Positions 1-64,000 of a stretch of 64,000 nt of DNA are shown in pieces. This DNA comes from Lacipirellula limnantheis (lineage in GTDB: Bacteria > Planctomycetota > Planctomycetia > Pirellulales > Lacipirellulaceae). A program made the position numbers and the translations under genes. Each line of letters starts with the position of its first letter. Within the stretch, counting starts at the first letter, position 1. The notes under the pieces are model-generated. The model was given only the letters and a program-made list of their open reading frames with translations. It was not told the DNA's origin and ran no database searches. The stretch is taken from NCBI RefSeq assembly GCF_007746075.1, contig NZ_CP036339.1:4741786-4805785 (forward strand). The letters are read 5' to 3'.

Positions 1-946
1 ACGCCGTGCCGAGGCTGCCGGAATCGAAGCCGCCAAATTCGATCCAATCGTTGGCAAATTCGACGTCGGCCGTCCAGAGGACGTTGCACGTACTGTAGGT
101 GCGTTTGAGGATGATCGCTTCCGTGCCGAGCAGCAGTCCGCCGAACGTGTCGGTGTTGAGGTAGTTGGACCTGACCGTACTTCCTGGCGTGACAGGGACA
201 ATCAGTTCTTGAAGGAATCGCCCTCGCACCGAACCGACGCGCCCGCCGAACCGGGTCGCAAATCTCAACTGCGGATCGCCTTGTCGATCGTCTACGACGT
301 CGCCCCAATACCAGCCTAACGCCAAGTTCACGCCGGCCCGTTTCACCTCCGTCAGATTGACGGAGAATGCGCCGACGACTGGGATCGGGTTGACCACGCC
401 AGCGGCGTTTGTCTCCACGCCGTTCAAGACTCGGTGGGTATTGCCCACGGCCGACAGATACCCGCCGCCGAAATCGAAGAACATTCGCCCCGGCGCCAGT
501 CCGGGGGCGAGCGGTTGCCGGAAGCCGCCATTGATCCCCCAGCCAAGCTTCTGACCGCCTTCGAGTAGGCCTTCGCCGACCACGAAATCGACGCCATAGC
601 GGAGATAGGGACCGGAGATCCAGCCGATCGGCATGTTGCCGTACGAATGGTCGGGTTGATCCGCCGGGTCGACGCCGAACGGTACATTGTAGGAGGGCGC
701 ATAGGGCGTACTTACCAACGCTTCTGGTTCGACGAGCGGTTGCTGGAGCGCCTGTTCGCCCTCAAGCGGGGATGAACTTTCCAGCGACTCTTCCGCTGCT
801 ACAGCGGCGGCAGAATTCTCGCCGTCGATGAATTCCAGCAGCGTCGCTTCTCCACGCGCAGCCGCCGACCAGCAGCAGGCCAAGCACCACGCAGCGAGCG
901 TGAGCAGTGACCGGCGCCGAATCCCGCTCGCCTTCCGGCGCAACAT
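1..946 (-). CDS. Outer-membrane beta-barrel-like protein, C-terminus outside window
   Basis: I translated this open frame from the minus strand; it runs off the left edge, leaving about 315 codons. The N-terminus has an Arg-rich stretch (MLRRKASGIRRR), a hydrophobic core (LLTLAAWCLACCW) and an Ala-rich likely cleavage region near residue 30, so a Sec signal peptide is likely. An acidic, low-complexity linker follows. After that come aromatic and Gly-rich segments typical of planctomycete porin-like barrels, such as GPYLRYGVDF and GRMFFDFGGGYL. I chose the ATG at 946 because it directly precedes the signal peptide. An in-frame ATG at 1018 would add 24 residues, and neither has a clear Shine-Dalgarno. 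The family is not named with certainty; a role in the outer membrane is inferred from composition. Confidence 0.7.
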   Translation of the reverse strand, partial: MLRRKASGIRRRSLLTLAAWCLACCWSAAARGEATLLEFIDGENSAAAVAAEESLESSSPLEGEQALQQPLVEPEALVSTPYAPSYNVPFGVDPADQPDHSYGNMPIGWISGPYLRYGVDFVVGEGLLEGGQKLGWGINGGFRQPLAPGLAPGRMFFDFGGGYLSAVGNTHRVLNGVETNAAGVVNPIPVVGAFSVNLTEVKRAGVNLALGWYWGDVVDDRQGDPQLRFATRFGGRVGSVRGRFLQELIVPVTPGSTVRSNYLNTDTFGGLLLGTEAIILKRTYSTCNVLWTADVEFANDWIEFGGFDSGSLGTA

Positions 947-1123
947 GGGGTTGGAGCTGAGCACGATGAGAAATGTCCGACGAGGCGCATGGCTGGATCG
1001 CTGGCAGCGCGATCTCATGCGTTAGTTCGACGCCGCGCGTTGGCGGAGTTTAGCGATTCTGGTCTCTTTGCCAGCTAGCGTCGCCGGCGCCAAAGCCGAC
1101 GTTACCGCCGCCAAAGTCGCCTG

Positions 1124-2572
1124 CTAAGCAGCGGCAAGGTTTCGCGGCTGTAACCGGCCGGATCCAAGCTCAGGGTCCGCCAGCAGTTTGCGGCGCTCGG
1201 TGAGGAGGTGCCGGGTATCGGCGACGAGCGTCAAAATGCCGATTAGCGCGTCGTCGCCATCGAGTCTGCCGTTGGCGTAATCCTCGATCACCTTCTGCTT
1301 CACTTGTGAGAGCCGCGATTCAAGATACTCGAGGAACTCGCCAGGCAGCGTCGGCGCCGACTCGTCGAGTTCGTGGCCTTGAAGCAGGCGTTCGATGCGG
1401 TCGATTTGCCGGAGATGGACGTCGGGTTGGACGGCTCGCAACCCGCGTATGAAACTCCACAGCGCCAGGCAACCGGCGATGGTCGCTCCTGCGACGCTGA
1501 GGGCGTCGGTCGTTGGGCCAAGTATCTCGTCGAGATTGAGCGGTCGCCGCGCTCTGAGAAACGCGTCCGACCCGGGGTGGACGGGAAACTCGGGATTCGC
1601 ATTCGTGACGTCGAGGTTGACCCGCGTATGCGCGGCGACCGCGTCGGTCATCGAGCGCAGCGCGTCGAAGAGCGCACTCGTGGAGACGTCCTTGTTAGCC
1701 ACCAGCATCAATCGCAGGCCGATTGTTTCGCAATCTTGCGATGGCGTCGCAGGCTGGATTCCATAGGCAAACGCGGGAATGGAGACAGCCTCGACGCGAT
1801 CGTTGCGCAAGTGGACGCGTTCGCCGGAATGGTTGCGACGGCTGTCGAGGTGGAGCGCGGTGGCGAAGGGGAGCGGCACGAGTCCGTACTCTCCGTCGCG
1901 CACCAGCTGGTCGACCAGTTCCGAAGGCATCGAGTCGACGACAAAAGCAGCATCCGGCAGTCGCTCACGGAGTGCGATCTGTTCAGCCCCAGCGGCTGCA
2001 CGCCAGGCGAGGACCTGATTTAGGAGCGTTGAGGCTGCGTGGCGTTCAGCAACGAACTCGGGGGATTCGTCGGCGGAGTCTTCCATCAACCCGGCGAGCT
2101 GCAGCAAATCCTCAGCGAGCCGCGTGCCGTTGGCGCCGGGCTCTCCGATTGACACACGGCGGCCGCGCAATATTTCCAGCGAGGGCGTTGGATCCTTTTC
2201 GAGCAATTCGCGGCGGACCAGCAAGTGGAGCGGCTCGACTCCCAGCGTCGCCACTTGACGGACGTTGCGATATTGGGCCGTCGGCAAGCCGCCAAGAATT
2301 AGCCCCAAGTCGAGTTCGCCCGCGTCGACCGCATGGCAAATCTGCTCGGAATTGGTGCCGCTGCAAACGTTCACCTCGACGTGACCGCTGATGCCTGCGG
2401 CGATGCGTTGGGCCATCTCGGTGCGCAGGGGGCAAACATTGCCGCCGCTGAGCGTCAGCCGTACGGGAGCCCCGCAGTAACAGCGGCAATAGTTAAAGGC
2501 AGCGACGCTCAATAGCGTCACGCCGAGAAGTCCGCCGCCAATCGTCCACCAACGCTGATGAGTGCGCATCAT
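1124..2572 (-). CDS. TAXI-type (TRAP) solute-binding protein with membrane anchors
   Basis: The 482-residue product starts with a hydrophobic segment (about residues 11-28). It continues as a TAXI/NMT1-like periplasmic binding fold: LTLSGGNVCPL near the start, EICHAVDAGELDLGLI-type strand-helix pattern around 95-110, and RGRRVSIGEPGANGTRLAEDLL around 155-175. Family members bind small organic acids or amino acids for TRAP transporters. A second hydrophobic segment lies at about 358-376, followed by a tail of about 105 charged residues, so the binding domain seems tethered at both ends. No TRAP permease gene is adjacent. A GAGG sequence a few bases upstream supports the ATG at 2572. The ligand cannot be predicted, and a sensory rather than transport role is possible. 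Confidence 0.75.
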   Translation of the reverse strand: MMRTHQRWWTIGGGLLGVTLLSVAAFNYCRCYCGAPVRLTLSGGNVCPLRTEMAQRIAAGISGHVEVNVCSGTNSEQICHAVDAGELDLGLILGGLPTAQYRNVRQVATLGVEPLHLLVRRELLEKDPTPSLEILRGRRVSIGEPGANGTRLAEDLLQLAGLMEDSADESPEFVAERHAASTLLNQVLAWRAAAGAEQIALRERLPDAAFVVDSMPSELVDQLVRDGEYGLVPLPFATALHLDSRRNHSGERVHLRNDRVEAVSIPAFAYGIQPATPSQDCETIGLRLMLVANKDVSTSALFDALRSMTDAVAAHTRVNLDVTNANPEFPVHPGSDAFLRARRPLNLDEILGPTTDALSVAGATIAGCLALWSFIRGLRAVQPDVHLRQIDRIERLLQGHELDESAPTLPGEFLEYLESRLSQVKQKVIEDYANGRLDGDDALIGILTLVADTRHLLTERRKLLADPELGSGRLQPRNLAAA

Positions 2573-2695
2573 CCGACCTCACGCCCTTAACGCTCATGGC
2601 ATCCGCCATTTACAGGAAGGTGCGGAGGGTAGCAATTGCTAGCAAGCGCGTCGACGGCGAAATCTGGGCGGGAAATTCGGCGGCGTGAAGCGCAG

Positions 2696-3499
2696 CTACG
2701 CCCCGAGAAACCACCTCACAATCCGGGGATTGAAGTCGTCGATGCACTCCCAGTGGAAGGCATGCCCCGCAGCCTCGTAGAGGTGCAGTTCACAGCCCGG
2801 AATGCGGGCGGCGATCTCTTGAGCCATCCAAGGGGGCGTGAAAATGTCGCTTTTCCCTCCGATGACCAGCGTGCGGCAGGCAACCCGCTGCAGATCTCCC
2901 CATACGTCGTGCGTAACGCAGGCATCGGCCTGAGCCTCTAACGCGTGAAGCGGCTGGGGAGCGGGCTCTTCGGCGGCGAGTCGTCGACCATCCATCAGGG
3001 TTTCGTAGCTGGCGTCGTTGTCCCAGTACGGCTTCGCGAAGATCAACAGCTGGAGGTAACGGACGAACTCGGCAGCGGTGAGCTTGGCCTTGGCCACGCG
3101 CAGATGTTCGAAGACGTCGCGGGCGTAGCGATCGCAACGTGCCCATGGACACATGAGGACGGCGCTCTCGACTCGCTGCGGGTGACGCAGCATGAGTTGC
3201 TGAGCGATCGCACTGCCCATCGAGCAGCCAATGACGCGCGCACGTTCAATACTCATGGCGTCCATCAGGCCTGCGTAGTCGTCCGCCATCATGGCCGAGG
3301 TGTACGGGCCTGACGGCATGTCGCTCTTTCCGACGCCCCGGTTGTCGGCCATGATGCAGCGAAAGTGACGTTTCCAGAGCTCCACGTGGTTCGCCCAAAC
3401 GCTGCCGGGACCGGTGATGCCCATGATACAGATGAGGGGCGGGCCGTCGCCTGCCTCTTCATAGTAGAGTTGGATGCCATTGGTTGCGACGTAGGGCAT
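2696..3499 (-). CDS. Alpha/beta hydrolase
   Basis: A 267-residue alpha/beta hydrolase fold protein, the usual size for the family. The nucleophile elbow is G-C-S-M-G with Ser93. The likely acid is Asp218 (GGKSDIFTP) and the likely base is His246 (YEAAGHAFHW). The oxyanion region MGITGPGSVW follows the first strands, and the DNRGVGKSD motif after strand 4 is typical of esterase and lactonase-like members. There is no signal peptide, so it should be cytoplasmic. It sits upstream of and co-directional with two TIM-barrel proteins. The substrate is unknown; 3-oxoadipate enol-lactonase-like or generic esterase activity are the closest guesses. No strong ribosome binding site is visible before the ATG. 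Confidence 0.9.
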   Translation of the reverse strand: MPYVATNGIQLYYEEAGDGPPLICIMGITGPGSVWANHVELWKRHFRCIMADNRGVGKSDMPSGPYTSAMMADDYAGLMDAMSIERARVIGCSMGSAIAQQLMLRHPQRVESAVLMCPWARCDRYARDVFEHLRVAKAKLTAAEFVRYLQLLIFAKPYWDNDASYETLMDGRRLAAEEPAPQPLHALEAQADACVTHDVWGDLQRVACRTLVIGGKSDIFTPPWMAQEIAARIPGCELHLYEAAGHAFHWECIDDFNPRIVRWFLGA

Positions 3500-3561
3500 A
3501 GCGTTGTTTCTCGATCGGGTTATCGCGCAGACATTGTTCGACGACCGGTTAGGAAGGGGTC

Positions 3562-4386
3562 TCAGGCGAGCGCTGGGATCAGGACTTCCTGAATCCAGCG
3601 ACCGTCGTGCAGGGTGACGCCATCGGGATCATCCACGGCGGCTTCGGCCTCGTCTTCGCAAATGATCCAGCCGGCGTAATTCCAAGACTTGAGCCAGCGA
3701 GTCACGCCGATCAAATCGACTTTGCCGGCGCCCATCAGAGCAAACTCAGGCGCCCCATCCCAGTCTTTGAAATGGACATGATTGATTAGCGATTGCCACT
3801 GCTGCATGGTCGCGAGCGGATCCATGCCGCCATTGATGATGTGGCCCACGTCGGGCGTCCAGCCGGTGACGGCGCGGTCAAGGCCGTTCAAGATAACTTC
3901 GTAGTCTTCGGCGGTGCGATTGATCGACGTCGGCGGCGAATTGGGATGGAACGAAGCATCGACGCCGCGTTCGGCTGCCCGCAGCGAGACCGCGTTGACG
4001 TTGCCGACCAGGTTTTGGCGCCGCTGTGCTAGGTCATCTCGGCTAGTCGGCGCCTGCACCGTGCAGAGCAAGGCGCCGGGGAATCGTTGCAGCAGGGCAA
4101 TAACGCGATCCGCTTCGATGCGCTCTTGCTCGGTCTCCAGCGGGTAGTTCCAGGGCAGGACCAAAGCAATCGCCGCGAGCTCGATGCCGTGCGATTGGAG
4201 AGACGCGGCCAGTCGAGTAGGGTCGCTCAGATCACCCATCCAGAAGTGGATCGGTTCAATTCCGGTCAGCCCGGCCTGAGCGGTGACGTCGATCATGTGA
4301 TCGAGTCGATTGGCATGAGTGGCGCCGCTGCCGCTCATGAACCAGGTGTAGCATTCATTGCCAAAACGGAAGGGCAAGGTAGTCAT
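3562..4386 (-). CDS. Sugar phosphate isomerase/epimerase-like TIM barrel
   Basis: A 274-residue protein of the xylose isomerase-like/AP endonuclease 2 TIM-barrel superfamily. Candidate metal ligands are spaced as expected: Glu44 (GIEPIHFW), His147 (SFHPNS), Asp179 and His182 (TPDVGH), His203/His205 (NHVHFKDWD) and Glu244 (WIICEDE). Proteins of this type epimerise or dehydrate sugars and inositols (IolE/IolI-like). No signal peptide is present. The gene lies between an alpha/beta hydrolase and a second TIM-barrel protein on the same strand, which suggests a small carbohydrate or polyol catabolic group. The exact substrate is not deducible. Confidence 0.88.
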   Translation of the reverse strand: MTTLPFRFGNECYTWFMSGSGATHANRLDHMIDVTAQAGLTGIEPIHFWMGDLSDPTRLAASLQSHGIELAAIALVLPWNYPLETEQERIEADRVIALLQRFPGALLCTVQAPTSRDDLAQRRQNLVGNVNAVSLRAAERGVDASFHPNSPPTSINRTAEDYEVILNGLDRAVTGWTPDVGHIINGGMDPLATMQQWQSLINHVHFKDWDGAPEFALMGAGKVDLIGVTRWLKSWNYAGWIICEDEAEAAVDDPDGVTLHDGRWIQEVLIPALA

Positions 4387-4461
4387 CGCTGGCAGGCCTG
4401 GCTCGCTGTAAGAGTGAAAAGAGAAATGAGCAGGATGGGCGTCGGCTCCGACTGCTTTCGC

Positions 4462-5505
4462 CTAGTCCGGTTTGGCGGTTCGCGATGCGTGATCGACGAC
4501 CTTGACGAGTAGTTGCAGAATACGATCCCACGTTTCCGCCGCCTCCAGCGTCTCGTTCGAGATCATGCAGCCGTCCCAACAGATATGTTTGATTGCCGGG
4601 CGAGGCACGCCATCGGAATCGAGCAGCCATAAGCTGGCGCACTTCACCACGTCGAGTTTGCCGCGCGGATCATCGGCGCGACAGTGTCGGCCCGTCTTAT
4701 CATGCGAGCCGCTGCCGAAGACGGTGCCATCGCTTTGCGCGATGTGGACATCGAGCGTCCACGGGCCGAGCGCCCGCGTCATCGTGCTGTAAGCAGTCCA
4801 GAACTCGTCGGCGTCGTAGCCATCGCTCAGCAGGCGATGTTCGGGAGCGTTGTAGCCCAGCAAATAGAGATAGGTATGCGCCAGATCGGCCTGAAAACCG
4901 ACCAACCCGGGTCGATCCACGGCTTCCAGCAATTCGGCCATGTGGCGCCACGAGTGCATGCCGGCCCAGCAGATTTCGCCCTCGGCCGCGAGGACCTCGC
5001 CGCAGCCGTCGGCAATTCGTCCCGCCTCGCGAAAGGTGTCCGCGATGCGCCGCGTGTGCTCGCGAGGGTTGGCCGCCCAGCGCGTCGGATTGTCGGCAGA
5101 GTCAATCCGGACGGCGCCGTATGGTCGCACGCCCCGCTCGCGCAGCCGGCTCGCAAAGCGGCAAGACTTTTCGACGGCCGCCAGGAAACGCTTGCGCTCG
5201 GACGCATCTCCCATTGCACTTCCGCCGCCAAGGTCGCTCCAGACAGGCGCCACGACCGACCCGCACACGAGTCCATGGGCCTGTAGCGTTTCGACAATGC
5301 GATTGAGCTCGTCGTCTCCTCGATCCATGTCGACGTGGGGCGCGTAGAGCGACAGATCGACGCCGTCGAACCTCACGTCGCCAGCCGTCGAGGCGCGCGT
5401 GAGATCGAGCATTCGCTCCAGCGAGATTGGGGATTGATCAGTCCCGGGGACCTTGCCAACTAGCCCCGGGCCCATGGCATTGTGGAGTTTCCAGTGGATC
5501 GCCAT
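4462..5505 (-). CDS. TIM-barrel xylose isomerase-like protein
   Basis: A 347-residue TIM-barrel protein of the sugar isomerase/epimerase superfamily. The frame opens with DGVDLSLYAPHVD-type strand motifs, then a Glu in AAEGEICWAGMHS, QADLAHTYL carrying an Asp and His, and LDVHIAQSDG, all likely metal ligands. The frame is open up to a TTG at 5538, but I chose the ATG at 5505 because the fold begins right after it (MAIHWKLHNAMG) and the extra residues are Ala/Ser-rich filler. It is co-directional with the TIM-barrel gene at 3562-4386, 75 bases away, so the two probably act on related substrates. The chemistry is unknown. Confidence 0.85.
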   Translation of the reverse strand: MAIHWKLHNAMGPGLVGKVPGTDQSPISLERMLDLTRASTAGDVRFDGVDLSLYAPHVDMDRGDDELNRIVETLQAHGLVCGSVVAPVWSDLGGGSAMGDASERKRFLAAVEKSCRFASRLRERGVRPYGAVRIDSADNPTRWAANPREHTRRIADTFREAGRIADGCGEVLAAEGEICWAGMHSWRHMAELLEAVDRPGLVGFQADLAHTYLYLLGYNAPEHRLLSDGYDADEFWTAYSTMTRALGPWTLDVHIAQSDGTVFGSGSHDKTGRHCRADDPRGKLDVVKCASLWLLDSDGVPRPAIKHICWDGCMISNETLEAAETWDRILQLLVKVVDHASRTAKPD

Positions 5506-5635
5506 CGAGTCTGCGGCAGCGGAGGCCGTCCCTGTCAACTTGGATGCGGAAAGTCAGGTAAGACGGTACTCGATCGTCGCTCCGATTGCCAGTAAAAGTT
5601 CGATCAGCGTGGTTGGGCTCGCAACGGGGGCCGGC

Positions 5636-6163
5636 TTATGCCGCCCCAAGCCCGAGCATCCGACGCCAGGCGCTCATCTGTCCCAGATGCATCATCACAT
5701 GTCCGCCGGCGTAAAACGCGTGCAAGGACCCCAACGTGGGAAAAAGCTCCGTCGACCGACCGCCGCTCGTATTCGGCCGGCGGAAGACCTCATCGTGAGT
5801 CGAGCGCAGCGTCGTGAGTGCGGTTTGGTACCCAGCGAAAAAGCGTTCGACGATTTCATCCTGCGGCGGGTAGATCGATCCCGACGGGTCGTCCTGGCAT
5901 TGGGAGTCCTTGGAGAAGACCTGAACAAATCCTGCAGATGGTTCGATCGCGGCCGCATCGCCCCCCAGTTGATTGACGACAATCGGTGCATAAATCGAGA
6001 GATGGCCCAAGATGAACGCACCGTGATTGGAACAGACGGCCACGCCGCCGGGCGTCGCCCAGCGAGCGAACTGCTGGGGTTTGACGTCGACTAAGAGTCG
6101 GCGGGCATTGTTGAGCGCCAATTGCAGCGAATCGGCGATCATCGTTCCAACGACATCAGACAC
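5636..6163 (-). CDS. DinB-like family protein
   Basis: A 175-residue four-helix-bundle protein of the DinB/YfiT type, which usually binds a divalent metal through three His residues. Candidate ligands are His47 and His54 (NHGAFILGHLSIY) and the His pair in the C-terminal HVMMHLGQM motif, a hallmark of the family. I chose the GTG at 6163 because an AAGGAG Shine-Dalgarno lies six bases before it. The longer frame to 6358 lacks such a site and its N-terminal part looks non-coding. Family members are thiol transferases or stress-induced proteins of unclear function. It is on the same strand as the TIM-barrel genes, 130 bases away. Confidence 0.82.
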   Translation of the reverse strand: MSDVVGTMIADSLQLALNNARRLLVDVKPQQFARWATPGGVAVCSNHGAFILGHLSIYAPIVVNQLGGDAAAIEPSAGFVQVFSKDSQCQDDPSGSIYPPQDEIVERFFAGYQTALTTLRSTHDEVFRRPNTSGGRSTELFPTLGSLHAFYAGGHVMMHLGQMSAWRRMLGLGAA

Positions 6164-6612
6164 GTCAGACTCCTTGCGAACGGGTGGAATGAAAGCGATC
6201 TGGCGTGAGTGATCCTGGTGAACTCCACGGCCAACATGGGAAGCAGTAGAGTGAACGACGCCGTGAATGGGAAGCATCGGGCAGCATGGCTCGTCGTTGC
6301 ACGGGAGATCTCTCGCCCAAGCCACTGAATTCCCCCGATACCCGGTGGGTACTCGCATAATCGCGCGGCAGGACAGATCGCCGCCCGACCAGGCTCCGAG
6401 CGGTGCTCGACGGGATTCGGGCAGCGGGCTCGCCGAGATCCAGCGCAGATCGTCTAGCTAGCAGTCCAAGCGCCAGCTGACTTTTCGGTACGGGCAATCT
6501 GGTTTGACTGCACAAAGTTTAATGATCCCCGGTCCCCGCTCTCGATAATGTTGATGGCGATTCGCTTCGCCTGTAGTGAGCGTTCGCCCATACCACTTTT
6601 CAATTCCGCCGA
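6164..6612. other. Intergenic region without a recognised gene
   Basis: No convincing coding sequence is visible between the divergent DinB-like and BBP7 genes. Short frames here lack ribosome binding sites and family motifs. The promoters of both flanking genes must lie here, but I see no clear consensus. Confidence 0.6.
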
Positions 6613-7932
6613 ATGTCGCTTCGACTTCTTGCTGCCGTCTTGTTCGTCTCCCTCGCCACGATGGCGGTGATGCCGAAAAGCTGCGCCCAATCGAGCGATC
6701 GACCGATTGGCGGCGAGAGTTCAGCTAGCGAACCCTCGTCCGAGGCGCCGCCCTCGGCAACGATTGCGCCAAGACCGACCGCCAGTTTGCTTGAATATTA
6801 CAACAAGCAGCAGAGCGAATCGCTAGTCGACGCGCCCGACTGCGCCGCTGCCTGCGAACTACCTTCCTCTGGAGCTAAGTTCTGGGTTAGCGCCGAGTAT
6901 CTGCTGTGGGGCAGCGAAGGGATGTATGTTCCCGCCCTGGTGACAACCAGCCCGACAGGAACTCCTTCAGGCATTGCCGGAGTGATCGACGCGGAGGATG
7001 CCGACACGACCATTCTGAAGGGCGAATCTCACTTCAACGACGATGTTCGATCGGGCGGACGCTTCGCACTCGGAGCTTGGCTTGATCCCGCGCAGCAAGA
7101 CAGCGTTGCTCTCACGTACTTCTTCATCGGGCAGGGATCGGCAGGTTACCACGTGAATCCTGCCGACAACGCGATCATCGCTCGTCCCTTTTTTAACGTT
7201 TCCAGCGGCGAACAAGATGCCCGTTTAGTCGCCTACCCGAACTTGGTTGAAGGAACGGTCGACATCATCGCTCAGAGCAGCTTCCAAGCGGCGTCTTTCG
7301 AGTATCGTCGACAAGCGGACCGCTCCGGCCGATTTAAGGTCAATTGGCTGTTCGGGTATATGTTCGCGCAACTAGACGAGAACGTCACCATCCGCGACTC
7401 GACGGTTTCGCTCTCCGGCGTCACGCAAGGGACGGCAATTGATCTTTACGACGCCTTCGACTCGAACAACTCCTTCCATGGCGCCTCGCTCGGACTCTCG
7501 GCGCATGAGGAATTTGGCGAACTTTGGACCGGGGACGTCATTGCGAAGGGATCGCTCGGCGGCGTCGCCAGCCGAACGAAGATCTCGGGCCAAACGGCCA
7601 CGACGCTCAACGGCGTCACCACGACGAATGCCGGCGGCCTGCTCACCCAAACCTCGAATCTAGGCACGCACCGTGACGGCTACGTCAGTTCGGCGTGGGA
7701 GCTAGGACTCAAGCTGCGCCGCCGACTCACGACCAACACCTCGCTAACGCTCGGCTACAGCTGGTTTCTCCTGAGCCACGTGGAGCGCGCCGGCGAACAA
7801 ATTGACCAGGGCGTCAATGTGACGCAGATCCCCCCCGGCAACCTCGTGGGGGCCGCACGACCGGCCTTTCCGGGAGAGAAATCGAGCTTCTGGACGCAGG
7901 GACTCAACTTCGGCCTGGAAGCTCGCTTTTAG
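6613..7932 (+). CDS. BBP7 family outer-membrane beta-barrel protein
   Basis: A 439-residue protein with a signal peptide (about residues 1-26, ending near SCAQS) and a Pro/Ser-rich linker. The planctomycete BBP7 domain then begins at KFWVSAEYLLWG (about residue 92). It continues with the family's Gly-rich strand pattern GGRFALGAWLD and YFFIGQG, and ends in LNFGLEARF, a typical barrel-closing strand with a C-terminal Phe. Alternating hydrophobic strands fill the rest. The location is inferred to be the outer membrane and the function is unknown. Its stop codon overlaps the stop of the convergent giant gene by four bases. The ATG at 6613 has no evident Shine-Dalgarno. Confidence 0.88.
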   Translation: MSLRLLAAVLFVSLATMAVMPKSCAQSSDRPIGGESSASEPSSEAPPSATIAPRPTASLLEYYNKQQSESLVDAPDCAAACELPSSGAKFWVSAEYLLWGSEGMYVPALVTTSPTGTPSGIAGVIDAEDADTTILKGESHFNDDVRSGGRFALGAWLDPAQQDSVALTYFFIGQGSAGYHVNPADNAIIARPFFNVSSGEQDARLVAYPNLVEGTVDIIAQSSFQAASFEYRRQADRSGRFKVNWLFGYMFAQLDENVTIRDSTVSLSGVTQGTAIDLYDAFDSNNSFHGASLGLSAHEEFGELWTGDVIAKGSLGGVASRTKISGQTATTLNGVTTTNAGGLLTQTSNLGTHRDGYVSSAWELGLKLRRRLTTNTSLTLGYSWFLLSHVERAGEQIDQGVNVTQIPPGNLVGAARPAFPGEKSSFWTQGLNFGLEARF

Positions 7933-10900
7933 GCCGCAAGCGAACCATCGAGCATGGCGAAGGCTTCGTCGAGCGCGTCAATTTCATCCCCGGCCGTTTG
8001 GCTGTGCTCATCACTCGGGCGATCGGATGGTTCCTGTTCAGTGCGCAACAGGACGGTCTGAGGATCGGATGCGTCTCCGCGTCTGACCTCATCGCTCGGC
8101 GGAACACTAGCGGTGAGCGATGCCTCGACGTCTGCCTCCTCCTCAGCGACTAGCGAGGCGAAGGCGAGGGCAGCCAGCGCGGGGCCATCGTTGACCGACG
8201 CCGAATTCGTCGCAGCTTCCTCTTCGGCCAACAACGAGGCGACTGCAGCCGCCGCGGCACTGCTTGAGCTTGGCGTGAAGGTCGTCGCGCCGCTGCGAAT
8301 CGCTGCGGCAAGTTCAGCGTGGCCAGCGTTGCTCTCGCCTTGGGCGATCACTTCGCGGAAGTAAGAGTTGCTCGCCTGGCTTGACGCGAAGAACCAGCGA
8401 ATCGACGTGTAAGTCGGCTTGAGCAAGCGCTCGCCGAAATTGTTGTTCGCCGCTGTTTCGGCGCTTGACAACACAATGTTGGCGATGACGTCGTTGGTGA
8501 TCGTGGCGCTCGCGTCTGAGCTCGTCTCGAGGCCGTCATTCATCGCCTGCGGCTGCGATTCGGCGACCTTGTACGTTCCGGCGGGCAACGCCGTGAACGA
8601 GTAGGCGCCGCTGCTATTGGTGATCGCTGTTCGGGTAATGTTGGTCCCCGTGCTGGTGCTCGTCAACGTGATCAGGACGCCCGGGATGCCAACTTCGCCC
8701 GTGTCGCGGACGCCATCGTTATCGGCGTCGAAGTAGACGATGCCCGAGACGACTCCCGTGGTCGTCGCCGCGGTCACGGTCATGGTCACCGTGGCGGTTT
8801 TGGTCAGGTTGTCAGTGTCCTTAATGGTATAAGTGAAGGTTTCCGTACCGGTAAAGTTAGCCGCTGGCTTATAGAGGATCTTCGAACCGTCGGAACTAAT
8901 GGTGACGACGCCGCTTTGAGATCCTTGCGTTACTGCCGAAATGGTCAGCGTCTGCGTGCCGTCGGGAGCGCTGGAGTCGTTCGTTAACACGTCGACCTCC
9001 TGCGTGGCGCCGTCGTTCACTACGCTCTTCGTATCGTTGGCCGCCGTCGGAGCGTCGGCGACGCCGTTGACCGTGATGGTCACGGTGATTGGCTGCGACT
9101 GGCCCGCGGCGTCTTTCGCTCGGTAGGTAAAGGTATCGGCGCCGAAGTAATTGGCCGTCGGCGTGTAGGTGAACGAACCGTTGGCGTTCAGCGTTAGCGT
9201 ACCATGGGTAGGAGTCGTCACGACTTCGGCCGTGCGGGCGTCGCCCTCGACGTCGGTATCGTTCGATAGCACGCCTTCGGCCACATTTACCGTCAGCGTT
9301 GCATCTTCATTCACGGTATACGAATCGGCGACGGCCACTGGCGGGTCGTTCACCGCATTGACGGTAAGCGTCACGGTGATCGGCTGAGAGGTCGTGGTTC
9401 CGTCCTTCACGCGGTAAGTAAACGAGTCGCTGCCGTTGTAGTCGCCGGTCGGCGTGTAGACAAACGACCCGTCCGAATTCAGCTCAATCGTCCCGTGCAC
9501 GGGGCCGGCAGCGAGTTCCGCGACAAGTGCATCGCCGTCGGGATCGGAGTCGTTCGACAACACGCCTTGCGCCGCGTTAATCGTCAGGACCGTATCTTCG
9601 TTGGTGGAGTAAGAATTGGCGGCGCCGACCGGCGGATCATTCACTCCGCTCACGTTGATCGTTACCGTGGCGGCGTTGCCAGTGAGCGTGTTGTCGGTGG
9701 CCGTGTAAGTAAAACTGTCGACGCCGAAAAAGTTTGCCGCTGGCGTATAGGTGAATGATCCGTCGGGATTGAGCGTCAGCACGCCGTGGCTTGGCGGCGA
9801 GACAACCGAAGCGAAGAGCGTCTCGCCTTGGCCGTCGTTGTTCAGAACTCCGTTCGCGGCCGAGATCGTCAAGATGCCGTCCTCGGTCACCGCATAGGCG
9901 TCCGGCAAGATGGCAATATCGCCAGTGACGGTGACGACAATGGTTTGGCTCACAGAGTTGCCCGCCGTGTCGGCGAGCGTGACCGCAAACTGATGAGTCA
10001 TCGCCTGCGCCGCGGTCGGCGTCCAAGCGATGGCTCCAGTTGTCGGGTCGATTGTCATTCCGGTCGGAGCATTGACGAGCGAATAGGTTGTGTCAGCCGC
10101 GCCTTCCGACGGACTCACGGGGTCATAGGCGAAGGATGCGCCAACGTCCACTCTGCTGCCTGGCGTCGAGCTAATCGGCGCGGGCGCAGTTGCGTCAATC
10201 GACACGGCGAGCGCAGGGCTGTCAGCGCTCTCCTGACCGCTGAGCGTCTGCCGGGCGTAGATGTTGTGAAGGCCGTCCGTGAGCGCCGCGGCGCCGTTGG
10301 TGGTAATCGTCACTGTGGGGCCAGTGGCGACCGCCGACCCGATTAAGGTATCACCCGAGTAAAGGCGTACCTGCCCTCCAGGAGCCACGCCGGAGACGGT
10401 GAACTGGAGTTGCTTTCCAGCGCCGTTGTTCAAATTCGTGAGATTGTCAGTGCTCAAGGAACCCGTGTCGCTGACCGCAACGAGGTCAACGCCTGTCGGC
10501 TTTAGCACGATCGACTCGGCGAAGTTGCGGTTGTCGAGTTCGACGCCGATTTCGACGGTCACCGTGTGGGCAGCGCCCGCCGCCGGCAACGTTTGCGTTC
10601 CTTGCGCACTGGCGACCATGCGAATCGTGTACGTCCCAGGCACGAGTTGCAGTCGATACTTGCCGTCGTTGTCGGTGAGCGTGGAGATTTCAGTCGAATC
10701 AAAGGCGCCGTTGTTATTGGCGTCAACGTAAATCGTCGCGCCGGCGAGCCCTTCCTCGCCCGAGTCCTGGACGCCGTTAGAATTCCGGTCGACGAAGCGC
10801 ACGCCAGCGACGTCGCCGACGCCCTGGATGGAGGAGACGACGGCGAGTTGATTGGCGGTGCTCAGCGGCAGCTCGTCGTACGGCTGGGCATTCGTTTTGT

Positions 10901-13232
10901 TAATCGGCAGGTTGGCAATCTTGTCGACTGTAGTCATCGACAGGATCTTTCCAAATACGGTGAACGCATTGTTCGCCGCGGAGTCGAGTGACTTGTTCGT
11001 GTCGCTCAGGTTGATAAACCATTGACTAGTGGCGCTATTCGGCTGGCCGCTGAGCTTCGCCATCGCGATCGTACCGCGCAGGTTGGAGATGCCGGGTTCG
11101 TTTTGAATCTGCGCATCCGTAGGCACGGCGGTAAACTGCGACGTGCTCGTGAACGTCGGCGAAGTGGTCGTGAAACCGCCAGCCTGAATCACGAAATCTT
11201 TCACCGAACGATGAAAGAACGTGTTGTTGTAGTCGCCGTCGTTGACATAGTTCAGGAAGTTCGCAACAGTCCCGGGAGTCTGTTCCTCGTACAACTCGAT
11301 GAAAATCGTGCCGAGGTTGGTGTTCACGGCAACGACCGGATTCGAACCATAGATGAGCACGACGTCGTCGCCCGCCTGCACGGCGTAGTTCGCGAAGTCG
11401 CGCACCACTTGTCCGTTGACGAACATCTGCACGGTCTTCTCGGAGGTAGCGACATTTCCAAGCAACTGCGTCGGACTCAGGACGGCATCAGCGTTGTTGC
11501 CCGCCAATCCCGCATTCGTGCGCCACACGTCGAAAAACTGGCCGAGCTTCGTTCCTGCGCCGCCGGTGAAATTCACCTTTCCAGGCGCCGTCGTGAAGCT
11601 GGCCGCGATTTCGCCGTTGGCCTTGACGCCGACGGTCGTCGGTACAGCGACAGCGACGCCGTCGACGTAAATCGAAAGTTGGTACTGAGCTGCTTCGACC
11701 AGACCAAACAGTTCTTTCCCGCTGGTAACGTTCCCAGAAAAGAAGATGCGACCGCCAATCTCGGTGATCGACGTGGGGTCCGCCGAGCCTGTTCCCGCGA
11801 CCGTGTCAGCCACGAGAGTCGCGCCGGCGGAGGGCGTGTACTTCCACAACTCGCGTCCTTGGTCTCCGGTAAACGCTGAGAAGTAAAGCGTACCGTCGAC
11901 GTTCGTGATATATGCCGGAATGCTGCCGTGCGGCCCCTGCGACGACTCGCCCGCGGCAAAACTTCCGGTCCAGACGTCCGCAAGCATCACGGTGCCTGCC
12001 GCGGTACCGTCGGACTTCCACAGTTCTTTGCCGTTCGTGCCGTCGTTGCCGGCGAAGTAGAGGACGTCGTCGATCACGGTGAAGGCGCCAAAATAGGAGA
12101 CGTCTCCGTCCGCCCCGGGGCGCAGATTCTTCACGAGCGAAGTACCCGCCTCGTCGCCGTTGCTACGCCAGAGCTCGTCGCCGTTGACGCCGTCGTTCGC
12201 TGAGAAGAGCAGTAAGTCGCTCGTCGCGACCATTAAACTAGAGCTAGTGAAGGCGCTCTCCGCGCCGACGCGAATGTCCTTGACCAGCGAGGTACCCGCC
12301 TCGGTTCCGTTGGACTTCCAGAGTTCGGCGCCGTGCGTTCCGTCGTTGGCAACGAAGTAAAGCTCGCCGTCGAGAACGCGCAACAGACCGGGATGCGACG
12401 AATTCTGCCGCGTTTGCGCCGAGCCGCCCCCGGTGGGCGTGTACTGATACGTCCCCTGATGGATATCCTTCACCAGAACGGTGCCAACCTCGGTCCCGTC
12501 GGACTTCCAGAGTTCGCGGCCATGCTGTCCGTCGTCGGCGACGAAGTAAAGGGCGCCATTGTAATTCGTGAGTTGCGTGGGGCTCGACGACGAGGGCGTG
12601 GCTCCCGCATCGGCGGAGATATTCTTCACCATGGCGGTTCCGCCGCTGCTGCCGTCAGAACTCCACAGCTCGATGCCCGAGACTCCGTTGCGGGCGGTGA
12701 AATACAACTTGCCGCCGACGTTCGTCAGCTGCGTCGGATTTGAGGAGTTGGCAAACGTCTGGTAGCTAGCGCCCGACGGAACTGTATAAGTTCCGGTGAA
12801 AAGATCTCGCACCAGCTGCGTTCCGCCGACGGCGCCATCCGTGCGCCAAAGTTCATTACCGTTGGTTCCGTCGTTAGCCGCAAAGTAAAGGACGCCGTTG
12901 ACGTTCACCAAATTGGTTGGATTGGACGATCCTGCTCCGGCGTTGACGTCGACCAACATCGCGGTCCCCTGCGGGGTGCCGTCGGTCTTCCAGAGCTCGC
13001 GGCCATTGACGCCGTTGTTCGCCACGAAGTAGGTGACGCCGCTGATTTCAATGAAGTCCGACGCCGCCGACGCGCCGGTGGCGTTCAGATCGAACAAGAT
13101 CGGCACGCTCGACAACGCGTAGCGCGTCTCGAGCGACTCCAATCCCAGGGCGCGGCTTCCCTGTTGGCGGAGAGATTGGGCCTGGCGCCGACGGCGCTCG
13201 CGGCGGCTGATCTGCGATGGGTGCTTCTTCAT
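7929..13232 (-). CDS. Giant LEPR-XLL surface protein with ELK repeats, cyclophilin, SdrD-like and cadherin-like domains
   Basis: The product has 1767 residues from the ATG at 13232, chosen because MKKHPSQISRRERRRR followed by LESLETRYALS matches the N-terminal LEPR-XLL region of planctomycete exported proteins. The frame is open for 42 more codons. Domains in order: about seven ELK-type units (ELWKSDGTEAGT pattern, about residues 50-480) plus two degenerate ones; a cyclophilin-type peptidyl-prolyl isomerase (about 631-790; FHRSVKDFVIQAGG, GTIAMAKLSG, SQWFINLSD); an SdrD B-like domain (about 808-908); a putative Ig domain (about 1023-1103); four cadherin/VCBS-like repeats with NEDxxLTxNxAxGVLSND (about 1106-1488); a second SdrD B-like domain (about 1492-1606); and an Ala/Ser-rich tail ending in ALDEAFAMLDG. 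It is probably a secreted or surface adhesin-like protein. Confidence 0.92.
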   Translation of the reverse strand: MKKHPSQISRRERRRRQAQSLRQQGSRALGLESLETRYALSSVPILFDLNATGASAASDFIEISGVTYFVANNGVNGRELWKTDGTPQGTAMLVDVNAGAGSSNPTNLVNVNGVLYFAANDGTNGNELWRTDGAVGGTQLVRDLFTGTYTVPSGASYQTFANSSNPTQLTNVGGKLYFTARNGVSGIELWSSDGSSGGTAMVKNISADAGATPSSSSPTQLTNYNGALYFVADDGQHGRELWKSDGTEVGTVLVKDIHQGTYQYTPTGGGSAQTRQNSSHPGLLRVLDGELYFVANDGTHGAELWKSNGTEAGTSLVKDIRVGAESAFTSSSLMVATSDLLLFSANDGVNGDELWRSNGDEAGTSLVKNLRPGADGDVSYFGAFTVIDDVLYFAGNDGTNGKELWKSDGTAAGTVMLADVWTGSFAAGESSQGPHGSIPAYITNVDGTLYFSAFTGDQGRELWKYTPSAGATLVADTVAGTGSADPTSITEIGGRIFFSGNVTSGKELFGLVEAAQYQLSIYVDGVAVAVPTTVGVKANGEIAASFTTAPGKVNFTGGAGTKLGQFFDVWRTNAGLAGNNADAVLSPTQLLGNVATSEKTVQMFVNGQVVRDFANYAVQAGDDVVLIYGSNPVVAVNTNLGTIFIELYEEQTPGTVANFLNYVNDGDYNNTFFHRSVKDFVIQAGGFTTTSPTFTSTSQFTAVPTDAQIQNEPGISNLRGTIAMAKLSGQPNSATSQWFINLSDTNKSLDSAANNAFTVFGKILSMTTVDKIANLPINKTNAQPYDELPLSTANQLAVVSSIQGVGDVAGVRFVDRNSNGVQDSGEEGLAGATIYVDANNNGAFDSTEISTLTDNDGKYRLQLVPGTYTIRMVASAQGTQTLPAAGAAHTVTVEIGVELDNRNFAESIVLKPTGVDLVAVSDTGSLSTDNLTNLNNGAGKQLQFTVSGVAPGGQVRLYSGDTLIGSAVATGPTVTITTNGAAALTDGLHNIYARQTLSGQESADSPALAVSIDATAPAPISSTPGSRVDVGASFAYDPVSPSEGAADTTYSLVNAPTGMTIDPTTGAIAWTPTAAQAMTHQFAVTLADTAGNSVSQTIVVTVTGDIAILPDAYAVTEDGILTISAANGVLNNDGQGETLFASVVSPPSHGVLTLNPDGSFTYTPAANFFGVDSFTYTATDNTLTGNAATVTINVSGVNDPPVGAANSYSTNEDTVLTINAAQGVLSNDSDPDGDALVAELAAGPVHGTIELNSDGSFVYTPTGDYNGSDSFTYRVKDGTTTSQPITVTLTVNAVNDPPVAVADSYTVNEDATLTVNVAEGVLSNDTDVEGDARTAEVVTTPTHGTLTLNANGSFTYTPTANYFGADTFTYRAKDAAGQSQPITVTITVNGVADAPTAANDTKSVVNDGATQEVDVLTNDSSAPDGTQTLTISAVTQGSQSGVVTISSDGSKILYKPAANFTGTETFTYTIKDTDNLTKTATVTMTVTAATTTGVVSGIVYFDADNDGVRDTGEVGIPGVLITLTSTSTGTNITRTAITNSSGAYSFTALPAGTYKVAESQPQAMNDGLETSSDASATITNDVIANIVLSSAETAANNNFGERLLKPTYTSIRWFFASSQASNSYFREVIAQGESNAGHAELAAAIRSGATTFTPSSSSAAAAAVASLLAEEEAATNSASVNDGPALAALAFASLVAEEEADVEASLTASVPPSDEVRRGDASDPQTVLLRTEQEPSDRPSDEHSQTAGDEIDALDEAFAMLDGSLAA

Positions 13233-13608
13233 GCTTGCCTGATCGACGCGCGCCAAAGGCGGGGAGCGTCGTGCCTGTTCCGAAAGACAATTTTTCTTCT
13301 GCCAGGAAGCGATTGCCGCTCCCTGGACGCCGGCCTCTCCCGTGGCGATACGGGCCAACTTCCATCGTAAGTAGGGCCTTCCGGGCCCACAACAAATCGG
13401 CGCTTGTGCGCGTGCAAACTCGATCGCCGAATCGCCAACACGACGCGTTTTGCAGGTCGCACGGATTAGATAGTGCGCTTTATGGCCGCGAAAAACGGGG
13501 GGGGTAAAGCAACAATCTAGCGGACCCGCGCCTCCAAGTTCATGGCGTTTAGATCGGACGCCCCCATGGAGACGCCTCTCCTATACGTATGAAAGGCCGA
13601 TTTGTTGG
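13233..13608. other. Intergenic region upstream of the giant gene
   Basis: No gene is recognised here. The stretch lies before the giant surface-protein gene and after the stop of the ABC transporter gene, so it should hold the promoter of the former. A run of seven G residues occurs near 13497-13503. No clear terminator hairpin was found. Confidence 0.5.
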
Positions 13609-15891
13609 CTATTCGTAACGGAGCGCTTCGATCGGATCGAGTCGGGACGCCTTCCATGCCGGGTAGAAGCCAAAGGCGACGCCAATCGTCGCCGAAACGA
13701 CGAAGGCCCCCACGATCGCCGGAACCGACGCCTGCACCGGCCAGCGGAGGGCAAGCCACACCGCGTAGGAGGCGGCCCGACCGAGCATAATTCCCACGGC
13801 GCCGCCAAAAACGCACAGGACGATCGCCTCGATGAGGAATTGCCGCAAAATATGGTACGACCGGGCGCCGACCGCCATCCGCAGGCCAATTTCGCGCGTC
13901 CGCTCGGTCACCGAGACCAGCATGATGTTCATGATTCCGACGCCGCCGACCACCAGGGAAATGAGGGCGACGATCATCAGCAAACCGCCCATCATCTCCG
14001 ACATCGAGCCCATCATTTTCACCATTTCGCTCATGTCGCGAAGGTTGAAGTCGTCCGTCTGACCCGTTCGGATGCGGTGCCGCTGGCGCAAGATGCTGGT
14101 GATCTCGTCCATCGCGGTTGGAATTTCGGGCGCCGACCGGGCCTTCACGTAGATCTGGTCGACATTGGTGAATCGCACTGGCTGCGGCGTGTTGGCCAGT
14201 TGCGTCGCCGATTGTTCGGGATAGAGTGCCGTCGAACCAGGATAAAGTTCGTTGAGCGAGTTCACGGCGTCGGAAGTCGAACTGCTGGCGGCGGCTTCGG
14301 TTGCGGCCGCCGAGTTGTCCGAGATCCGGTACTTGACGGTGGTCCAAGGAGCCAAGAGCACGTCGTCTTGGTCCATCCCCATCATGTTCGAGCCTTTGCG
14401 ACCCAGGACGCCGATCACGCGGAGCGACACATTTTTGACGCGCAGGTCTTCGCCTATTGGCGACTGCCCGTCGAACAACTCCTTCACTAGCGTTTGACCG
14501 ATCACGCAAACCTTATTCGCATTGCGCACATCGCGATCGGTGAACATTTCGCCCTCATCCATTTGCTCCCAATCGCGAATCGTCAAATAAGGCGCGGTCG
14601 TCCCCATGACGTTCATGGGAATCCAGTTCCGATTGCCGTAGACGACTTGCCCTTGAATCTGCACAACCGGGGCTGTGGCGGCGACTGCGGACGCCTCTAG
14701 CTCAATCTCGTCGGCATCGCCGGGGGTGAGCGTCAGCAGCGTGCCGGAGCCGAAGCTGATGCCGCCGCTGGCCGCCGCTCCGGAGCGGACCATGATCGTG
14801 TTGGCGCCCATGGACGCCATCGTCTGCATGATTGAGGTCCGCGAGCCCTGACTGATTTCCACCATCGCAATGACGGCGCCGACGCCAATAATCACGCCCA
14901 GTGCCGTGAGCGCCGACCGCATTTTGTTGCGCCGCAGGGCCGTCGCGGCTGTACGGAGGGGCGCGGGGACCAGCGCTGCGACGCCCATTCTCGCTGGGCG
15001 TACTGGCGCCGGAATGGTTATGGCGGAGGCGGGCTGGGTCGAGCCGACGACGGTTCGCCGCCGCTGCGCAACCGCGACGCCGCCGCTCCCTGGCGACGAG
15101 TCGCCATCGCCGGCGATTGCGGCGTTGGGCTCCAGAATGGACTCGGGAGCGTCAGCACGCTGGTAAGGCGCGCTCGACTGGCGCTGCGACACGTCGATCG
15201 ACCTGCCGCCATGATCATCCTCGACGATCAACCCATCGACGACGCGGATCACGCGGTCGGCGTAGGCCGCCACCTTCGGATCGTGAGTCACCAGCATCAC
15301 GGTCAGACCTGCCGCATTAAGCTGCTGGAACATTTCGAGAATCTCGACGCTCGTCTGCGAATCGAGATTGCCGGTCGGCTCGTCCGCAAGGAGCAGGGCC
15401 GGTTCGTTGATTAGCGACCTCGCAATCGCAACACGCTGTTGCTGCCCGCCCGACATTTGACTCGGCACATGGTCGAGACGCGGGCCGAGGCCGACGCGAT
15501 TGAGGATCTCGTGCGCTCGTTCGATCGAGGCGCGAACGGATGGCGCCTTCGTCGAGTAATCGAGCGGCATCAAGACGTTGTTCACCGCAGTCGTTCGCGG
15601 CAGTAGATTAAAGCTTTGGAAAACGAATCCGAGTTTGGCCGTTCGGACCAGAGCGCGCTCATTCGCCGCGAGGCTGCTGATCTCCTGGCCATCCAGCCAA
15701 TACTTGCCTGAGGTGGGACGATCGAGACACCCCAGCACGTTCATCAGCGTACTCTTGCCGGACCCCGACGCCCCCATCAAGGCGATGAGCTCCCCGCGCT
15801 CGACGCTGAAAGAGATTCCCTTCAATACAGGAACGTCGACCTCGCCGAGGTGGTACGTCTTCGTGATGTTCTCGAGCCGCAACAGCGACAT
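13609..15891 (-). CDS. macB: MacB-like ABC transporter, fused ATPase and permease
   Basis: A 760-residue fusion typical of MacB. The ATPase domain (residues 1-225) has Walker [10 protein letters not shown] (40-48), Q-loop Gln92, signature MSGGQQQR (146-153), Walker B LLLADE (166-171), D-loop and His203. A linker of about 90 residues, rich in Ser, Arg and Pro, follows. The MacB_PCD/FtsX permease starts with a transmembrane helix near 325-345, then a large periplasmic domain, and three helices near 640-665, 690-712 and 725-748. It should dimerise and couple ATP hydrolysis to export through the adaptor and outer-membrane channel encoded just upstream (30-base gap to the adaptor). Substrates could be peptides, macrolides or lipids; the sequence does not tell which. 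Confidence 0.93.
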
Positions 15892-15920
15892 TTGGCAATC
15901 GATTCTCGTTCCGTCGAACG

Positions 15921-17249
15921 CTAACTCCGCGGTCGCGAACGGGGCATTTTCGGTGCGAATGGATTGTTCACCTGCTCAGCGGCTTCCGTAGTCTGCACGC
16001 CAAGGACCACTTCGAGCCCCTCCGTCAATTCATCGGCGCTCACTTCGGTGCGCGCGCGATCGCTGACGCCGAGCGTCACTTCAATGGGGACCAAGCCACT
16101 CGTTCGGCGAACCCAAATTCTCCCGCGCGAATCGTCGGGAGAATGGGCGTCATCGGAGTCGTCCGCGCTCGGCGCCGACACCGCCTCCGCGGCGATGAGT
16201 TCCGTCGGCGGTTCATACCGCAGCGCGGCGTTCGGCACGGTCAAGACCTGTTCACGTCGCGCGATCTCGAACTGCAACGTAGCCGTGAGGTAGGGAAGCA
16301 ATTTCAAATCGGCGTTGTCGGTCGACACGACGACCGTGTAGACGACGACGTTCTGGGTCATCTTCGCATTCAAACGAACTTGCTCGACGACCCCGCGAAA
16401 GGATTCGCTAGGAAATGCATCGACGGTAAAACTGACGGGCGTGCCAACCTTCAGTCCGCCGATGTCTGCTTCGTTGACTGACGCCCATACCTGCATCCGC
16501 CGCAGATCCTTCGCGATGAGGAACAGACTCGGGGCGTTCAAACTGGCGACCACCGTCTGCCCGATGTTGACGCGCCGGTCGAGTATCGTGCCTTCGACGG
16601 GCGACTTGATGACGGTGTAACCAAGATTCGTCTCTGCCAGGTCGAGCGTCGATTGTTGCTGGGCGATGACGGCCTTGCCGACTTCGATATTCGCCTTCGC
16701 CACTTCGTAGTTCGATTTGGCGAGCACGAAGTCGGCGTCGGAAATGCCCCGAAGTGTGACGCCTTCACCTTGCCCCGTTGCCGAGATCCCGCTAACTGAA
16801 ATGGTTCGCAGCCGTTGGGCGCGTTGCCACTCCGCATTTGTCTGCGCGAGTCTCGCTTCAAACTGAACCAAGTCCGCCTTGGCCCGTTCAAACGCCGCCC
16901 GCGCCTGATTTCGTTGGGCGAGATAGACCGAGTCGTCAATCATCGCCAAGATCGTCCCTTCCTTCACTTCCGAGCGATAGTCAACAGGCTTGTTTTTGAA
17001 TGCCGGGTCAGTTTCCCCGCGGGGATCGAGCCCAAAGCTCCTGATTCGCCCCACCACCTGGGCGCCAACGTCGACAACCTCCTCCGGCTCAAGAGTCCCG
17101 GTCGCTTCGACGGTGAGAATCAGATCGCCCCGTTCAACGGCCCCCGTTCGGAACAGGGTCTCGGGCGTCCCTCCGCCGTAGTCGCCGTAAAACTTGACGC
17201 CCGCGGCGACGAGGGACAGGAATAGCGCGATTGACAAAACTGTCTTCAT
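15921..17249 (-). CDS. macA: MacA/HlyD-type periplasmic adaptor
   Basis: A 442-residue membrane fusion protein. It starts with a signal anchor (MKTVLSIALFLSLVAAG), then the first lipoyl half (GDLILTVEATGTLEPEEVVDVG), a helical hairpin rich in Ala, Gln and Arg (about 130-200), the second lipoyl half (GTILDRRVNIGQTV), and beta-barrel and membrane-proximal domains. I chose the ATG at 17249 because the signal anchor begins there and a GAGGGTGA sequence precedes it; the frame remains open to 17288. It bridges the MacB-like transporter and the TolC-like lipoprotein encoded on either side. The helical hairpin contains an insertion with ATGQGEGVTLRG that may loop out. Assignment to the MacA class rests on the partner genes. 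Confidence 0.92.
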   Translation of the reverse strand: MKTVLSIALFLSLVAAGVKFYGDYGGGTPETLFRTGAVERGDLILTVEATGTLEPEEVVDVGAQVVGRIRSFGLDPRGETDPAFKNKPVDYRSEVKEGTILAMIDDSVYLAQRNQARAAFERAKADLVQFEARLAQTNAEWQRAQRLRTISVSGISATGQGEGVTLRGISDADFVLAKSNYEVAKANIEVGKAVIAQQQSTLDLAETNLGYTVIKSPVEGTILDRRVNIGQTVVASLNAPSLFLIAKDLRRMQVWASVNEADIGGLKVGTPVSFTVDAFPSESFRGVVEQVRLNAKMTQNVVVYTVVVSTDNADLKLLPYLTATLQFEIARREQVLTVPNAALRYEPPTELIAAEAVSAPSADDSDDAHSPDDSRGRIWVRRTSGLVPIEVTLGVSDRARTEVSADELTEGLEVVLGVQTTEAAEQVNNPFAPKMPRSRPRS

Positions 17250-17421
17250 GATGGATGTCACCCTCTTCGCTGAGGGCTCACCGAGCAAGCTCGAGAAATC
17301 GCTTCAGGCGGTAATCGCTGCCCCCCGCGTCGCGTGAGCAGAGAAGTCTTTCATGCCCCTATCCTATTCGTGGGCATGAAGTAAAACCAGCTGAGACCCC
17401 TGCGCAAAGCCGCGACGCGAC

Positions 17422-18993
17422 TTAATTGCCGGCTGGCGGCGGTGAAGCAGGGGGCGCTGGAGCCGGCAGAGGCGGCGTTGTCGCAGTCGCGTCGGCGTCG
17501 GCCTCTGGCGCCGGGAGCGGCTCAGGCGATAGTATTCCCTGCTTGTTGGGAACCGGCGCCAACCGAATTTGCCAGCCGCCGCCCAAGGCGCGATAGACGT
17601 CGATCAAGCTGAGCGCGATTTGCCCCCGCGACTGTGCCCAGAGGTCGAGTTGCTGAATCAGCGTCTGCTGGATAACCGCATACCGGTTGAAATCGACGAG
17701 TCCAGCTTCATATTGGGCAATCACCACCTGCAGTGCGATGTTCGAATCGTCGATGCTAAGTTTCAGGTTGCGGGCCCGCTCCTGCGAATTGAGGAACGAG
17801 ACGATGCCGTTCTCGACTTCGAGGTCGGCGTTCAACACTGTGTTTTGGTAGTTCGCCACCAGCGCCTGGAATTGCGCTTCCTGGAAACGAATGTTATTGC
17901 GGATGCGGCCGTAGTTGAGGATGTTCCACTGGAACACCGGCCCCACATTGCTGTTGAGCGACTCGCTCTTGAACAAATCGGAAAGGCTCGCCGCCTGCCA
18001 ACCGAGAGTGCCGGTTAACGATAGGGCAGGATAAAGTTCCGCCGTGGCAATGCCGATCTGTTCCGCCTGCGCGGCGGCATTCCGTTCGGCACGGCGTACG
18101 TCCGGCCGGCGGCGCAGCAAGTCGGCTGGAATGCCAACAACCAAATAGTCCGGCGCCACCGGGATGTTAGTCTCGGCCGGTCCATCGAGCAGGTTGGTCA
18201 AATCCGCGACCGGCATGCCCATCAGGATGCAGAGATTGTTCTGGGCCTGCCTCAGTTGCGTTTGCAGTTCGAATAGTTGCGCGATGCTTTGTCGCAGATC
18301 GCTGCGCGCCTGCGCCAGGTCGAGATCGGCCACCGCTCCGACGTCGGCCTTACTGGTGATGAACGTGACCACCCCCTCTTGAACCGCGACGATGCGGCTC
18401 AACAGTCGAATCCGCTCCTGCGAGGTGCGGTAGCTGACGTAATTGCTGGCGACGTCGCCGAGCAATGTTACGAGAACGGCGTCGTAGTCTTCAATCGAGG
18501 CATCAAGCGTCGCTTCCGCCGCGAGCACGGCGCGGCGAAAGCGGCCCCAGAAGTCGAGTTCCCACGCCAGGCTGAACCCAGACGTCCATTGGTCAAAGAA
18601 GTTGTTGCCGACGCCGAAACGGCGATAGCCGCCTTCGGCCGCCTGGAACTGCGGAAAGACGTTGCCGACGGCGAAGCCAAGTTGCGCCCGCGCGGCAAGG
18701 ATGCGGAACCCCGCCTCGCGGAGGGTAAGGTTCTGACCATTGGCCCGTTCGATCAGGCCATTCAGCGTTGGATCGCCGAAGACGGTCCACCAACCAGCGA
18801 GTTCATCCTGCTCATTGCGGACCCGTTGGTCGGCGTCGTCGATCCAGTTGGGCGCGACCGCTGCTGCAGGTTTTGCGTAGTTTGGACCAACTTTGAAGCC
18901 GTTGCGAAGGTATTCTCGCGGGCTCGTGCACCCGGCGACCAGTTGCAGCACTGTTGCCAGCAATGCCAGCAGATGTCGTGAGTCTCTGGGCAT
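17422..18993 (-). CDS. TolC-like outer-membrane efflux lipoprotein (NodT/OprM type)
   Basis: A 523-residue outer-membrane channel of the efflux lipoprotein family. The N-terminus ends in a lipobox LVAGC with Cys22 as the acylation site, followed by VGPNYAKP, the usual opening of this family. Two OEP repeats follow, with motifs LTLREAGFRILAARAQLG and NNIRFQEAQFQALVANYQNTV, plus the RRRPDVRRAE motif between them. The C-terminus is a Pro/Ala-rich disordered tail. It is the first gene of a minus-strand operon with the adaptor (172 bases downstream) and the ABC transporter, completing a tripartite exporter across both membranes. Confidence 0.94.
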   Translation of the reverse strand: MPRDSRHLLALLATVLQLVAGCTSPREYLRNGFKVGPNYAKPAAAVAPNWIDDADQRVRNEQDELAGWWTVFGDPTLNGLIERANGQNLTLREAGFRILAARAQLGFAVGNVFPQFQAAEGGYRRFGVGNNFFDQWTSGFSLAWELDFWGRFRRAVLAAEATLDASIEDYDAVLVTLLGDVASNYVSYRTSQERIRLLSRIVAVQEGVVTFITSKADVGAVADLDLAQARSDLRQSIAQLFELQTQLRQAQNNLCILMGMPVADLTNLLDGPAETNIPVAPDYLVVGIPADLLRRRPDVRRAERNAAAQAEQIGIATAELYPALSLTGTLGWQAASLSDLFKSESLNSNVGPVFQWNILNYGRIRNNIRFQEAQFQALVANYQNTVLNADLEVENGIVSFLNSQERARNLKLSIDDSNIALQVVIAQYEAGLVDFNRYAVIQQTLIQQLDLWAQSRGQIALSLIDVYRALGGGWQIRLAPVPNKQGILSPEPLPAPEADADATATTPPLPAPAPPASPPPAGN

Positions 18994-19096
18994 CCGTGCG
19001 ACCAGTCGCGGGCTTTTCGGGGCAGGGAGCGAGCGACTTCGCTCAGCATTGGCGGGCTGTCGACCAACAGCGGAATAATCGGCGCCAACGATACGA

Positions 19097-19165
19097 CCGT
19101 GCCATTACCGTACCTACAGCCCGCAAAGTCGTGCTAACCGGACCAGCGGTTCGGTAATGTCACGG
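19097..19165. repeat. Inverted repeat upstream of the efflux operon
   Basis: CCGTGCCATTACCG at 19097-19110 and CGGTAATGTCACGG at 19152-19165 are complementary at 13 of 14 positions. They lie about 100 bases upstream of the efflux lipoprotein start. They could be an operator for a dimeric repressor with looping, or an RNA stem. Confidence 0.45.
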
Positions 19166-19353
19166 CTACCCCTACCGCAAGGCCGCGAGCGCTGCGGAAG
19201 TGCCAGCCCACGTAATGAGTCACCGCGGCCAATTTCTCCAGCGAAACTTGGCGGAGATGGAAAAGGAGAATGGTTAGGGTCGACATCCCCCACATTTGCC
19301 CAGTTACGCTGGCACTCATCATTTGCCCCCTCGGCCGAGACGACAGATCAAGA

Positions 19354-19389
19354 CATAAAACGACCCGCCGCGTTTCCACGTGGCGGGTC
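19354..19389 (-). terminator. Rho-independent terminator of the small membrane protein gene
   Basis: An 8-bp perfect stem (GACCCGCC at 19362-19369 with GGCGGGTC at 19382-19389) is followed on the minus strand by GTTTTATG. It lies 29 bases beyond the stop codon of the gene at 19418-19684. Confidence 0.8.
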
Positions 19390-19417
19390 AGACGTGCAGT
19401 GATTGGTCTCTGACAGC

Positions 19418-19684
19418 TCACTCCGAGCCGTGAAGCTTCACCAGCTTGTTGTACAGCCCCAGGATAAGCAGCGTGGGGGCCCATTGGCCGACGAACTGAG
19501 AATCCTTGTCTTGCCCCATCGTTTTTAGAGCGAGTGAGCCGAGAATCGAGGCGCCCGCGGCCCAGAGGAAGATATCTGACGGCAACTTAGCCGTTTGTTC
19601 TTCGATCATCTTGGCGACGAAGCCTTCCTCTTGGTGAGGCGGCGCGCCGCGACGCGTTCCGGTGGCGGTGGCAGTATGCGACAT
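19418..19684 (-). CDS. Small membrane protein of unknown function
   Basis: An 88-residue protein with a strong AAGGAG ribosome binding site and its own terminator, so it is surely expressed. The N-terminal 35 residues are hydrophilic (Thr/Arg, then an amphipathic stretch with GFVAKMIEEQTAK). Two hydrophobic segments follow at about 39-56 and 67-82. It ends with LVKLHGSE. I recognise no named family. It is monocistronic and flanked by the efflux operon and tRNA-Arg. A membrane location is inferred; nothing else can be said of its role. Confidence 0.85.
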   Translation of the reverse strand: MSHTATATGTRRGAPPHQEEGFVAKMIEEQTAKLPSDIFLWAAGASILGSLALKTMGQDKDSQFVGQWAPTLLILGLYNKLVKLHGSE

Positions 19685-20272
19685 GGTAGTTCTCCTTAGC
19701 GTAACAGGGGATGAGGCTCGCGACGGGTTCCGCGGCCAGGTTTGGTCAGCTTCGCATCACGTAGTAAGCAAGTCGCGCGCCGCTTGCCGCTCACGGGGAG
19801 AAATACGGGGCGTTGCGACGCCGCATTGAGCTAAAAGGCCAGCATCTCGCGAATGGGGGGACGGTCGGCGCTGTCACTTGGCGCTTTACGTTTCCCAACG
19901 CAAGAAAATCCAAATCTCAGCACATTTGGGCATTGAGTAGTCGCACTGATTTAACGCGCCACCCAGATTCTGGCATTCCTAGGCGCTGCTCACGTTGTTC
20001 GCCCGGCGGCGACCGTGCATTCTCGCATCGACCCCGAAATGCACGGCGCCGTCTGGCATTCCTACCGGTCGTCAATCGGCTGAGTTTCGCTAGCCGGCGG
20101 TCCAACGGCCGGAGCCGATAACAGCGGACTCGTGCACACGCGAGGATGCCGCAGAGTGCGACAAGACGGCCGTTGCCCGACTCGCCTTACGGAGGTCATC
20201 ACTCCGGCGGCGAAATTACCGCGTAGGGCGTGTGACGCTGCAGCGAGGCGTCAAGTCGGCGGCAGGAGCAAA
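19685..20272. other. Intergenic region without a recognised gene
   Basis: No gene is supported in this stretch between the small membrane protein and tRNA-Arg. The words TCTGGCATTCCTA occur twice (about 19972 and 20050), which may be chance or a small direct repeat. Confidence 0.5.
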
Positions 20273-20346
20273 TACCCGCGACTGGATTCGAACCAGTAAC
20301 CTTCGGCTTCGGAGGCCGACGCGCTATCCAATTGCGCCACGCGGGC
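20273..20346 (-). tRNA. tRNA-Arg(CCG)
   Basis: On the minus strand the 74-base sequence folds into a cloverleaf. The acceptor stem is GCCCGCG/CGCGGGT with one G-U pair, the D stem GCGC/GCGC, the anticodon stem TCGGC/GCCGA around the loop CTCCGAA (anticodon CCG), and the T stem ACTGG/CCAGT with loop TTCGAAT. The discriminator base is A, and CCA is not encoded. Confidence 0.95.
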
Positions 20347-20656
20347 TGAGTGACTTTGGGTGCCAATGCGTTGGGTCACGAGCGCCGCCGTTAGGCAGCG
20401 GTCGCGGAGGTCGACACGTCACTAACCTACCCCCTCGTGCCGCCGCTGACAACGGCCGTGGTTTTCGCCTGTGGAAGGATCGGTTGCGGGCTCCTTGATC
20501 CCAACGCTGCGGAGCGTGCGGTTCCGGTCCGACGCGCCGACATTTCGAGAAAGTGGCGCTGACGGGCTGCGACGGCTCGTGATCGTTGACCGTTATTCGC
20601 GGTTGACGACGCTAAGTCGCTGCCATGGCACTCGACCTCATGCGGTCTCCAGGCGA
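20347..20656. other. Intergenic region upstream of tRNA-Arg
   Basis: No gene is recognised between tRNA-Arg and the 3' end of the HIT gene. The tRNA promoter should lie just right of 20346, but no clear boxes stand out. Confidence 0.5.
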
Positions 20657-21004
<348 letters not shown>

Positions 21005-21049
21005 TCATCCGGCGTGGCGACGAGGCGGTCAAGATCCTGCAGTCCAAAT

Positions 21050-21307
21050 TTAGTTAAACGCCCCCAGATCAATCGCTTCGTCCGGCAACATCACCGGGAT
21101 CTCGTCGATGATGGGATAGAGCAAATCGCCAGCGGCGCGAACCAGCCCGCCGTCGAGCGGCTTTTCGAACGCCTCGCCGGCGACGTTCTTCAGAGTTCCA
21201 GCGGCGACCGCGAGGTTAAGCTTGGCTACCAGGTCCGCGCTCGCCCGATGCAACTCCGAACGATCGAGCGGGCAGCGGAGTATTTCAATCAAGTGGTCGG
21301 CAATCAT
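21050..21307 (-). CDS. Trm112 family protein
   Basis: An 85-residue protein with the YcaR/Trm112 pattern: ILRCPLDRSEL at the N-terminus and LLYPIIDEIPVMLPDEAI at the C-terminus. Known members are small zinc-ribbon activators of methyltransferases, or occur as orphan bacterial proteins of unclear role. Only one Cys (Cys12) remains, so the zinc ribbon is probably lost, as in many bacterial members. It precedes the HIT gene on the same strand. Confidence 0.88.
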   Translation of the reverse strand: MIADHLIEILRCPLDRSELHRASADLVAKLNLAVAAGTLKNVAGEAFEKPLDGGLVRAAGDLLYPIIDEIPVMLPDEAIDLGAFN

Positions 21308-21557
21308 CTCGGGGGCTCGCTAGCAACCCCGGTGGGAGTTGCGATGACGTCGGGAAGCGTGGTTGTAAATCATCTCGCATTCTACGCCCCTGCCGCTGAG
21401 GCTGCTAGCGTGTCCGCATTCCTATCCCACTGAAGCCCGCCAACCCTTGCAACCGATACCTTTCTATAACTGCGCAGCGGAGAATCGCTGCGTAACTCCG
21501 GCCGCCATAGCGGTCGAGCGACGACTTGGCCAAGGATGGCCGAGGGGGGACGGGCCG

Positions 21558-22295
21558 ATGGACATGCGATGCAGACTTTGGGCGGCGGCCGTAACGGCTG
21601 GCGTCATCGGCGCGAATGCGGCCAACGGCCAGCAGCAATACATCGATAAGGATGGCATCAGGTACGAGGTCGTCCAGCAGCAGGTCCCAACACAAGTGCT
21701 GGTCACTGAAACCCGGGAACAGCAACAAACGACGTATCGCCAACAGATTACGACTGAGAACGTGCAGCACCAACAGGTCTATCACGTACCGGTTACCCAG
21801 TATCAGGTCGTCTCGCAACTCCACAATCGCTGGAACCCGTTTGGCGAGCCGTACTGGACGCATCATTACGAGCCGGTAACGACTTGGCAACAACAAGTCG
21901 GCACCGTGCAAATCCCCGTGAGTCGGGTCACCGTGGTCCCTGAGACGCGGACGGTCCAGCAATCGGTCCCCACTTGGAAAACGGTCAACAACACCGTCAT
22001 CACCCATCGAGCAATCGGTCCGACGCCGACTGGCCCCGGCGCGAACACGATGATGGCTGCCGCACCCTCGCCGACCAGCGCTGCTTCCACGGCGACGCTG
22101 CAGCCGATCCAGTCGCCGGCGCCGACGCGAGTTGCGTCGGCCAATCAGCTCGGCGGAACTCAGCTGCAGAGCGATCCGCCACGGTATGGCGCCGCCAACG
22201 CAAATGCTGGCTGGCAGCCGCCGGCCGCGGCGCCACTGCCTGCCCAGACGGCGACTCAGCCGTCATCGACGCCGCCCCCGAGTTCGCGGTATTGA
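21558..22295 (+). CDS. Secreted Gln-rich protein of unknown function
   Basis: A 245-residue protein with a signal peptide (MDMRCRLWAAAVTAGVIGANAANGQ). A central region rich in Gln, Thr and Val follows, with alternating patterns (VPTQVLVTETREQQQTTYRQ; QVYHVPVTQYQVV; VQIPVSRVTVVPETRTVQQ). The C-terminal 80 residues are low-complexity Ala/Pro/Thr. I chose the ATG at 21558 because a GGGGGGA stretch precedes it and the signal peptide starts there; the frame is open back to 21447. Proteins of this composition are common in planctomycetes and lack a known function. An envelope-associated location is inferred. Confidence 0.8.
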   Translation: MDMRCRLWAAAVTAGVIGANAANGQQQYIDKDGIRYEVVQQQVPTQVLVTETREQQQTTYRQQITTENVQHQQVYHVPVTQYQVVSQLHNRWNPFGEPYWTHHYEPVTTWQQQVGTVQIPVSRVTVVPETRTVQQSVPTWKTVNNTVITHRAIGPTPTGPGANTMMAAAPSPTSAASTATLQPIQSPAPTRVASANQLGGTQLQSDPPRYGAANANAGWQPPAAAPLPAQTATQPSSTPPPSSRY

Positions 22296-22573
22296 GGCTG
22301 GCGATTTCGACCGCATTCATGGTGTAGCGGGTCGACGCGCACCATGCGTTCACACTGTTCGGCGCGAAAGCCGATCCACGTGCACGCGAAAAACAGGGCC
22401 GTTGTATTCGAGCATCCTTCGAGGCCACGCCTCGCGACGGTGTGGCGCGGCTCCCTCGCGCAAGGCCTCGACCGTACGGGGAGGGGACAAGCCCATCATT
22501 CATTTCGCGGGCACGATGGAGTAAACTGGACGACTCGCCGCCCTGTAAACCGAGTCGCTGATCAGGTACTCCA

Positions 22574-23512
22574 ATGAACTCGCCCTATCTGCCTGCCGCC
22601 CCGCTCGTGACAGGCGCGCTCTTGGCGACTTTCGCGGTTTTTCTCCTGGCCCCCGCCGTTCCCGCTGAGGAACCTTCCGTGGAAATTCGCTACGAATACG
22701 GTCCCGATTCCATCCGCCAGGAGAGCGTGCCGCAGGGTACGATCACCGAGCATGTCTGGAGCGACAGCAAAATTTACCCGGGGACGCTGCGGCGCTATTG
22801 GATTTACGTCCCCGCGCAGTACGAGCCCTCGAAAGCGGCGGCACTTATGGTGTTTCAAGACGGCCATGCGTATGTCCGCGAGCGCGGGGAATTCCGCACG
22901 CCGATCGTTCTTGACAATCTGATCCACGAAGGAGCGATGCCGGTGACGATCGGCGTGTTTGTCGATCCAGGCACGACGCAGCCCGAGCTCCCGCCGAAGC
23001 CAGGGTGGGAACCCAAGCCGGAAAACCGCAGCGTCGAGTACGACACATTGAGCCCTGACTACGCAAACTTTTTGCTGACGGAAATCCTGCCCGCGGTGCA
23101 GAAAGATTACAACATCACCGACGATCCCGAGGGCCACGCCATCGCGGGGATCAGTAGCGGCGGCATCGCGGCGTTCACGACGGCGTGGGAACGACCCGAT
23201 GCCTTTCGCAAGGTGCTCAGCCATGTGGGCAGCTTCACGAACATTCGCGGCGGCGATCGCTACCCAGGCATGATTCGCAAAGGGCACGACAAACGGCCAA
23301 TGCGCATCTTCCTGCAAGATGGAAGGCACGACCTCGATAACGCCCACGGCAATTGGTGGCTCGGCAATTTGCAGATGGACGCCGCGCTGAAGTTTGCCGG
23401 CTACGACTACAAGTTCGTGGCGGGTGAAGGCGCCCACAACGGAAATCACGGCGGAGCCATTTTACCCGACTCGCTCCGCTGGCTGTGGCGTGACTACAAG
23501 CTTCCGCAATGA
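22574..23512 (+). CDS. Secreted esterase of the Fes/esterase D-like family
   Basis: A 312-residue protein with a signal peptide (about residues 1-31, ending AVPAEE) and an esterase domain of the alpha/beta hydrolase fold. Key features are YWIYVPAQYEP at the first strand, LMVFQDGHAYV, the nucleophile motif GISSGG with Ser194, and His288 in GEGAHNGNHG. The likely acid is Asp249 or Asp253 (LQDGRHDLD). Relatives include enterochelin esterases and putative acetyl xylan or feruloyl esterases; planctomycetes carry many. It should be periplasmic or secreted and act on ester-linked carbohydrates or siderophores, but the substrate cannot be told. It is convergent with the rhodanese gene. Confidence 0.9.
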   Translation: MNSPYLPAAPLVTGALLATFAVFLLAPAVPAEEPSVEIRYEYGPDSIRQESVPQGTITEHVWSDSKIYPGTLRRYWIYVPAQYEPSKAAALMVFQDGHAYVRERGEFRTPIVLDNLIHEGAMPVTIGVFVDPGTTQPELPPKPGWEPKPENRSVEYDTLSPDYANFLLTEILPAVQKDYNITDDPEGHAIAGISSGGIAAFTTAWERPDAFRKVLSHVGSFTNIRGGDRYPGMIRKGHDKRPMRIFLQDGRHDLDNAHGNWWLGNLQMDAALKFAGYDYKFVAGEGAHNGNHGGAILPDSLRWLWRDYKLPQ

Positions 23513-23575
23513 CCGGTCAGTTGCGTTCGACCTCTCCGCGACGAGGCGCGGCCGCCAGTCGCGTGGCTGCGTTAG

Positions 23576-23935
23576 CTATTCGACCCCGAATCCTGCTTCC
23601 TTCCACGCTTTGAATCCGCCGATCAAGGACGAAACATTCGCATAGCCCATGCGTCCGAGGCTCTCCGCGGCAAGCGCCGATCGCTTGCCGCCGCCGCAAT
23701 ACAGAACAATTGGCTGGTTCGCGTCGGGCGCCTCCGCCTCAATCTTCATTTCTAGCACGCCTCGCGACAGGTGCTTGGCCCCGACCGCATGCTCTTTTGC
23801 GAACTCGTCTCCCTCGCGGACGTCAATTAGTAGCCCGCCGTTTTCGTAGATCTCGCCGGCCTCCGCCGCAGAAACATCGCGCACTTTTTCCTGCGCTTCG
23901 GCTGCCAACCGCTCAAAACGGGGCCCATGTGCCAT
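23576..23935 (-). CDS. Single-domain rhodanese
   Basis: A 119-residue cytoplasmic rhodanese-like protein. The domain has LLIDVREGDEF, the active-site loop CGGGKRS with Cys80 as persulfide carrier, and the closing LIGGFKAWKEAGF. I chose the ATG at 23935 because AAGGAG lies six bases upstream; a longer frame to 24001 adds residues without family similarity. It should transfer sulfane sulfur or act as an accessory sulfur carrier. It is divergent from the sigma-factor gene cluster. Confidence 0.92.
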   Translation of the reverse strand: MAHGPRFERLAAEAQEKVRDVSAAEAGEIYENGGLLIDVREGDEFAKEHAVGAKHLSRGVLEMKIEAEAPDANQPIVLYCGGGKRSALAAESLGRMGYANVSSLIGGFKAWKEAGFGVE

Positions 23936-24143
23936 GGCATTCTCCTTTCCAAGGATTTGGTTGAGGTCAAAAGGGCAGAGGGAGCTGCCGATCGCGTCCA
24001 TTGTTCCGCTCTACGCCAATTTCGTTGCAACATTCGGACCGATTCGGCCGTTCCCAACGCTCTTAGGGCCAGTTTTTCGCTCTGTCGCCAAGAATTTCCT
24101 GAACCGTTCCTCCTCCGCGCGCAACTATTCTATCGATTCAGCC

Positions 24144-24149
24144 GGAGGA
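24144..24149 (+). promoter_or_regulatory. Shine-Dalgarno GGAGGA before the sigma-factor gene
   Basis: This strong ribosome binding site lies upstream of the earliest annotated start (GTG at 24196) by 46 bases, but seven bases before the in-frame codon ATC at 24157. It suggests that translation starts near 24157 at a non-standard codon. Confidence 0.5.
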
Positions 24150-24195
24150 CAATTCAATCGCACGCACCAGCCAGCAAATCCGCGACGAACTCCTC

Positions 24196-24714
24196 GTGTT
24201 GCGCTGCCGTCGACGCGACTTGGCCGCTTGGGATGAGTTAGTCGCCGCCTGGAATGACCGGCTATTTTATTTTCTCCGTCAACTGATCGACCACGAACAT
24301 GACGCAGCGAACGTCCTGCAGGAAGTCTGGTTGGCGGCGTTCCGTAATATTGGCGGCCTGAGACATGATACGCACTTTGCCCCTTGGATCTATATCATCG
24401 CCCGCCGCGCGGCGATGAAATACTACCGCGGCCGATTCGCCCGCGACGAGACGACGTCTACTGAGGTCGCGCTGCATGAACCGGGCAGCGACGTTGACGT
24501 GCAGCGAGATTTTGACAATGCAGAGCTCGTTCACTACGGGCTCGGTCGCCTCCCGCTGGCGGAGCGAGAGCTCCTGACGCTCCACTTCTTGGACGACCTG
24601 TCGATCGCCGAAATCGCAACCGTGCTCGAAATTCCCGGCGGCACGGTGAAGTCAAGGCTCTGGAAAGCCCGCCAGAGCCTCCGCCGTATTCTCGATGAGG
24701 AGGCCACGCCATGA
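24196..24714 (+). CDS. ECF-type RNA polymerase sigma factor
   Basis: At least 172 residues with sigma region 2 (DELVAAWNDRLFYFLRQLIDHEHDAANVLQEVWLAAF; WIYIIARRAAMKYYR) and region 4 (LPLAERELLTLHFLDDLSIAEIATVLEIPGGTVKSRLWKARQSL), so it is a typical ECF-class factor. The GTG at 24196 is the first standard start. The frame continues upstream with residues ARTSQQIRDELL, which resemble the N-termini of other planctomycete ECF factors, so the real start is probably about 24157. The stop overlaps the start of the next gene (ATGA), as is common for sigma/anti-sigma pairs. It leads the cluster encoding the channel and VWA proteins and may drive its own operon. Confidence 0.9.
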   Translation: MLRCRRRDLAAWDELVAAWNDRLFYFLRQLIDHEHDAANVLQEVWLAAFRNIGGLRHDTHFAPWIYIIARRAAMKYYRGRFARDETTSTEVALHEPGSDVDVQRDFDNAELVHYGLGRLPLAERELLTLHFLDDLSIAEIATVLEIPGGTVKSRLWKARQSLRRILDEEATP

Positions 24715-25265
24715 ACGGAGATCCACTTGGCGACCGTTTGCTGGCTGTCGCACCGCTCTCCCAAAATTCTCGCCAGCAACTCGAACAGGATCTATCTAAC
24801 ATGTTTAAGCGCGAACTTACAAGGACGCGACGTTCATTCTTTGGCGTCGTCGCCGCTATCGCCCTCGTTAGCAGCGGCGTCTGTGCGGCCCTCGCCTTGA
24901 CGGAGCCCGATCTGCCGGCGCTGCCGCGCACAGCGCTGGCCGTTGGATCGATGTTCGGCTTGGCTTGGGCCGTCGTGGCTGCGCAAATTTGCTGGCGCGG
25001 CGCACTCGACGTTAAACAAGACGGTCGGCGGATCGCCGCGATGGTCTGGTGCTTCACGGTGCTAATGATGACGTTCTTCCTCGCCGCCGGCATGGGCGCC
25101 GAAGACCGTCTTCAAGGACTGATGCTGATCGCGGGCGGTCTGCCTTTCCTCATCGGGGCCGGGGTTTACTGGCTAAACTACCGTATCGAGCAAGCGGAGC
25201 TTAGCGCGCAGGAGCAGTTCCTGCAGCTTGAGCTCCTGCTCGCCAAGCTGAGCGAGCAGAAGTAG
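24711..25265 (+). CDS. Four-helix membrane protein overlapping the sigma factor, possible anti-sigma factor
   Basis: A 184-residue protein whose ATG overlaps the sigma-factor stop by four bases. The first 41 residues are hydrophilic and probably cytoplasmic (DLSNMFKRELTRTRRS). Four hydrophobic segments follow at about 42-62, 73-93, 107-127 and 134-152. The C-terminus is an amphipathic Glu/Gln/Leu-rich helix (about 155-184) that looks like a coiled coil. No classic anti-sigma domain (ZAS zinc motif) is present. The translational coupling argues for a function tied to the sigma factor, such as membrane sequestration. This is inference; I recognise no named family. Confidence 0.85.
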   Translation: MNGDPLGDRLLAVAPLSQNSRQQLEQDLSNMFKRELTRTRRSFFGVVAAIALVSSGVCAALALTEPDLPALPRTALAVGSMFGLAWAVVAAQICWRGALDVKQDGRRIAAMVWCFTVLMMTFFLAAGMGAEDRLQGLMLIAGGLPFLIGAGVYWLNYRIEQAELSAQEQFLQLELLLAKLSEQK

Positions 25266-25272
25266 CGGGGCG

Positions 25273-26616
25273 ATGCGGCCCTCGAATTCTCTCGGCGCCG
25301 GCGGCATCGGCAGAGTTCCCCACGATTGCCTTCAACCGCGTCCAGCGAAGCTGCCAGAGCTGCCAACGAGCGCACTCTCGCGGCGAAGGCGCGTCTTTTG
25401 TGCCTTTTTAGCTACCCGAAGGCGAAGGGCGGTTGTTATTTTATTAATAGCAACCTTCGGCGTCGCCGTCGGGGCCGGACGCGGTCGAGGCGTCGACCTT
25501 GCTGCCACTTGGGCCTTGGGAACATCGCCTGTGATCGAGAACCTGTTTAATAGCGTGCGGAATCTTTCCGATCACTGGGCCGTCGTCATCGGCATCAGCG
25601 TCGTCTTCTTCGTCGTCCAGACGATCCTGAGCATGAAGGTCTACGCCCAGGCGTGGGACCAGAATCGCCTCCTCCGCCAGCTTCGTCGCGAGTTCGACGA
25701 GGGGGAAACCGGCCGGCCGCTGCCTGAGGATGCGATTGACGATTTCGATTGGTTGGAGTGGGTGCTGACGGCCTTCCCTGCCAGTGGGGAGCAGCGCCGG
25801 CCGGCTCACTTCAATCGCGACACCGCGCTGCACGAACTCGACACGCGAATTGCCAGTGACTGGTCGTACCTATTGCTCCAACGGATGGGCGTGATGGCGC
25901 CGCTGCTGGGCGTCGTGCTGACCGTCATCGGTTTCTACTGGCTCAAGGTCGACGACGCCGGCGAGCAGTCATTGCAGACGATTTTGGTTTCCGTCACCCC
26001 GTTGATCAGCGGCGTTGGCGCCGGCGCCGTGCTTGCGCTACTCAATCAGTTCTTATTGCAAATCGTGGGAGGGCGGTTGGAGCGCCTGCGAATGTCGGCT
26101 CGCACTTGGTTCGACGCCGTCATTTGGCCGAGCGTCAACGTCGAATCGCCTGACCGGGCGGCGAACACGATCAGTTCGATCGAGACGTTCGCTAGCCTCT
26201 TGGTCGGAGCGGCGCAGCGACATGCCGAAAGCTCCGAGCAGATTAAGGCTTCCGCTGCTTCGCTGAAACTCGCGACGAGCCAGTTTGATCAAGTCGTCGG
26301 CGCGATCCAGGACGAGCTGAAAGACCTTCCGGGGGCGCTCGCGGTGATCCGTGACGCCACGGCGGCTTCTGCTCAGTCTTTGCTGGAGCTCGTTCCCACC
26401 GGAACCCGCGCTGTCGCCAATCTAGACGTCTCGGTAGCGGCCTTCCGGACCACGATCGACCAGCAATTTGCGGAGGCGGCCAAGATTCACCTAGAAGCAA
26501 GCAAATCACTCGACGTCGCCGTAGAGCAGATGCGCCGACTGTTAGAGCAAAGCGCCTCGCCCAACGGCGCCGTTGACGAACTCGATCAGTCATGGATCGC
26601 CGATCGCCCGCGCTAA
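25273..26616 (+). CDS. MotA/TolQ/ExbB-like proton-channel protein with long helical tail
   Basis: The frame encodes 447 residues. Hydrophobic helices lie at about 54-68, 102-120, 205-225 and 236-265. The third contains MAPLLGVVLTVIGFYWL and the fourth LVSVTPLISGVGAGAVLALLNQ, which fit the conserved pore helices of MotA/TolQ/ExbB. A cytoplasmic region lies between helices 2 and 3. Residues 285-430 form a long, methyl-accepting-protein-like helical tail with Ala, Ser, Glu and Gln. It is followed 32 bases later by its likely MotB/ExbD-like partner. Start is uncertain: the first 50 residues are Arg/Pro-rich and a 10-bp hairpin lies at 25431-25455, so a downstream start is possible. Confidence 0.82.
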   Translation: MRPSNSLGAGGIGRVPHDCLQPRPAKLPELPTSALSRRRRVFCAFLATRRRRAVVILLIATFGVAVGAGRGRGVDLAATWALGTSPVIENLFNSVRNLSDHWAVVIGISVVFFVVQTILSMKVYAQAWDQNRLLRQLRREFDEGETGRPLPEDAIDDFDWLEWVLTAFPASGEQRRPAHFNRDTALHELDTRIASDWSYLLLQRMGVMAPLLGVVLTVIGFYWLKVDDAGEQSLQTILVSVTPLISGVGAGAVLALLNQFLLQIVGGRLERLRMSARTWFDAVIWPSVNVESPDRAANTISSIETFASLLVGAAQRHAESSEQIKASAASLKLATSQFDQVVGAIQDELKDLPGALAVIRDATAASAQSLLELVPTGTRAVANLDVSVAAFRTTIDQQFAEAAKIHLEASKSLDVAVEQMRRLLEQSASPNGAVDELDQSWIADRPR

Positions 26617-26648
26617 TCAAGCGCTAAGCGGGCCTGGAACGTATCAAT

Positions 26649-28067
26649 ATGCACCTCGAACGAGTCACCTCCCGCTCCAGTGAAGCCGGCGTGGCCGGTT
26701 GGATCGCCAGCAACGACGTCACCTTGTTCACCATGGTCCTCGTCATGGTGATCGCCATTTTCTTGCACTCTCGCGTAAACAAGGGACTCTCGGAACAAGC
26801 GCAACTGGCTGACCAGAATGCGACAATCGTCGCAACCCTCACGTCGACCGCTGCCGAGCTAGACGACGCCCGCGATCTGCTCGCGCAGACGAACGAGCGG
26901 CTCACGTTGACGCAGGCGGAGCGCGATCAGTTGCAGCAACAACTGCTCGACAAGCTGACCGCGATGACGGAGATCAACGCCAAGCTCGAGGCGATCTTAG
27001 CCGACAAAGGCGAACTCACACGACAGCGAGAAACGCTGCTCTCGGAGAAAGAGGCGCTTTCCCGTGAAAAGGCGATGCTTGAGGGGGACCGCGATCAAAC
27101 GGCCGCGACGAACGTGACGCTCCACAGTCGGCTCGATGAGCTTTCGAGTCAACTCGCGGCCAAAGTTGCCGCGTTGGAGGCGATCGAGTCCCAGCGCGAC
27201 GAGCTGACCAAGCAGGCGGCCGAGCTCAAGACGTTGGTCACTTCGCTGAAGCAACGGCTGGAGCAGATGAATGTCGAACTCCGCACTGCTAAGAACGAAG
27301 CTGAGGCTGCGAAGGCCACGGCCGACGCCGATGCTCAGCAACTGCAAGCGAAACTCGCTGCGGGCGATCGCCAAGCCGAAGCCTACCTCGCCGACCTGCG
27401 TCGCGCCACTGAAATGCTGGAGAGTCTGAAGCTTGAGAAACAGCAGTTGCAAAGCGAACTCACCGCCGCCGAACGCCAGCGGCAGGCCGACCTCCTGGCG
27501 GAGGCAGAGAACAACCGCGAACTCGTCGGGCTAAAAGGTTCGCTGCGCCGGGTGGCGATCATCTTCGACGCTTCTGGCAGCATGCGGCAGACTGGAGGGG
27601 GTGGGGCAGATCGATGGACCGAGGCCCGCGAGATCGCCGCCACGTGGCTGAAGCACCTGAACGTGCACGAGTGCGTGCTGATCGTGTACTCCACCGACGT
27701 TCGTACGTTTCCTGCCGACGGCTCGCTCACCGACCTCCGGGGCACCGAAGGCGCGGCCAAGCGTGATCAACTCTTGCGAGAACTCGAAGCGATTCAACCA
27801 GGCGGCTGGACCGACACCCTTGCCGCATTCCAAAAGGCGTATGAGTACGACGTCGACACAATTTTGCTTCTCTCCGACGGCGCCCCGAGCAAACTTGCTT
27901 CAGGGGCCTACCAGGATGCCCTCGCACAGCAGATTTACCAGCTCTGCCGACAACACGCGGAAGTTCCGGTCAACACCATCGGCCTCGGGAATTACTTCGA
28001 CCAAGAAATGTCGGCGTTCCTGCGCACCGTGGCGAACATCACGGGAGGCGAATTTCGCGGCGAGTGA
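26649..28067 (+). CDS. Membrane-anchored coiled-coil VWA protein, stator-like partner
   Basis: A 472-residue protein with three parts. Residues 18-42 form one transmembrane helix (SNDVTLFTMVLVMVIAIFLH) with Asp23 at its start, the position of the proton-binding Asp in MotB and ExbD. Residues about 45-290 are a continuous coiled coil rich in Glu, Leu, Ala and Gln. Residues 297-472 are a von Willebrand A domain with a complete metal site: Asp307-x-Ser309-x-Ser311, Thr388 and Asp410. With the N-terminus inside, the coiled coil and VWA domain face the periplasm. There is no OmpA-like peptidoglycan-binding domain. It probably pairs with the MotA/TolQ-like protein just upstream. Confidence 0.88.
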   Translation: MHLERVTSRSSEAGVAGWIASNDVTLFTMVLVMVIAIFLHSRVNKGLSEQAQLADQNATIVATLTSTAAELDDARDLLAQTNERLTLTQAERDQLQQQLLDKLTAMTEINAKLEAILADKGELTRQRETLLSEKEALSREKAMLEGDRDQTAATNVTLHSRLDELSSQLAAKVAALEAIESQRDELTKQAAELKTLVTSLKQRLEQMNVELRTAKNEAEAAKATADADAQQLQAKLAAGDRQAEAYLADLRRATEMLESLKLEKQQLQSELTAAERQRQADLLAEAENNRELVGLKGSLRRVAIIFDASGSMRQTGGGGADRWTEAREIAATWLKHLNVHECVLIVYSTDVRTFPADGSLTDLRGTEGAAKRDQLLRELEAIQPGGWTDTLAAFQKAYEYDVDTILLLSDGAPSKLASGAYQDALAQQIYQLCRQHAEVPVNTIGLGNYFDQEMSAFLRTVANITGGEFRGE

Positions 28068-28167
28068 CGCCGAAGTGGGGCTACGGCAATCTGACGCCTA
28101 ACATCAACGAGCGGCTTATCCATTGTCTAACCTCTAATCCTTGAGCACCTGATCGCCTGGGACCACG

Positions 28168-29199
28168 ATGAACTCGCGTCTGTTGATTTGCTTTCTGTCG
28201 ATTGCCGCCGTCGCGGCAACGGCTCAATATGTCCACTCGGCCGAGCCCACCCGCGTAACGGTCGACAACTTCAGTCGCGCCGAGTCGGACCTTTATTTCA
28301 CCCGTTTTGCCAAGGAGGGTGGCTTTGGCAAGTTTCAGCATGAACGGGAGGTGGCCGACATCGGCCATCAAACCGTGGTGCGACTCAATCGTGATACGCT
28401 ATATTCGTTTGGCGTATTCGACCTGAATGCCGGGCCGGTCACGGTGACGTTGCCGGAAGTCGGCAAGCGATACATGGCGCTGCAGGTGATCAACGAGGAT
28501 CACTACGCCCCCAACGTCTTCTACGCGCCAGGCGCGTTTACAATCACGAAGGAGACAGCAGGCACGCCATATGTGGCGCTCGCTGTGCGGACCTTCGTCG
28601 ATCCGAACAATCCGGCCGACGTGGAGGAAGTGCACCAAGTGCAGGATGCGATCAAGGTTGAGCAAAAGTCGGCGGGCGAGTTTAAGGTCGGCGAATGGGA
28701 CGCCGTGTCGCAAGACAAGGTGCGAAGTGCTCTGATCAATCTAGCGGCGGCGAACGGCGGGCTCGACTCGCGGCGGATGTTCGGTCGGAAGGATCAAGTC
28801 GATCCGGTTCAGCACCTTATCGGCACTGCCGCCGGCTGGGGAGGCAATCCGGCCACGGCGGCGATATATGTCGGCGTCGTGCCGGAGAAGAATGACGGGA
28901 GAACCGTATACCGACTGACAGTGAAAGACGTACCCGTCGACGGATTTTGGTCAATCAGCGTTTACAACGCCGAAGGCTACTTCGCGAAGAATTCGCAAAA
29001 CGCGTATACGCTGAACAATATTACGGCGAAGCCGAGCGCGGACGGGTCATATCAGATTCAATTCGGCGGATGCGATGGTAAGTTCCCGAACTGCCTGCCG
29101 ATCATGCCAGGATGGAACTACACGGTGCGCCTCTATCGGCCGCGGGCCGAAATCCTTGACGGGAAGTGGGCCTTTCCGGCGGCCAAACCGGTCGACTAG
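28168..29199 (+). CDS. DUF1254/DUF1214 domain secreted protein
   Basis: A 343-residue protein with a signal peptide (MNSRLLICFLSIAAVAATAQYVHSA). The first part matches the DUF1254 pattern (ESDLYFTRFAKEGGFGKF; VRLNRDTLYSFGVFDL; YMALQVINEDHYAP) and the second the DUF1214 pattern (VPVDGFWSISVYNAEGYF; PNCLPIMPGWNYTVRLYRPRAEILDG). Such proteins are periplasmic and widespread in bacteria; no biochemical activity is firmly known to me. It starts 100 bases after the VWA gene, so its membership in that operon is doubtful. Confidence 0.93.
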   Translation: MNSRLLICFLSIAAVAATAQYVHSAEPTRVTVDNFSRAESDLYFTRFAKEGGFGKFQHEREVADIGHQTVVRLNRDTLYSFGVFDLNAGPVTVTLPEVGKRYMALQVINEDHYAPNVFYAPGAFTITKETAGTPYVALAVRTFVDPNNPADVEEVHQVQDAIKVEQKSAGEFKVGEWDAVSQDKVRSALINLAAANGGLDSRRMFGRKDQVDPVQHLIGTAAGWGGNPATAAIYVGVVPEKNDGRTVYRLTVKDVPVDGFWSISVYNAEGYFAKNSQNAYTLNNITAKPSADGSYQIQFGGCDGKFPNCLPIMPGWNYTVRLYRPRAEILDGKWAFPAAKPVD

Positions 29200-29237
29200 A
29201 GCGTTCCGCAGCGGTGACTCGCTTGAGACTCTCCGTT

Positions 29238-29825
29238 TCACCTCGCCGTCGGTTGGCCATGCCATAGCGAGTCATCGGTCGTCGCGCCACGTAAGGCGCG
29301 GGCGATGAGAGCGGTTCGCTCGAGCGCCTCGCGAAGCGGGGCCGACCAGGGGCCGCCCTGAGCGCGCTGCCAGCCAGCACGGGCCAATGCGATGGCCGGA
29401 TCATCGCCGTCGGCCAGGGGGTCGGCGGGGAGACGATCGTAATACGCGCGGAACATGGTCGTCGAGGCGAAGAACGCCCGCATGCCCTGTTGATCCGCCA
29501 GCGCGGCCTGCAGACGCAGGCAGGCATGCTCGTGCACCCGTTTGGCTGGATTAAAGTTATCGAGTCCCCAATCCTGTTTTGTCAGGCTGTCGGGCCCCTC
29601 GCAGAGGGCATGACAGACTTCGTGCAGGATCATTTGAGCCAACGAGTCGTCGAGATCCAACGTTTCGGGCGTGCCGATCGTGAGGACGCCGGCGCCATCC
29701 CAGGAGGCGTTCACCTCGGCGCTCCGCACGATGCGGATGCCCATTTCTTTCGCCGCGCGGATCCACACCAGCGCAAGAGGGTCGTCGTAGGATTTTATGA
29801 TCTTTCGCACGGTAGTCGGCGTCAT
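29238..29825 (-). CDS. Small HExxH zinc-protease-like protein
   Basis: A 195-residue cytoplasmic-looking protein. It contains LAQMILHEVCHALCEGP, with His68, Glu69 and His72 forming an HExxH zinc site on a helix. A third ligand could be His98 or His100 (RVHEHACLRLQ) about 26-28 residues later, similar to other small minimetalloproteases. The C-terminal half is Ala/Arg-rich and helical. I recognise no characterised homologue. It is convergent with the DUF1254 gene and lies next to the DUF1501 array without clear operon linkage. A protease role is likely but unproven. Confidence 0.8.
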   Translation of the reverse strand: MTPTTVRKIIKSYDDPLALVWIRAAKEMGIRIVRSAEVNASWDGAGVLTIGTPETLDLDDSLAQMILHEVCHALCEGPDSLTKQDWGLDNFNPAKRVHEHACLRLQAALADQQGMRAFFASTTMFRAYYDRLPADPLADGDDPAIALARAGWQRAQGGPWSAPLREALERTALIARALRGATTDDSLWHGQPTAR

Positions 29826-29948
29826 GGATTCTCGGATTCAAGAGCACGCTGCCCGCAGCGCGGCTGTCCCTCGCGCACCATGCTAATCAGTTGCGGCGCC
29901 ATGCTGGCGACGGCGCCAGCAACAATCCGTAAGCACGTGCGGCGGCTC

Positions 29949-31424
29949 TCAAGCCAGCACTTGGCGAATCACGCGTCCCTCGACATTGGTCAGACGTCGC
30001 TGAATCCCATTATGCTGGAAGGTAAGCTGCTCGTGGTTTAATCCCAGCAAGTGCAGGATCGTCGCGTTCAAATCGTAAAGGGAATGAACGTCTTGGACCG
30101 CTTTGAGGCCGAGTTCGTCCGTCTCACCGTGGCTGACGCCAGGCTTGATACCGGCTCCAGTCAGCCAGCAAGTGAAACCGTCCGGGTTATGGTCGCGGCC
30201 TTGGGCGCCCTTTTGGAACATCGGCATGCGGCCGAACTCGGTGCACCACACTACCAGCGTATCCTGTAGCAATCCCCGTTGCTTGAGGTCATGGATCAAT
30301 GCAGCAGCGGGCTGGTCGAGGATCGCAGCGTGCTTATCGTATTGCTCCTTCAGTTTGTTGTGCCCGTCCCAGTTGAGTTCGCCGCCGCTGGCGTAGGCGC
30401 CGTTGAACAGTTGCACGAAGCGTACGCCGCGCTCGATTAGGCGCCGGGCAAGAATACAGTTGCGGGCGAAAGCCGCCTTAGTCGGATTTGACTCGTCGGT
30501 CGCTCCGTACATTTTCAGAATGTGCGTCGGCTCCGACGCCAAATCGGTCGCTTCCGGCACGCTCAGTTGCATTCGCGCGGCCAGTTCGTAGCTCGCGATG
30601 CGCGCCGCAAGTTTGCCATCGCCCGGATGCTGCGCCAAATGCGACTCGTTGATTTTTCGTAACAGCGTCCGTGCCGCCTGATCCTCCCTTGACGAGATTC
30701 CGGGCGGTTGTAAGTGCCGAACCGGCTCCTGAGCGCTCAACACCGTCGCTTGAAACGCAGCGGGCAGGAAACCGGGGCCCCAGTTGTTGGAACCGCTTTG
30801 CGGCACGCCGCGCGGGTCGGGAATGGCGACGAAGGCGGGCAGGTCTTGATTCTCGCTGCCGAGACCGTAGTTGACCCACGCCCCCAGGCTAGGAAAGCCG
30901 TCGGTCACGAACCCGGTCGACAGGAAGTTCTCTGCAGGGCCGTGCGTATTGCTCTTGCTGGTGAGCGAATGGACGAACGCCAGTTCATCGGTCAGCGCCG
31001 CCAAGTGCGGAAGCATGTCGGAAACCATCTTGCCCGTCTCGCCACGAGGACGGAAGTGGTACTGGGGGCGGGCGAGATTTCCGGCAGGTCCCTGGAAGGT
31101 CACCGGGGGCCCGCCGGCCAATGGCAAACCGTCGCGCTTAATCAACTCGGGTTTGTAGTCCCAGGTTTCGAGTTGACTCACCGCGCCAGCGCAGAAGATG
31201 ACGACGACATTGTTGGCCTGCGGGCGAAAGTGCGGCGAGCGCGGCGCATGAGGTCGCGTCGGGTCGATCACGGGCGTTTGAGCTGCGAGCAGGTCGTCAC
31301 GAGACAAGAGGCTGGTCAGCGCGATCGAACCAAGGCTGGCGGCCGCGTTGGCGAAGAACGTTCGGCGCTCCAGAAATTGACGCCCGGCGCTCGAGAGCCC
31401 ATCAGCGGAATATTTCGTCGACAT
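29949..31424 (-). CDS. DUF1501 protein, array pair 3
   Basis: A 491-residue member of the planctomycete DUF1501 family, related to the sulfatase/alkaline phosphatase superfamily. A Tat-like signal ([23 protein letters not shown]) suggests export of a folded protein. Family motifs include [61 protein letters not shown] and SHGETDELG. The C-terminus ([25 protein letters not shown]) is conserved in all three paralogues of this window. The start is two bases from the stop of the upstream PSCyt1/DUF1549 gene, so the two are translationally coupled. The reaction is unknown; a periplasmic role in polysaccharide use is commonly inferred. Confidence 0.94.
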
Positions 31425-31426
31425 GT

Positions 31427-34207
31427 TTACGGAAAGAACAGGAATTCATTGCTGTTAAACAGTGCCCGACAGAGAGTCGCCAAGCCAAATTCGGTCACCA
31501 CTTGCGCGGCGTCTGCGATTTCCGCTGCGGTCGCGGCGCGGTTGAACGCTAGCTCGTAGGCGCGACGGATTTGGGCGTTCACGTCCGTGCCCGCGTCGTC
31601 TGCGACGCGCGCGGCGAAAGCGGCCGACTCTTCGAGCGTAAAGCGGCTGTTGAAAAGATTCAGCGCCTGAATTGGCGTCGTCGACTCGCGGCGGCGGCCC
31701 GCGCTCTGACCGCCGTCGGGGCAATCGAAGGCGCCAAACACGGCGTCGCGCTCTCGTCGAACCTTATGGGCGTAAATCATCCGGCGGCAGCCTGATTCGT
31801 CAAACGTTTCAACGGGCTGAAACCCGGTCAGTCCTCCGCGCTTGTCAAACAGGTCGAATCCAGGTCCTCCCATCGTCAACTGCAAGCGGCCGCTCACGTC
31901 TAGCATCGCGTCGCGAATCGTCTCTCCGTCAAGGCGTCGCATGGGGTAGCGCCACAAGAGGCGCACGTCGGCGTCCTTGGCAGCGCACGCCTCATCGTGT
32001 CGCGACGATTGGCGATAGACGCTGGAAAGCACGATGAGTCGATCCATTTGCTTGATCGACCATCCTGAGCGGATGAATTCGCCGGCCAGCCAGTCGAGCA
32101 GTTCAGGATGACTTGGCCTGGCGCCGTTACGGCCAAAGTCATTAGCGGTTTCTACTAAGCCAATGCCAAAGTGTGTCTGCCAAATGCGGTTGGCCATCAC
32201 CCGCGCCGTCAGCGGATTGCGCGGGCTGGCGATCCAATCAGCGAGGGTGCTGCGACGTTGCAGTTCACTAGCGCCCGGCGCTGCTGCCGTCCCGAGCGCA
32301 ACGGGCACGGCCGGAACGACCTCTTCTTTAGGTTGCTCCGGATCGCCGCGCAGAAGCAGATGGATCACGTCGGGAGTGCGGAAGACGCCGGCAAACGCGG
32401 TCTGTCCGACCGCAGCGCTGGCGATCTGCTCCTCAAGTTGATCCTTCCTCTCCTGTAAGCGATGTGCTTCCTCGGCTTCGGCCGCGCTGAGCCCGTCGCG
32501 AGAGGTTTGCAGCTCACGCTCCTTGCCTGGAATGAGTTTCGCGCGATCTAGTGCGTCAGCCACCACGAGCCACTCGCCCGACGCAGTTGCCGCCTCGACG
32601 CGATAGTCAATGGCGAGGCGATCAGCGAATTCGCCCGTGCGATCGCGTCCCCACGCCACGCGGTCGATCGAGTGCTCCTCGGCAAACGTCACTTCGATCC
32701 ATCCATGACCGTCTTCACTCGACATCCAGCTCCGCGAGTTGCCGTATTGTCCATCGTTGATGAATCGTCGCTCGTGCCGGTCGGCCACCGTCGAGTCGCC
32801 CGAAGTGGCGACCCGGGCGCCAGAGCTTGCAAGCGCGACGTTGACGCCGGCCGTCGTGAAGATTTCCAATTCGTCGAGACAGGGCTCCAATCCATTGGTC
32901 GCCAGTACGACAAATCGGAGGCGCTGGGCGCGCGTCTCTGGAAACCGCTCCACGTTGAGGCGCGAGTTCACCGCTCCGCGCTCCTGGCCCGATCGGGCGA
33001 GAGGGACCAGTTGCGCCAATTGCTGTTCGATCCCTGACAGCTCGGATTGGAGACTCGCCGTCTCCGCCCGCCGGGCAAGGGCGGCGGGGGATTTCAGGTC
33101 GCGATCGGCGTATTCGACGCCGGCGACGAAAGCCTGCATGGCATAGTAGTCTCGCTGAGAAATCGGATCAAACTTGTGATCATGGCACCGGGCACAGGCG
33201 ACGCTTAAGCCCAAAAAGGTCTGTCCGACGTTGACGACAATCTCGTCCAATGAATCCTGTCGCGCCAGTCGCATGGAAGGCGCATCCTGCCCTACTTGTC
33301 CCGGAAGCAGCACCGACGCCGTTACGAGAAAGCCGGTCGCCGCGTCTTGCGCCAATGCGTCGCCGACAATCTGCTCGCGAATGAAGCGGTCGTAGGGCGT
33401 GTCTTTGTTGAAGGACTCGATGACGTAGTCGCGATAAGGCCAAGCATTGGGACGCTCGGTGTTAACTTCGAATCCATGCGTATCCGCGTAGCGCACCACA
33501 TCCAACCAATGCTGCGCCCAGCGCTCGCCGTAGCGAGGCGACGCGAGCAATCGGTCAACGACTCGCTCGTAGGCCTCGTGGGTCTGGTCCTGGAGAAACG
33601 CATCGACTTCCGCTGGCGAAGGCGGCAGCCCAATCAAATCGAACGAGACCCGTCGCAACCACGCGACGCGATCTGCTTCGGGGGCGGGCTGCAGGCCTTC
33701 TGTCTGTAGCCGATCGAAGATAAAGCGATCGACGCCATTGCGCACCCACGCATTGCCGTTTAGCGCCGGCGGAATGGGATTCGTCAGCGGCTTGAACGAC
33801 CAATGATCACGCTTATCCTCGACACTTGCCAAGTCCGCGTCTTCTGGCCAAACAGCTCCTTCCGTAATCCATCTTGTCAGCGTCGATATCTCCTCCGCCG
33901 TCAACGGCGGGGAGTCTAGCGGCATTCGCAGCGAGGGGTCGGCTTCGCACGCGAGCTGAATTAGCGGACTGGCGTCAGCGTTTCCGGCAACGATACTCGG
34001 TCCATAGGCGTCTCCTCCCCGAAACGCCTCGGACTTTACGTCCAATCGCAAGCCGCTCTTCTGTTTGTCGGCCCCATGACACGGATAGCAGCGTTGTTGC
34101 AGGATGGGCCGCACATCGCGCACAAAGTCGACGTCGACCGCGCGCGCCGACGAGGCCTGCTGGCAATATGTAAAGACGACAAGTAAGGCGCAGAGAATGC
34201 GGTTCAT
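31427..34207 (-). CDS. PSCyt1-DUF1549-DUF1553 protein with F5/8 type C-like insert, array pair 3
   Basis: A 926-residue exported protein. I chose the ATG at 34207, which begins a signal peptide ([15 protein letters not shown]); the open frame extends 183 codons further but overlaps the next gene region without similarity. Cys40-x-x-Cys43-His44 (RCYPCHG) is the PSCyt1 heme site. The DUF1549 domain follows ([41 protein letters not shown]) with a second Cys-x-x-Cys-His ([10 protein letters not shown]). A discoidin-like (F5/8C) insert lies in the middle (about 430-560), and the C-terminal DUF1553 part ends with [16 protein letters not shown]. Pairs with DUF1501 are typical; electron transfer to or from a periplasmic reaction is inferred. 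Confidence 0.93.
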
Positions 34208-34269
34208 GGTTGTTCGGTCGCGACGGGCCGTAGCTTGCGTGGTGCGAATTCGCTCGGGCCTACGCTGTC

Positions 34270-35718
34270 TTACGCAATAATTTGGCGGATGACGGTGCCG
34301 TACACGTCCGTTAAGCGATAGTCGCGACCGGCATGACGATACGTCAACCGCTCGTGGTCCAACCCCAACAGGTGGAGAATCGTGGCGTGGAGATCGTGGA
34401 TATGCACTCGACCACTCGTCGTCTTGTAACCAAATTCGTCCGTCTCGCCGTGGCTGAAACCCCTGCGAACTCCGCCCCCGGCCAAGAATGTCGTAAAGCT
34501 TTCCGGCTGATGTTCGCGTCCGTGCTTTTCTAAAGGGGCCGTTCCGGTAATGTCCTGGCTCCAGGGCGTGCGGCCGAACTCGCCCGACCAAACAACCAGC
34601 GTATCGTCCAGCAAGCCTCGACGCTTCAGGTCGATGATTAGCGCGGCGACTGGTTGATCGGCCCCGAGGCACGAGTTTGGCAAGGCGCCGCGAATGTCTC
34701 CATGATGATCCCAACCGCCGATCGTTACCTGGACAAAGCGAACTCCTGCCTCGCACAATCGCCGCGCCAAGAGGCAGGCGCGCCCATTCTTGTCCGTGGC
34801 GTCAGTTCCGACGCCATAGAGCGCCAGCGTCTCGGCAGCTTCCGTGGAAAGATCAACCAGTTGGGGCGTTGCCGTCTGCATGCGGAAGGCGAGTTCGAAT
34901 GAGTCGATTACCCCCTCCATCACGCGATCCTCGCCGATGCGGTCGAGCAACTCGCGGTTTGCCGCTTGCACGAAATCAATCCGGCGACGCTGTGCGTCCT
35001 TCGTGGTCTCCGGATCGCTCAGAAAGCGAATTGCAGACTCGCGCGGGTCGGTTGGAATTTGGCCGATGACCGTCCCCTGATGCGCCGCTGGCAGGAAGGC
35101 CGAGCCATAGGCGCGCACGTCGGCATCAGCGTGAATACTCACAAAGCCAGGCAGGTTCTCATTCTCTGAACCAAGCCCATAGCTGGCCCACGCTCCCATG
35201 GCGGGCCGCACTTCATTAAACACGCCCGTATTGAACTGCAACGTGGCGAGATCGTGGGCCGGATTATCAACTTGCATCCCATGCAAAAAACACAGGTCAT
35301 CAGCGACCTTCGCGAGATGGGGCAGCAAGGTGGAGATCGTTGCTCCACTCTCTCCCCTTGGCAGGATAGGCGCCATCGGTCCGAGCGTGAGAAACTTATC
35401 GGTGCCCACGGGCGCACCGGACGGCAGATCAGTCAGCCCCACGCGCCGTCCGTGATCGCGCACGAGTCGCGGTTTCGGCACAAACAAGTCATGCTGCGAC
35501 GGACCGCCGGCCATGAAGAGGAAGATCACGCGTTTAGCGCGCGCCGCAAAATGCGTTGCCCGCGGAGCCAACGGGGCTTTGGCGGCCGTCGCTATGTCGG
35601 CCAGCATCGCCTGCAGCGCAATGCTTCCGAAGCCGCAGGCCGCGCGCTGCAGAAAATCGCGACGGTTCACCGCGGGGACGTACGACAATTGTTGGCTCCC
35701 TCTCATCGCGTAACTCAC
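34270..35718 (-). CDS. DUF1501 protein, array pair 2
   Basis: A 482-residue DUF1501 paralogue. A Tat signal with the twin-arginine motif NRRDFLQRAACGFGSIALQAML suggests export. Motifs: AKRVIFLFMAGGPSQHDLFVPKP, FVQVTIGGWDHHGDIR, DTLVVWSGEFGRTPWSQ, GREHQPESFTTFLAGGGVRRGFSHG. Its ATG overlaps the stop of the upstream PSCyt1 gene by four bases (ATGA at 35715-35718), so translation is coupled. It differs from the other two paralogues by a short Gly-Gly-Gly-Val loop and by the GGGVRRG in place of GAGIKPG. Function is unknown beyond the family. Confidence 0.94.
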   Translation of the reverse strand: MSYAMRGSQQLSYVPAVNRRDFLQRAACGFGSIALQAMLADIATAAKAPLAPRATHFAARAKRVIFLFMAGGPSQHDLFVPKPRLVRDHGRRVGLTDLPSGAPVGTDKFLTLGPMAPILPRGESGATISTLLPHLAKVADDLCFLHGMQVDNPAHDLATLQFNTGVFNEVRPAMGAWASYGLGSENENLPGFVSIHADADVRAYGSAFLPAAHQGTVIGQIPTDPRESAIRFLSDPETTKDAQRRRIDFVQAANRELLDRIGEDRVMEGVIDSFELAFRMQTATPQLVDLSTEAAETLALYGVGTDATDKNGRACLLARRLCEAGVRFVQVTIGGWDHHGDIRGALPNSCLGADQPVAALIIDLKRRGLLDDTLVVWSGEFGRTPWSQDITGTAPLEKHGREHQPESFTTFLAGGGVRRGFSHGETDEFGYKTTSGRVHIHDLHATILHLLGLDHERLTYRHAGRDYRLTDVYGTVIRQIIA

Positions 35719-38294
35719 AATCGAAAGAGGAACTCATTGGACGCAAGAAGAGCGTGCGCCAGCTGCTGCCAGGAATCGTGGCGACTGGCGTCGGCTCCCG
35801 CCGAGCCATTCTCGGGGGCGGCGGGCGCCGACGCTCCAAGAAATGCCCGGGCGTTTGATAGCTCCTCGGGCGTGCAGGGGCGATTCAAGACGCGTCGATA
35901 GAGCGCGTGGAGTCTTGCTTCTTCATCCTCCAACGAGCTGTCAGCCAGCAACGTTTCGGTCAAAGACTTCGCTGCCTGCTGCAGCAACGGACCATTGATC
36001 AAGAAGAGCGCCTGGGAGGCGACGGCCGTCGTGGGCCGACCGCCGGTGTATTGAGCTGGCTGTGGGAAATCGAAAAAATTGAGAATGTCCGCCGGGCCCC
36101 GCTGCTCGGATGAACGGACGACCGGCAAATAGATCGTCCGCACTCTAGGGGCGTCGTCGCGAAATCGTTGGAGCGAAAAACTGATCGGATTGACCGACTT
36201 GGGATCGAGCTCGCCGACATTCTCCATGAATTCGGGAGCAAGCGCCGGTCCGCCCGCACTACAACGCAGCAGGCCGCTGGACGCCAGCAACGCGTCACGA
36301 ATCATCTCCGCTTCAAGTCGTCGCGGGCTCATGCGCCACAGCAATCGATTGTCGGGATCGGCGGCCAACATCGTGCTCGCTGCTGTCGTTGCGGTTGACT
36401 GTTGGCGGTAAGTGCGACTGAGCACCAACTCTCGCAGCAACTGCTTCTGCGACCAGCCTTGAGATATAAACTGTCGCGCCAGGAAGTCGAGCAGTTCGGG
36501 GTGACTTGGCGGCTCACTACGTGCGCCAAAATAGTCGACCGAGTCGACGATCCCGCGGCCAAATAGCTTTTGCCACAGTCGATTGACCGTGACGCGCGAG
36601 ACCACATGGCTGGCGGGACCCGTTAGCCAGTCGGCTAGTTGCTGACGACCGCTCTGGTCGGCCGGAATTTTTGGGCCTGTCCCGCGCGCCATGGCCCGAA
36701 TAAACCCGCGCGGCACGACGTCGCCCGGAGCATGAGGATTCCCTCGCAAGCAGATGCGGGAGTTCCCAATCTCAGCACCCTCTTTAACGGCAAACGTGGC
36801 AGGCGCCGACGGACGAATATAGTCCTTGTGCCACAATCGCTGATTGCACGCGGCTACCTTGGCCGCCAAGTCAGCCCGTTCCTGCTTCAACTCTGCGGGA
36901 GACCGATCGTCTTCAGGCGACGATGCGTTGGCCAACGTCGCACTTTCGCCGTTACTGATTCCTTGCTCAGCTGTTTCCAGCAGTCGATCGATTTCGTCAA
37001 TCCTTCTGGCGCTGAGGGCCTGCTCCTGACGAATCTCCTCAACCTCTCGATCATGCGCCGACAGCGCGGCCTCGCGCGTCGTGAATTCCGCCAATGTCTC
37101 CGGCAGCGTGACAAGCGTCACTGTGCTCCACACCCCGCGGTCGACTTTGCGCGTCGACTCGGTGCTCGCGAAGATGCCCGCCAACCCGTAGTAGTCTTGG
37201 AGGATGATGGGATCAAACTTGTGATCGTGGCAGCGGGCGCACTGCAGCGACATCCCCAAGAACGCCTTGCCAACCTTCTCTATCTGATGATCGACGAGGT
37301 CCATTCGCATGACGAGCTTGTCAGACTCGACGATGTTGACATTGCCCAGTACCAAGAATCCCGTTGCGATGATCTGATCCTGCCGTTCTTCAATGCTGCT
37401 GCTCGTAAGCAGATCGCCGGCAAGCTGCTCGCGGATAAACTGGTCGAAGGGCTTTTCCGCGTTGAGCGCGCGGATGACGTAGTCGCGATAGCGCCACGCC
37501 TGCTCAGCCGGAACGTTGTTGGCCGAGCCAATCTGGTCCGCGTAACCGACGAGGTCGAGCCACGGACGCGCCCAGCGCTCGCCATATTCCCGCGAGGAAA
37601 GTAATCGATCGACGACCCGTGCGAAGGCTTCTTCGCTGGCGTCGCCAAGAAAAGCGTCGACTTCCGCCATCGTTGGCGGTAATCCGGTTAGATCGAACGT
37701 CACCCGACGCAGCCAGGCGCCGCGGTCGACATCCGGCGAGGGCTGCCATCCTTTTTGCTCCAATCGAGCGAGAACGAAGCGGTCAATGTCGCCAAGCGGC
37801 CACTCGGCATTGTCGACCTGAGGCGGCGTCACGTCGGGCAGAGGCTCGAGGACCCACAACGTGCCGCTGGGACCCGGCGCCGCCTCGATCGCCTCGCCAT
37901 CCCGTGGGTCGGGGGCTCCCATCCTGACCCACTGCTCAAGGACAGCGATCTGCTCTGCGCTCAATTTGCCGTCAGGCGGCATTTGCGGATAGTCGTCCTG
38001 GTAGCGCACGGCCCGCAGTAGGGGACTGTCCTCCGGTCGATCCGCCAAGATGGCTGGACCGCGGTCGCCGCCAGTTTGCCAACCCGAGCGGTACTCAAGC
38101 GATAGGCCCCCTTGACGCTTGTTGCCAGCGTGACATGGGTAGCAATGTTCGACAAGCAGGGGCCGGACGCGCTGCTCGAAGAACTCCATCTGCTCAGTCA
38201 AAGCGGGCTGTGCAGCGAAGCTGATCGACGCAGAGAACGCGATCGCAACGCCCGCCGCTAGCCGCCCAATGGTAGTTACGACGCGCGTTCCCAT
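35715..38294 (-). CDS. PSCyt1-DUF1549-DUF1553 protein, compact form, array pair 2
   Basis: An 859-residue exported protein, the shortest of the three paralogues. A signal peptide (about residues 1-28, ending in FAAQP) precedes the heme site Cys51-x-x-Cys54-His55 (HCYPCHAGNKRQGG). DUF1549 follows (RVTFDLTGLPPTMAEVDAFLGD; YGERWARPWLDLVGYADQIG), then a second heme motif ([12 protein letters not shown]), a coiled-coil-like Glu/Arg region (about 400-470), and DUF1553 ([39 protein letters not shown]). It lacks the F5/8C or LamG insert of its neighbours. Upstream, the ATG is preceded by a short spacer after the DUF1501 gene of pair 1 (87 bases). Confidence 0.93.
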   Translation of the reverse strand: MGTRVVTTIGRLAAGVAIAFSASISFAAQPALTEQMEFFEQRVRPLLVEHCYPCHAGNKRQGGLSLEYRSGWQTGGDRGPAILADRPEDSPLLRAVRYQDDYPQMPPDGKLSAEQIAVLEQWVRMGAPDPRDGEAIEAAPGPSGTLWVLEPLPDVTPPQVDNAEWPLGDIDRFVLARLEQKGWQPSPDVDRGAWLRRVTFDLTGLPPTMAEVDAFLGDASEEAFARVVDRLLSSREYGERWARPWLDLVGYADQIGSANNVPAEQAWRYRDYVIRALNAEKPFDQFIREQLAGDLLTSSSIEERQDQIIATGFLVLGNVNIVESDKLVMRMDLVDHQIEKVGKAFLGMSLQCARCHDHKFDPIILQDYYGLAGIFASTESTRKVDRGVWSTVTLVTLPETLAEFTTREAALSAHDREVEEIRQEQALSARRIDEIDRLLETAEQGISNGESATLANASSPEDDRSPAELKQERADLAAKVAACNQRLWHKDYIRPSAPATFAVKEGAEIGNSRICLRGNPHAPGDVVPRGFIRAMARGTGPKIPADQSGRQQLADWLTGPASHVVSRVTVNRLWQKLFGRGIVDSVDYFGARSEPPSHPELLDFLARQFISQGWSQKQLLRELVLSRTYRQQSTATTAASTMLAADPDNRLLWRMSPRRLEAEMIRDALLASSGLLRCSAGGPALAPEFMENVGELDPKSVNPISFSLQRFRDDAPRVRTIYLPVVRSSEQRGPADILNFFDFPQPAQYTGGRPTTAVASQALFLINGPLLQQAAKSLTETLLADSSLEDEEARLHALYRRVLNRPCTPEELSNARAFLGASAPAAPENGSAGADASRHDSWQQLAHALLASNEFLFRL

Positions 38295-38381
38295 GCCTGT
38301 TTAGCTTACCGCTGTAAACTGCTTAACTCAAATGTAGTTGGACGCCTGAGGCGAGCATGACGAATGCGGACGGCCCAGCCG

Positions 38382-39848
38382 CTAGACGAGAATATCCTTC
38401 AGCAGCGTCCCGTGGACGTTCGTCAAACGGCGCTGGATGCCGTTGTGGTAGTACGTGAGACGCTCGTGGTCGATCCCCAGGAGATGCAGGACGGTGGCGT
38501 GAAAGTCGGGCCAAGTGACTCGATTCTCGATCGCCTTGTAGCCGAACTCGTCAGTCTGCCCGTAGGTCGTGCCGCTTCGCAAACCAGCCCCAGCCATCCA
38601 TACGGAAAAGCCGTATTGATTATGGTCGCGGCCGGTCCCCACGACGTCAGCCGCCGACTGCGTAAATGGCGTCCTTCCAAACTCCGTGGTAAACAACACA
38701 AGCGTGTCGTCGAGCATGCCGCGCTGGCGCAAGTCGCGCAACAGTCCAGCGACAGGCCGATCGATGCGGGGCGCCTCCTGGCCGTGGTTGAGGACCATGT
38801 TCTCATGACCGTCCCAGTTGATCCGCGGGTTGCCAAACGAGCCGCCGGAGAATAATTGCACAAAGCGAACGCCTTTCTCCAACAGTCTTCTGGCCAACAG
38901 ACACCCGCGGCCAAAGTCAGCGGAGTCGGGCCGATCGAGACCGTACATGGCGTAAGTCGCCGCGGTTTCACCGCTGATCGCCGTCACTTCCGGCACGGCA
39001 AGTTGCATCTTGGCGGCGAGCTCATAGCTACGCACTCGCGCCAGCAGCGAGTCGTCGACTCCGCGTTCGGACATGTGACGCATGTTCATCGCCGACAGCA
39101 ACTCGCGCGTCGCACGTTCGCGCGAGTCGCTGATGGGCTGCGCCGGAGCGAGATTGTCGATCGCGGCGCCTTTGCTGCGGAATGACACGCCTTGATGCCG
39201 CGCGGGCAGGAAGCCGTTCGTCCAATTGATCGTGCCGCCGGCTGGAAATCCCCTCGCATCGGGAATGACGACGAACGCCGGCAACTCGTCCGTTTCGGAG
39301 CCCAGGCCGTACGATAGCCAGGAGCCGAGCACGGGAAAGCCGTTCAGCCGGAAGCCGGTATTCTCCTGAAACGTCGCCGGCGTGTGATTCGACGTTTCGG
39401 CCACCATCGAATGGATGACACTCAGTTCATCAGCGACTTCGGCGAGGCTTGGGAACAAATCCGAGACCCACAACCCGCTCTCGCCTCGGCGTTTGAACTG
39501 CCAATCACTTTGTCGCAAGAGTCCGACTTGGCCAAAGAAGACGTCAGGCTTCTCCGACGTCGGCATCGGCTGGCCGTGATGCGCGGCCAGTAATGGTTTG
39601 TAATCGAAGGAATCAACCTGGCTTAGACCGCCGCACAAGCACACGTGGATGACTCGCTTTGCTCTTGCCGGCCAATGCGACGTTCGATCAACTCCGGTTT
39701 CTGGGGATCCCGCAGCGTTCAGACGGTCGCCCGCTACCAGCAGGCTCGCCAGCGCAGCGCCGCCGATTCCGGCCTGGACCCAAGAGAACAACTCTCGTCG
39801 ATCCAGCAACCGATCTGCGCTATGTGGGTCAGGAGGCTCGTTTGCCAT
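38382..39848 (-). CDS. DUF1501 protein, array pair 1
   Basis: A 488-residue DUF1501 paralogue. The N-terminus has a Tat-like segment (DRRELFSWVQAGIGGAALASLLV). Family motifs: AKRVIHVCLCGGLSQVDSFDYKP, FVQLFSGGSFGNPRINWDGHEN, DTLVLFTTEFGRTPFTQ, GRDHNQYGFSVWMAGAGLRSGTTYGQTDEFG and the C-terminal [23 protein letters not shown]. The start is 11 bases from the stop of the PSCyt1 gene upstream, so the pair is likely one transcript. A periplasmic location is expected; the enzymatic role is not known. Confidence 0.94.
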   Translation of the reverse strand: MANEPPDPHSADRLLDRRELFSWVQAGIGGAALASLLVAGDRLNAAGSPETGVDRTSHWPARAKRVIHVCLCGGLSQVDSFDYKPLLAAHHGQPMPTSEKPDVFFGQVGLLRQSDWQFKRRGESGLWVSDLFPSLAEVADELSVIHSMVAETSNHTPATFQENTGFRLNGFPVLGSWLSYGLGSETDELPAFVVIPDARGFPAGGTINWTNGFLPARHQGVSFRSKGAAIDNLAPAQPISDSRERATRELLSAMNMRHMSERGVDDSLLARVRSYELAAKMQLAVPEVTAISGETAATYAMYGLDRPDSADFGRGCLLARRLLEKGVRFVQLFSGGSFGNPRINWDGHENMVLNHGQEAPRIDRPVAGLLRDLRQRGMLDDTLVLFTTEFGRTPFTQSAADVVGTGRDHNQYGFSVWMAGAGLRSGTTYGQTDEFGYKAIENRVTWPDFHATVLHLLGIDHERLTYYHNGIQRRLTNVHGTLLKDILV

Positions 39849-39859
39849 TGTTCAGCTTA

Positions 39860-42800
39860 TCAATCGACGTATAGGAATTCGTTGCTGTTGTAGATTGCCC
39901 GAGTCAACGCGCTTAACCCGTGTCGTTCAACCGCCTGGCGCGCGATCAAGACTTCCTCGTCCGACGGGTCGCGAATGTAGGCGAGCCGATAGGTTCGTGC
40001 AATTTGATCGGACACGTTCTCACCGACCTCGCGCACAACGCGTTCGGCAAGCTTCTCCGACATGCGCAAGATGAACGAACTGTTGAGCAGCGCCAGCGCC
40101 TGCAATGGCGTCGTCGTCACGGCCCGTTTCGGCGTCGTCGTCGACGGGTCGGGGCAATCGAACGCATCAAGCAAGCCGTTGCGACCGCCGCGCGCCCAGA
40201 CGCGATAGATGCTGCGGCGATTGAACTCAGGTCCCAGCGGGTCGGCCGGCTCGTACGTATACGTGCCCGAACGGAGGACCTCGTTGTAGTCGCGAAACCC
40301 GGGCCCAGTCCGAACCGCATTCAGTTCGCCCGCGATTGCGAGTGCGGCGTCTCGCACCTCCTCGGCCTCCAGGCGCACGGGGCTCTTCCGCCAGAGCCAA
40401 CGATTCTCGGCGTCGAGCCGAGCGGCGGCGGGAATCGGCCGCGACGTTTGGCGATAGGTTGCCGACAGCACGATCAGTCGATGAAGCTCCTTCAGGCTCC
40501 ACTGCTCGTCGATCAGTGTGGCTGCTAACCAGTCGAGCAGTAGTGGGTGGCTCGGCCGCGACCCGCCGAATCCGAAATCATTCGGCGTGTCGACTAGACC
40601 AATGCCAAAGTGATACTGCCAGACGCGATTGGCAATGACGCGCGGGAACAAGGGATTGCGGGGATCCGTGATCCAACGACTGAGAGCAACTCGACGTTCC
40701 GCTTCGGGCGCGTCCGCACTCAGCCCGAAATCGGCTGGCACGCCCGCCAGAGCGGCGACGCCCCCCGGTTTGACGACGTCGGCGGTAAGACGAATGTCGC
40801 CTCGCAGCAACAATCGTGCTGGTTCCGGCTGGCGAGGCGCGACGGCATAGCAGGTCGTGTTCGGCAAAACAGGCGTCGACTTTCGGAGCGCTTCGAGACG
40901 CGTGAGGAGTGCAGCTCGGGTTGCCACCTCAGCCGGCGAGAGCCTCGCAACGAGCGCCTCCTCCGAGACGTATTCACTCGCAGCGCCCGCCGATGCAGCC
41001 ACTTCGGCAGGCGATAGCGCGCGGTCGTAAAGCTGGGCCCGATCGATCGATCCAGCAAGCATTCGATTCCCGCCGGCCGTACCATGCCGCAACCCAAAGA
41101 CGACCTGCGCTTCCCCCGCCTGGAAGCGCACGGGCGGATCGGCGACGTAGGGTTCTCCGTAAGGAATGCCGTTACGATAGGCGGTGATGGCGCCGTCGGC
41201 GGCGTAGACAATGGCAACATGTACCAACTCGCGATCGCCTTCGGTTTCGGGCGGGCCGCCGAAGCTGCGCGTGCGAGCAAAGCCGTCGCTGCCGGCCATC
41301 CAGCAAGCGCTCTCGCGCTCGGCGAAGACGATGGCATCGAAGACGGCTCCATCTAAACTCTGGACCGACATCACGCCGCCGCCGCCCTGCTTCAGGTCGG
41401 CCAGCGAGACCCAAGCCTCGAGCGTTTTGGCCTGCAACTCCGTTTCCAGCGGCGCGGACGCCGCGAATGCTTCCTTGCCGTCAAGCAATAGCGCGCCGTT
41501 CCGTAGTTGAGCGCCGCCATGGAGCGTGCCCGGCAGATTCCCCTGACTCGCGTGAGGACCCTCGTCGAAATCCCAACGCACTAGCGGTCGCGGAGGGCTG
41601 ACCGTTGCAGCCGAACCGCCGGCGCGCTCGGCCCGAATCTGCGCTCGGATGGGAGATTCGAGGGCCTCGACCTGCGCGGCGAGCTCGGCAAGTTCGGCGG
41701 ACGTCTCCGCCGAGCGCCGCGCGAACTCGGCCCGCTCCGCTGCGCTTGTGACGTCGCGCTCGCCATGCCTGACGCCGCTCAAGGCGGACGTGAGCTGATA
41801 GTACTCAACTTGCCGAATGGGGTCGAATTTGTGATCGTGGCAACGCGCACAATTGGCAGTGAGCGCCAAGAACGTCTGACACGTCGTGCCGACGATGTCT
41901 TCCAATTCATCCTGACGGACGACCGCCTTCATGGCGTCGCTCTGCTGATTCTGGCCTGCCGTATCGTAGGCGCCGGCCACCAGAAAGCCCGTCGCCTTGA
42001 TCGCTTCCGCGTCATCGGGGGCCAGCACATCGCCTGCCAATTGTTGGCGCGCGAATTCGTCGAACGGCAGATCGCGATTCAGCGCCGCAATCACCCAATC
42101 TCGATAGGGCCACGCATTGCGCCGCGGCTCGTCGTATTCAAAGCCATTGCTTTCGCCAAAGCGCACGACGTCGAGCCAGTGGCGAGCCCAGCGCTCGCCG
42201 TAGTCGGGCGAGGCCAGCAGCCGGTCGACCTGCTTCTCGTAAGCTCGAGGATCGACGTCGGCAACAAACGCGGCAACCTCTTCGGGCGTGGGGGGCAGGC
42301 CCGTCAGATCGAACGCCAGTCGGCGCAGCAGCGTCCGGCGATCCGCCTCGGGCGAGGGCGCAAGCCCCTCGGCTTCCAATTTTGCGAGGACGAAGGCATC
42401 GACCGGATTTCGCGGCCATTTCGCATCTTTGACCGCAGGCGCCGGGGCGCGCACCACCGGCTGCAGCGACCACCAATCGTAGCCGGCCCGCACGTCGCTG
42501 GTGTAGCGAAACCGATCAATCGACTCGCGTCCCCAATCTGCCCCCGAGGCAATCCAATCGCCGAGCATTTCTTTTTCAGCCGCCGAGAGCGGCGACTTCG
42601 GCGGCATCTCGTCGCTGATGATCCTTTCCCATAGCAGGCTCTTCTCACGCTTGCCGGGCGAGATCGAAGGGCCGCTGTCACCGCCGGCCAGCGCCGCAGC
42701 GGAACTCGTCAGGTCCAGCCCGCCCTTCATGTCTGAGGGGTTGTGACACTCCAGGCAGCGACGGGCCAACAGCGATGCGATGGAGTCGTCAAACTCTTGG

Positions 42801-42907
42801 GCAGCATCAAACGAAGCCTCCGCGTTCGGCTCGGCGTGCAGGTGCGCCGATGCGAGGCCGCCACCGAAAACGAGGCTCCAGAGGATGACGAAGTGCGTGC
42901 GTGACAT
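39860..42907 (-). CDS. PSCyt1-DUF1549-DUF1553 protein with LamG insert, array pair 1
   Basis: A 1015-residue exported protein and the first gene of the array. I chose the ATG at 42907 (MSRTHFVILWSLVFGGGLAS), which opens a signal peptide; an upstream TTG at 42934 is less likely. The heme site is Cys51-x-x-Cys54-His55 (RRCLECHNPSDMKGG). DUF1549 (RLAFDLTGLPPTPEEVAAFV; YGERWARHWLDVVRFGESNG) and the second heme motif ([13 protein letters not shown]) follow. A LamG/concanavalin-like domain (about 470-650; RWDFDEGPHASQGN, LEAWVSLADLKQG, YDRALSPAEVAASA) separates it from DUF1553 (NRVWQYHFGIGLVDTPNDFG). The LamG insert suggests carbohydrate binding. Confidence 0.93.
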   Translation of the reverse strand: MSRTHFVILWSLVFGGGLASAHLHAEPNAEASFDAAQEFDDSIASLLARRCLECHNPSDMKGGLDLTSSAAALAGGDSGPSISPGKREKSLLWERIISDEMPPKSPLSAAEKEMLGDWIASGADWGRESIDRFRYTSDVRAGYDWWSLQPVVRAPAPAVKDAKWPRNPVDAFVLAKLEAEGLAPSPEADRRTLLRRLAFDLTGLPPTPEEVAAFVADVDPRAYEKQVDRLLASPDYGERWARHWLDVVRFGESNGFEYDEPRRNAWPYRDWVIAALNRDLPFDEFARQQLAGDVLAPDDAEAIKATGFLVAGAYDTAGQNQQSDAMKAVVRQDELEDIVGTTCQTFLALTANCARCHDHKFDPIRQVEYYQLTSALSGVRHGERDVTSAAERAEFARRSAETSAELAELAAQVEALESPIRAQIRAERAGGSAATVSPPRPLVRWDFDEGPHASQGNLPGTLHGGAQLRNGALLLDGKEAFAASAPLETELQAKTLEAWVSLADLKQGGGGVMSVQSLDGAVFDAIVFAERESACWMAGSDGFARTRSFGGPPETEGDRELVHVAIVYAADGAITAYRNGIPYGEPYVADPPVRFQAGEAQVVFGLRHGTAGGNRMLAGSIDRAQLYDRALSPAEVAASAGAASEYVSEEALVARLSPAEVATRAALLTRLEALRKSTPVLPNTTCYAVAPRQPEPARLLLRGDIRLTADVVKPGGVAALAGVPADFGLSADAPEAERRVALSRWITDPRNPLFPRVIANRVWQYHFGIGLVDTPNDFGFGGSRPSHPLLLDWLAATLIDEQWSLKELHRLIVLSATYRQTSRPIPAAARLDAENRWLWRKSPVRLEAEEVRDAALAIAGELNAVRTGPGFRDYNEVLRSGTYTYEPADPLGPEFNRRSIYRVWARGGRNGLLDAFDCPDPSTTTPKRAVTTTPLQALALLNSSFILRMSEKLAERVVREVGENVSDQIARTYRLAYIRDPSDEEVLIARQAVERHGLSALTRAIYNSNEFLYVD

Positions 42908-43188
42908 GCGATTGATTGACGAGACGCCGTCCAAGCGAGTGTGGAGCGCACGGGGCGTCTCCCGGCCTGCCGATGAGTCTGCGTGCGATCCCGGCCGTCG
43001 ACCGCCCTCTCATGATACCAGATGAGCGGTTGGAGAGGCCGCGAATGACGCGAAGTTCCTTCGCCGGGTTATGCGGTTGCTCGCTTCTCGGCGCGGTCCG
43101 AGCGGACTAGACTATGCAGCATCTCGAAACGCCGCGGCCACATCGCAGCGCGGACTTCTTAAGCATTAGAGCAGAGCGAGGTGAGCAC

Positions 43189-44457
43189 TTGTCGCCCTTG
43201 ATTCGCGTTCTTGTCATTCTCGCCGTCGTGGAACTCATGCCACTGGCGCATGGGCAGCATGTGGATGATCGCATCTCGGTGAGCGCCGAGGACTGGCCAT
43301 GGTGGCGGGGGCCCAACCGCAACGGGGAAGCCAACCCCGAGCAGCGCCCGCCGACCGCTTGGGATGGTTCGTCGCACGTCGTTTGGAAAAGTCGCGTCCC
43401 GGGGCGCGGGCATAGTTCTCCCAGCGTCGTCGGCAACCATGTCTTCCTCGCCACGGCCGATGAAGAACAACAAACGCAGTCGGTCGTTTGTTACGACCGC
43501 ACGAACGGCAAGCAGCTGTGGGAAACCGTCGTCCATCGGGGCGGCCTCATGCGAAAGAATGAGAAGTCGTCGGCGGCCTCCAGTACCGTCGCCTGCGATG
43601 GAGAAAGAGTCTTCATCAACTTTGCGAACAGCGACGCCGTCTTCGTCACGGCTCTTGCGCTCGACGGCAAGCAACTGTGGCAAACGAAGATTTGTGACTA
43701 CACAATCCACCAAGGCTTCGGAGCGTCGCCCGCGATTTACCAATCGTTCGTGATCGCCGCGGCCGACAGTCACGCCGGAGGCGTCCTCGCCGCGCTTGAT
43801 CGCAGGTCGGGGCAAATTGTTTGGAAGCGCGATCGCCCCGAAGAGCCGAACTACACCTCGCCGATCATTCTGAACGTCGATGGCAAGGACCAGCTCTTCT
43901 TGACGGGCTGCGGGCTTTTTTCGAGCTTCGATCCGTTGAGCGGCGAAACGCTGTGGGAGATCCCGGGCGCCACCACCGAGTGCGTCACGTCGACCGTCTC
44001 TGACGGCAAGCGCGTCTTTTGCAGCGGCGGCTATCCCAAGAACCACTTGGCCGCCGTGCTGGCCGACGGATCTGGTAGGGTGGCGTGGGAAACTCGCGAT
44101 CGCGTTTACGTTCCGTCGCTGCTCGCGCGAGACGGTTATTTGTTCGGCGTTCTCGACGCAGGGGTAGCCGCCTGCTGGAAAAGCGATACCGGCGAGCAGA
44201 TGTGGAAGGAGCGGCTCGGCGGAGAGTTCAGCGCTTCGCCCGTGCTGATGGGCGACGCAATCTACGCGACCAGTGAGAGCGGCGAAACGTATATCTTCCG
44301 CGCGGACCCGACAAAATATGACCAGATTGCCGTCAATAAGCTCGGCGACCAGGTGATGGCGAGCATGGCGATCTGCGGCGGTCGAATCTATTCGCGCGTG
44401 GTTGAACATACCGATGACGGCCCTCAGGACATGCTCTACTGCCTGGGCGAACCGTAA
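43189..44457 (+). CDS. PQQ-type beta-propeller protein, secreted
   Basis: From the TTG at 43189 the product has 422 residues. A signal peptide (SPLIRVLVILAVVELMPLAHGQ) is followed by the motif WPWWRGPNRNGEA, common at the start of planctomycete quinoprotein-like propellers. Repeating blades carry patterns such as VVCYDRTNGKQLWET, LAALDRRSGQIVWKR, LFSSFDPLSGETLWEI and YIFRADPTKYDQI. There is no evidence for a catalytic dehydrogenase domain, so it is probably a binding or scaffold protein. The TTG start follows a GAGGTGA sequence; an ATG at 43114 would add 25 residues without a clear ribosome site. It is divergent from the DUF1501 array. Confidence 0.88.
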   Translation: MSPLIRVLVILAVVELMPLAHGQHVDDRISVSAEDWPWWRGPNRNGEANPEQRPPTAWDGSSHVVWKSRVPGRGHSSPSVVGNHVFLATADEEQQTQSVVCYDRTNGKQLWETVVHRGGLMRKNEKSSAASSTVACDGERVFINFANSDAVFVTALALDGKQLWQTKICDYTIHQGFGASPAIYQSFVIAAADSHAGGVLAALDRRSGQIVWKRDRPEEPNYTSPIILNVDGKDQLFLTGCGLFSSFDPLSGETLWEIPGATTECVTSTVSDGKRVFCSGGYPKNHLAAVLADGSGRVAWETRDRVYVPSLLARDGYLFGVLDAGVAACWKSDTGEQMWKERLGGEFSASPVLMGDAIYATSESGETYIFRADPTKYDQIAVNKLGDQVMASMAICGGRIYSRVVEHTDDGPQDMLYCLGEP

Positions 44458-44960
44458 GGCAGCGGCGCCGTTCGATTCTTGGCCGGTCTGATTGTTTATA
44501 TTTGATGCGCAACGGCCGGGCCTCGCCAACCGGTCGAACCACCGTGTGGCAGGGGGCGCGAGTGGTGTCGAGAAAGCGATTTTTGCGATAACATGCGTAA
44601 GCTATTGTTCGGTCTCCAGTTAGGACGCGACTGGTCGCGACAGTGACGACAACTGTCGCGTCACGAGCGCGCTGGTGACGGTTCGTCTCGCCTGCCGCCC
44701 CGCTGCCGCGACGCCGCCGACAGGAGTTGGCGGCAGACTTATACCACAGAGGCCGCTATCAAGGGGCTTGCGGGAGGGGGAGTCGTTGCGGCGACGGGCT
44801 CAAGTCGCTCTGGGTGGCGTGCTTTAGCGTTAACGTAAGCATGTCGAAGCGTAAGAAGACGCGAGCGACCACGTCAGCATGCCGACGCTCGGCGACAGCA
44901 TGCCATCCGCCGCATTCTCGCGAAAGCGGTAGCGACTCGCTTGACGCAGCTGCTTCAATC
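44458..44960. other. Intergenic region with an inverted repeat
   Basis: No gene is supported here. It separates the convergent propeller and oxidoreductase genes. A perfect 9-bp inverted repeat lies at 44636-44660. Confidence 0.5.
44636..44660. repeat. 9-bp inverted repeat with 7-base loop
   Basis: CGCGACAGT at 44636-44644 pairs with ACTGTCGCG at 44652-44660. It lies in the convergent intergenic region. There is no T tract on either side, so it is not a standard intrinsic terminator. Confidence 0.5.
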
Positions 44961-45995
44961 TCAAGCTTCGCGAGGGACGGTACCCACCCGCACAATCTTT
45001 TTCCCAAAATTCTCTCCACGCAGCACGCCGATGAGTTCGCGCGGGGCGTTCTCCAGCCCTTCGCTCACGTCTTCCTTGTACTTGATCCGACCCGCGCGCA
45101 CCCAGCCGCCCACCTCTTCCAAGAACTGCGGGAACTGCGCGGCGAAGTCGCTCACGATGAAGCCGCGCAGCGTCAGTCGTTTCACGAGCACGTTCTGCAT
45201 CAGTAGCGGCACGCGGTCGGGGCCGCTCGGTAGCTCGGTCGCGTTGTAGTGGGCGATCAGGCCGCACACGGGGATGCGGGCGAAGTTGTTCAGCAGCGGG
45301 AAGACCGCGGTGAAGACTTCGCCACCGACGTTCTCAAAGTAGACGTCGACGCCGTCAGGGCACGCGGCCTTCAGTCGGCCTGCCAAATCGGCCGCGCGGT
45401 GGTCGAGACAATCGTCGAACCCGAGCTCCTCATTTACGTAACGGCACTTCTCAGCCCCGCCGGCGATGCCGATAACGCGGCAGCCTTTCAGTTTGCCGAG
45501 TTGGCCGACGACCGAGCCGACGGCGCCCGACGCCGCGGCGACGACGAGCGTTTCACCCGGCTTCGGTTGGCCGATGTTCATCAGACCCGTATAGGCGGTG
45601 AGGCCCGGCATGCCGAGGACGCCGAGGGCGTAGGAGATCGGGCCCAGCGACGGGTCGATCTCTTGGAGGCCGTCGCCGTCGCTGAGGGCGTACTCCTGCC
45701 AACCAATCGGTGCGAGGACGATCTCGCCGACGCGATGGTCGGGGTGGTTCGACTCGACGACCTCGGTCACCGCCTGGCCCCCCATGACGCCGCCGACTTC
45801 GACGGGCGAGGCGTACGACTTCCCCTCGTTCATCCGGCCGCGCATGTAGGGGTCGAGCGAGAGGTAGAGGCTGCGTAGGAGGAGTTGACCGGGGGCAGGG
45901 GAGGGGAGTTCGGTTTGGACGAGCTTGAAGTTATCGAGCGTCGGTTCGCCGTGAGGGCGAGAGGCGAGGAGGATTTGTTTGTTTTGCGTAGGCAT
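44961..45995 (-). CDS. NADP-dependent MDR oxidoreductase
   Basis: A 344-residue zinc-free medium-chain dehydrogenase/reductase of the leukotriene B4 12-hydroxydehydrogenase/CurA type. It starts with MPTQNKQILLASRPHGEPT, has the substrate-side motif LYLSLDPYMRGRM, the nucleotide-binding motif AASGAVGSVVGQLGK (about 156-170), and FENVGGEVFTAVFPLLN. Length and motifs match the family well. It should reduce activated double bonds with NADPH in the cytoplasm. It is monocistronic as far as I can see, and its exact substrate is unknown. Confidence 0.95.
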   Translation of the reverse strand: MPTQNKQILLASRPHGEPTLDNFKLVQTELPSPAPGQLLLRSLYLSLDPYMRGRMNEGKSYASPVEVGGVMGGQAVTEVVESNHPDHRVGEIVLAPIGWQEYALSDGDGLQEIDPSLGPISYALGVLGMPGLTAYTGLMNIGQPKPGETLVVAAASGAVGSVVGQLGKLKGCRVIGIAGGAEKCRYVNEELGFDDCLDHRAADLAGRLKAACPDGVDVYFENVGGEVFTAVFPLLNNFARIPVCGLIAHYNATELPSGPDRVPLLMQNVLVKRLTLRGFIVSDFAAQFPQFLEEVGGWVRAGRIKYKEDVSEGLENAPRELIGVLRGENFGKKIVRVGTVPREA

Positions 45996-46119
45996 GGGAG
46001 TGGGAATGGGCGTCGGTGGGGTAGGTGGGCTCGATGCTGGATGCTGGATGTTGGAGATCTGGATGCTTGTCGCTGGGTTTGCTTGCGGGCTTTGCTGCTG
46101 GAGAGTTTACCTGATTGGT

Positions 46120-46164
46120 AGGGTAAAACGAAAACGCCGCTTGGGGCATTCCCAAGCGGCGTTC
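46120..46164 (-). terminator. Rho-independent terminator
   Basis: AACGCCGCTTGGG at 46134-46146 pairs perfectly with CCCAAGCGGCGTT at 46152-46164 (13 bp, 5-base loop). On the minus strand it is followed by TTTCGTTTTA. It probably ends the transcript of the gene at 46366-46659, about 200 bases upstream. Confidence 0.85.
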
Positions 46165-46365
46165 GTGTCGTCCCAGCCAAGCAGGTCGCGCGGGCCGGCG
46201 GCCTGCGCGATTGTGTCGTTCATGTTGCTACTGCGTTCGGGTTGCTCGTCACGATGTTCGTCGATACTGAGTTGGGCGGCTGAATTGTGCATAAGCCGTT
46301 GTCGCCGGCGGTTGCCACGCCGTCGCCATGACGTCGGCAGCGGCCAGCGGCCTCACCTGGCGTCG

Positions 46366-46659
46366 CTACCCGCTAACGCGCCGGCGCGACTTGCGGCCTG
46401 AGCCGGTGGCGCCCCATTCCTTCGTGAGGCTCTCGAACACCTCGGGGGTCTCGTAGCGGACGACTCCCTTGCCTTCGGGCATCGGGCCGATCAACCCGCG
46501 AAAGACCGGCATGCCGCGAAGGGTGAGGTCGGTGCTGCAATCGTCGATGCCGATCTGAGTGTGCATGCGCAAGACAGCGTCTTGGTGCTCGTAGTCGCGA
46601 GCCCGGAGTTCACCGTTTTTGCCGCGCGTGACGATTCGGTAAGTTTTTTCCTTCGCCAT
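46366..46659 (-). CDS. Small hypothetical protein with basic C-terminus
   Basis: A 97-residue hydrophilic protein (MAKEKTYRIVTRGKNGELRARDYEHQD) ending in a very basic tail (SGRKSRRRVSG). There is no signal peptide or membrane segment. A strong terminator lies 200 bases downstream, which supports transcription. No ribosome binding site is obvious before the ATG. I recognise no family; the basic tail could bind RNA or DNA, but this is speculation. It is separated from its neighbours and appears monocistronic. Confidence 0.65.
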   Translation of the reverse strand: MAKEKTYRIVTRGKNGELRARDYEHQDAVLRMHTQIGIDDCSTDLTLRGMPVFRGLIGPMPEGKGVVRYETPEVFESLTKEWGATGSGRKSRRRVSG

Positions 46660-47032
46660 AGAGCTGCCGGGGGAGGTAAGTGGGAGTTGGTCAGGATACC
46701 CCAGCTATCGTCCGGAAATGGAAGAGATGACAAAAGTTTTGCCGCGCCAGCGCGCACCAGGCATCTTGCGCGAAACCGCTAGAACTGGCCCCAGCGTGCG
46801 TCGCCGGCGCAATGCGACGCGAGATGAGGGGCTGAGCCTTTTTTGGGGACACGGTGGCGCGGAGGCGGCGTCGCGGATGTTGCGCGTTGCCGCGAGTTTG
46901 TCGGCTGCTGGCGGGCGGGGAGAGCGCGATTACTTGATTGGTCGGCGGGCCGAGCCGGTCGGTCGAACACCGGGCTGAAGGTTCGTCATTGCCCAGCGGC
47001 GGCGGCGCGGCTAAATTTAGAAATCTTCCGCT
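46660..47032. other. Intergenic region upstream of tRNA-Ser
   Basis: No gene is recognised. It lies between the divergent small protein gene and tRNA-Ser and should hold both promoters. A run of six T residues occurs near 46839-46844. Confidence 0.5.
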
Positions 47033-47115
47033 GGAGGGTAAGCGAATTGGCCAGCGGCCTGACTCGAAATCAGGTGCCCAGAAATGGGTTGTGGGTTCGA
47101 ATCCCATGCCCTCCG
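47033..47115 (+). tRNA. tRNA-Ser(CGA)
   Basis: The 83-base sequence folds as a class II tRNA: acceptor GGAGGGT/GCCCTCC with one G-U pair, anticodon stem around the loop CTCGAAA (anticodon CGA), a long variable arm (TGCCCAGAAATGGGTT) and a T arm with GGTTCGAATCC. The discriminator base is G, and CCA is not encoded. An integrase remnant lies about 150 bases downstream. Confidence 0.95.
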
Positions 47116-47268
47116 CTCTCGTTTCTGCTCGCAACCCGCGGCTCCGCTTCGCGTAACCTGTTGCTTGCGTAGGGGCTTCGGGCTGATGCCCGCGTCCGCT
47201 CCCTGTCCTTCTCTCTGCCCAAGTTCGTTGCACGGCGCGGCGCCCAAATGACTGCTTTCGCGCCCCAA

Positions 47269-47631
47269 CTACTGCGCCAGGCGCTGCGCGCCTTGGGAGT
47301 CCGTACCGGTCATTTTCAGCGAGATTTCTTGGTCGTCGTCATCGGCGCTCCGGAGACTAACCATTGCCCCCAACCGGTCAGCTGCTTCGGCCTCGGCGCC
47401 CGGCAGCATATGACCGTAACGATTCATCTACACCGGCGTGCTATGCCGCATCATCGTTTGCACTGTCTTGGGGTGCGAGCCAGAAAGCGATAGCCACGCA
47501 CCGCAGGTGTGCCGAAGCGAATGAAAGTCAAACCATTCGCCGGCTTCGTTCCGTTCCCCGAGAAAGTCGCTCTGCTCGCGTCGCGTCAGTTCTTCGGGGT
47601 CGCGTTGCGCCTCGGCGAGCTGGCGCAGCCC
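47269..47631 (-). pseudogene. Tyrosine integrase C-terminal remnant
   Basis: The minus-strand frame encodes about 120 residues of a phage-type integrase: FHSLRHTCGAWLSLSGSHPK, then TVQTMMRHSTPV, a stop codon (TAG at 47428-47430), and, in the same frame, MNRYGHMLPGAEAEAADRL to a final stop. The conserved His-x-x-Arg, the second His and the catalytic Tyr are all present, but the in-frame stop and loss of the N-terminal half make it a pseudogene. Its 5' side is cut by a dispersed repeat at 47636. Its place near tRNA-Ser(CGA) suggests a decayed integrated element. Confidence 0.8.
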
Positions 47632-47635
47632 ACTT

Positions 47636-47677
47636 CCTGCCCCCGGCCGGGAGGCTGGGGGCTAGGGCTGCTTTCGC
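47636..47677. repeat. Dispersed repeat, copy A (partial)
   Basis: This sequence (CCTGCCCCCGGCCGGGAGG and onwards to CTGCTTTCGC) recurs at 50361, 52459 and, more diverged, at 60325. Here it directly touches the stop codon of the PEP-CTERM gene and truncates the integrase remnant. Confidence 0.7.
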
Positions 47678-49317
47678 TACGCGATTAGCCGATGAAATTG
47701 AAAGATGCCGAACGTTCCAATTAGAGTCATCGCAAGGGAACTCAGTTCGGGAACCGCAACAATCGACGTATGTCCGAAGTTGCTTTTCCACGACGCGAGA
47801 TCCGCCGCGCTTAGCGGAGCGGGCGAACCGCCCCGCTGCCACAATAAGAAGTCGTGGCCATCGACATCGCCGTCGAGGTCGAAGTCGCCCGCCAGGCCGA
47901 CACTCAGCATGCCAGTCTTGTAGACCAGCGACGAGTTCCAAGCCAATCCCGGCCCCAAGGCTGGGAGATTGATCGCGTCGAAAGCGCCGAGCCGAAAGTT
48001 CCAATCGAACAGATCGAACGATTGCCCTGCAATCGGTGCAAAGCCGTTGATGAGCGAAACCTGCAGCGTGCCATTAAACGCGAGCGCTCCAAACGAATTG
48101 GCAGTCACGATTCGATCGTACTGAGCACCAGCGACCGGGCCGCCGATTTCCATGACAAGTGTAGCGTCGTCGTTCATGGAGAGCCCCCCCACGCTCATGA
48201 CTCCCGCGGAGTTTCCGGGAGCCAGCGTTCCGCCCGCTTCCAATGTCACTGCTGATCCGATCGCGCCGGTGCCAGCGAGCGCTGCCCCCGATTTCACTGT
48301 GATCTCGCCTGCGATCGACCCGTCGACTCTCAGCGTCCCTTGCTCGACCGTCGTGGGGCCGGTGTAGGTGTTGGCGCCGGTAAGATGCAACACGCCCGCG
48401 CCGGACTTCTTCAGGCGGAACGGGGCGCTGTCGCCGTTGCGGATGACGCCGGCAAAGGTGTTGGTCGTCGCGGCGCCGACCGCCACAGTGAGAGTTGACA
48501 CATTGGTGGGGCTGCCGTTCTCAACGACCGCCGAGGTCAAGCCCGGCGCGGTGCTCAACCCGCTCACGAAGACCGAATGACCGAAAAGACCCAACGTTCC
48601 GCTCGCCTCGAATGCGACGGGATTGGGGGCTGTTGCATTGAGCGCGCCGTCGTCGAACAGACCCACGATTCCCCCTCGGATGACGAACCCGCCCGTAAAA
48701 CTATTGGACGCGCTGAGGCTGAGGTCTCCGCTCCCTTGTTTGGTCATGCCCGCTGTGCCGCTAATCGGCCCAAACACGTTCGTCGAACCGTTGCCGTCGA
48801 TCGTCAGTCGGTTCGGCCCCATCATCACAGGTCCATCGAAGAGGAGCCGGCCGAATTCGCCGTCGCTGCTCCACGTTTGGGCAGCGGCCAAGTGAACGAC
48901 AACGTCTGCGGCAGTAGCGTGTATGTTGGCTCCGGAATTTGTGATTCCGCCTACGCCAACCGTCAGATCCGTGTGGGTCGAGCCGCTGGCCGACCCGCGC
49001 AAAGTCACATGGCCTAAGCTACTGAAAACTAAAGAACGAATCGATTGCGGCCCGTCCATAAAGAGGTTTTGTGTGGAATTCACAGTTTCGATGTTGAACA
49101 CCGCCGTATCGCTGGCGCCGGGCTTGGCCCCCGGGTCGGGCGTCGTGCTGTTGGAGAGCACCGACCAGGAGGAGAGCACATTCCAATTGGTTCCGGTGCC
49201 GTCCCAAGAGAGGGTCGCGGCCCGAGAGTCGCGTAGAGCCAGCCCTTCGGCAGAGATCCATGCCAATAGGAATGTCATTGCGAGAAACGAGACTTGCGAA
49301 TTCATTGATCGGTTCAT
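47677..49317 (-). CDS. PATR repeat protein with dockerin-like segment and PEP-CTERM anchor
   Basis: A 546-residue secreted protein. A signal peptide (about residues 1-34, ending SRAATLSW) precedes a beta-helix body with autotransporter-associated repeats: MTKQGSGDLSLSASNSFTGG and KKSGAGVLHLTGANTYTGPT. Near the C-terminus lies a dockerin-like calcium motif (DFDLDGDVDGHDFLLWQRG). The final sorting segment has PEL instead of PEP, followed by a hydrophobic stretch (SSLAMTLIGTFGIFQFHR). Such proteins are exported and processed by an exosortase-type system. It is the only intact gene in a repeat-rich zone. The variant PEL motif may reduce processing. Confidence 0.88.
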   Translation of the reverse strand: MNRSMNSQVSFLAMTFLLAWISAEGLALRDSRAATLSWDGTGTNWNVLSSWSVLSNSTTPDPGAKPGASDTAVFNIETVNSTQNLFMDGPQSIRSLVFSSLGHVTLRGSASGSTHTDLTVGVGGITNSGANIHATAADVVVHLAAAQTWSSDGEFGRLLFDGPVMMGPNRLTIDGNGSTNVFGPISGTAGMTKQGSGDLSLSASNSFTGGFVIRGGIVGLFDDGALNATAPNPVAFEASGTLGLFGHSVFVSGLSTAPGLTSAVVENGSPTNVSTLTVAVGAATTNTFAGVIRNGDSAPFRLKKSGAGVLHLTGANTYTGPTTVEQGTLRVDGSIAGEITVKSGAALAGTGAIGSAVTLEAGGTLAPGNSAGVMSVGGLSMNDDATLVMEIGGPVAGAQYDRIVTANSFGALAFNGTLQVSLINGFAPIAGQSFDLFDWNFRLGAFDAINLPALGPGLAWNSSLVYKTGMLSVGLAGDFDLDGDVDGHDFLLWQRGGSPAPLSAADLASWKSNFGHTSIVAVPELSSLAMTLIGTFGIFQFHRLIA

Positions 49318-49388
49318 GATGTTCGTTGGCCCTGTAGATCAAGAGAGCCGTTCTCTGGATGGAAGTGCGAAAACTTCGAGGTGACTGT

Positions 49389-49520
49389 TCATTGCATGCG
49401 CCGGCCATCTGCGAAGGCGGCGACTGCCGTCATGAGCAGCCACGCCGACGTCGGTTCCGGCATGATGGTGCTCGCGGCGACGAGCGCGAGGATGGTCCAT
49501 GTTTGAGAGATCCATGGTTA
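49389..49520 (-). pseudogene. Orphan PEP-CTERM tail fragment
   Basis: A minus-strand frame without a start encodes about 43 residues ending in TIMPEPTSAWLLMTAVAAFADGRRMQ and a stop. This has the PEP motif, a hydrophobic stretch and a basic end, so it is the C-terminus of a PEP-CTERM protein whose body is gone. It lies 70 bases upstream of the intact PATR/PEP-CTERM gene. Confidence 0.55.
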
Positions 49521-49631
49521 TTCGCCATTGACTCAACTTACCGATTGACTCTCCGGCGAAAAGCCAAGTGATATTGGGCGGAGAACAGCATAGCCGAGAC
49601 ATCGCAAAAACTGGATCAGACGCTGACTAAG

Positions 49632-49778
49632 GACAAGGTTCCCTACACTTTCTGCGTCGTTGGAATGCCGTGAACAGCGGCTGCTAGAATCCTAAATCAG
49701 CAAGGTTATGAGGTGCACGCGTTAACGCCCGGCTACTAGGAACTCATTAAGGCTGGGTTCAAGAAGGCGGAACCCTAG
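49632..49778 (+). pseudogene. Decayed rhodanese-like fragment
   Basis: The frame reads VPYTFCVVGMP, a stop, AARILNQQGYEVHALTPGY, a stop, then ELIKAGFKKAEP and a final stop. The pattern AARIL...GYEVHALTPGY..LIKAGF resembles the last part of rhodanese-like domains. Two internal stops (near 49674 and 49737) show decay. The match is by pattern only. Confidence 0.35.
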
Positions 49779-50131
49779 CGTCGTCCCCGCCGTCTGAGTC
49801 TTGCGACGTGAAATTGTGGCGGCGTCTCGTACATGCCGAGAGCTTGACCCCGGGACGTTCAAATGGCAAGCACTGACCACCCCGAAATAGATCTATTGAT
49901 GGACGCTGACTAGCTACACCCGTCGCGTGCATTCGGCGGTGGGCGGTGGTAAACATTCCACAGGGCCGTGGGGCCCCCAGCAGGCAACCACAAGCGCGAT
50001 TTTGGCGACGCGAAGACTACTCTCGCGGTTCCCAACACGCGAAAGGGCGGGAGGTGATTCAAAATCTCCGAGCAAGGAGAAAGGGGACCCTATCGATCGT
50101 TGCTGGGATGTAGGGGATGGCGGTGATTCTG
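49779..50131. other. Intergenic region with decayed RRFTLRS-type tail
   Basis: No intact gene is seen. The last 75 bases (about 50057-50131) resemble a degenerate copy of the sequence encoding the end of the small proteins at 52066 and 59984 (GGGGATGGCGGTGATTCTGTAG at its end). Confidence 0.5.
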
Positions 50132-50160
50132 TAGGAAGCAGGTTTGTCGGGGGTTAAAAT
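50132..50160 (+). promoter_or_regulatory. Putative leaderless promoter, copy 1
   Basis: TAGGAA at 50132-50137, exactly 17 bases, then TAAAAT at 50155-50160. The ATG of the next gene begins only five bases later. The arrangement recurs at 52150 and 60122. Confidence 0.6.
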
Positions 50161-50165
50161 GGGGC

Positions 50166-50357
50166 ATGGCATTGATGGCTGCGTTATGGCTGACCGGCGG
50201 ATTCGCAAACGTCTGCTTTGCTGAATATCTAGCTGACAGACGCCGCAAGTCATACGGTGACGGGCTCTTTGCAGACGCTTGGTTCTACCGATTCACCGGC
50301 TACGTCACGATGGCCGCTGCGGTCGTGCTCTTCGGTGTGGATTTCTACCAGCGCTAA
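50166..50357 (+). CDS. Small membrane protein, two predicted helices
   Basis: A 63-residue protein (MALMAALWLTGGFANVCFAEYLADRRRKSYG...) with hydrophobic segments at about 3-18 and 44-60 and a charged centre (RRRKSYGDG). No ribosome binding site is present; instead a TAAAAT box ends five bases before the ATG, which fits leaderless initiation. No family is recognised. It is followed by a copy of the dispersed repeat. Confidence 0.6.
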   Translation: MALMAALWLTGGFANVCFAEYLADRRRKSYGDGLFADAWFYRFTGYVTMAAAVVLFGVDFYQR

Positions 50358-50360
50358 ATC

Positions 50361-50434
50361 CCTGACCCCGGCCGGGACGCTGGGGGCTAGGGCTGCTTTC
50401 GCCCCACCCGTCGCCAGCGGGTATAGTGCGGGGA
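50361..50434 (+). repeat. Dispersed repeat, copy B
   Basis: It shares the string GGGGGCTAGGGCTGCTTTCG with copy A and CGTCGCCAGCGGGTATAGTG with copy C. It begins three bases after the stop codon of the preceding small gene. It carries the same TATAGT box (50422-50427) as copy C but no gene starts after it, so it looks like an orphan copy. Confidence 0.75.
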
Positions 50435-50461
50435 AGGACAAGGGTCCATAGACTCCTGTTT

Positions 50462-50821
50462 TCACCAATTATCGAGTTCGTGGCGAATGCTGTACATGTA
50501 GATGAGCGAAGCAATTAGGCTGGCCCCCAAGCCAAATGCCGCCTCCATTCCCACGTAGGCTACGACGGAGAAATCGTCGAACCATGCCGATTGCCTAGCG
50601 AGCCGGGATTGCTCTGGCCTTGCCAAGATCCGAAACGCATCGATTAAAAACAGGACGATTCCTAGCACAGGACCACAAACTACGAAAACTAAAGCAGATA
50701 TCGGACCCGAGCGTCCGCGCGTGTGAACGTAAACGACAAGCAGCCCAATCAACAATCCGAGACAGACGAAGATGACGACTAAATAGCCAATCGCGGCCTC
50801 GTCGGAGATAGTTGGGTCCAT
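50462..50821 (-). CDS. Membrane protein of unknown function
   Basis: A 119-residue protein on the opposite strand from its small neighbours. Hydrophobic segments at about 11-31, 41-62 and 83-110 suggest three membrane helices. A charged loop with RILARPEQSRLARQS lies between the second and third. Its ATG has no clear Shine-Dalgarno. I recognise no family, and the size and composition match other planctomycete small membrane proteins. The role is unknown. Confidence 0.65.
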   Translation of the reverse strand: MDPTISDEAAIGYLVVIFVCLGLLIGLLVVYVHTRGRSGPISALVFVVCGPVLGIVLFLIDAFRILARPEQSRLARQSAWFDDFSVVAYVGMEAAFGLGASLIASLIYMYSIRHELDNW

Positions 50822-50902
50822 ATAACACGTTCTTTCACCCGCCTAGCGACGACTTGGTTCATGAGCATGCATTAGACTAGAGACGTTGATTTGGTCAAGA
50901 GT

Positions 50903-50931
50903 TTGCGGCCGGGGAGCGGGGGCGGTAGAGT
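50903..50931 (+). promoter_or_regulatory. Putative promoter, duplicated at 52882
   Basis: TTGCGG at 50903-50908, 17 bases, TAGAGT at 50926-50931. The whole stretch from TTTGCGGCCGGGGAGC to GGGGCGGTAGAGTGG recurs at 52882. The next ATG is 43 bases on. Confidence 0.55.
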
Positions 50932-50973
50932 GGCGGGCGTACTACCAGTCAAGTTCTTCAGCAGAGGCGCGCA

Positions 50974-51069
50974 ATGCTGGAGCCGTTTGAACTCCTGATT
51001 CTTGGTGCGCTGATCGCCATTCCAGTCGGAGCAATCGCCGTGACCATTTGGCTATCGCGGAAGAAGTGA
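50974..51069 (+). CDS. 31-residue single-helix membrane microprotein
   Basis: The ATG at 50974 opens a 31-codon frame: MLEPFELLILGALIAIPVGA, then IAVTIWLSRKK and TGA. It is one hydrophobic helix with a negative start and a positive end, as expected of a single-span protein with the C-terminus inside. AGAGG lies seven to eight bases upstream. The promoter at 50903 precedes it. It is too short for most gene finders. Confidence 0.55.
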   Translation: MLEPFELLILGALIAIPVGAIAVTIWLSRKK

Positions 51070-51083
51070 ACGCCCGCCCGCAA

Positions 51084-51106
51084 CCTTCGCCGCCCGCAGG
51101 GATGAG
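51084..51106 (+). repeat. 23-bp direct repeat, copy 1
   Basis: The 23 bases beginning CCTTCGCCGCCCGCAGGG and ending ATGAG recur exactly at 53258-53280. Both copies lie shortly after the stop codon of a small membrane protein gene. Confidence 0.6.
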
Positions 51107-51140
51107 AGGGTAAGAAGCTAAAGTGGTGAGTGATTAGGCC

Positions 51141-51314
51141 ATGCGTTTCAACCTGAGACTCGCCCTACTCTGGACGGCCTACGTAGCGGCGGTGCTTGGC
51201 ATCGCGGGTTATGGAAAGTTCGATCCCAGGATCGACTCGCATTGGTGGAGCGCGGTCCCGTTGCTCTGTTTGGTCACGGTGCTCATCATCCATCAGCACG
51301 GACGAGTGAAGTGA
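51141..51314 (+). CDS. 57-residue membrane microprotein
   Basis: The frame reads MRFNLRLALLWTAYVAAVLG, then a polar loop (YGKFDPRIDSHWW), and a second hydrophobic stretch (AVPLLCLVTVLIIH) ending in QHGRVK. Two helices with charged ends suggest an integral membrane protein. No clear ribosome binding site is seen. No family is recognised. It lies between two other small membrane genes. Confidence 0.5.
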   Translation: MRFNLRLALLWTAYVAAVLGIAGYGKFDPRIDSHWWSAVPLLCLVTVLIIHQHGRVK

Positions 51315-51554
51315 CCTTGCTAAAGCGCCGGTCTCGTGCTTGGGACTAACGCTCTGCGGAGGGCGGGGGCGCGGCATGGGGGAGTGCGGCAGATTGGCCT
51401 AAACTTCAGTGAAGCAGTTCGGCGTCCAGTTGATCGTCAGAGATTACAAAATTTGGCATGTCGACTTCAGACTCTGAGAACAACGCTTGAACCTCACTGG
51501 GAGCGGCTGCTGCGCGACGATTGCCGTTTCCAGGCCCCTCACGATAGCGGGTGG

Positions 51555-51582
51555 GGAAGTAGCTGGCGAACTCCGCTATACT
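51555..51582 (+). promoter_or_regulatory. Putative leaderless promoter
   Basis: TATACT at 51577-51582 ends six bases before the ATG at 51589. A GGAA occurs at 51555-51558, one base further away than in the three TAGGAA copies. Confidence 0.5.
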
Positions 51583-51588
51583 GGCGGC

Positions 51589-52047
51589 ATGCTCACCTAC
51601 CTCCGCTACGCCCTGGCGTCCGTTTGCTTCGCGGCGAGCGTTGGCTGCTTGGCCCTTTGGTGGAGAAGCTATACCTACTGGGACACGTTCATCAGTTCGG
51701 TCCCAGGTCGGAACTCGGCTATTGTTGCAGACTTCTGCGGCGGTGCTGCGATGATTGTACGCCTTTCTCCGCGACCGAAGGACGCGGTCTACCAAAGCTG
51801 GGGGATGTCTTCGACTCCGACTGACTGGACCCCGGAGGCGTTCGCCGAAGAAGATCGCAAGTACGGAAGGTTCGGCGTAAAGAATGGCGTCGTATCTTTC
51901 CCGATTTGGTTTCCGGGCTTATTGCTCGCGCTAGTTGGCATCGCTGCGGTCCAAGCCCACCGCCGGTTTACATTGCGCTCGGTACTAATCACCACGACGT
52001 TGGTCGCTGCACTACTGGGGTTTTGGGCCGCGATTGGGGCGCTGTAG
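51589..52047 (+). CDS. Membrane protein with C-terminal RRFTLRS-type motif
   Basis: A 152-residue protein from the ATG at 51589. It has a first helix (YALASVCFAASVGCLALWW), an extracytoplasmic domain of about 80 residues, a second helix (IWFPGLLLALVGIAAV), the motif HRRFTLRSVLITTTLVAALLG and a third helix to the end. This motif is frequent in small planctomycete membrane proteins. The frame is open upstream to 51487, but the TATACT box six bases before this ATG and the helix position favour the shorter form. Function is unknown. Confidence 0.75.
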   Translation: MLTYLRYALASVCFAASVGCLALWWRSYTYWDTFISSVPGRNSAIVADFCGGAAMIVRLSPRPKDAVYQSWGMSSTPTDWTPEAFAEEDRKYGRFGVKNGVVSFPIWFPGLLLALVGIAAVQAHRRFTLRSVLITTTLVAALLGFWAAIGAL

Positions 52048-52065
52048 TTCACGGCGCGTGTGACA

Positions 52066-52152
52066 ATGGTACTCGGCCGCTTCACGCTTCGCTCGGCGAT
52101 CATCGCCACGACGGTTGCGGCTGTGCTGATGGGGATGGCGGTGATTCTGTAG
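52066..52152 (+). CDS. 28-residue RRFTLRS-type peptide or remnant
   Basis: The frame reads MVLGRFTLRSAIIATTVAAV and continues LMGMAVIL to TAG. It equals the C-terminal part of the proteins at 51589 and 59984. It could be a microprotein or the remnant of a longer gene. Its stop codon lies inside the TAGGAA box of the next promoter. Confidence 0.4.
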   Translation: MVLGRFTLRSAIIATTVAAVLMGMAVIL

Positions 52153-52178
52153 GAACACGACCGGGTGGCGGTTAAAAT
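52150..52178 (+). promoter_or_regulatory. Putative leaderless promoter, copy 2
   Basis: TAGGAA at 52150-52155, 17 bases, TAAAAT at 52173-52178, then seven bases to the ATG at 52186. The upstream gene's stop is the TAG of the first box. Confidence 0.65.
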
Positions 52179-52185
52179 GCGGGGC

Positions 52186-52488
52186 ATGAAATCCATCCTC
52201 GCCATGAATCTCGCGATCGGTTGTTTCCTGCTCTTTTGGGCAGCCATCGCTGAGACCCGCACGTTCGGTTTGGCGAGCGATCTAGTCGACGAACTACGGA
52301 CGGGATCGTCAACGATCAAGTCTATCGGATACAGCGATGTGATCCGTCTGCTACGACGAGCGACCGAAAGAGATGCGGCCGTCTGTGCAGCGGCTGGAGG
52401 GGTGCTAGTCGCGACAAGCTCACTCGGCCTTTGGTTAAGAACCCGCCGTCCCGCCCCGCCTGCCCCCGGCCGGGAGGCTGAGGGCTAG
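52186..52488 (+). CDS. Membrane protein of unknown function, leaderless start
   Basis: A 100-residue protein with an N-terminal helix (about 5-23, MNLAIGCFLLFWAAIA), a periplasmic-type region of about 45 residues (LVDELRTGSSTIKSIGYSD), a second helix (about 68-86, AAVCAAAGGVLVATSSLGLW) and an Arg/Pro-rich end. The last ten residues are encoded by the dispersed repeat copy C. The ATG lies seven bases after TAAAAT, with no ribosome binding site. The frame is open to 52165, but that would include the promoter box. No family is recognised. Confidence 0.6.
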   Translation: MKSILAMNLAIGCFLLFWAAIAETRTFGLASDLVDELRTGSSTIKSIGYSDVIRLLRRATERDAAVCAAAGGVLVATSSLGLWLRTRRPAPPAPGREAEG

Positions 52489-52530
52489 TGCTGCTTTCGC
52501 CCCGCCCGTCGCCAGCGGGTATAGTGTGGG
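52459..52530 (+). repeat. Dispersed repeat, copy C
   Basis: This copy covers the end of the preceding gene and the promoter of the next. It contains CCGGCCGGGAGGCTG, CTGCTTTCGCCCCGCCCGTC and the TATAGT box. Copies B and C are alike over about 70 bases. Confidence 0.75.
52520..52525 (+). promoter_or_regulatory. Putative leaderless -10 box within the dispersed repeat
   Basis: TATAGT ends six bases before the ATG at 52532. There is no TAGGAA at the usual distance, so only the -10 side fits. Confidence 0.5.
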
Positions 52531-52531
52531 C

Positions 52532-52870
52532 ATGAATGCTCTCACCTTAGGCGGCTTACTAGCTGTCGCATTTATGTTCCCGCTCGCGGGACTGACGGCG
52601 CTTCTCTATCAGTTTCCGGTTCCGATTGCGGGGATGGTGACTGGCTGGCAGGGAGTCCTACCGGCGATGCTGGGGTTACCGATTTACGCTGCGCTGGGAT
52701 GGGTGCTGATACCGATTGCGCTCGGGGTGCTTTCAGGAGCTGCCGCCCGGCGTCTTGCGGGTGCTGACGGTCGACGTGCCCGCCGAATTACGATCGCTCT
52801 CGCCGCAATGTCCGCATTCGCTTGCACGACAACTCTGGCCACTATCGACAAGCTGATCGGTCCATGGTGA
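52532..52870 (+). CDS. Small polytopic membrane protein
   Basis: A 112-residue hydrophobic protein with helices at about 5-27 (LTLGGLLAVAFMFPLAGLTALL), 35-70 (two short helices broken by Pro and Gly) and 86-105. A charged loop RRLAGADGRRARR precedes the last helix. The ATG at 52532 follows TATAGT by six bases; an in-frame GTG two codons earlier overlaps this spacer and is less likely. No family is recognised. Confidence 0.65.
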   Translation: MNALTLGGLLAVAFMFPLAGLTALLYQFPVPIAGMVTGWQGVLPAMLGLPIYAALGWVLIPIALGVLSGAAARRLAGADGRRARRITIALAAMSAFACTTTLATIDKLIGPW

Positions 52871-52881
52871 AAGTTAAATGT

Positions 52882-52910
52882 TTGCGGCCGGGGAGCTGGG
52901 GCGGTAGAGT
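52882..52910 (+). promoter_or_regulatory. Putative promoter, duplicate of 50903
   Basis: TTGCGG at 52882-52887, 17 bases, TAGAGT at 52905-52910. The surrounding 33 bases differ from the copy at 50903 by only one or two bases. The next ATG is 37 bases on. Confidence 0.6.
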
Positions 52911-52946
52911 GGGCGGCGCCGCTCGCCCCTTCGCTGAGGCACTCAG

Positions 52947-53243
52947 ATGCTCACACTTGCGTCCTTTAACGGTGGACCTTCGGACTTTCAAGCATTCACG
53001 GGCATAGTCATCGTCGTCTTGGTCACACTTGTTGGCAGTGCGTTACTTAAATCAGCTCCGGTCAGCGCCATCCTTGGCGCGATCGTCGCAAGCGCGATGA
53101 TGCTCGGCCAGGCCGCCCTCTATGGCGGTTATCTCGGCGCCGAGATTGTGCTCGCCGCGTATGCGATCGGCGGAGCGATCATTGGCGGGATCGGCGGCGG
53201 CATTTCCAGTTGGATAAAACATCGCCGTAATCGGCGGCCTTAG
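52947..53243 (+). CDS. Small Gly/Ala-rich membrane protein
   Basis: A 98-residue protein with three hydrophobic stretches: GIVIVVLVTLVGSALL (about 19-34), VSAILGAIVASAMMLGQAAL (about 39-58) and EIVLAAYAIGGAIIGGIGGG (about 66-85), and a basic end (KHRRNRRP). The Gly-rich last helix could pack tightly in oligomers. It has no clear Shine-Dalgarno. No family is recognised. A direct repeat follows its stop. Confidence 0.65.
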   Translation: MLTLASFNGGPSDFQAFTGIVIVVLVTLVGSALLKSAPVSAILGAIVASAMMLGQAALYGGYLGAEIVLAAYAIGGAIIGGIGGGISSWIKHRRNRRP

Positions 53244-53257
53244 CCTTCCTCACGCCG

Positions 53258-53280
53258 CCTTCGCCGCCCGCAGGGATGAG
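53258..53280 (+). repeat. 23-bp direct repeat, copy 2
   Basis: Exact second copy of the sequence at 51084-51106. It lies 15 bases after the stop of the gene at 52947. Confidence 0.6.
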
Positions 53281-53393
53281 GCAGGCCTTCAGGAGATTCG
53301 ACGACTCGACCTTCGCCAACTGTAGATTGCCAGGGCCACTATTAGCAGTAGGGCGGTACGCCAAGCGTTATTCGGCCGTGTCAGGGGGAGCGC

Positions 53394-53807
53394 ATGTACA
53401 ATCGTCAGACTATCGCTGCAATGGTGGGAATCATGCTCGCATTTTGTGCCGGCTGCTCCCATCCTGGTCAACGATTATTGCAAGCACGTATTGAGAAAGA
53501 TGGTCAACCGGTTCTGCAGACTCGCTTTGGCGTGCCCGACAGTTGGGACCAATACGCCGCTTGGCAGCGACTTGACTCGCAAGTATTTGAGCCAGTTAGC
53601 ACGTTGAAACTCGATCCAAATGACTTTGGACAATTAGTAATCAAGGGAAATATTCGAGTGACACTCGTTCACGCCGGCAAGCGCTTCGCTGCTGTGAACA
53701 TCGAGCAAATTCGGCTAGTCAGCGTCTCCGCTGGGGCAAAGACGTGGCAACTGGCGCCCGGAGAGGTGGATCGCACTGCCAAAGCGTTGAACGCTAAGAA
53801 AGAGTAA
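53394..53807 (+). CDS. Lipoprotein of unknown function
   Basis: A 137-residue protein with a lipoprotein signal: MYNRQTIAAMVGIMLAFCAG followed by Cys21. A purine-rich AGGGGGAG sequence lies just before the ATG, so unlike its neighbours it uses a normal ribosome site. The mature part is a mixed alpha/beta domain with an aromatic motif (DSWDQYAAWQRLD). There are no known motifs. It probably sits in a membrane facing the periplasm. Confidence 0.75.
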   Translation: MYNRQTIAAMVGIMLAFCAGCSHPGQRLLQARIEKDGQPVLQTRFGVPDSWDQYAAWQRLDSQVFEPVSTLKLDPNDFGQLVIKGNIRVTLVHAGKRFAAVNIEQIRLVSVSAGAKTWQLAPGEVDRTAKALNAKKE

Positions 53808-54226
53808 ACCACGTTGGTCCTGCTGCGGGCCGCTCGCCCCGACGTCTATCTATGCATTAATGTACCTATTTACACAGTATGTTGTCCTGGGCCTGAGCAA
53901 GTTGGACACCCGTCGATCGCCCGGAATTCCTTCAGGTCTCTTCGTTTTCAAAGGAAACAGAATTCCAACTTATCGAACGCTGCCGAAGGCCGGGCAACCG
54001 CCGAATTCACAACAATGTCCAAACCTACTTTTTTCATATTTGACCATTTCATTTCCCTGCCGCCCACAACTTTCGATTAAAGTCCCGCTAGGCCTCCGTG
54101 GTACTATTTCCGTCGCGTCAGGAGTTGATCATCACCTCAACGAATCGGCAGTCGTTGGGAGATCACCCGCATCGCCGGCCAACCGAAGCAATCTCACCTG
54201 CGCGAACATCGTTTGGAGTTACGCCA
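53808..54226. other. Intergenic region, relatively AT-rich
   Basis: No gene is supported. Base composition is more AT-rich than the surroundings, notably around 53995-54080. It should hold the promoter of the SBBP gene. Confidence 0.5.
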
Positions 54227-55591
54227 ATGATGCTGACCAGTCGTTTTCCAATCTTGTCACCGCCAGTTGTATGTAGGCTCTCAGCGGTATTGATCTCACT
54301 CGTTCATGTTGCTTGCCTCCGGGCACAGACGACCGAATGGGTGAAATATGTGAGCAGCGACATCGACGACGCTAGTCGCGCTGTGTCATGCGACGGCCTG
54401 GGAGGCATCTATATAACGGGCACGACGAGCCGCACTGCCGCCGGGACGAGTTCGGGCGACTCGGCGTTTGTCAGCAAGTTCGATTCGCTCGGCAGACGAG
54501 TCTGGCTGCGAAAGCTGGAATCCGACGTCGGCGGTGATTTTGGCGAAGACGTTTCGGCCGACAAGCTGGGAAATGTGTTCGTGTCCGGGACGACGATCGG
54601 CAGCCTTGGCGGAAGCTATGCAGGCATGGGTGATGCGTTTGTCGGCAAGTACGATTCAGAGGGCAATCAGAAGTGGGTTCGACAAATCGGGACTCCGTCT
54701 TCCGATTTTGGAAATGGCGTCGCGGCGGACAACCGCGGAAACGTGTTCGTCGCCGGCACGACGCTCGGGAGTTTGGGGATTGCGAATCTCGGAGGGCCCG
54801 ATGCGTTCCTGAGGAAGTACAGCGGCAGCGGCGCCATCTTGTGGACGCGTCAAATCGGCGGTGACTCCAACGTCGGATGTTCGGACGTCGCCGCCGATCA
54901 ATTTGGGAATGCGTACATCACCGGCTCTGCCGGCAGTGCGTTGAGCGGACAGTACAATGCCGGCGGATTCGACGCCTACGTGATCAAGTATGGCGCAGCC
55001 GGCAATCAGCTTTGGACCCGCGAGTTCGGCACGATCCGAGACGATTTTGGCACGAGCGTCGCCCCCGATTCATTCGGCAACGTCTATGTCACCGGCTACA
55101 CGGAAGGAAGCCTCGAGGTTCCCAACGCCGGCAGTGGCGACTTTTTCATCAGTAAGCTAGATGATCGCGGGAATCTTCTCTGGAGCCGGCAGTATGGAGG
55201 TGAATTCGACGACGTCAGCCTAGGCGTCTCGATCGACGCCGACGGCAATGCGTACATCGCAGGTTTCAACACGATTCGTTTTTCCGGTTCCAATGATGTC
55301 GGCCGATCCCCATTCGTGATGAAGCTCAGCGCTGCCGGCGATCCGCTGTGGACCTACAATTTGGCGCCGCTGGCGGGCGAAAGTCTCGGCGTGGCGGCTG
55401 ATCGATTGGGGAGCGTTTACACTTCTGGATATGCCTACAACGGAACGCGCGACCCATTCCTGGCTAAAATCAACGGTCCGACGATTCCCGAAGCACCATC
55501 TAGTCTTCTGTTCGCCACGGGGGGTGCGGCGATCGTCTTGCGCCTCGGGAAAAAGAGTCGGTGGAGCAAGTTCATTGAATTTGGGCGGTGA
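54227..55591 (+). CDS. SBBP beta-propeller repeat secreted protein with PEP-CTERM-like end
   Basis: A 454-residue protein from the ATG at 54227, chosen because GGAG lies eight bases upstream and a signal peptide follows (SRFPILSPPVVCRLSAVLIS). About six SBBP units follow, each with the pattern DGLGGIYITGTT, then DAFVGKYDSEGNQKWVRQIGT, about 60-65 residues long. The C-terminus has a PEA variant of the sorting motif, a hydrophobic stretch (SSLLFATGGAAIVLRL) and a basic end (GKKSRWSK). It is probably exported and anchored. SBBP proteins have no known enzymatic role. Confidence 0.85.
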   Translation: MMLTSRFPILSPPVVCRLSAVLISLVHVACLRAQTTEWVKYVSSDIDDASRAVSCDGLGGIYITGTTSRTAAGTSSGDSAFVSKFDSLGRRVWLRKLESDVGGDFGEDVSADKLGNVFVSGTTIGSLGGSYAGMGDAFVGKYDSEGNQKWVRQIGTPSSDFGNGVAADNRGNVFVAGTTLGSLGIANLGGPDAFLRKYSGSGAILWTRQIGGDSNVGCSDVAADQFGNAYITGSAGSALSGQYNAGGFDAYVIKYGAAGNQLWTREFGTIRDDFGTSVAPDSFGNVYVTGYTEGSLEVPNAGSGDFFISKLDDRGNLLWSRQYGGEFDDVSLGVSIDADGNAYIAGFNTIRFSGSNDVGRSPFVMKLSAAGDPLWTYNLAPLAGESLGVAADRLGSVYTSGYAYNGTRDPFLAKINGPTIPEAPSSLLFATGGAAIVLRLGKKSRWSKFIEFGR

Positions 55592-55987
55592 AGCGGTTTG
55601 ATACCGGCGGCTGCCGCCGACGCTCACGCCTTTGATTCGCTCGCGCCATCCCCCATGTGGCATGCTTTTGGCTCCCAGGCCTGATCATGCCGAACTCGCG
55701 AACGCGAAACTCCCCCCACGCCATCGGCGATTCATGATTTAACCCAGGGTTGATCGCAACCGCGAGCTACCCCGGGGATCATCCTGCACCGCGAACATCA
55801 CCCCTGCAACGGTTTCACTACCCGCGTAAGCTGGCATCCTCGCAGGGGCGCCACTTGCAGCGGCGCGTGAGTAGCGGGTGCTCGGCCTCCGTCAGCTAAC
55901 GCCCGCGAACGACGTTTGCTACGGACCTGTTGCTCCTGATAATGTACTGCGACCCCAACCGCACACAGCCTCATCCGGCGCTTCACA

Positions 55988-56325
55988 CTGGCAGCCCTGC
56001 CAGCGCCCCCAGCGGCAATCGGCGCTACTCAGCTCCCGCGGAGTTCGGGAACTCACGAGCAGCATCAGTTCGGGGACGACCTCGTTGCATTTGCATCGTC
56101 CCAGCAAGACGTCGTCAACATAGCCCAGCGATTCATCGCTGGGAAAGTTGCCGTGGACAGCAATGACGTCCCGTATGGACGATTGAACCATCGGCCAGCA
56201 TATTAGTCCCCCCTATGGGACTAGCGCTTCACCCACGGGCGTTGACCCAGCGATGAATCGCTGGGTTACTATAGGGCGTCCCGCTGGGACGCGGGCACTG
56301 GGCGCCCTCGGATCTCGCTCCGAGG
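55988..56325. repeat. Cluster of palindromic units (REP/BIME-like)
   Basis: Several perfect palindromes lie together: CTGGCAG/CTGCCAG at 55988-56003, GAGTTC/GAACTC at 56041-56054, CCCAGCGAT/ATCGCTGGG at 56124-56143, and its exact inverse at 56246-56265. Beyond the two central hairpins the flanks (GCTGGGACG words) are also inverted copies. A further hairpin CCTCGGA/TCCGAGG follows near 56305-56325. The cluster lies between two PEP-CTERM-type genes. Confidence 0.75.
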
Positions 56326-56537
56326 CGGCAAAGCCGCGAGAAGCAATTCCGCTCTTTTTTGTTGGGGACAAAGCGCCGACACGACCTAACCCCCGCCGCC
56401 CAATCGAGCGACGCCAGAGCCTCCGTGATTTCCGGCATTCCTCGAAGAGACCTGGCTCGGTTGCATTTCTTGCGCCACACCGCTTTGGAGATTGAGCTGA
56501 AAGATCAGCTCGTTCCAATTCCTCAGCGAGGTGCGAC

Positions 56538-59315
56538 ATGAACCGACAATTTAGCCGCCGACAAAACTCCGCTATCTGCGGGACTTTGCTGACGCTGACC
56601 GCGTGGCTGGCACTGGCCGCACCCGCCGCGGCCACCACGATTAGCTTCACTTACGACGAAGATGCACGCCCGTCGTTTGATCCCAACGGCGTTAAACTTA
56701 TGGCAATTGTCACCGCTGCAGGGCAGATCTGGTCCGACTACATCAATGCGTATCAAATCGCACCTAACGGCCAATCGCACCCCGCTGTTTACCATTTTGA
56801 CCTTTCCTATGAAAACACTGGCGGCAGCGAGTTGGGGCACTACGACACGTCGTGGGACAACATGGTCATCGACACCTCCTCGGACAACGGCGCTGCGATC
56901 GATTGGTTCTTCGATCCGACGCCATTTGAAAATAGCGAGTTCTTGATGAAGTCTCTGCTTGTAGGCGAACTCGATGCCACGAATCCACAAGCTGTCGACA
57001 ACGCGTACGACGGCTTGACGATGCCGCTGATGGAAGCAGCCTATAGCGGGCCGGCAATCGCACCGGCGGCGATGGGCAAGTACGACATGCTGACCACCGT
57101 GCTGCACGAGATGGGCCACATGCTGGGATACAATTGGAACCCCAACGATGACGACTACGACTTCGCCGGTTCGACGATTGGCGGGCACGCCTTGGCCCTC
57201 AACGAAAACGTCGACATGCACGGTGGCGTCGAGCAGTCGCTGATGTACCCCTCCGTCGCTCTCGGGATGCGCAAGCTCCCTTCGACGAGCGACATTCTGG
57301 GGCTCGCCGACGAAGGAAACTCGATGTCGTTTGACGTCCCCCGAATGGAGTATTTGGGCGACCACTCAACAAACTGGAATGACACGTTGAACTGGATCGG
57401 CGGCGCCATACCCGACGCGGACAATCAGGTGTTTGTTCGAAATGGCGGCATCGCGATCATGGCGGCCAGCGGCTCGGCCGCGTCGGTGACCATTAGCGAT
57501 AGTTCGCAGGTGTTCGTCAACAATAACCAGTACAACGTCGTCGGCGGCACGCTGCTGGGCAACCAGTACGGCAAGACCGGAGCGCTGAATATTGGTTCGC
57601 TGATCTCCGGCATTTCGCGATTCGAGACCACGCGACTTGATCTCGTCAACGGACGCGTGAATTTGCAGAATGCGTATGCGACGCTGGTTGTGAAAGGCGA
57701 TGCGTCGATTGGCGTGCAGGGAACCCTCCTGGGAGCAGGCCGGGTCGAAATCGGCGGTACGCTCACCAACAATGGAGCTATCGAAGGAGGCGCTTTCCAA
57801 CTCATAGGATTCGGCGGCCAATTGACGTTGGCAACAACCGGCGGCGGCAAACTCGACCTCGATGGAAATAGCATCGCCGAAGCTGGACGCGTTCGGGCGG
57901 TGGGCGGAAATTTGATCGTCGCCGGCCCTTTGTCTGACGACTTCGACGGAACGGCGACCATCGGTCCGGGCCGGAAAATGGCGTTCTTTCAACCCTGGAG
58001 AAATCACGGGAAGCTTGAATTTCGCGGCGGGTCAACGCCTGATCAAGCGGCTTGGCTGGGCAGCGGCGGACTGATGACATTTGACGGACAGATGGACGTT
58101 GATGGCCTGGGCATGATCGGCGCGCCAATGACGCTGTACGGATCTACGAAGATCACGGTGCGCGACGCGAATGATCAGATTACCTTCGCTGGGCCGACGA
58201 CGTTGAGCGGCGTCCTCTTCGAAGGCCAAGGTTCCCTCGCCATTGCCGGGGTCACTTCGGTCGATCTGCCAGATCCGATTTGGCAGCATCCGGCCACGAC
58301 TGGCGTCGTCGTCGGACCAACGGCGAGCACTGCTTTGGTACTGCCCGGCCAGGTCGCCAGCACTGAAGGAGTTTACACGCGAATCCCAACGACATACACG
58401 TTCAGCGTTCCTGTAACATTGAAGCCACGCGGTGAACTGCTCGCGTATGGTTCGTCACTAGTATTGCCTAGGCTGACGACGATGAGCAGCGGCCGAATCG
58501 GCGGCCTGCACACAGTGAATCAAATCGGCGATCTCGTGGTCGATGGAGCGAGCATTATCAATCCCACGACGTTCATTTGGGGAGGCGACGCGACCAATCA
58601 CAAAACTGAGCTGCGCGCCTACAGTCAGCTTGACTTGACGCCGCGCCAGATCGTCCGCGGCGGCAGCGATAATGTCTACAACGGAGCGATCAAGCTGGCA
58701 ACAAACGCGCGATTGCACGTCGACCTTGGCGCCGCAACCTCTTGGCGACTAGCCGGCAGCATGCAGCTTAACACCGGCGCAAGCGTGACCGGCGACGACA
58801 TGATCAGCAACGGCGTGGTGAGCGGCAGTGGCACGATCTTGGTGAGCCGCTTTGAGAACAGCGGTCGCGTTATTCCTGGTCGACTGTCCGGCGGCCTGTT
58901 AATGCCAAACGCCACATTCGTCCAAACCACCACGGGGATCCTGGACGTGGTCCTCGGGCAACCTGGCTTGGCGCCGGCGGGAAAAGGCGCCGGTACTGGT
59001 CTGCTAACAGTGGGAACGGCGCAACTTTCAGGCACCCTCACCCTTTCGCTTGGCACGGGAATCAGTCCTGCAGTTGGCTCCGAGTTCGACTTCCTGCGCG
59101 CCGCGTCAGTCAGCGGGACATTCAACAACGTGCTGCTTACTGGGACGCTCGGTCAGCAGTTTCAGGGCACGCTCCTGTATGGGAGCGACCGCGTGACGTT
59201 TCGGATCACGAGCGTATCCGGCAGACTTGCCGTCGGAGTCGTTCCTGAACCGTCGACCGCCTGGATGGCGATGCTCATGGTCGGTCCGTTGGCAGTATGC
59301 CGCCGCCGGTCTTAA
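56538..59315 (+). CDS. PEP-CTERM metalloprotease-like beta-helix protein
   Basis: A 925-residue protein. The signal peptide covers about residues 1-32 (LTLTAWLALAAPAAATT). The N-terminal third contains HEMGHMLGY (His190, Glu191, His194, Gly197) and a later SLMYP (about 236-240) like the Met-turn of metzincins. The expected third His at position 200 is Trp. Residues about 280-890 form beta-helix-type repeats with NxGxI and GTxxGxG patterns. The end is VVPEPSTAWMAMLMVGPLAVCRRRS, a standard PEP-CTERM signal. GAGGTG lies upstream of the ATG. It is probably a surface protein; whether the protease is active is unclear. Confidence 0.88.
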   Translation: MNRQFSRRQNSAICGTLLTLTAWLALAAPAAATTISFTYDEDARPSFDPNGVKLMAIVTAAGQIWSDYINAYQIAPNGQSHPAVYHFDLSYENTGGSELGHYDTSWDNMVIDTSSDNGAAIDWFFDPTPFENSEFLMKSLLVGELDATNPQAVDNAYDGLTMPLMEAAYSGPAIAPAAMGKYDMLTTVLHEMGHMLGYNWNPNDDDYDFAGSTIGGHALALNENVDMHGGVEQSLMYPSVALGMRKLPSTSDILGLADEGNSMSFDVPRMEYLGDHSTNWNDTLNWIGGAIPDADNQVFVRNGGIAIMAASGSAASVTISDSSQVFVNNNQYNVVGGTLLGNQYGKTGALNIGSLISGISRFETTRLDLVNGRVNLQNAYATLVVKGDASIGVQGTLLGAGRVEIGGTLTNNGAIEGGAFQLIGFGGQLTLATTGGGKLDLDGNSIAEAGRVRAVGGNLIVAGPLSDDFDGTATIGPGRKMAFFQPWRNHGKLEFRGGSTPDQAAWLGSGGLMTFDGQMDVDGLGMIGAPMTLYGSTKITVRDANDQITFAGPTTLSGVLFEGQGSLAIAGVTSVDLPDPIWQHPATTGVVVGPTASTALVLPGQVASTEGVYTRIPTTYTFSVPVTLKPRGELLAYGSSLVLPRLTTMSSGRIGGLHTVNQIGDLVVDGASIINPTTFIWGGDATNHKTELRAYSQLDLTPRQIVRGGSDNVYNGAIKLATNARLHVDLGAATSWRLAGSMQLNTGASVTGDDMISNGVVSGSGTILVSRFENSGRVIPGRLSGGLLMPNATFVQTTTGILDVVLGQPGLAPAGKGAGTGLLTVGTAQLSGTLTLSLGTGISPAVGSEFDFLRAASVSGTFNNVLLTGTLGQQFQGTLLYGSDRVTFRITSVSGRLAVGVVPEPSTAWMAMLMVGPLAVCRRRS

Positions 59316-59387
59316 TGTTGCGTCCATGCAACCGATCGCACGCCACAACGCCGTGGTGACGCCCGATGCACCTTACCGCACACATGA

Positions 59388-59920
59388 TTCGCGCTTCGGT
59401 TCTGCGTCGACCCTCTAGTTGAGCTCGGCGGCAACGTAAACTTCGACTGGGAAGAACCGGTCGTCGATGTGGTGAGCGGAAACCAAATCTTCCCCACAGG
59501 CCCTTCCGCCCCTCAATGGTTACGCTCATTGATTGACGATGACTACTTTCAGAAAGTAGTCAGCATCGACTGCACCGGAAAGAGCTTCGCTGCAACGATC
59601 GTGGAAGGTTGCCGCATCTGCGTCTCGCGTCGCTTATAGCGTGCGACATGAGAGACCTGCCGCCCTTTTCCCGTCTGAAGGATCTCCATTGTCTGTCAGT
59701 GCGAGGAAACGAAATCGCCGATCTATCTCCGTTGGCAAGTTTGCACAACTTGGTGATGTTGGATGCGGCAGGCAATCAGATTGTCGATTGTACCCCGCTG
59801 CACGATCTTAAAAACCTCGACCAGCTCGACGTCCAAAACAACCCCCTACATCAGAAACAGTTGGACATGCTGGACGCCGCATTGCCAAACACCGGCAAAA
59901 CTTGGTCGTCGCCGAAATGA
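59388..59920 (+). pseudogene. Frameshifted leucine-rich repeat gene
   Basis: From 59388 a frame without start reads LVELGGNVNFDWEEPVVDVV and later APQWLRSLIDDDYFQKVVS, a pattern typical before LRR domains in planctomycetes, then stops at 59637. From about 59606 the next frame continues with LPHLRLASLIACDMRDLPPF and LRR units (LHCLSVRGNEIADLSPLASL; LVMLDAAGNQIVDCTPLHDL) to TGA at 59920. The two parts make one protein only with a frameshift, and the 5' end is missing. A 103-residue frame starting at a TTG (59609) might still be translated. Confidence 0.65.
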
Positions 59921-59983
59921 GTTGCCTCCACGCGGAGGGTGAAGCGGGGGCGGGGCACGGGGCTATTCCAACCGACGGTATAA

Positions 59984-60124
59984 ATGCATCTCTCGGATGC
60001 AGCCCTCATCATTGCCCTCGCCGGCTTAGCCGCCCTGAGGCTCGGCCGCCGCTTCACGCTCCGCTCGTCGATCATCGCGACGACGCTGGTGGCTGGGCTG
60101 TTGGGACTGGCGGTGATTCTGTAG
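59984..60124 (+). CDS. 46-residue RRFTLRS-type membrane microprotein
   Basis: The frame reads MHLSDAALIIALAGLAALRL, then GRRFTLRSSIIATTLVAGLL and GLAVIL to TAG. It has two hydrophobic helices around the Arg-rich turn. The same end is found at 52066 and degenerately before 50132. TATAAA overlaps the ATG. It seems to be the complete form of which the 28-residue frame at 52066 is a shortened relative. Confidence 0.55.
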   Translation: MHLSDAALIIALAGLAALRLGRRFTLRSSIIATTLVAGLLGLAVIL

Positions 60125-60150
60125 GAAGGTCCTGCGGCGGCGGTTAGAGT
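60122..60150 (+). promoter_or_regulatory. Putative leaderless promoter, copy 3
   Basis: TAGGAA at 60122-60127, 17 bases, TAGAGT at 60145-60150, six bases, then the ATG at 60157. As at 52150, the upstream gene's TAG stop is part of the first box. Confidence 0.65.
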
Positions 60151-60156
60151 GCAACG

Positions 60157-60303
60157 ATGGCCGCCATTTTCGAACTTGTTGTTAGAGCGGGCTTAGTCGT
60201 CGTGACTGCGATCGCGGCGCCGCCCACCATTCTTGCCTACACTTGGAGGCGAGGCGAGACGACCGTCCGCTCGGGCGGGTGTTCTGGCGGCGGTATGGGG
60301 TAG
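60157..60303 (+). CDS. 48-residue membrane microprotein
   Basis: The frame reads MAAIFELVVRAGLVVVTAIA, then APPTILAYTWRRGE and a Gly/Ser-rich end to TAG. One hydrophobic helix with a basic end suggests a membrane location. It has no ribosome binding site; TAGAGT ends six bases before the ATG. The Gly/Ser end could reflect a frameshift in an older, longer gene. Confidence 0.5.
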   Translation: MAAIFELVVRAGLVVVTAIAAPPTILAYTWRRGETTVRSGGCSGGGMG

Positions 60304-60324
60304 TGCTTCGGCACGCGATCGGTG

Positions 60325-60373
60325 CCTGACCTTGGTCGGGAGGCTGGGGCACTTTAGATCTGCTTTCGTCCTG
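60325..60373 (+). repeat. Dispersed repeat, copy D (diverged)
   Basis: CCTGAC, GGTCGGGAGGCTGGGG and CTGCTTTCG occur in the same order as in copies A-C, with insertions and substitutions. It lies 21 bases after the stop of the microprotein gene. Confidence 0.5.
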
Positions 60374-60523
60374 CCTAGTTCCCGCGAATTCGCGGCGATT
60401 GCCTCCTGTTCTCCGCTATGCCCGGCCGCCGAAAATCATCGCGTAAATTGCGCGTTCGGTGTGGATAAACTCGGAAGGGCAATTAACCTGGATCGAGAGA
60501 GGCGCAAGACGGGGGTTACAGTA

Positions 60524-60730
60524 ATGCCATCTCGAGCCAGGCAATCGGTAGAGCGCCTTCCCGGCGACCCTGACGAGAAAACAATCGCGGAGATCACCGC
60601 GGCTATTCGCGCTTCGTGGACGAAGCGCGAAGAATGTAGCCGGCTCCGCTTCGACTATCAAGCAACAAGGTTCCGTGTGCCAATGATAAGCACTCTGGAA
60701 ATTGGCCAGTCCGCACCGCCGAACTATTGA
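60524..60730 (+). CDS. Small hypothetical protein
   Basis: A 68-residue hydrophilic protein (MPSRARQSVERLPGDPDEKT...). The central IAEITAAIRASWTKREECSR and the following RFRVPMISTLEIG resemble small planctomycete proteins with the order helix, Trp, basic stretch and V-P-x-I, but I cannot name a family. A GGGGG stretch precedes the ATG at 60524. The frame is open upstream to 60233, but that part overlaps the repeat and looks non-coding. No partner gene is obvious. Confidence 0.5.
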   Translation: MPSRARQSVERLPGDPDEKTIAEITAAIRASWTKREECSRLRFDYQATRFRVPMISTLEIGQSAPPNY

Positions 60731-61182
60731 GGCTCGCACCCGCTGAATTCGCGCCGGGCCTCGCAGGAATCCCCGCCGCCCGAATTCAGCTTGCTGACCC
60801 CAGCCGCCTGAAAACTCAAATATGAACGGCGCCCGAATAGTGCGGTGCCCGGCTAACGGCGACGGCGCCTGAATAGTGCAGCGCACAGACGTGCAGCGCA
60901 GCCGAATCGGCGACAATGCGTCGTTGTGGCAAAGGACCGTAGGCCCTCCCGCTAGAACGACTCACACGTTCCCAGCAAACCGTCCCGTCCTGTTCGCCTT
61001 CACTCGATCGCGCCCGGAAAACTGCGACGATCACGCGGCGCCATCGTTTAACTCCTCGAAGAGAGATGCGACTGAAAGTCCGCGCTTGCAAGGTTCCCGA
61101 GCACACCAGTCAGATTCTTGGCAATGTGCCATCTGCGGAGCCTCTGCAAAGTAGAGCCTCTCAAGGCGAAGCGACCGCCGCG
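60731..61182. other. Intergenic region with a short direct repeat
   Basis: No gene is supported. CGGCGCCCGAATAGTGCGG at 60827-60845 and CGGCGCCTGAATAGTGCAG at 60863-60881 are direct repeats 36 bases apart. The end of the oxidoreductase gene follows. Confidence 0.55.
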
Positions 61183-64000
61183 CTACTCAGCAGCGGCCAG
61201 TTGTTCGTACCGCTTCCAAGTGTCGTCGATATCCCGTTGTGCGAGCGCGAACAGTTCCGCGGCGCGGTCAGGGTTTTGCCGCTGGATGCTGGTGAAGCGG
61301 CCCTCTTGGAGGGCGAAGTCGGCAAACGTGAGTTTGGGTTTGCGGCTGTCTAGCTGAAAAGGGTGCTCGCCAGCCTCGGAGAGTCGAGGGTCGTAGCGGT
61401 AGAGAGGCCACAGTCCCGCTTGCACCACGTCTTTCTGGTGCGACATGCCTTCACACATATCGATCCCGTGCGCAATGCAGTGGCTGTAGGCTAACAGAAG
61501 AGAGGGGCCAGGGTACGACTCAGCTTCGCGGAACACGCGAACCGTGTGAGCCGGATTGGCCCCCATGGCGATCTGTGCTACGTACACGTTTCCGTAGGCC
61601 ATCGCGAGCAAGCCCAAATCTTTCTTTCGCGACGGCTTGCCGGCGGCGGCGAACTTGGCCACCGCTGCTCGCGGAGTCGCTTTTGAGTTTTGTCCGCCTG
61701 TGTTGGAGTACACACCCGTATCGAGAACCAAAATGTTGACATTGGCGCCCGTGGACAGGGTGTGATCGAGTCCGCCGAATCCAATGTCGTAAGCCCAGCC
61801 GTCGCCCCCAATAAGCCACACGCTTTTGGGAACCAGGGCGTCTGCCACTTCTGCTAGTCGCGCCGCGTCAGGATGTCGCACCTCGGTCAGCGTCCGCTTG
61901 AGCTGCGCGACGCGTTGCCGTTGGCTGGCCAGCGACGACTCAGAACTTTCGTGCCGGCCGGCTATCAGCGCCTCACACAAATCTTCGCCAACCACCGTGG
62001 CGAGCCGCTTGAGCAGCGCAACGGCCAAGTCGCACTGGGCGTCCAGCGCCAAACGCATGCCTAAGCCAAACTCGGCATTGTCTTCGAACAGCGAGTTGCA
62101 CCAAGCGGGGCCACGGCCTTCGGCATTGGTGGTCCAAGGGGTGGTGGGCAAGTTGCCACCGAAGATCGACGAGCAGCCCGTGGCGTTGGCGATCATCGCC
62201 CGGTCGCCAAAGAGCTGCGTCATAAGTTTCAAATACGGCGTTTCACCGCAACCGGAGCAGGCGCCCGAAAACTCGAACAGCGGCTGCAAAAGTTGCGAAC
62301 CTTTCACGGTGTCGTGCTTAACTTGCGTGCGATCAAGCTCTGGCAATTTGAGGAACGTTTCAAAAGCCGTGCGCTCAACGGCGGCATGTTCGCGGTAGGG
62401 GAGCATGTCGATCGCTTTATGGTCAGCTACCGTTTTGCTTTTCGCCGGGCAGACATCCACGCACACGCCGCAGCCGGTGCAATCGTCGGGCGCCACTTGA
62501 ATGGTGAGCAGGTGATCGGGCCGCTCCTTGTCACGCCAGGGTTTTGCTTTGAGTGGCGATCCGTTTCGCAGCGGAGAGTTGAGTTCGCCCACTCGGTAGA
62601 CCTTCATTCGAATTGCCGAGTGCGGGCAAACGAAGGAGCACAGCCCACACTCCGTGCACAAATCGGCGTCCCAAATAGGAATCTCCTGCGCGATACTCCG
62701 TTTTTCGTGCTTGGCGGTTCCCACGGGAAAGCTACCGTCGATCGGCAGCGCACTCACCGGGAGCAAATCTCCATGCCCGGCAAGCAAATGCCGCGTCACA
62801 CGCTGAATAAACTCTTCATGCACCTCGGCCGCCGGCGCTATGCGGCGGCGATCGGTGGTGGGGCTGTCGGGCAGAGTCACCCGCTGGAGACCTGCGAGCG
62901 CCGCATCGACTGCCGCACAGTTTTTGGCCACCACTTCGTCGCCGCGGCTGCCATAACTCTTTCTGATCGAGTCTTTTATGTGCGCGATCGCTTCGCTCAC
63001 CGGCATAAAGTTTGACAGGCCGAAGAAGCACGCCTGCATAATAGTGTTAATGCGGTTGCCCAGCCCTGCTTCGCGTGCGATGCGGTGAGCATCCACCACG
63101 TGAAGCGCCAGCCCCTTGCTCAAGATTTCAAGCTGCATTTCCAGCGGCAAGTGGTTCCATGTCTCACTCGCGCTGTAGGGACTGTTGAGCAACACAGTGG
63201 CGCCGGGGCGCGCGATCGACAGTAGATCAAGCTTGTCGACAAACGGGAACTGATGCACGCCAATGAACGTCGCTTCGTCGATCAAATAGGTCGAGGTGAT
63301 CGGCCGTGGACTAAACCGCAAGTGTGATACCGTCGTTGAGCCCGACTTCTTCGAGTCGTACACAAAGTACCCTTGGGCGAAGAGCGGCGTGTGATCGGCC
63401 ACGATCTTCACCGAGTTCTTACTGGCGCCCACGGTACCGTCGGCGCCCAACCCGTAGAAGACGGCCCGGGTGACGTCATCCGGCTCGGTGCGAAATCGAG
63501 TGTCTACCGTCAAACTAAGTCGGGTGACGTCATCGTAGATGCCCACCGTGAACTGCCGGCGGGGGAGGGCTTCGAGATTTTCGGCGAACACCGCCGCGAC
63601 CATGGCCGGAGTGAACTCCTTACTCGCCAGCCCATACCGCCCGCCGATGACATTCGGCAGCGGCAAGTGCTCGCGATGAGGCATTGCGTTCCAACCCGCA
63701 GCGAGCGCTGTGACGACATCTTGATAGAGCGGCTCGCCTATGGCGCCGGGCTCCTTGGTGCGATCCAACACCGCGATGCGCTGAGTGGCGTCGGGGAGCG
63801 CCCGCAAAAATGCGTCGACGTCAAACGGCCGGAACAATCGCACGAGCACCATCCCAACCTTCCGCCCCTCGGCGCGCAACTTTGCGATGGCTTCGCTGGC
63901 GGCTCCACTGCCGGAGCCCATCAACACCAGTACGTCTTCGGCCGCGGGGTCGCCAACGTAGTCAAACAAATGATATTGCCGGCCAGTCTTTGCAGCAAAA
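61183..64000 (-). CDS. nifJ: Pyruvate:ferredoxin (flavodoxin) oxidoreductase, N-terminus outside window
   Basis: At least 939 residues of a single-chain pyruvate:ferredoxin oxidoreductase; the frame runs off the right edge and lacks the first part. Visible are the domain II/III region (AAKTGRQYHLFDYVGDP; LVLMGSGSGAASEAI), the gamma-type domain (GLGADGTVGASKNSVKI), two 4Fe-4S motifs (CTECGLCSFVCP and CTGCGVCVDVCP), a third Cys pair near the TPP domain (GACSGCGETPY), and the TPP-binding region (GGDGWAYDIGFGGLDH; YSNTGGQNSKATP). It oxidises pyruvate to acetyl-CoA and CO2 with reduced ferredoxin in the cytoplasm. The set of motifs fits the nifJ type. An internal TTG at 63967-63969 is not the start. 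Confidence 0.96.
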   Translation of the reverse strand, partial: FAAKTGRQYHLFDYVGDPAAEDVLVLMGSGSGAASEAIAKLRAEGRKVGMVLVRLFRPFDVDAFLRALPDATQRIAVLDRTKEPGAIGEPLYQDVVTALAAGWNAMPHREHLPLPNVIGGRYGLASKEFTPAMVAAVFAENLEALPRRQFTVGIYDDVTRLSLTVDTRFRTEPDDVTRAVFYGLGADGTVGASKNSVKIVADHTPLFAQGYFVYDSKKSGSTTVSHLRFSPRPITSTYLIDEATFIGVHQFPFVDKLDLLSIARPGATVLLNSPYSASETWNHLPLEMQLEILSKGLALHVVDAHRIAREAGLGNRINTIMQACFFGLSNFMPVSEAIAHIKDSIRKSYGSRGDEVVAKNCAAVDAALAGLQRVTLPDSPTTDRRRIAPAAEVHEEFIQRVTRHLLAGHGDLLPVSALPIDGSFPVGTAKHEKRSIAQEIPIWDADLCTECGLCSFVCPHSAIRMKVYRVGELNSPLRNGSPLKAKPWRDKERPDHLLTIQVAPDDCTGCGVCVDVCPAKSKTVADHKAIDMLPYREHAAVERTAFETFLKLPELDRTQVKHDTVKGSQLLQPLFEFSGACSGCGETPYLKLMTQLFGDRAMIANATGCSSIFGGNLPTTPWTTNAEGRGPAWCNSLFEDNAEFGLGMRLALDAQCDLAVALLKRLATVVGEDLCEALIAGRHESSESSLASQRQRVAQLKRTLTEVRHPDAARLAEVADALVPKSVWLIGGDGWAYDIGFGGLDHTLSTGANVNILVLDTGVYSNTGGQNSKATPRAAVAKFAAAGKPSRKKDLGLLAMAYGNVYVAQIAMGANPAHTVRVFREAESYPGPSLLLAYSHCIAHGIDMCEGMSHQKDVVQAGLWPLYRYDPRLSEAGEHPFQLDSRKPKLTFADFALQEGRFTSIQRQNPDRAAELFALAQRDIDDTWKRYEQLAAAE

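Follow-up and report, generated by a model that had tools for sequence, protein, structure and literature searches.

Motors of the proton-driven 5:2 type lie behind swimming and gliding, the uptake of nutrients, the maintenance of the outer membrane and defence against phages. In MotB, ExbD and TolR, the helix that carries the conserved aspartate runs N-in, C-out, and the Asp lies near its N-terminal end. A review of 5:2 motors includes GldL/GldM, whose output is a periplasmic shaft, the 18-nm GldM (PMC9389320). More recently, a family of membrane-tethered vWA proteins was described that adjoin tolQ-like genes in the absence of tolR or exbD (PMC12204202; Mol Biol Evol 2025 msaf138). Members occur mainly in Proteobacteria and Verrucomicrobia, predominantly with two different vWA genes, and a conserved Asp in the helix of the vWA protein was predicted by AlphaFold3 to lie inside the pentamer, with rotation proposed (PMC12204202).

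Here, we compare these systems with a locus in a 64,000-nucleotide stretch of a two-contig planctomycete genome (the window, G000:C1:4741786-4805785), where a TolQ/ExbB-like channel gene (gene 3, subunit A) is followed by a gene for a membrane-anchored VWA protein (gene 4, subunit B), and describe the anatomy, distribution and proposed mechanism of the pair.

Gene boundaries at the window locus

All four open reading frames of the locus are present and co-directional on the plus strand. Gene 1 (24157-24714) encodes an ECF-type sigma factor (Pfam Sigma70_r4_2, 2.8e-12; Sigma70_r2, 5.7e-9), and gene 2 (24711-25265), which overlaps it by 4 bases, encodes a four-helix membrane protein that has no significant Pfam match and is possibly a membrane anti-sigma factor. 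Gene 3 spans 25531-26616 and gene 4 spans 26649-28067.

The original prediction placed the sigma start at 24157, where the codon is ATC. The first standard start, GTG 24196, is not conserved in G003, a member of the same genus. In the sigma frame of three orthologues, no ATG, GTG or TTG occurs between the upstream stop and the ATC, and a GGAGGA-type Shine-Dalgarno sequence lies directly before the ATC in all three; both the ATC and the Shine-Dalgarno sequence are kept in G003 and G004. Because no standard start lies between the upstream stop and the ATC and the Shine-Dalgarno sequence is conserved, ATC 24157 is the probable start, and a rare start codon conserved on a sigma factor could serve expression control.

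The start first assigned to gene 3, ATG 25273, fared less well. Similarity to congeners begins at 25514-25527, and one congener starts at a matching GTG, so that translation probably begins at GTG 25531, giving a protein of 361 amino acids instead of 447. The gap between genes 2 and 3 is therefore about 265 bp rather than 7, and the initial picture of four co-directional genes with overlaps or short gaps stands for the reading frames, the strand and the 4-base overlap of genes 1 and 2, but not for this interval. The leader of the A/B pair (25266-25530, plus strand) shows weak similarity to the G004 and G003 leaders (2/500, 12/500 and 0/500 shuffles reach the pairwise scores), which is suggestive of a possible promoter element of its own around 25415-25455. 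A consensus scan of 23500-28300 found no sigma-70-type promoter and terminator-like matches near chance.

The same genome holds other stator-like genes. A flagellar-type MotA and MotB lie about 5 kb ahead of the window start (L077, G000:C1 4730000-4742000, at 4479-6590), and a second stator-like cluster (L076, G000:C1 4975000-4992000, at 2578-9580) contains two MotA/ExbB-type proteins, each about 500 residues long, together with two partners (762 and 349 residues) in which a hydrophobic segment includes an Asp.

Anatomy and conservation of the A/B pair

An AlphaFold2 model of A (mean pLDDT 64, most of the core 70-89) has three long helices placed as in ExbB, followed by a helical tail. The first 41 rows of a Foldseek search with this model are all TolQ, ExbB or ZorA chains, at modest E-values (0.005). 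Structural alignment with VIA-align gave Z scores of 11.8 for TolQ (8vlw; rmsd 4.4, 201 residues), 11.6 for ExbB, 10.5 for ZorA and 7.5 for MotA; with helical bundles, a Z score under about 13 is not always specific, but no unrelated fold appeared near the top for A. The model thus indicates that A folds like TolQ, ExbB and ZorA, crossing the membrane three times and carrying a long tail in the cytoplasm, and the MotA/TolQ/ExbB-like pore-helix pattern and helical tail first read from the gene 3 sequence are borne out by the predicted structure.

In profile comparison, A APLLGVVLTVIGF aligns to E. coli ExbB APFVGLFGTVWGI (in sequence: SPFVGLFGTVWGI), placing APLLGVVLT131 of A on APFVGLFGT148 of ExbB and T131 at the T148 position. 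The register is exact and the two probabilities are low (22%, 35%), a weak profile match to ExbB/TolQ (22-35%). Position 131 is Thr in the A relatives, or Ser in G358, and we found no clear conserved equivalent in A of the second pore Thr (ExbB T181). A Pfam scan of gene 3 returned no channel match, and a search of its own genome with PF01618 (MotA_ExbB) at E 10 reached seven other places and not A. Pfam, NCBIfam and PADLOC scans of A gave weak matches only, probably through helical composition, and its sequence profile found only chance matches to poly(A)-binding protein among PDB chains; both were set aside. The tail is the variable part of the subunit: A proteins range from 361 to 757 residues, and the window A lacks about 150 tail residues that the G004 protein has.

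Subunit B begins with the segment E-A-G-x-A-G-W-I-x-x-N-D23 followed by a single membrane helix (26649-26775, plus strand), with D23 at the start of that helix. Just nine positions are the same in all 15 B proteins, G17, W18, I19 and D23 being four of them, and D23 is kept even in the G440 and G358 proteins, whose C-terminal part is not VWA by Pfam. In the model, B forms a helix over residues 16-207, a second over 222-292 and a VWA Rossmann fold. The Pfam match to VWA_2 lies just above the cut-off (6.8e-6), and the best solved-structure matches of B are VWA domains. Profile searches of B against the PDB returned coiled-coil matches only, and the VWA domain alone gave nothing significant against the PDB by sequence. 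The MIDAS residues (DxSxS ... T ... D) are D307, S309, S311, T388/T390 and D410 and are conserved in all complete VWA-bearing members, indicating that the domain carries an intact candidate metal site. No OmpA-like Pfam match, the peptidoglycan-binding domain of the ZorB type, was found in B, which ends in the VWA domain.

Between helix and head runs a continuous coiled coil of about 250 residues, with a hydrophobic period of 3.51 that none of 1000 shuffles matched in strength. In 10 of 11 close orthologues, membrane helix and VWA domain lie 241, 248, 255 or 262 residues apart, lengths that all agree modulo 7. In these ten the stalk thus changes by whole heptads only, as expected of a rigid shaft. 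At the coiled-coil rise of 0.1485 nm per residue, 255 residues extend about 38 nm. We expect the stalk to be a stiff parallel dimer, which would suit an axle of two B chains. The reading of gene 4 as a single helix opening on Asp23, a long coiled coil and a VWA domain with all MIDAS residues is therefore confirmed.

A and B are adjacent at all 15 A-bearing planctomycete loci, on the same strand at 14 and head-to-head in G358, and a VWA-bearing B adjoins A at 13 of them; the joint conservation of the MotA-like and VWA genes in planctomycetes, expected from the outset, thus holds. Eleven pairs are close (the window genome, G003, G004, G005, L046, L047, L048, L049, L050, L051 and L074 of G472) and four are distant (G049, G496, G440 and G358). 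Among 59 relatives, gene 3 was found in four genomes of the genus including its own (G000, G003, G004, G005) and weakly in G049. Gene 4 occurs in 6/6 genomes of the genus; in G001 and G002 it sits at a contig end, and an upstream partner is therefore out of view. All close loci have one vWA gene per A, and no ExbD/TolR-like gene or reading frame was found beside the pair loci. The pair is patchy: of the 396 genomes in the order, 9 carry it. When 84,980 species, represented by one genome each, were scanned with short peptide patterns, a method that can miss distant members, eight loci were recovered, all labelled Planctomycetota or a lineage within it, and no relative of A was found on plasmids or viral contigs. 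We excluded two weaker matches from the phylum: the one in G163 resembles an ordinary TolQ/R-like pair whose partner is short, and no interpretable gene was obtained from the contig of G222.

The distant pairs have varied surroundings. In G440 (L053, 1164-11974), the pair belongs to an operon-like series of genes that also encodes an Hsp70-VWA fusion, another Hsp70, a GrpE-like protein and a protein of 807 residues; the B subunit there retains the Asp helix and the coiled coil and lacks a VWA domain. After the G049 pair (L032, 709-10856) come four unknown genes, one of them for a small GTPase-like protein (4506-5270), and a restriction-type helicase gene lies nearby on the other strand, an arrangement reminiscent of GTPase-centred conflict clusters. 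In G496 (L075, 214-6940), a co-directional run comprises an ECF sigma factor (214-1020), a radical-SAM activase, a coiled-coil protein, a small protein, A and B.

The location of the pair differs in each of G000, G003, G004 and G005, yet it diverges like its neighbours. Protein identities between the window and G004 are 77% for A and 78% for B, against 74% for the sigma factor, 82% for the four-helix protein and 78% for DUF1254, and in the same comparison A has an NG86 dN/dS of about 0.11 and B one of about 0.09. These comparisons fit vertical descent with relocation; identities of 77-78% for the pair, beside 74-82% for the sigma, four-helix and DUF1254 proteins, do not favour its horizontal transfer among members of the genus.

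A candidate envelope motor and its alternatives

The conserved pairing, the fold of A, the invariant Asp, the VWA domain with its MIDAS residues and the heptad-phased stalk are all consistent with the reading that we favour, in which A and B probably constitute a TolQ/ExbB-type proton-driven 5:2 motor with B as the axle. Five A subunits would ring two parallel B helices, and protons would pass through Asp23 of B and the Thr131 ring of A, moving B, perhaps by rotation, relative to A; this proton route and movement are proposed by analogy with MotAB, ExbBD and ZorAB. The continuous coiled coil would carry the motion some 38 nm to a pair of VWA domains, which may bind a ligand through the MIDAS metal ion on the far side of the periplasm, while the helical tail of A would lie in the cytoplasm and might serve as an anchor or a sensor there. 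For a family that looks related, the 2025 study came to this reading too, with AlphaFold3 (PMC12204202). Counting against a motor are the lack of a MotA_ExbB match in A, its weak ExbB/TolQ profile match, the modest Foldseek E-values and the want of a clear second pore Thr, as well as the positive-inside rule, which does not favour a periplasmic stalk. The periplasmic orientation of B is the weakest step, as the charges flanking the helix do not settle it.

If B were inverted, with stalk and VWA domain in the cytoplasm, the pair would act as a sensor or a scaffold and not as a motor of the envelope. Basic residues stand just past the membrane helix in several orthologues, where the residues after the helix are more basic than those before it, and the G440 relative lies among genes for cytosolic Hsp70, Hsp70-VWA and GrpE proteins. 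However, the flanks of the window B helix are neutral (two basic and two acidic residues before, one basic and two acidic after), and the Asp of B sits near the N-terminal end of its helix as in MotB, ExbD and TolR, where that helix runs N-in, C-out; we regard inversion as improbable. Similar doubt attaches to the pair being an anti-phage or conflict system like Zorya, in which a TolQ-like channel bears a long cytoplasmic tail and links sensing to an effector. A matches ZorA nearly as well as TolQ (Z 10.5 versus 11.8), long A tails weakly match ZorA tail profiles, likely via helical composition, and the distant G049 relative stands beside a GTPase cluster and a restriction-type helicase gene. 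Yet no ZorC/D/E-like gene or other effector was seen at the close loci (by Pfam for the neighbours of the window pair and open reading frame lists for the close loci), B lacks a peptidoglycan-binding domain, no relative was found in the viral contigs and plasmids searched, B is present in all six genomes of the genus, and the pair diverges like its vertical neighbours. A defence role is thus quite unlikely.

The original prediction tied all four genes into one system, in which the state of the motor would pass through the four-helix protein to the ECF sigma factor and on to transcription. The shared strand and short spacing within the window speak for such a link, as does the different ECF sigma factor that heads the G496 cluster ending in A and B. 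Elsewhere, the association dissolves. In G003 and G004, the gene 2 homologues lie far from A/B and beside their own sigma gene, and in G004 the genes for HIT, Trm112, esterase, sigma, four-helix and DUF1254 proteins follow one another as in the window, with A/B missing between them, and match the window on both sides of the pair (to 25243 and from 28238). When the four proteins were searched by tblastn against 22 loci, sigma and four-helix matches appeared at the G003 and G004 sigma loci only, with an additional weak match to the different, unrelated sigma factor in G496, the one sigma gene near the pair at any other locus. Since the G004 sigma locus lacks A/B and its A/B pair lies on another contig, the inference from sigma factor to motor is unsupported, and the true gap of about 265 bp before A also stands against it. 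We consider a sigma-linked system highly unlikely. By synteny, the four genes fall into two unrelated units, with the sigma and four-helix genes forming a separate bicistron and the sigma-factor gene a chance neighbour of the putative motor genes rather than a part of the motor.

Returning to the proposed motor, we tentatively suggest a broader and rather doubtful generalization: a class of proton-driven motors with exchangeable heads on a torsionally rigid, heptad-phased shaft. The TolQ-like ring and the GWIxxxD helix would be fixed and the head would be mostly VWA, otherwise another domain; the importance of the head's rotary angle would explain why the phase between motor and head is conserved, and the planctomycete members would act on a ligand in the outer envelope or outside the cell. 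For a torsionally rigid shaft, the whole-heptad rule predicts that a 7-residue insertion would be tolerated and one of 3 or 4 residues would not.

Comparison with known motors

The original prediction knew of no described system with this gene order. For the four-gene order this holds, but a 2025 paper had already paired a TolQ-like protein with an Asp-helix vWA protein, so that the concept is known (PMC12204202). Judged by their published description, the TPH-vWA/TolQ-like pairs (Idiomarina-type) resemble A/B in gene adjacency, in the absence of a TolR/ExbD gene and in the helix Asp. They mostly have two vWA genes, whereas the planctomycete loci have one per A and a stalk of about 38 nm; the heterologous vWA gene pairing, described as predominant, is absent from A/B, which marks a variant and not an exclusion from the family. 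New here are the planctomycete branch, its single vWA gene per TolQ gene, the stalk of that length, the variable A tails and the distant relatives with a swapped head. The pair makes the anatomy of a sparsely documented family of vWA motors clear: there is one vWA gene, and the invariant Asp offers a target for mutation.

TolQ/TolR and ExbB/ExbD provide the best structural match of A and share the three-helix topology, the Thr after the AP motif and the Asp in the partner helix; where TolR or ExbD has a small domain, B carries some 250 residues of coiled coil and a VWA domain, and no TolA/TonB gene was seen beside the pair. ZorA/ZorB of Zorya have in common with it the TolQ-like fold (VIA Z 10.5), a long cytoplasmic helical tail and a membrane partner next door, but B is without the peptidoglycan-binding ZorB domain, no ZorC/D/E-like genes were seen among the Pfam-scanned neighbours of the window pair or in the reading-frame lists of the close loci, and the pair was not detected in plasmid or viral records. 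GldL/GldM is a 5:2 motor with a long periplasmic shaft as its output, features that A/B would share if their proposed arrangement is right; no type IX secretion genes were noticed at the pair loci. The GldM shaft is built of four globular domains, whereas that of B is a coiled coil ending in a VWA domain. The pair adds a planctomycete branch whose axle itself looks like a stiff rod, about 38 nm long and with an adhesion-type domain at its end, roughly twice the length of the 18-nm GldM shaft.
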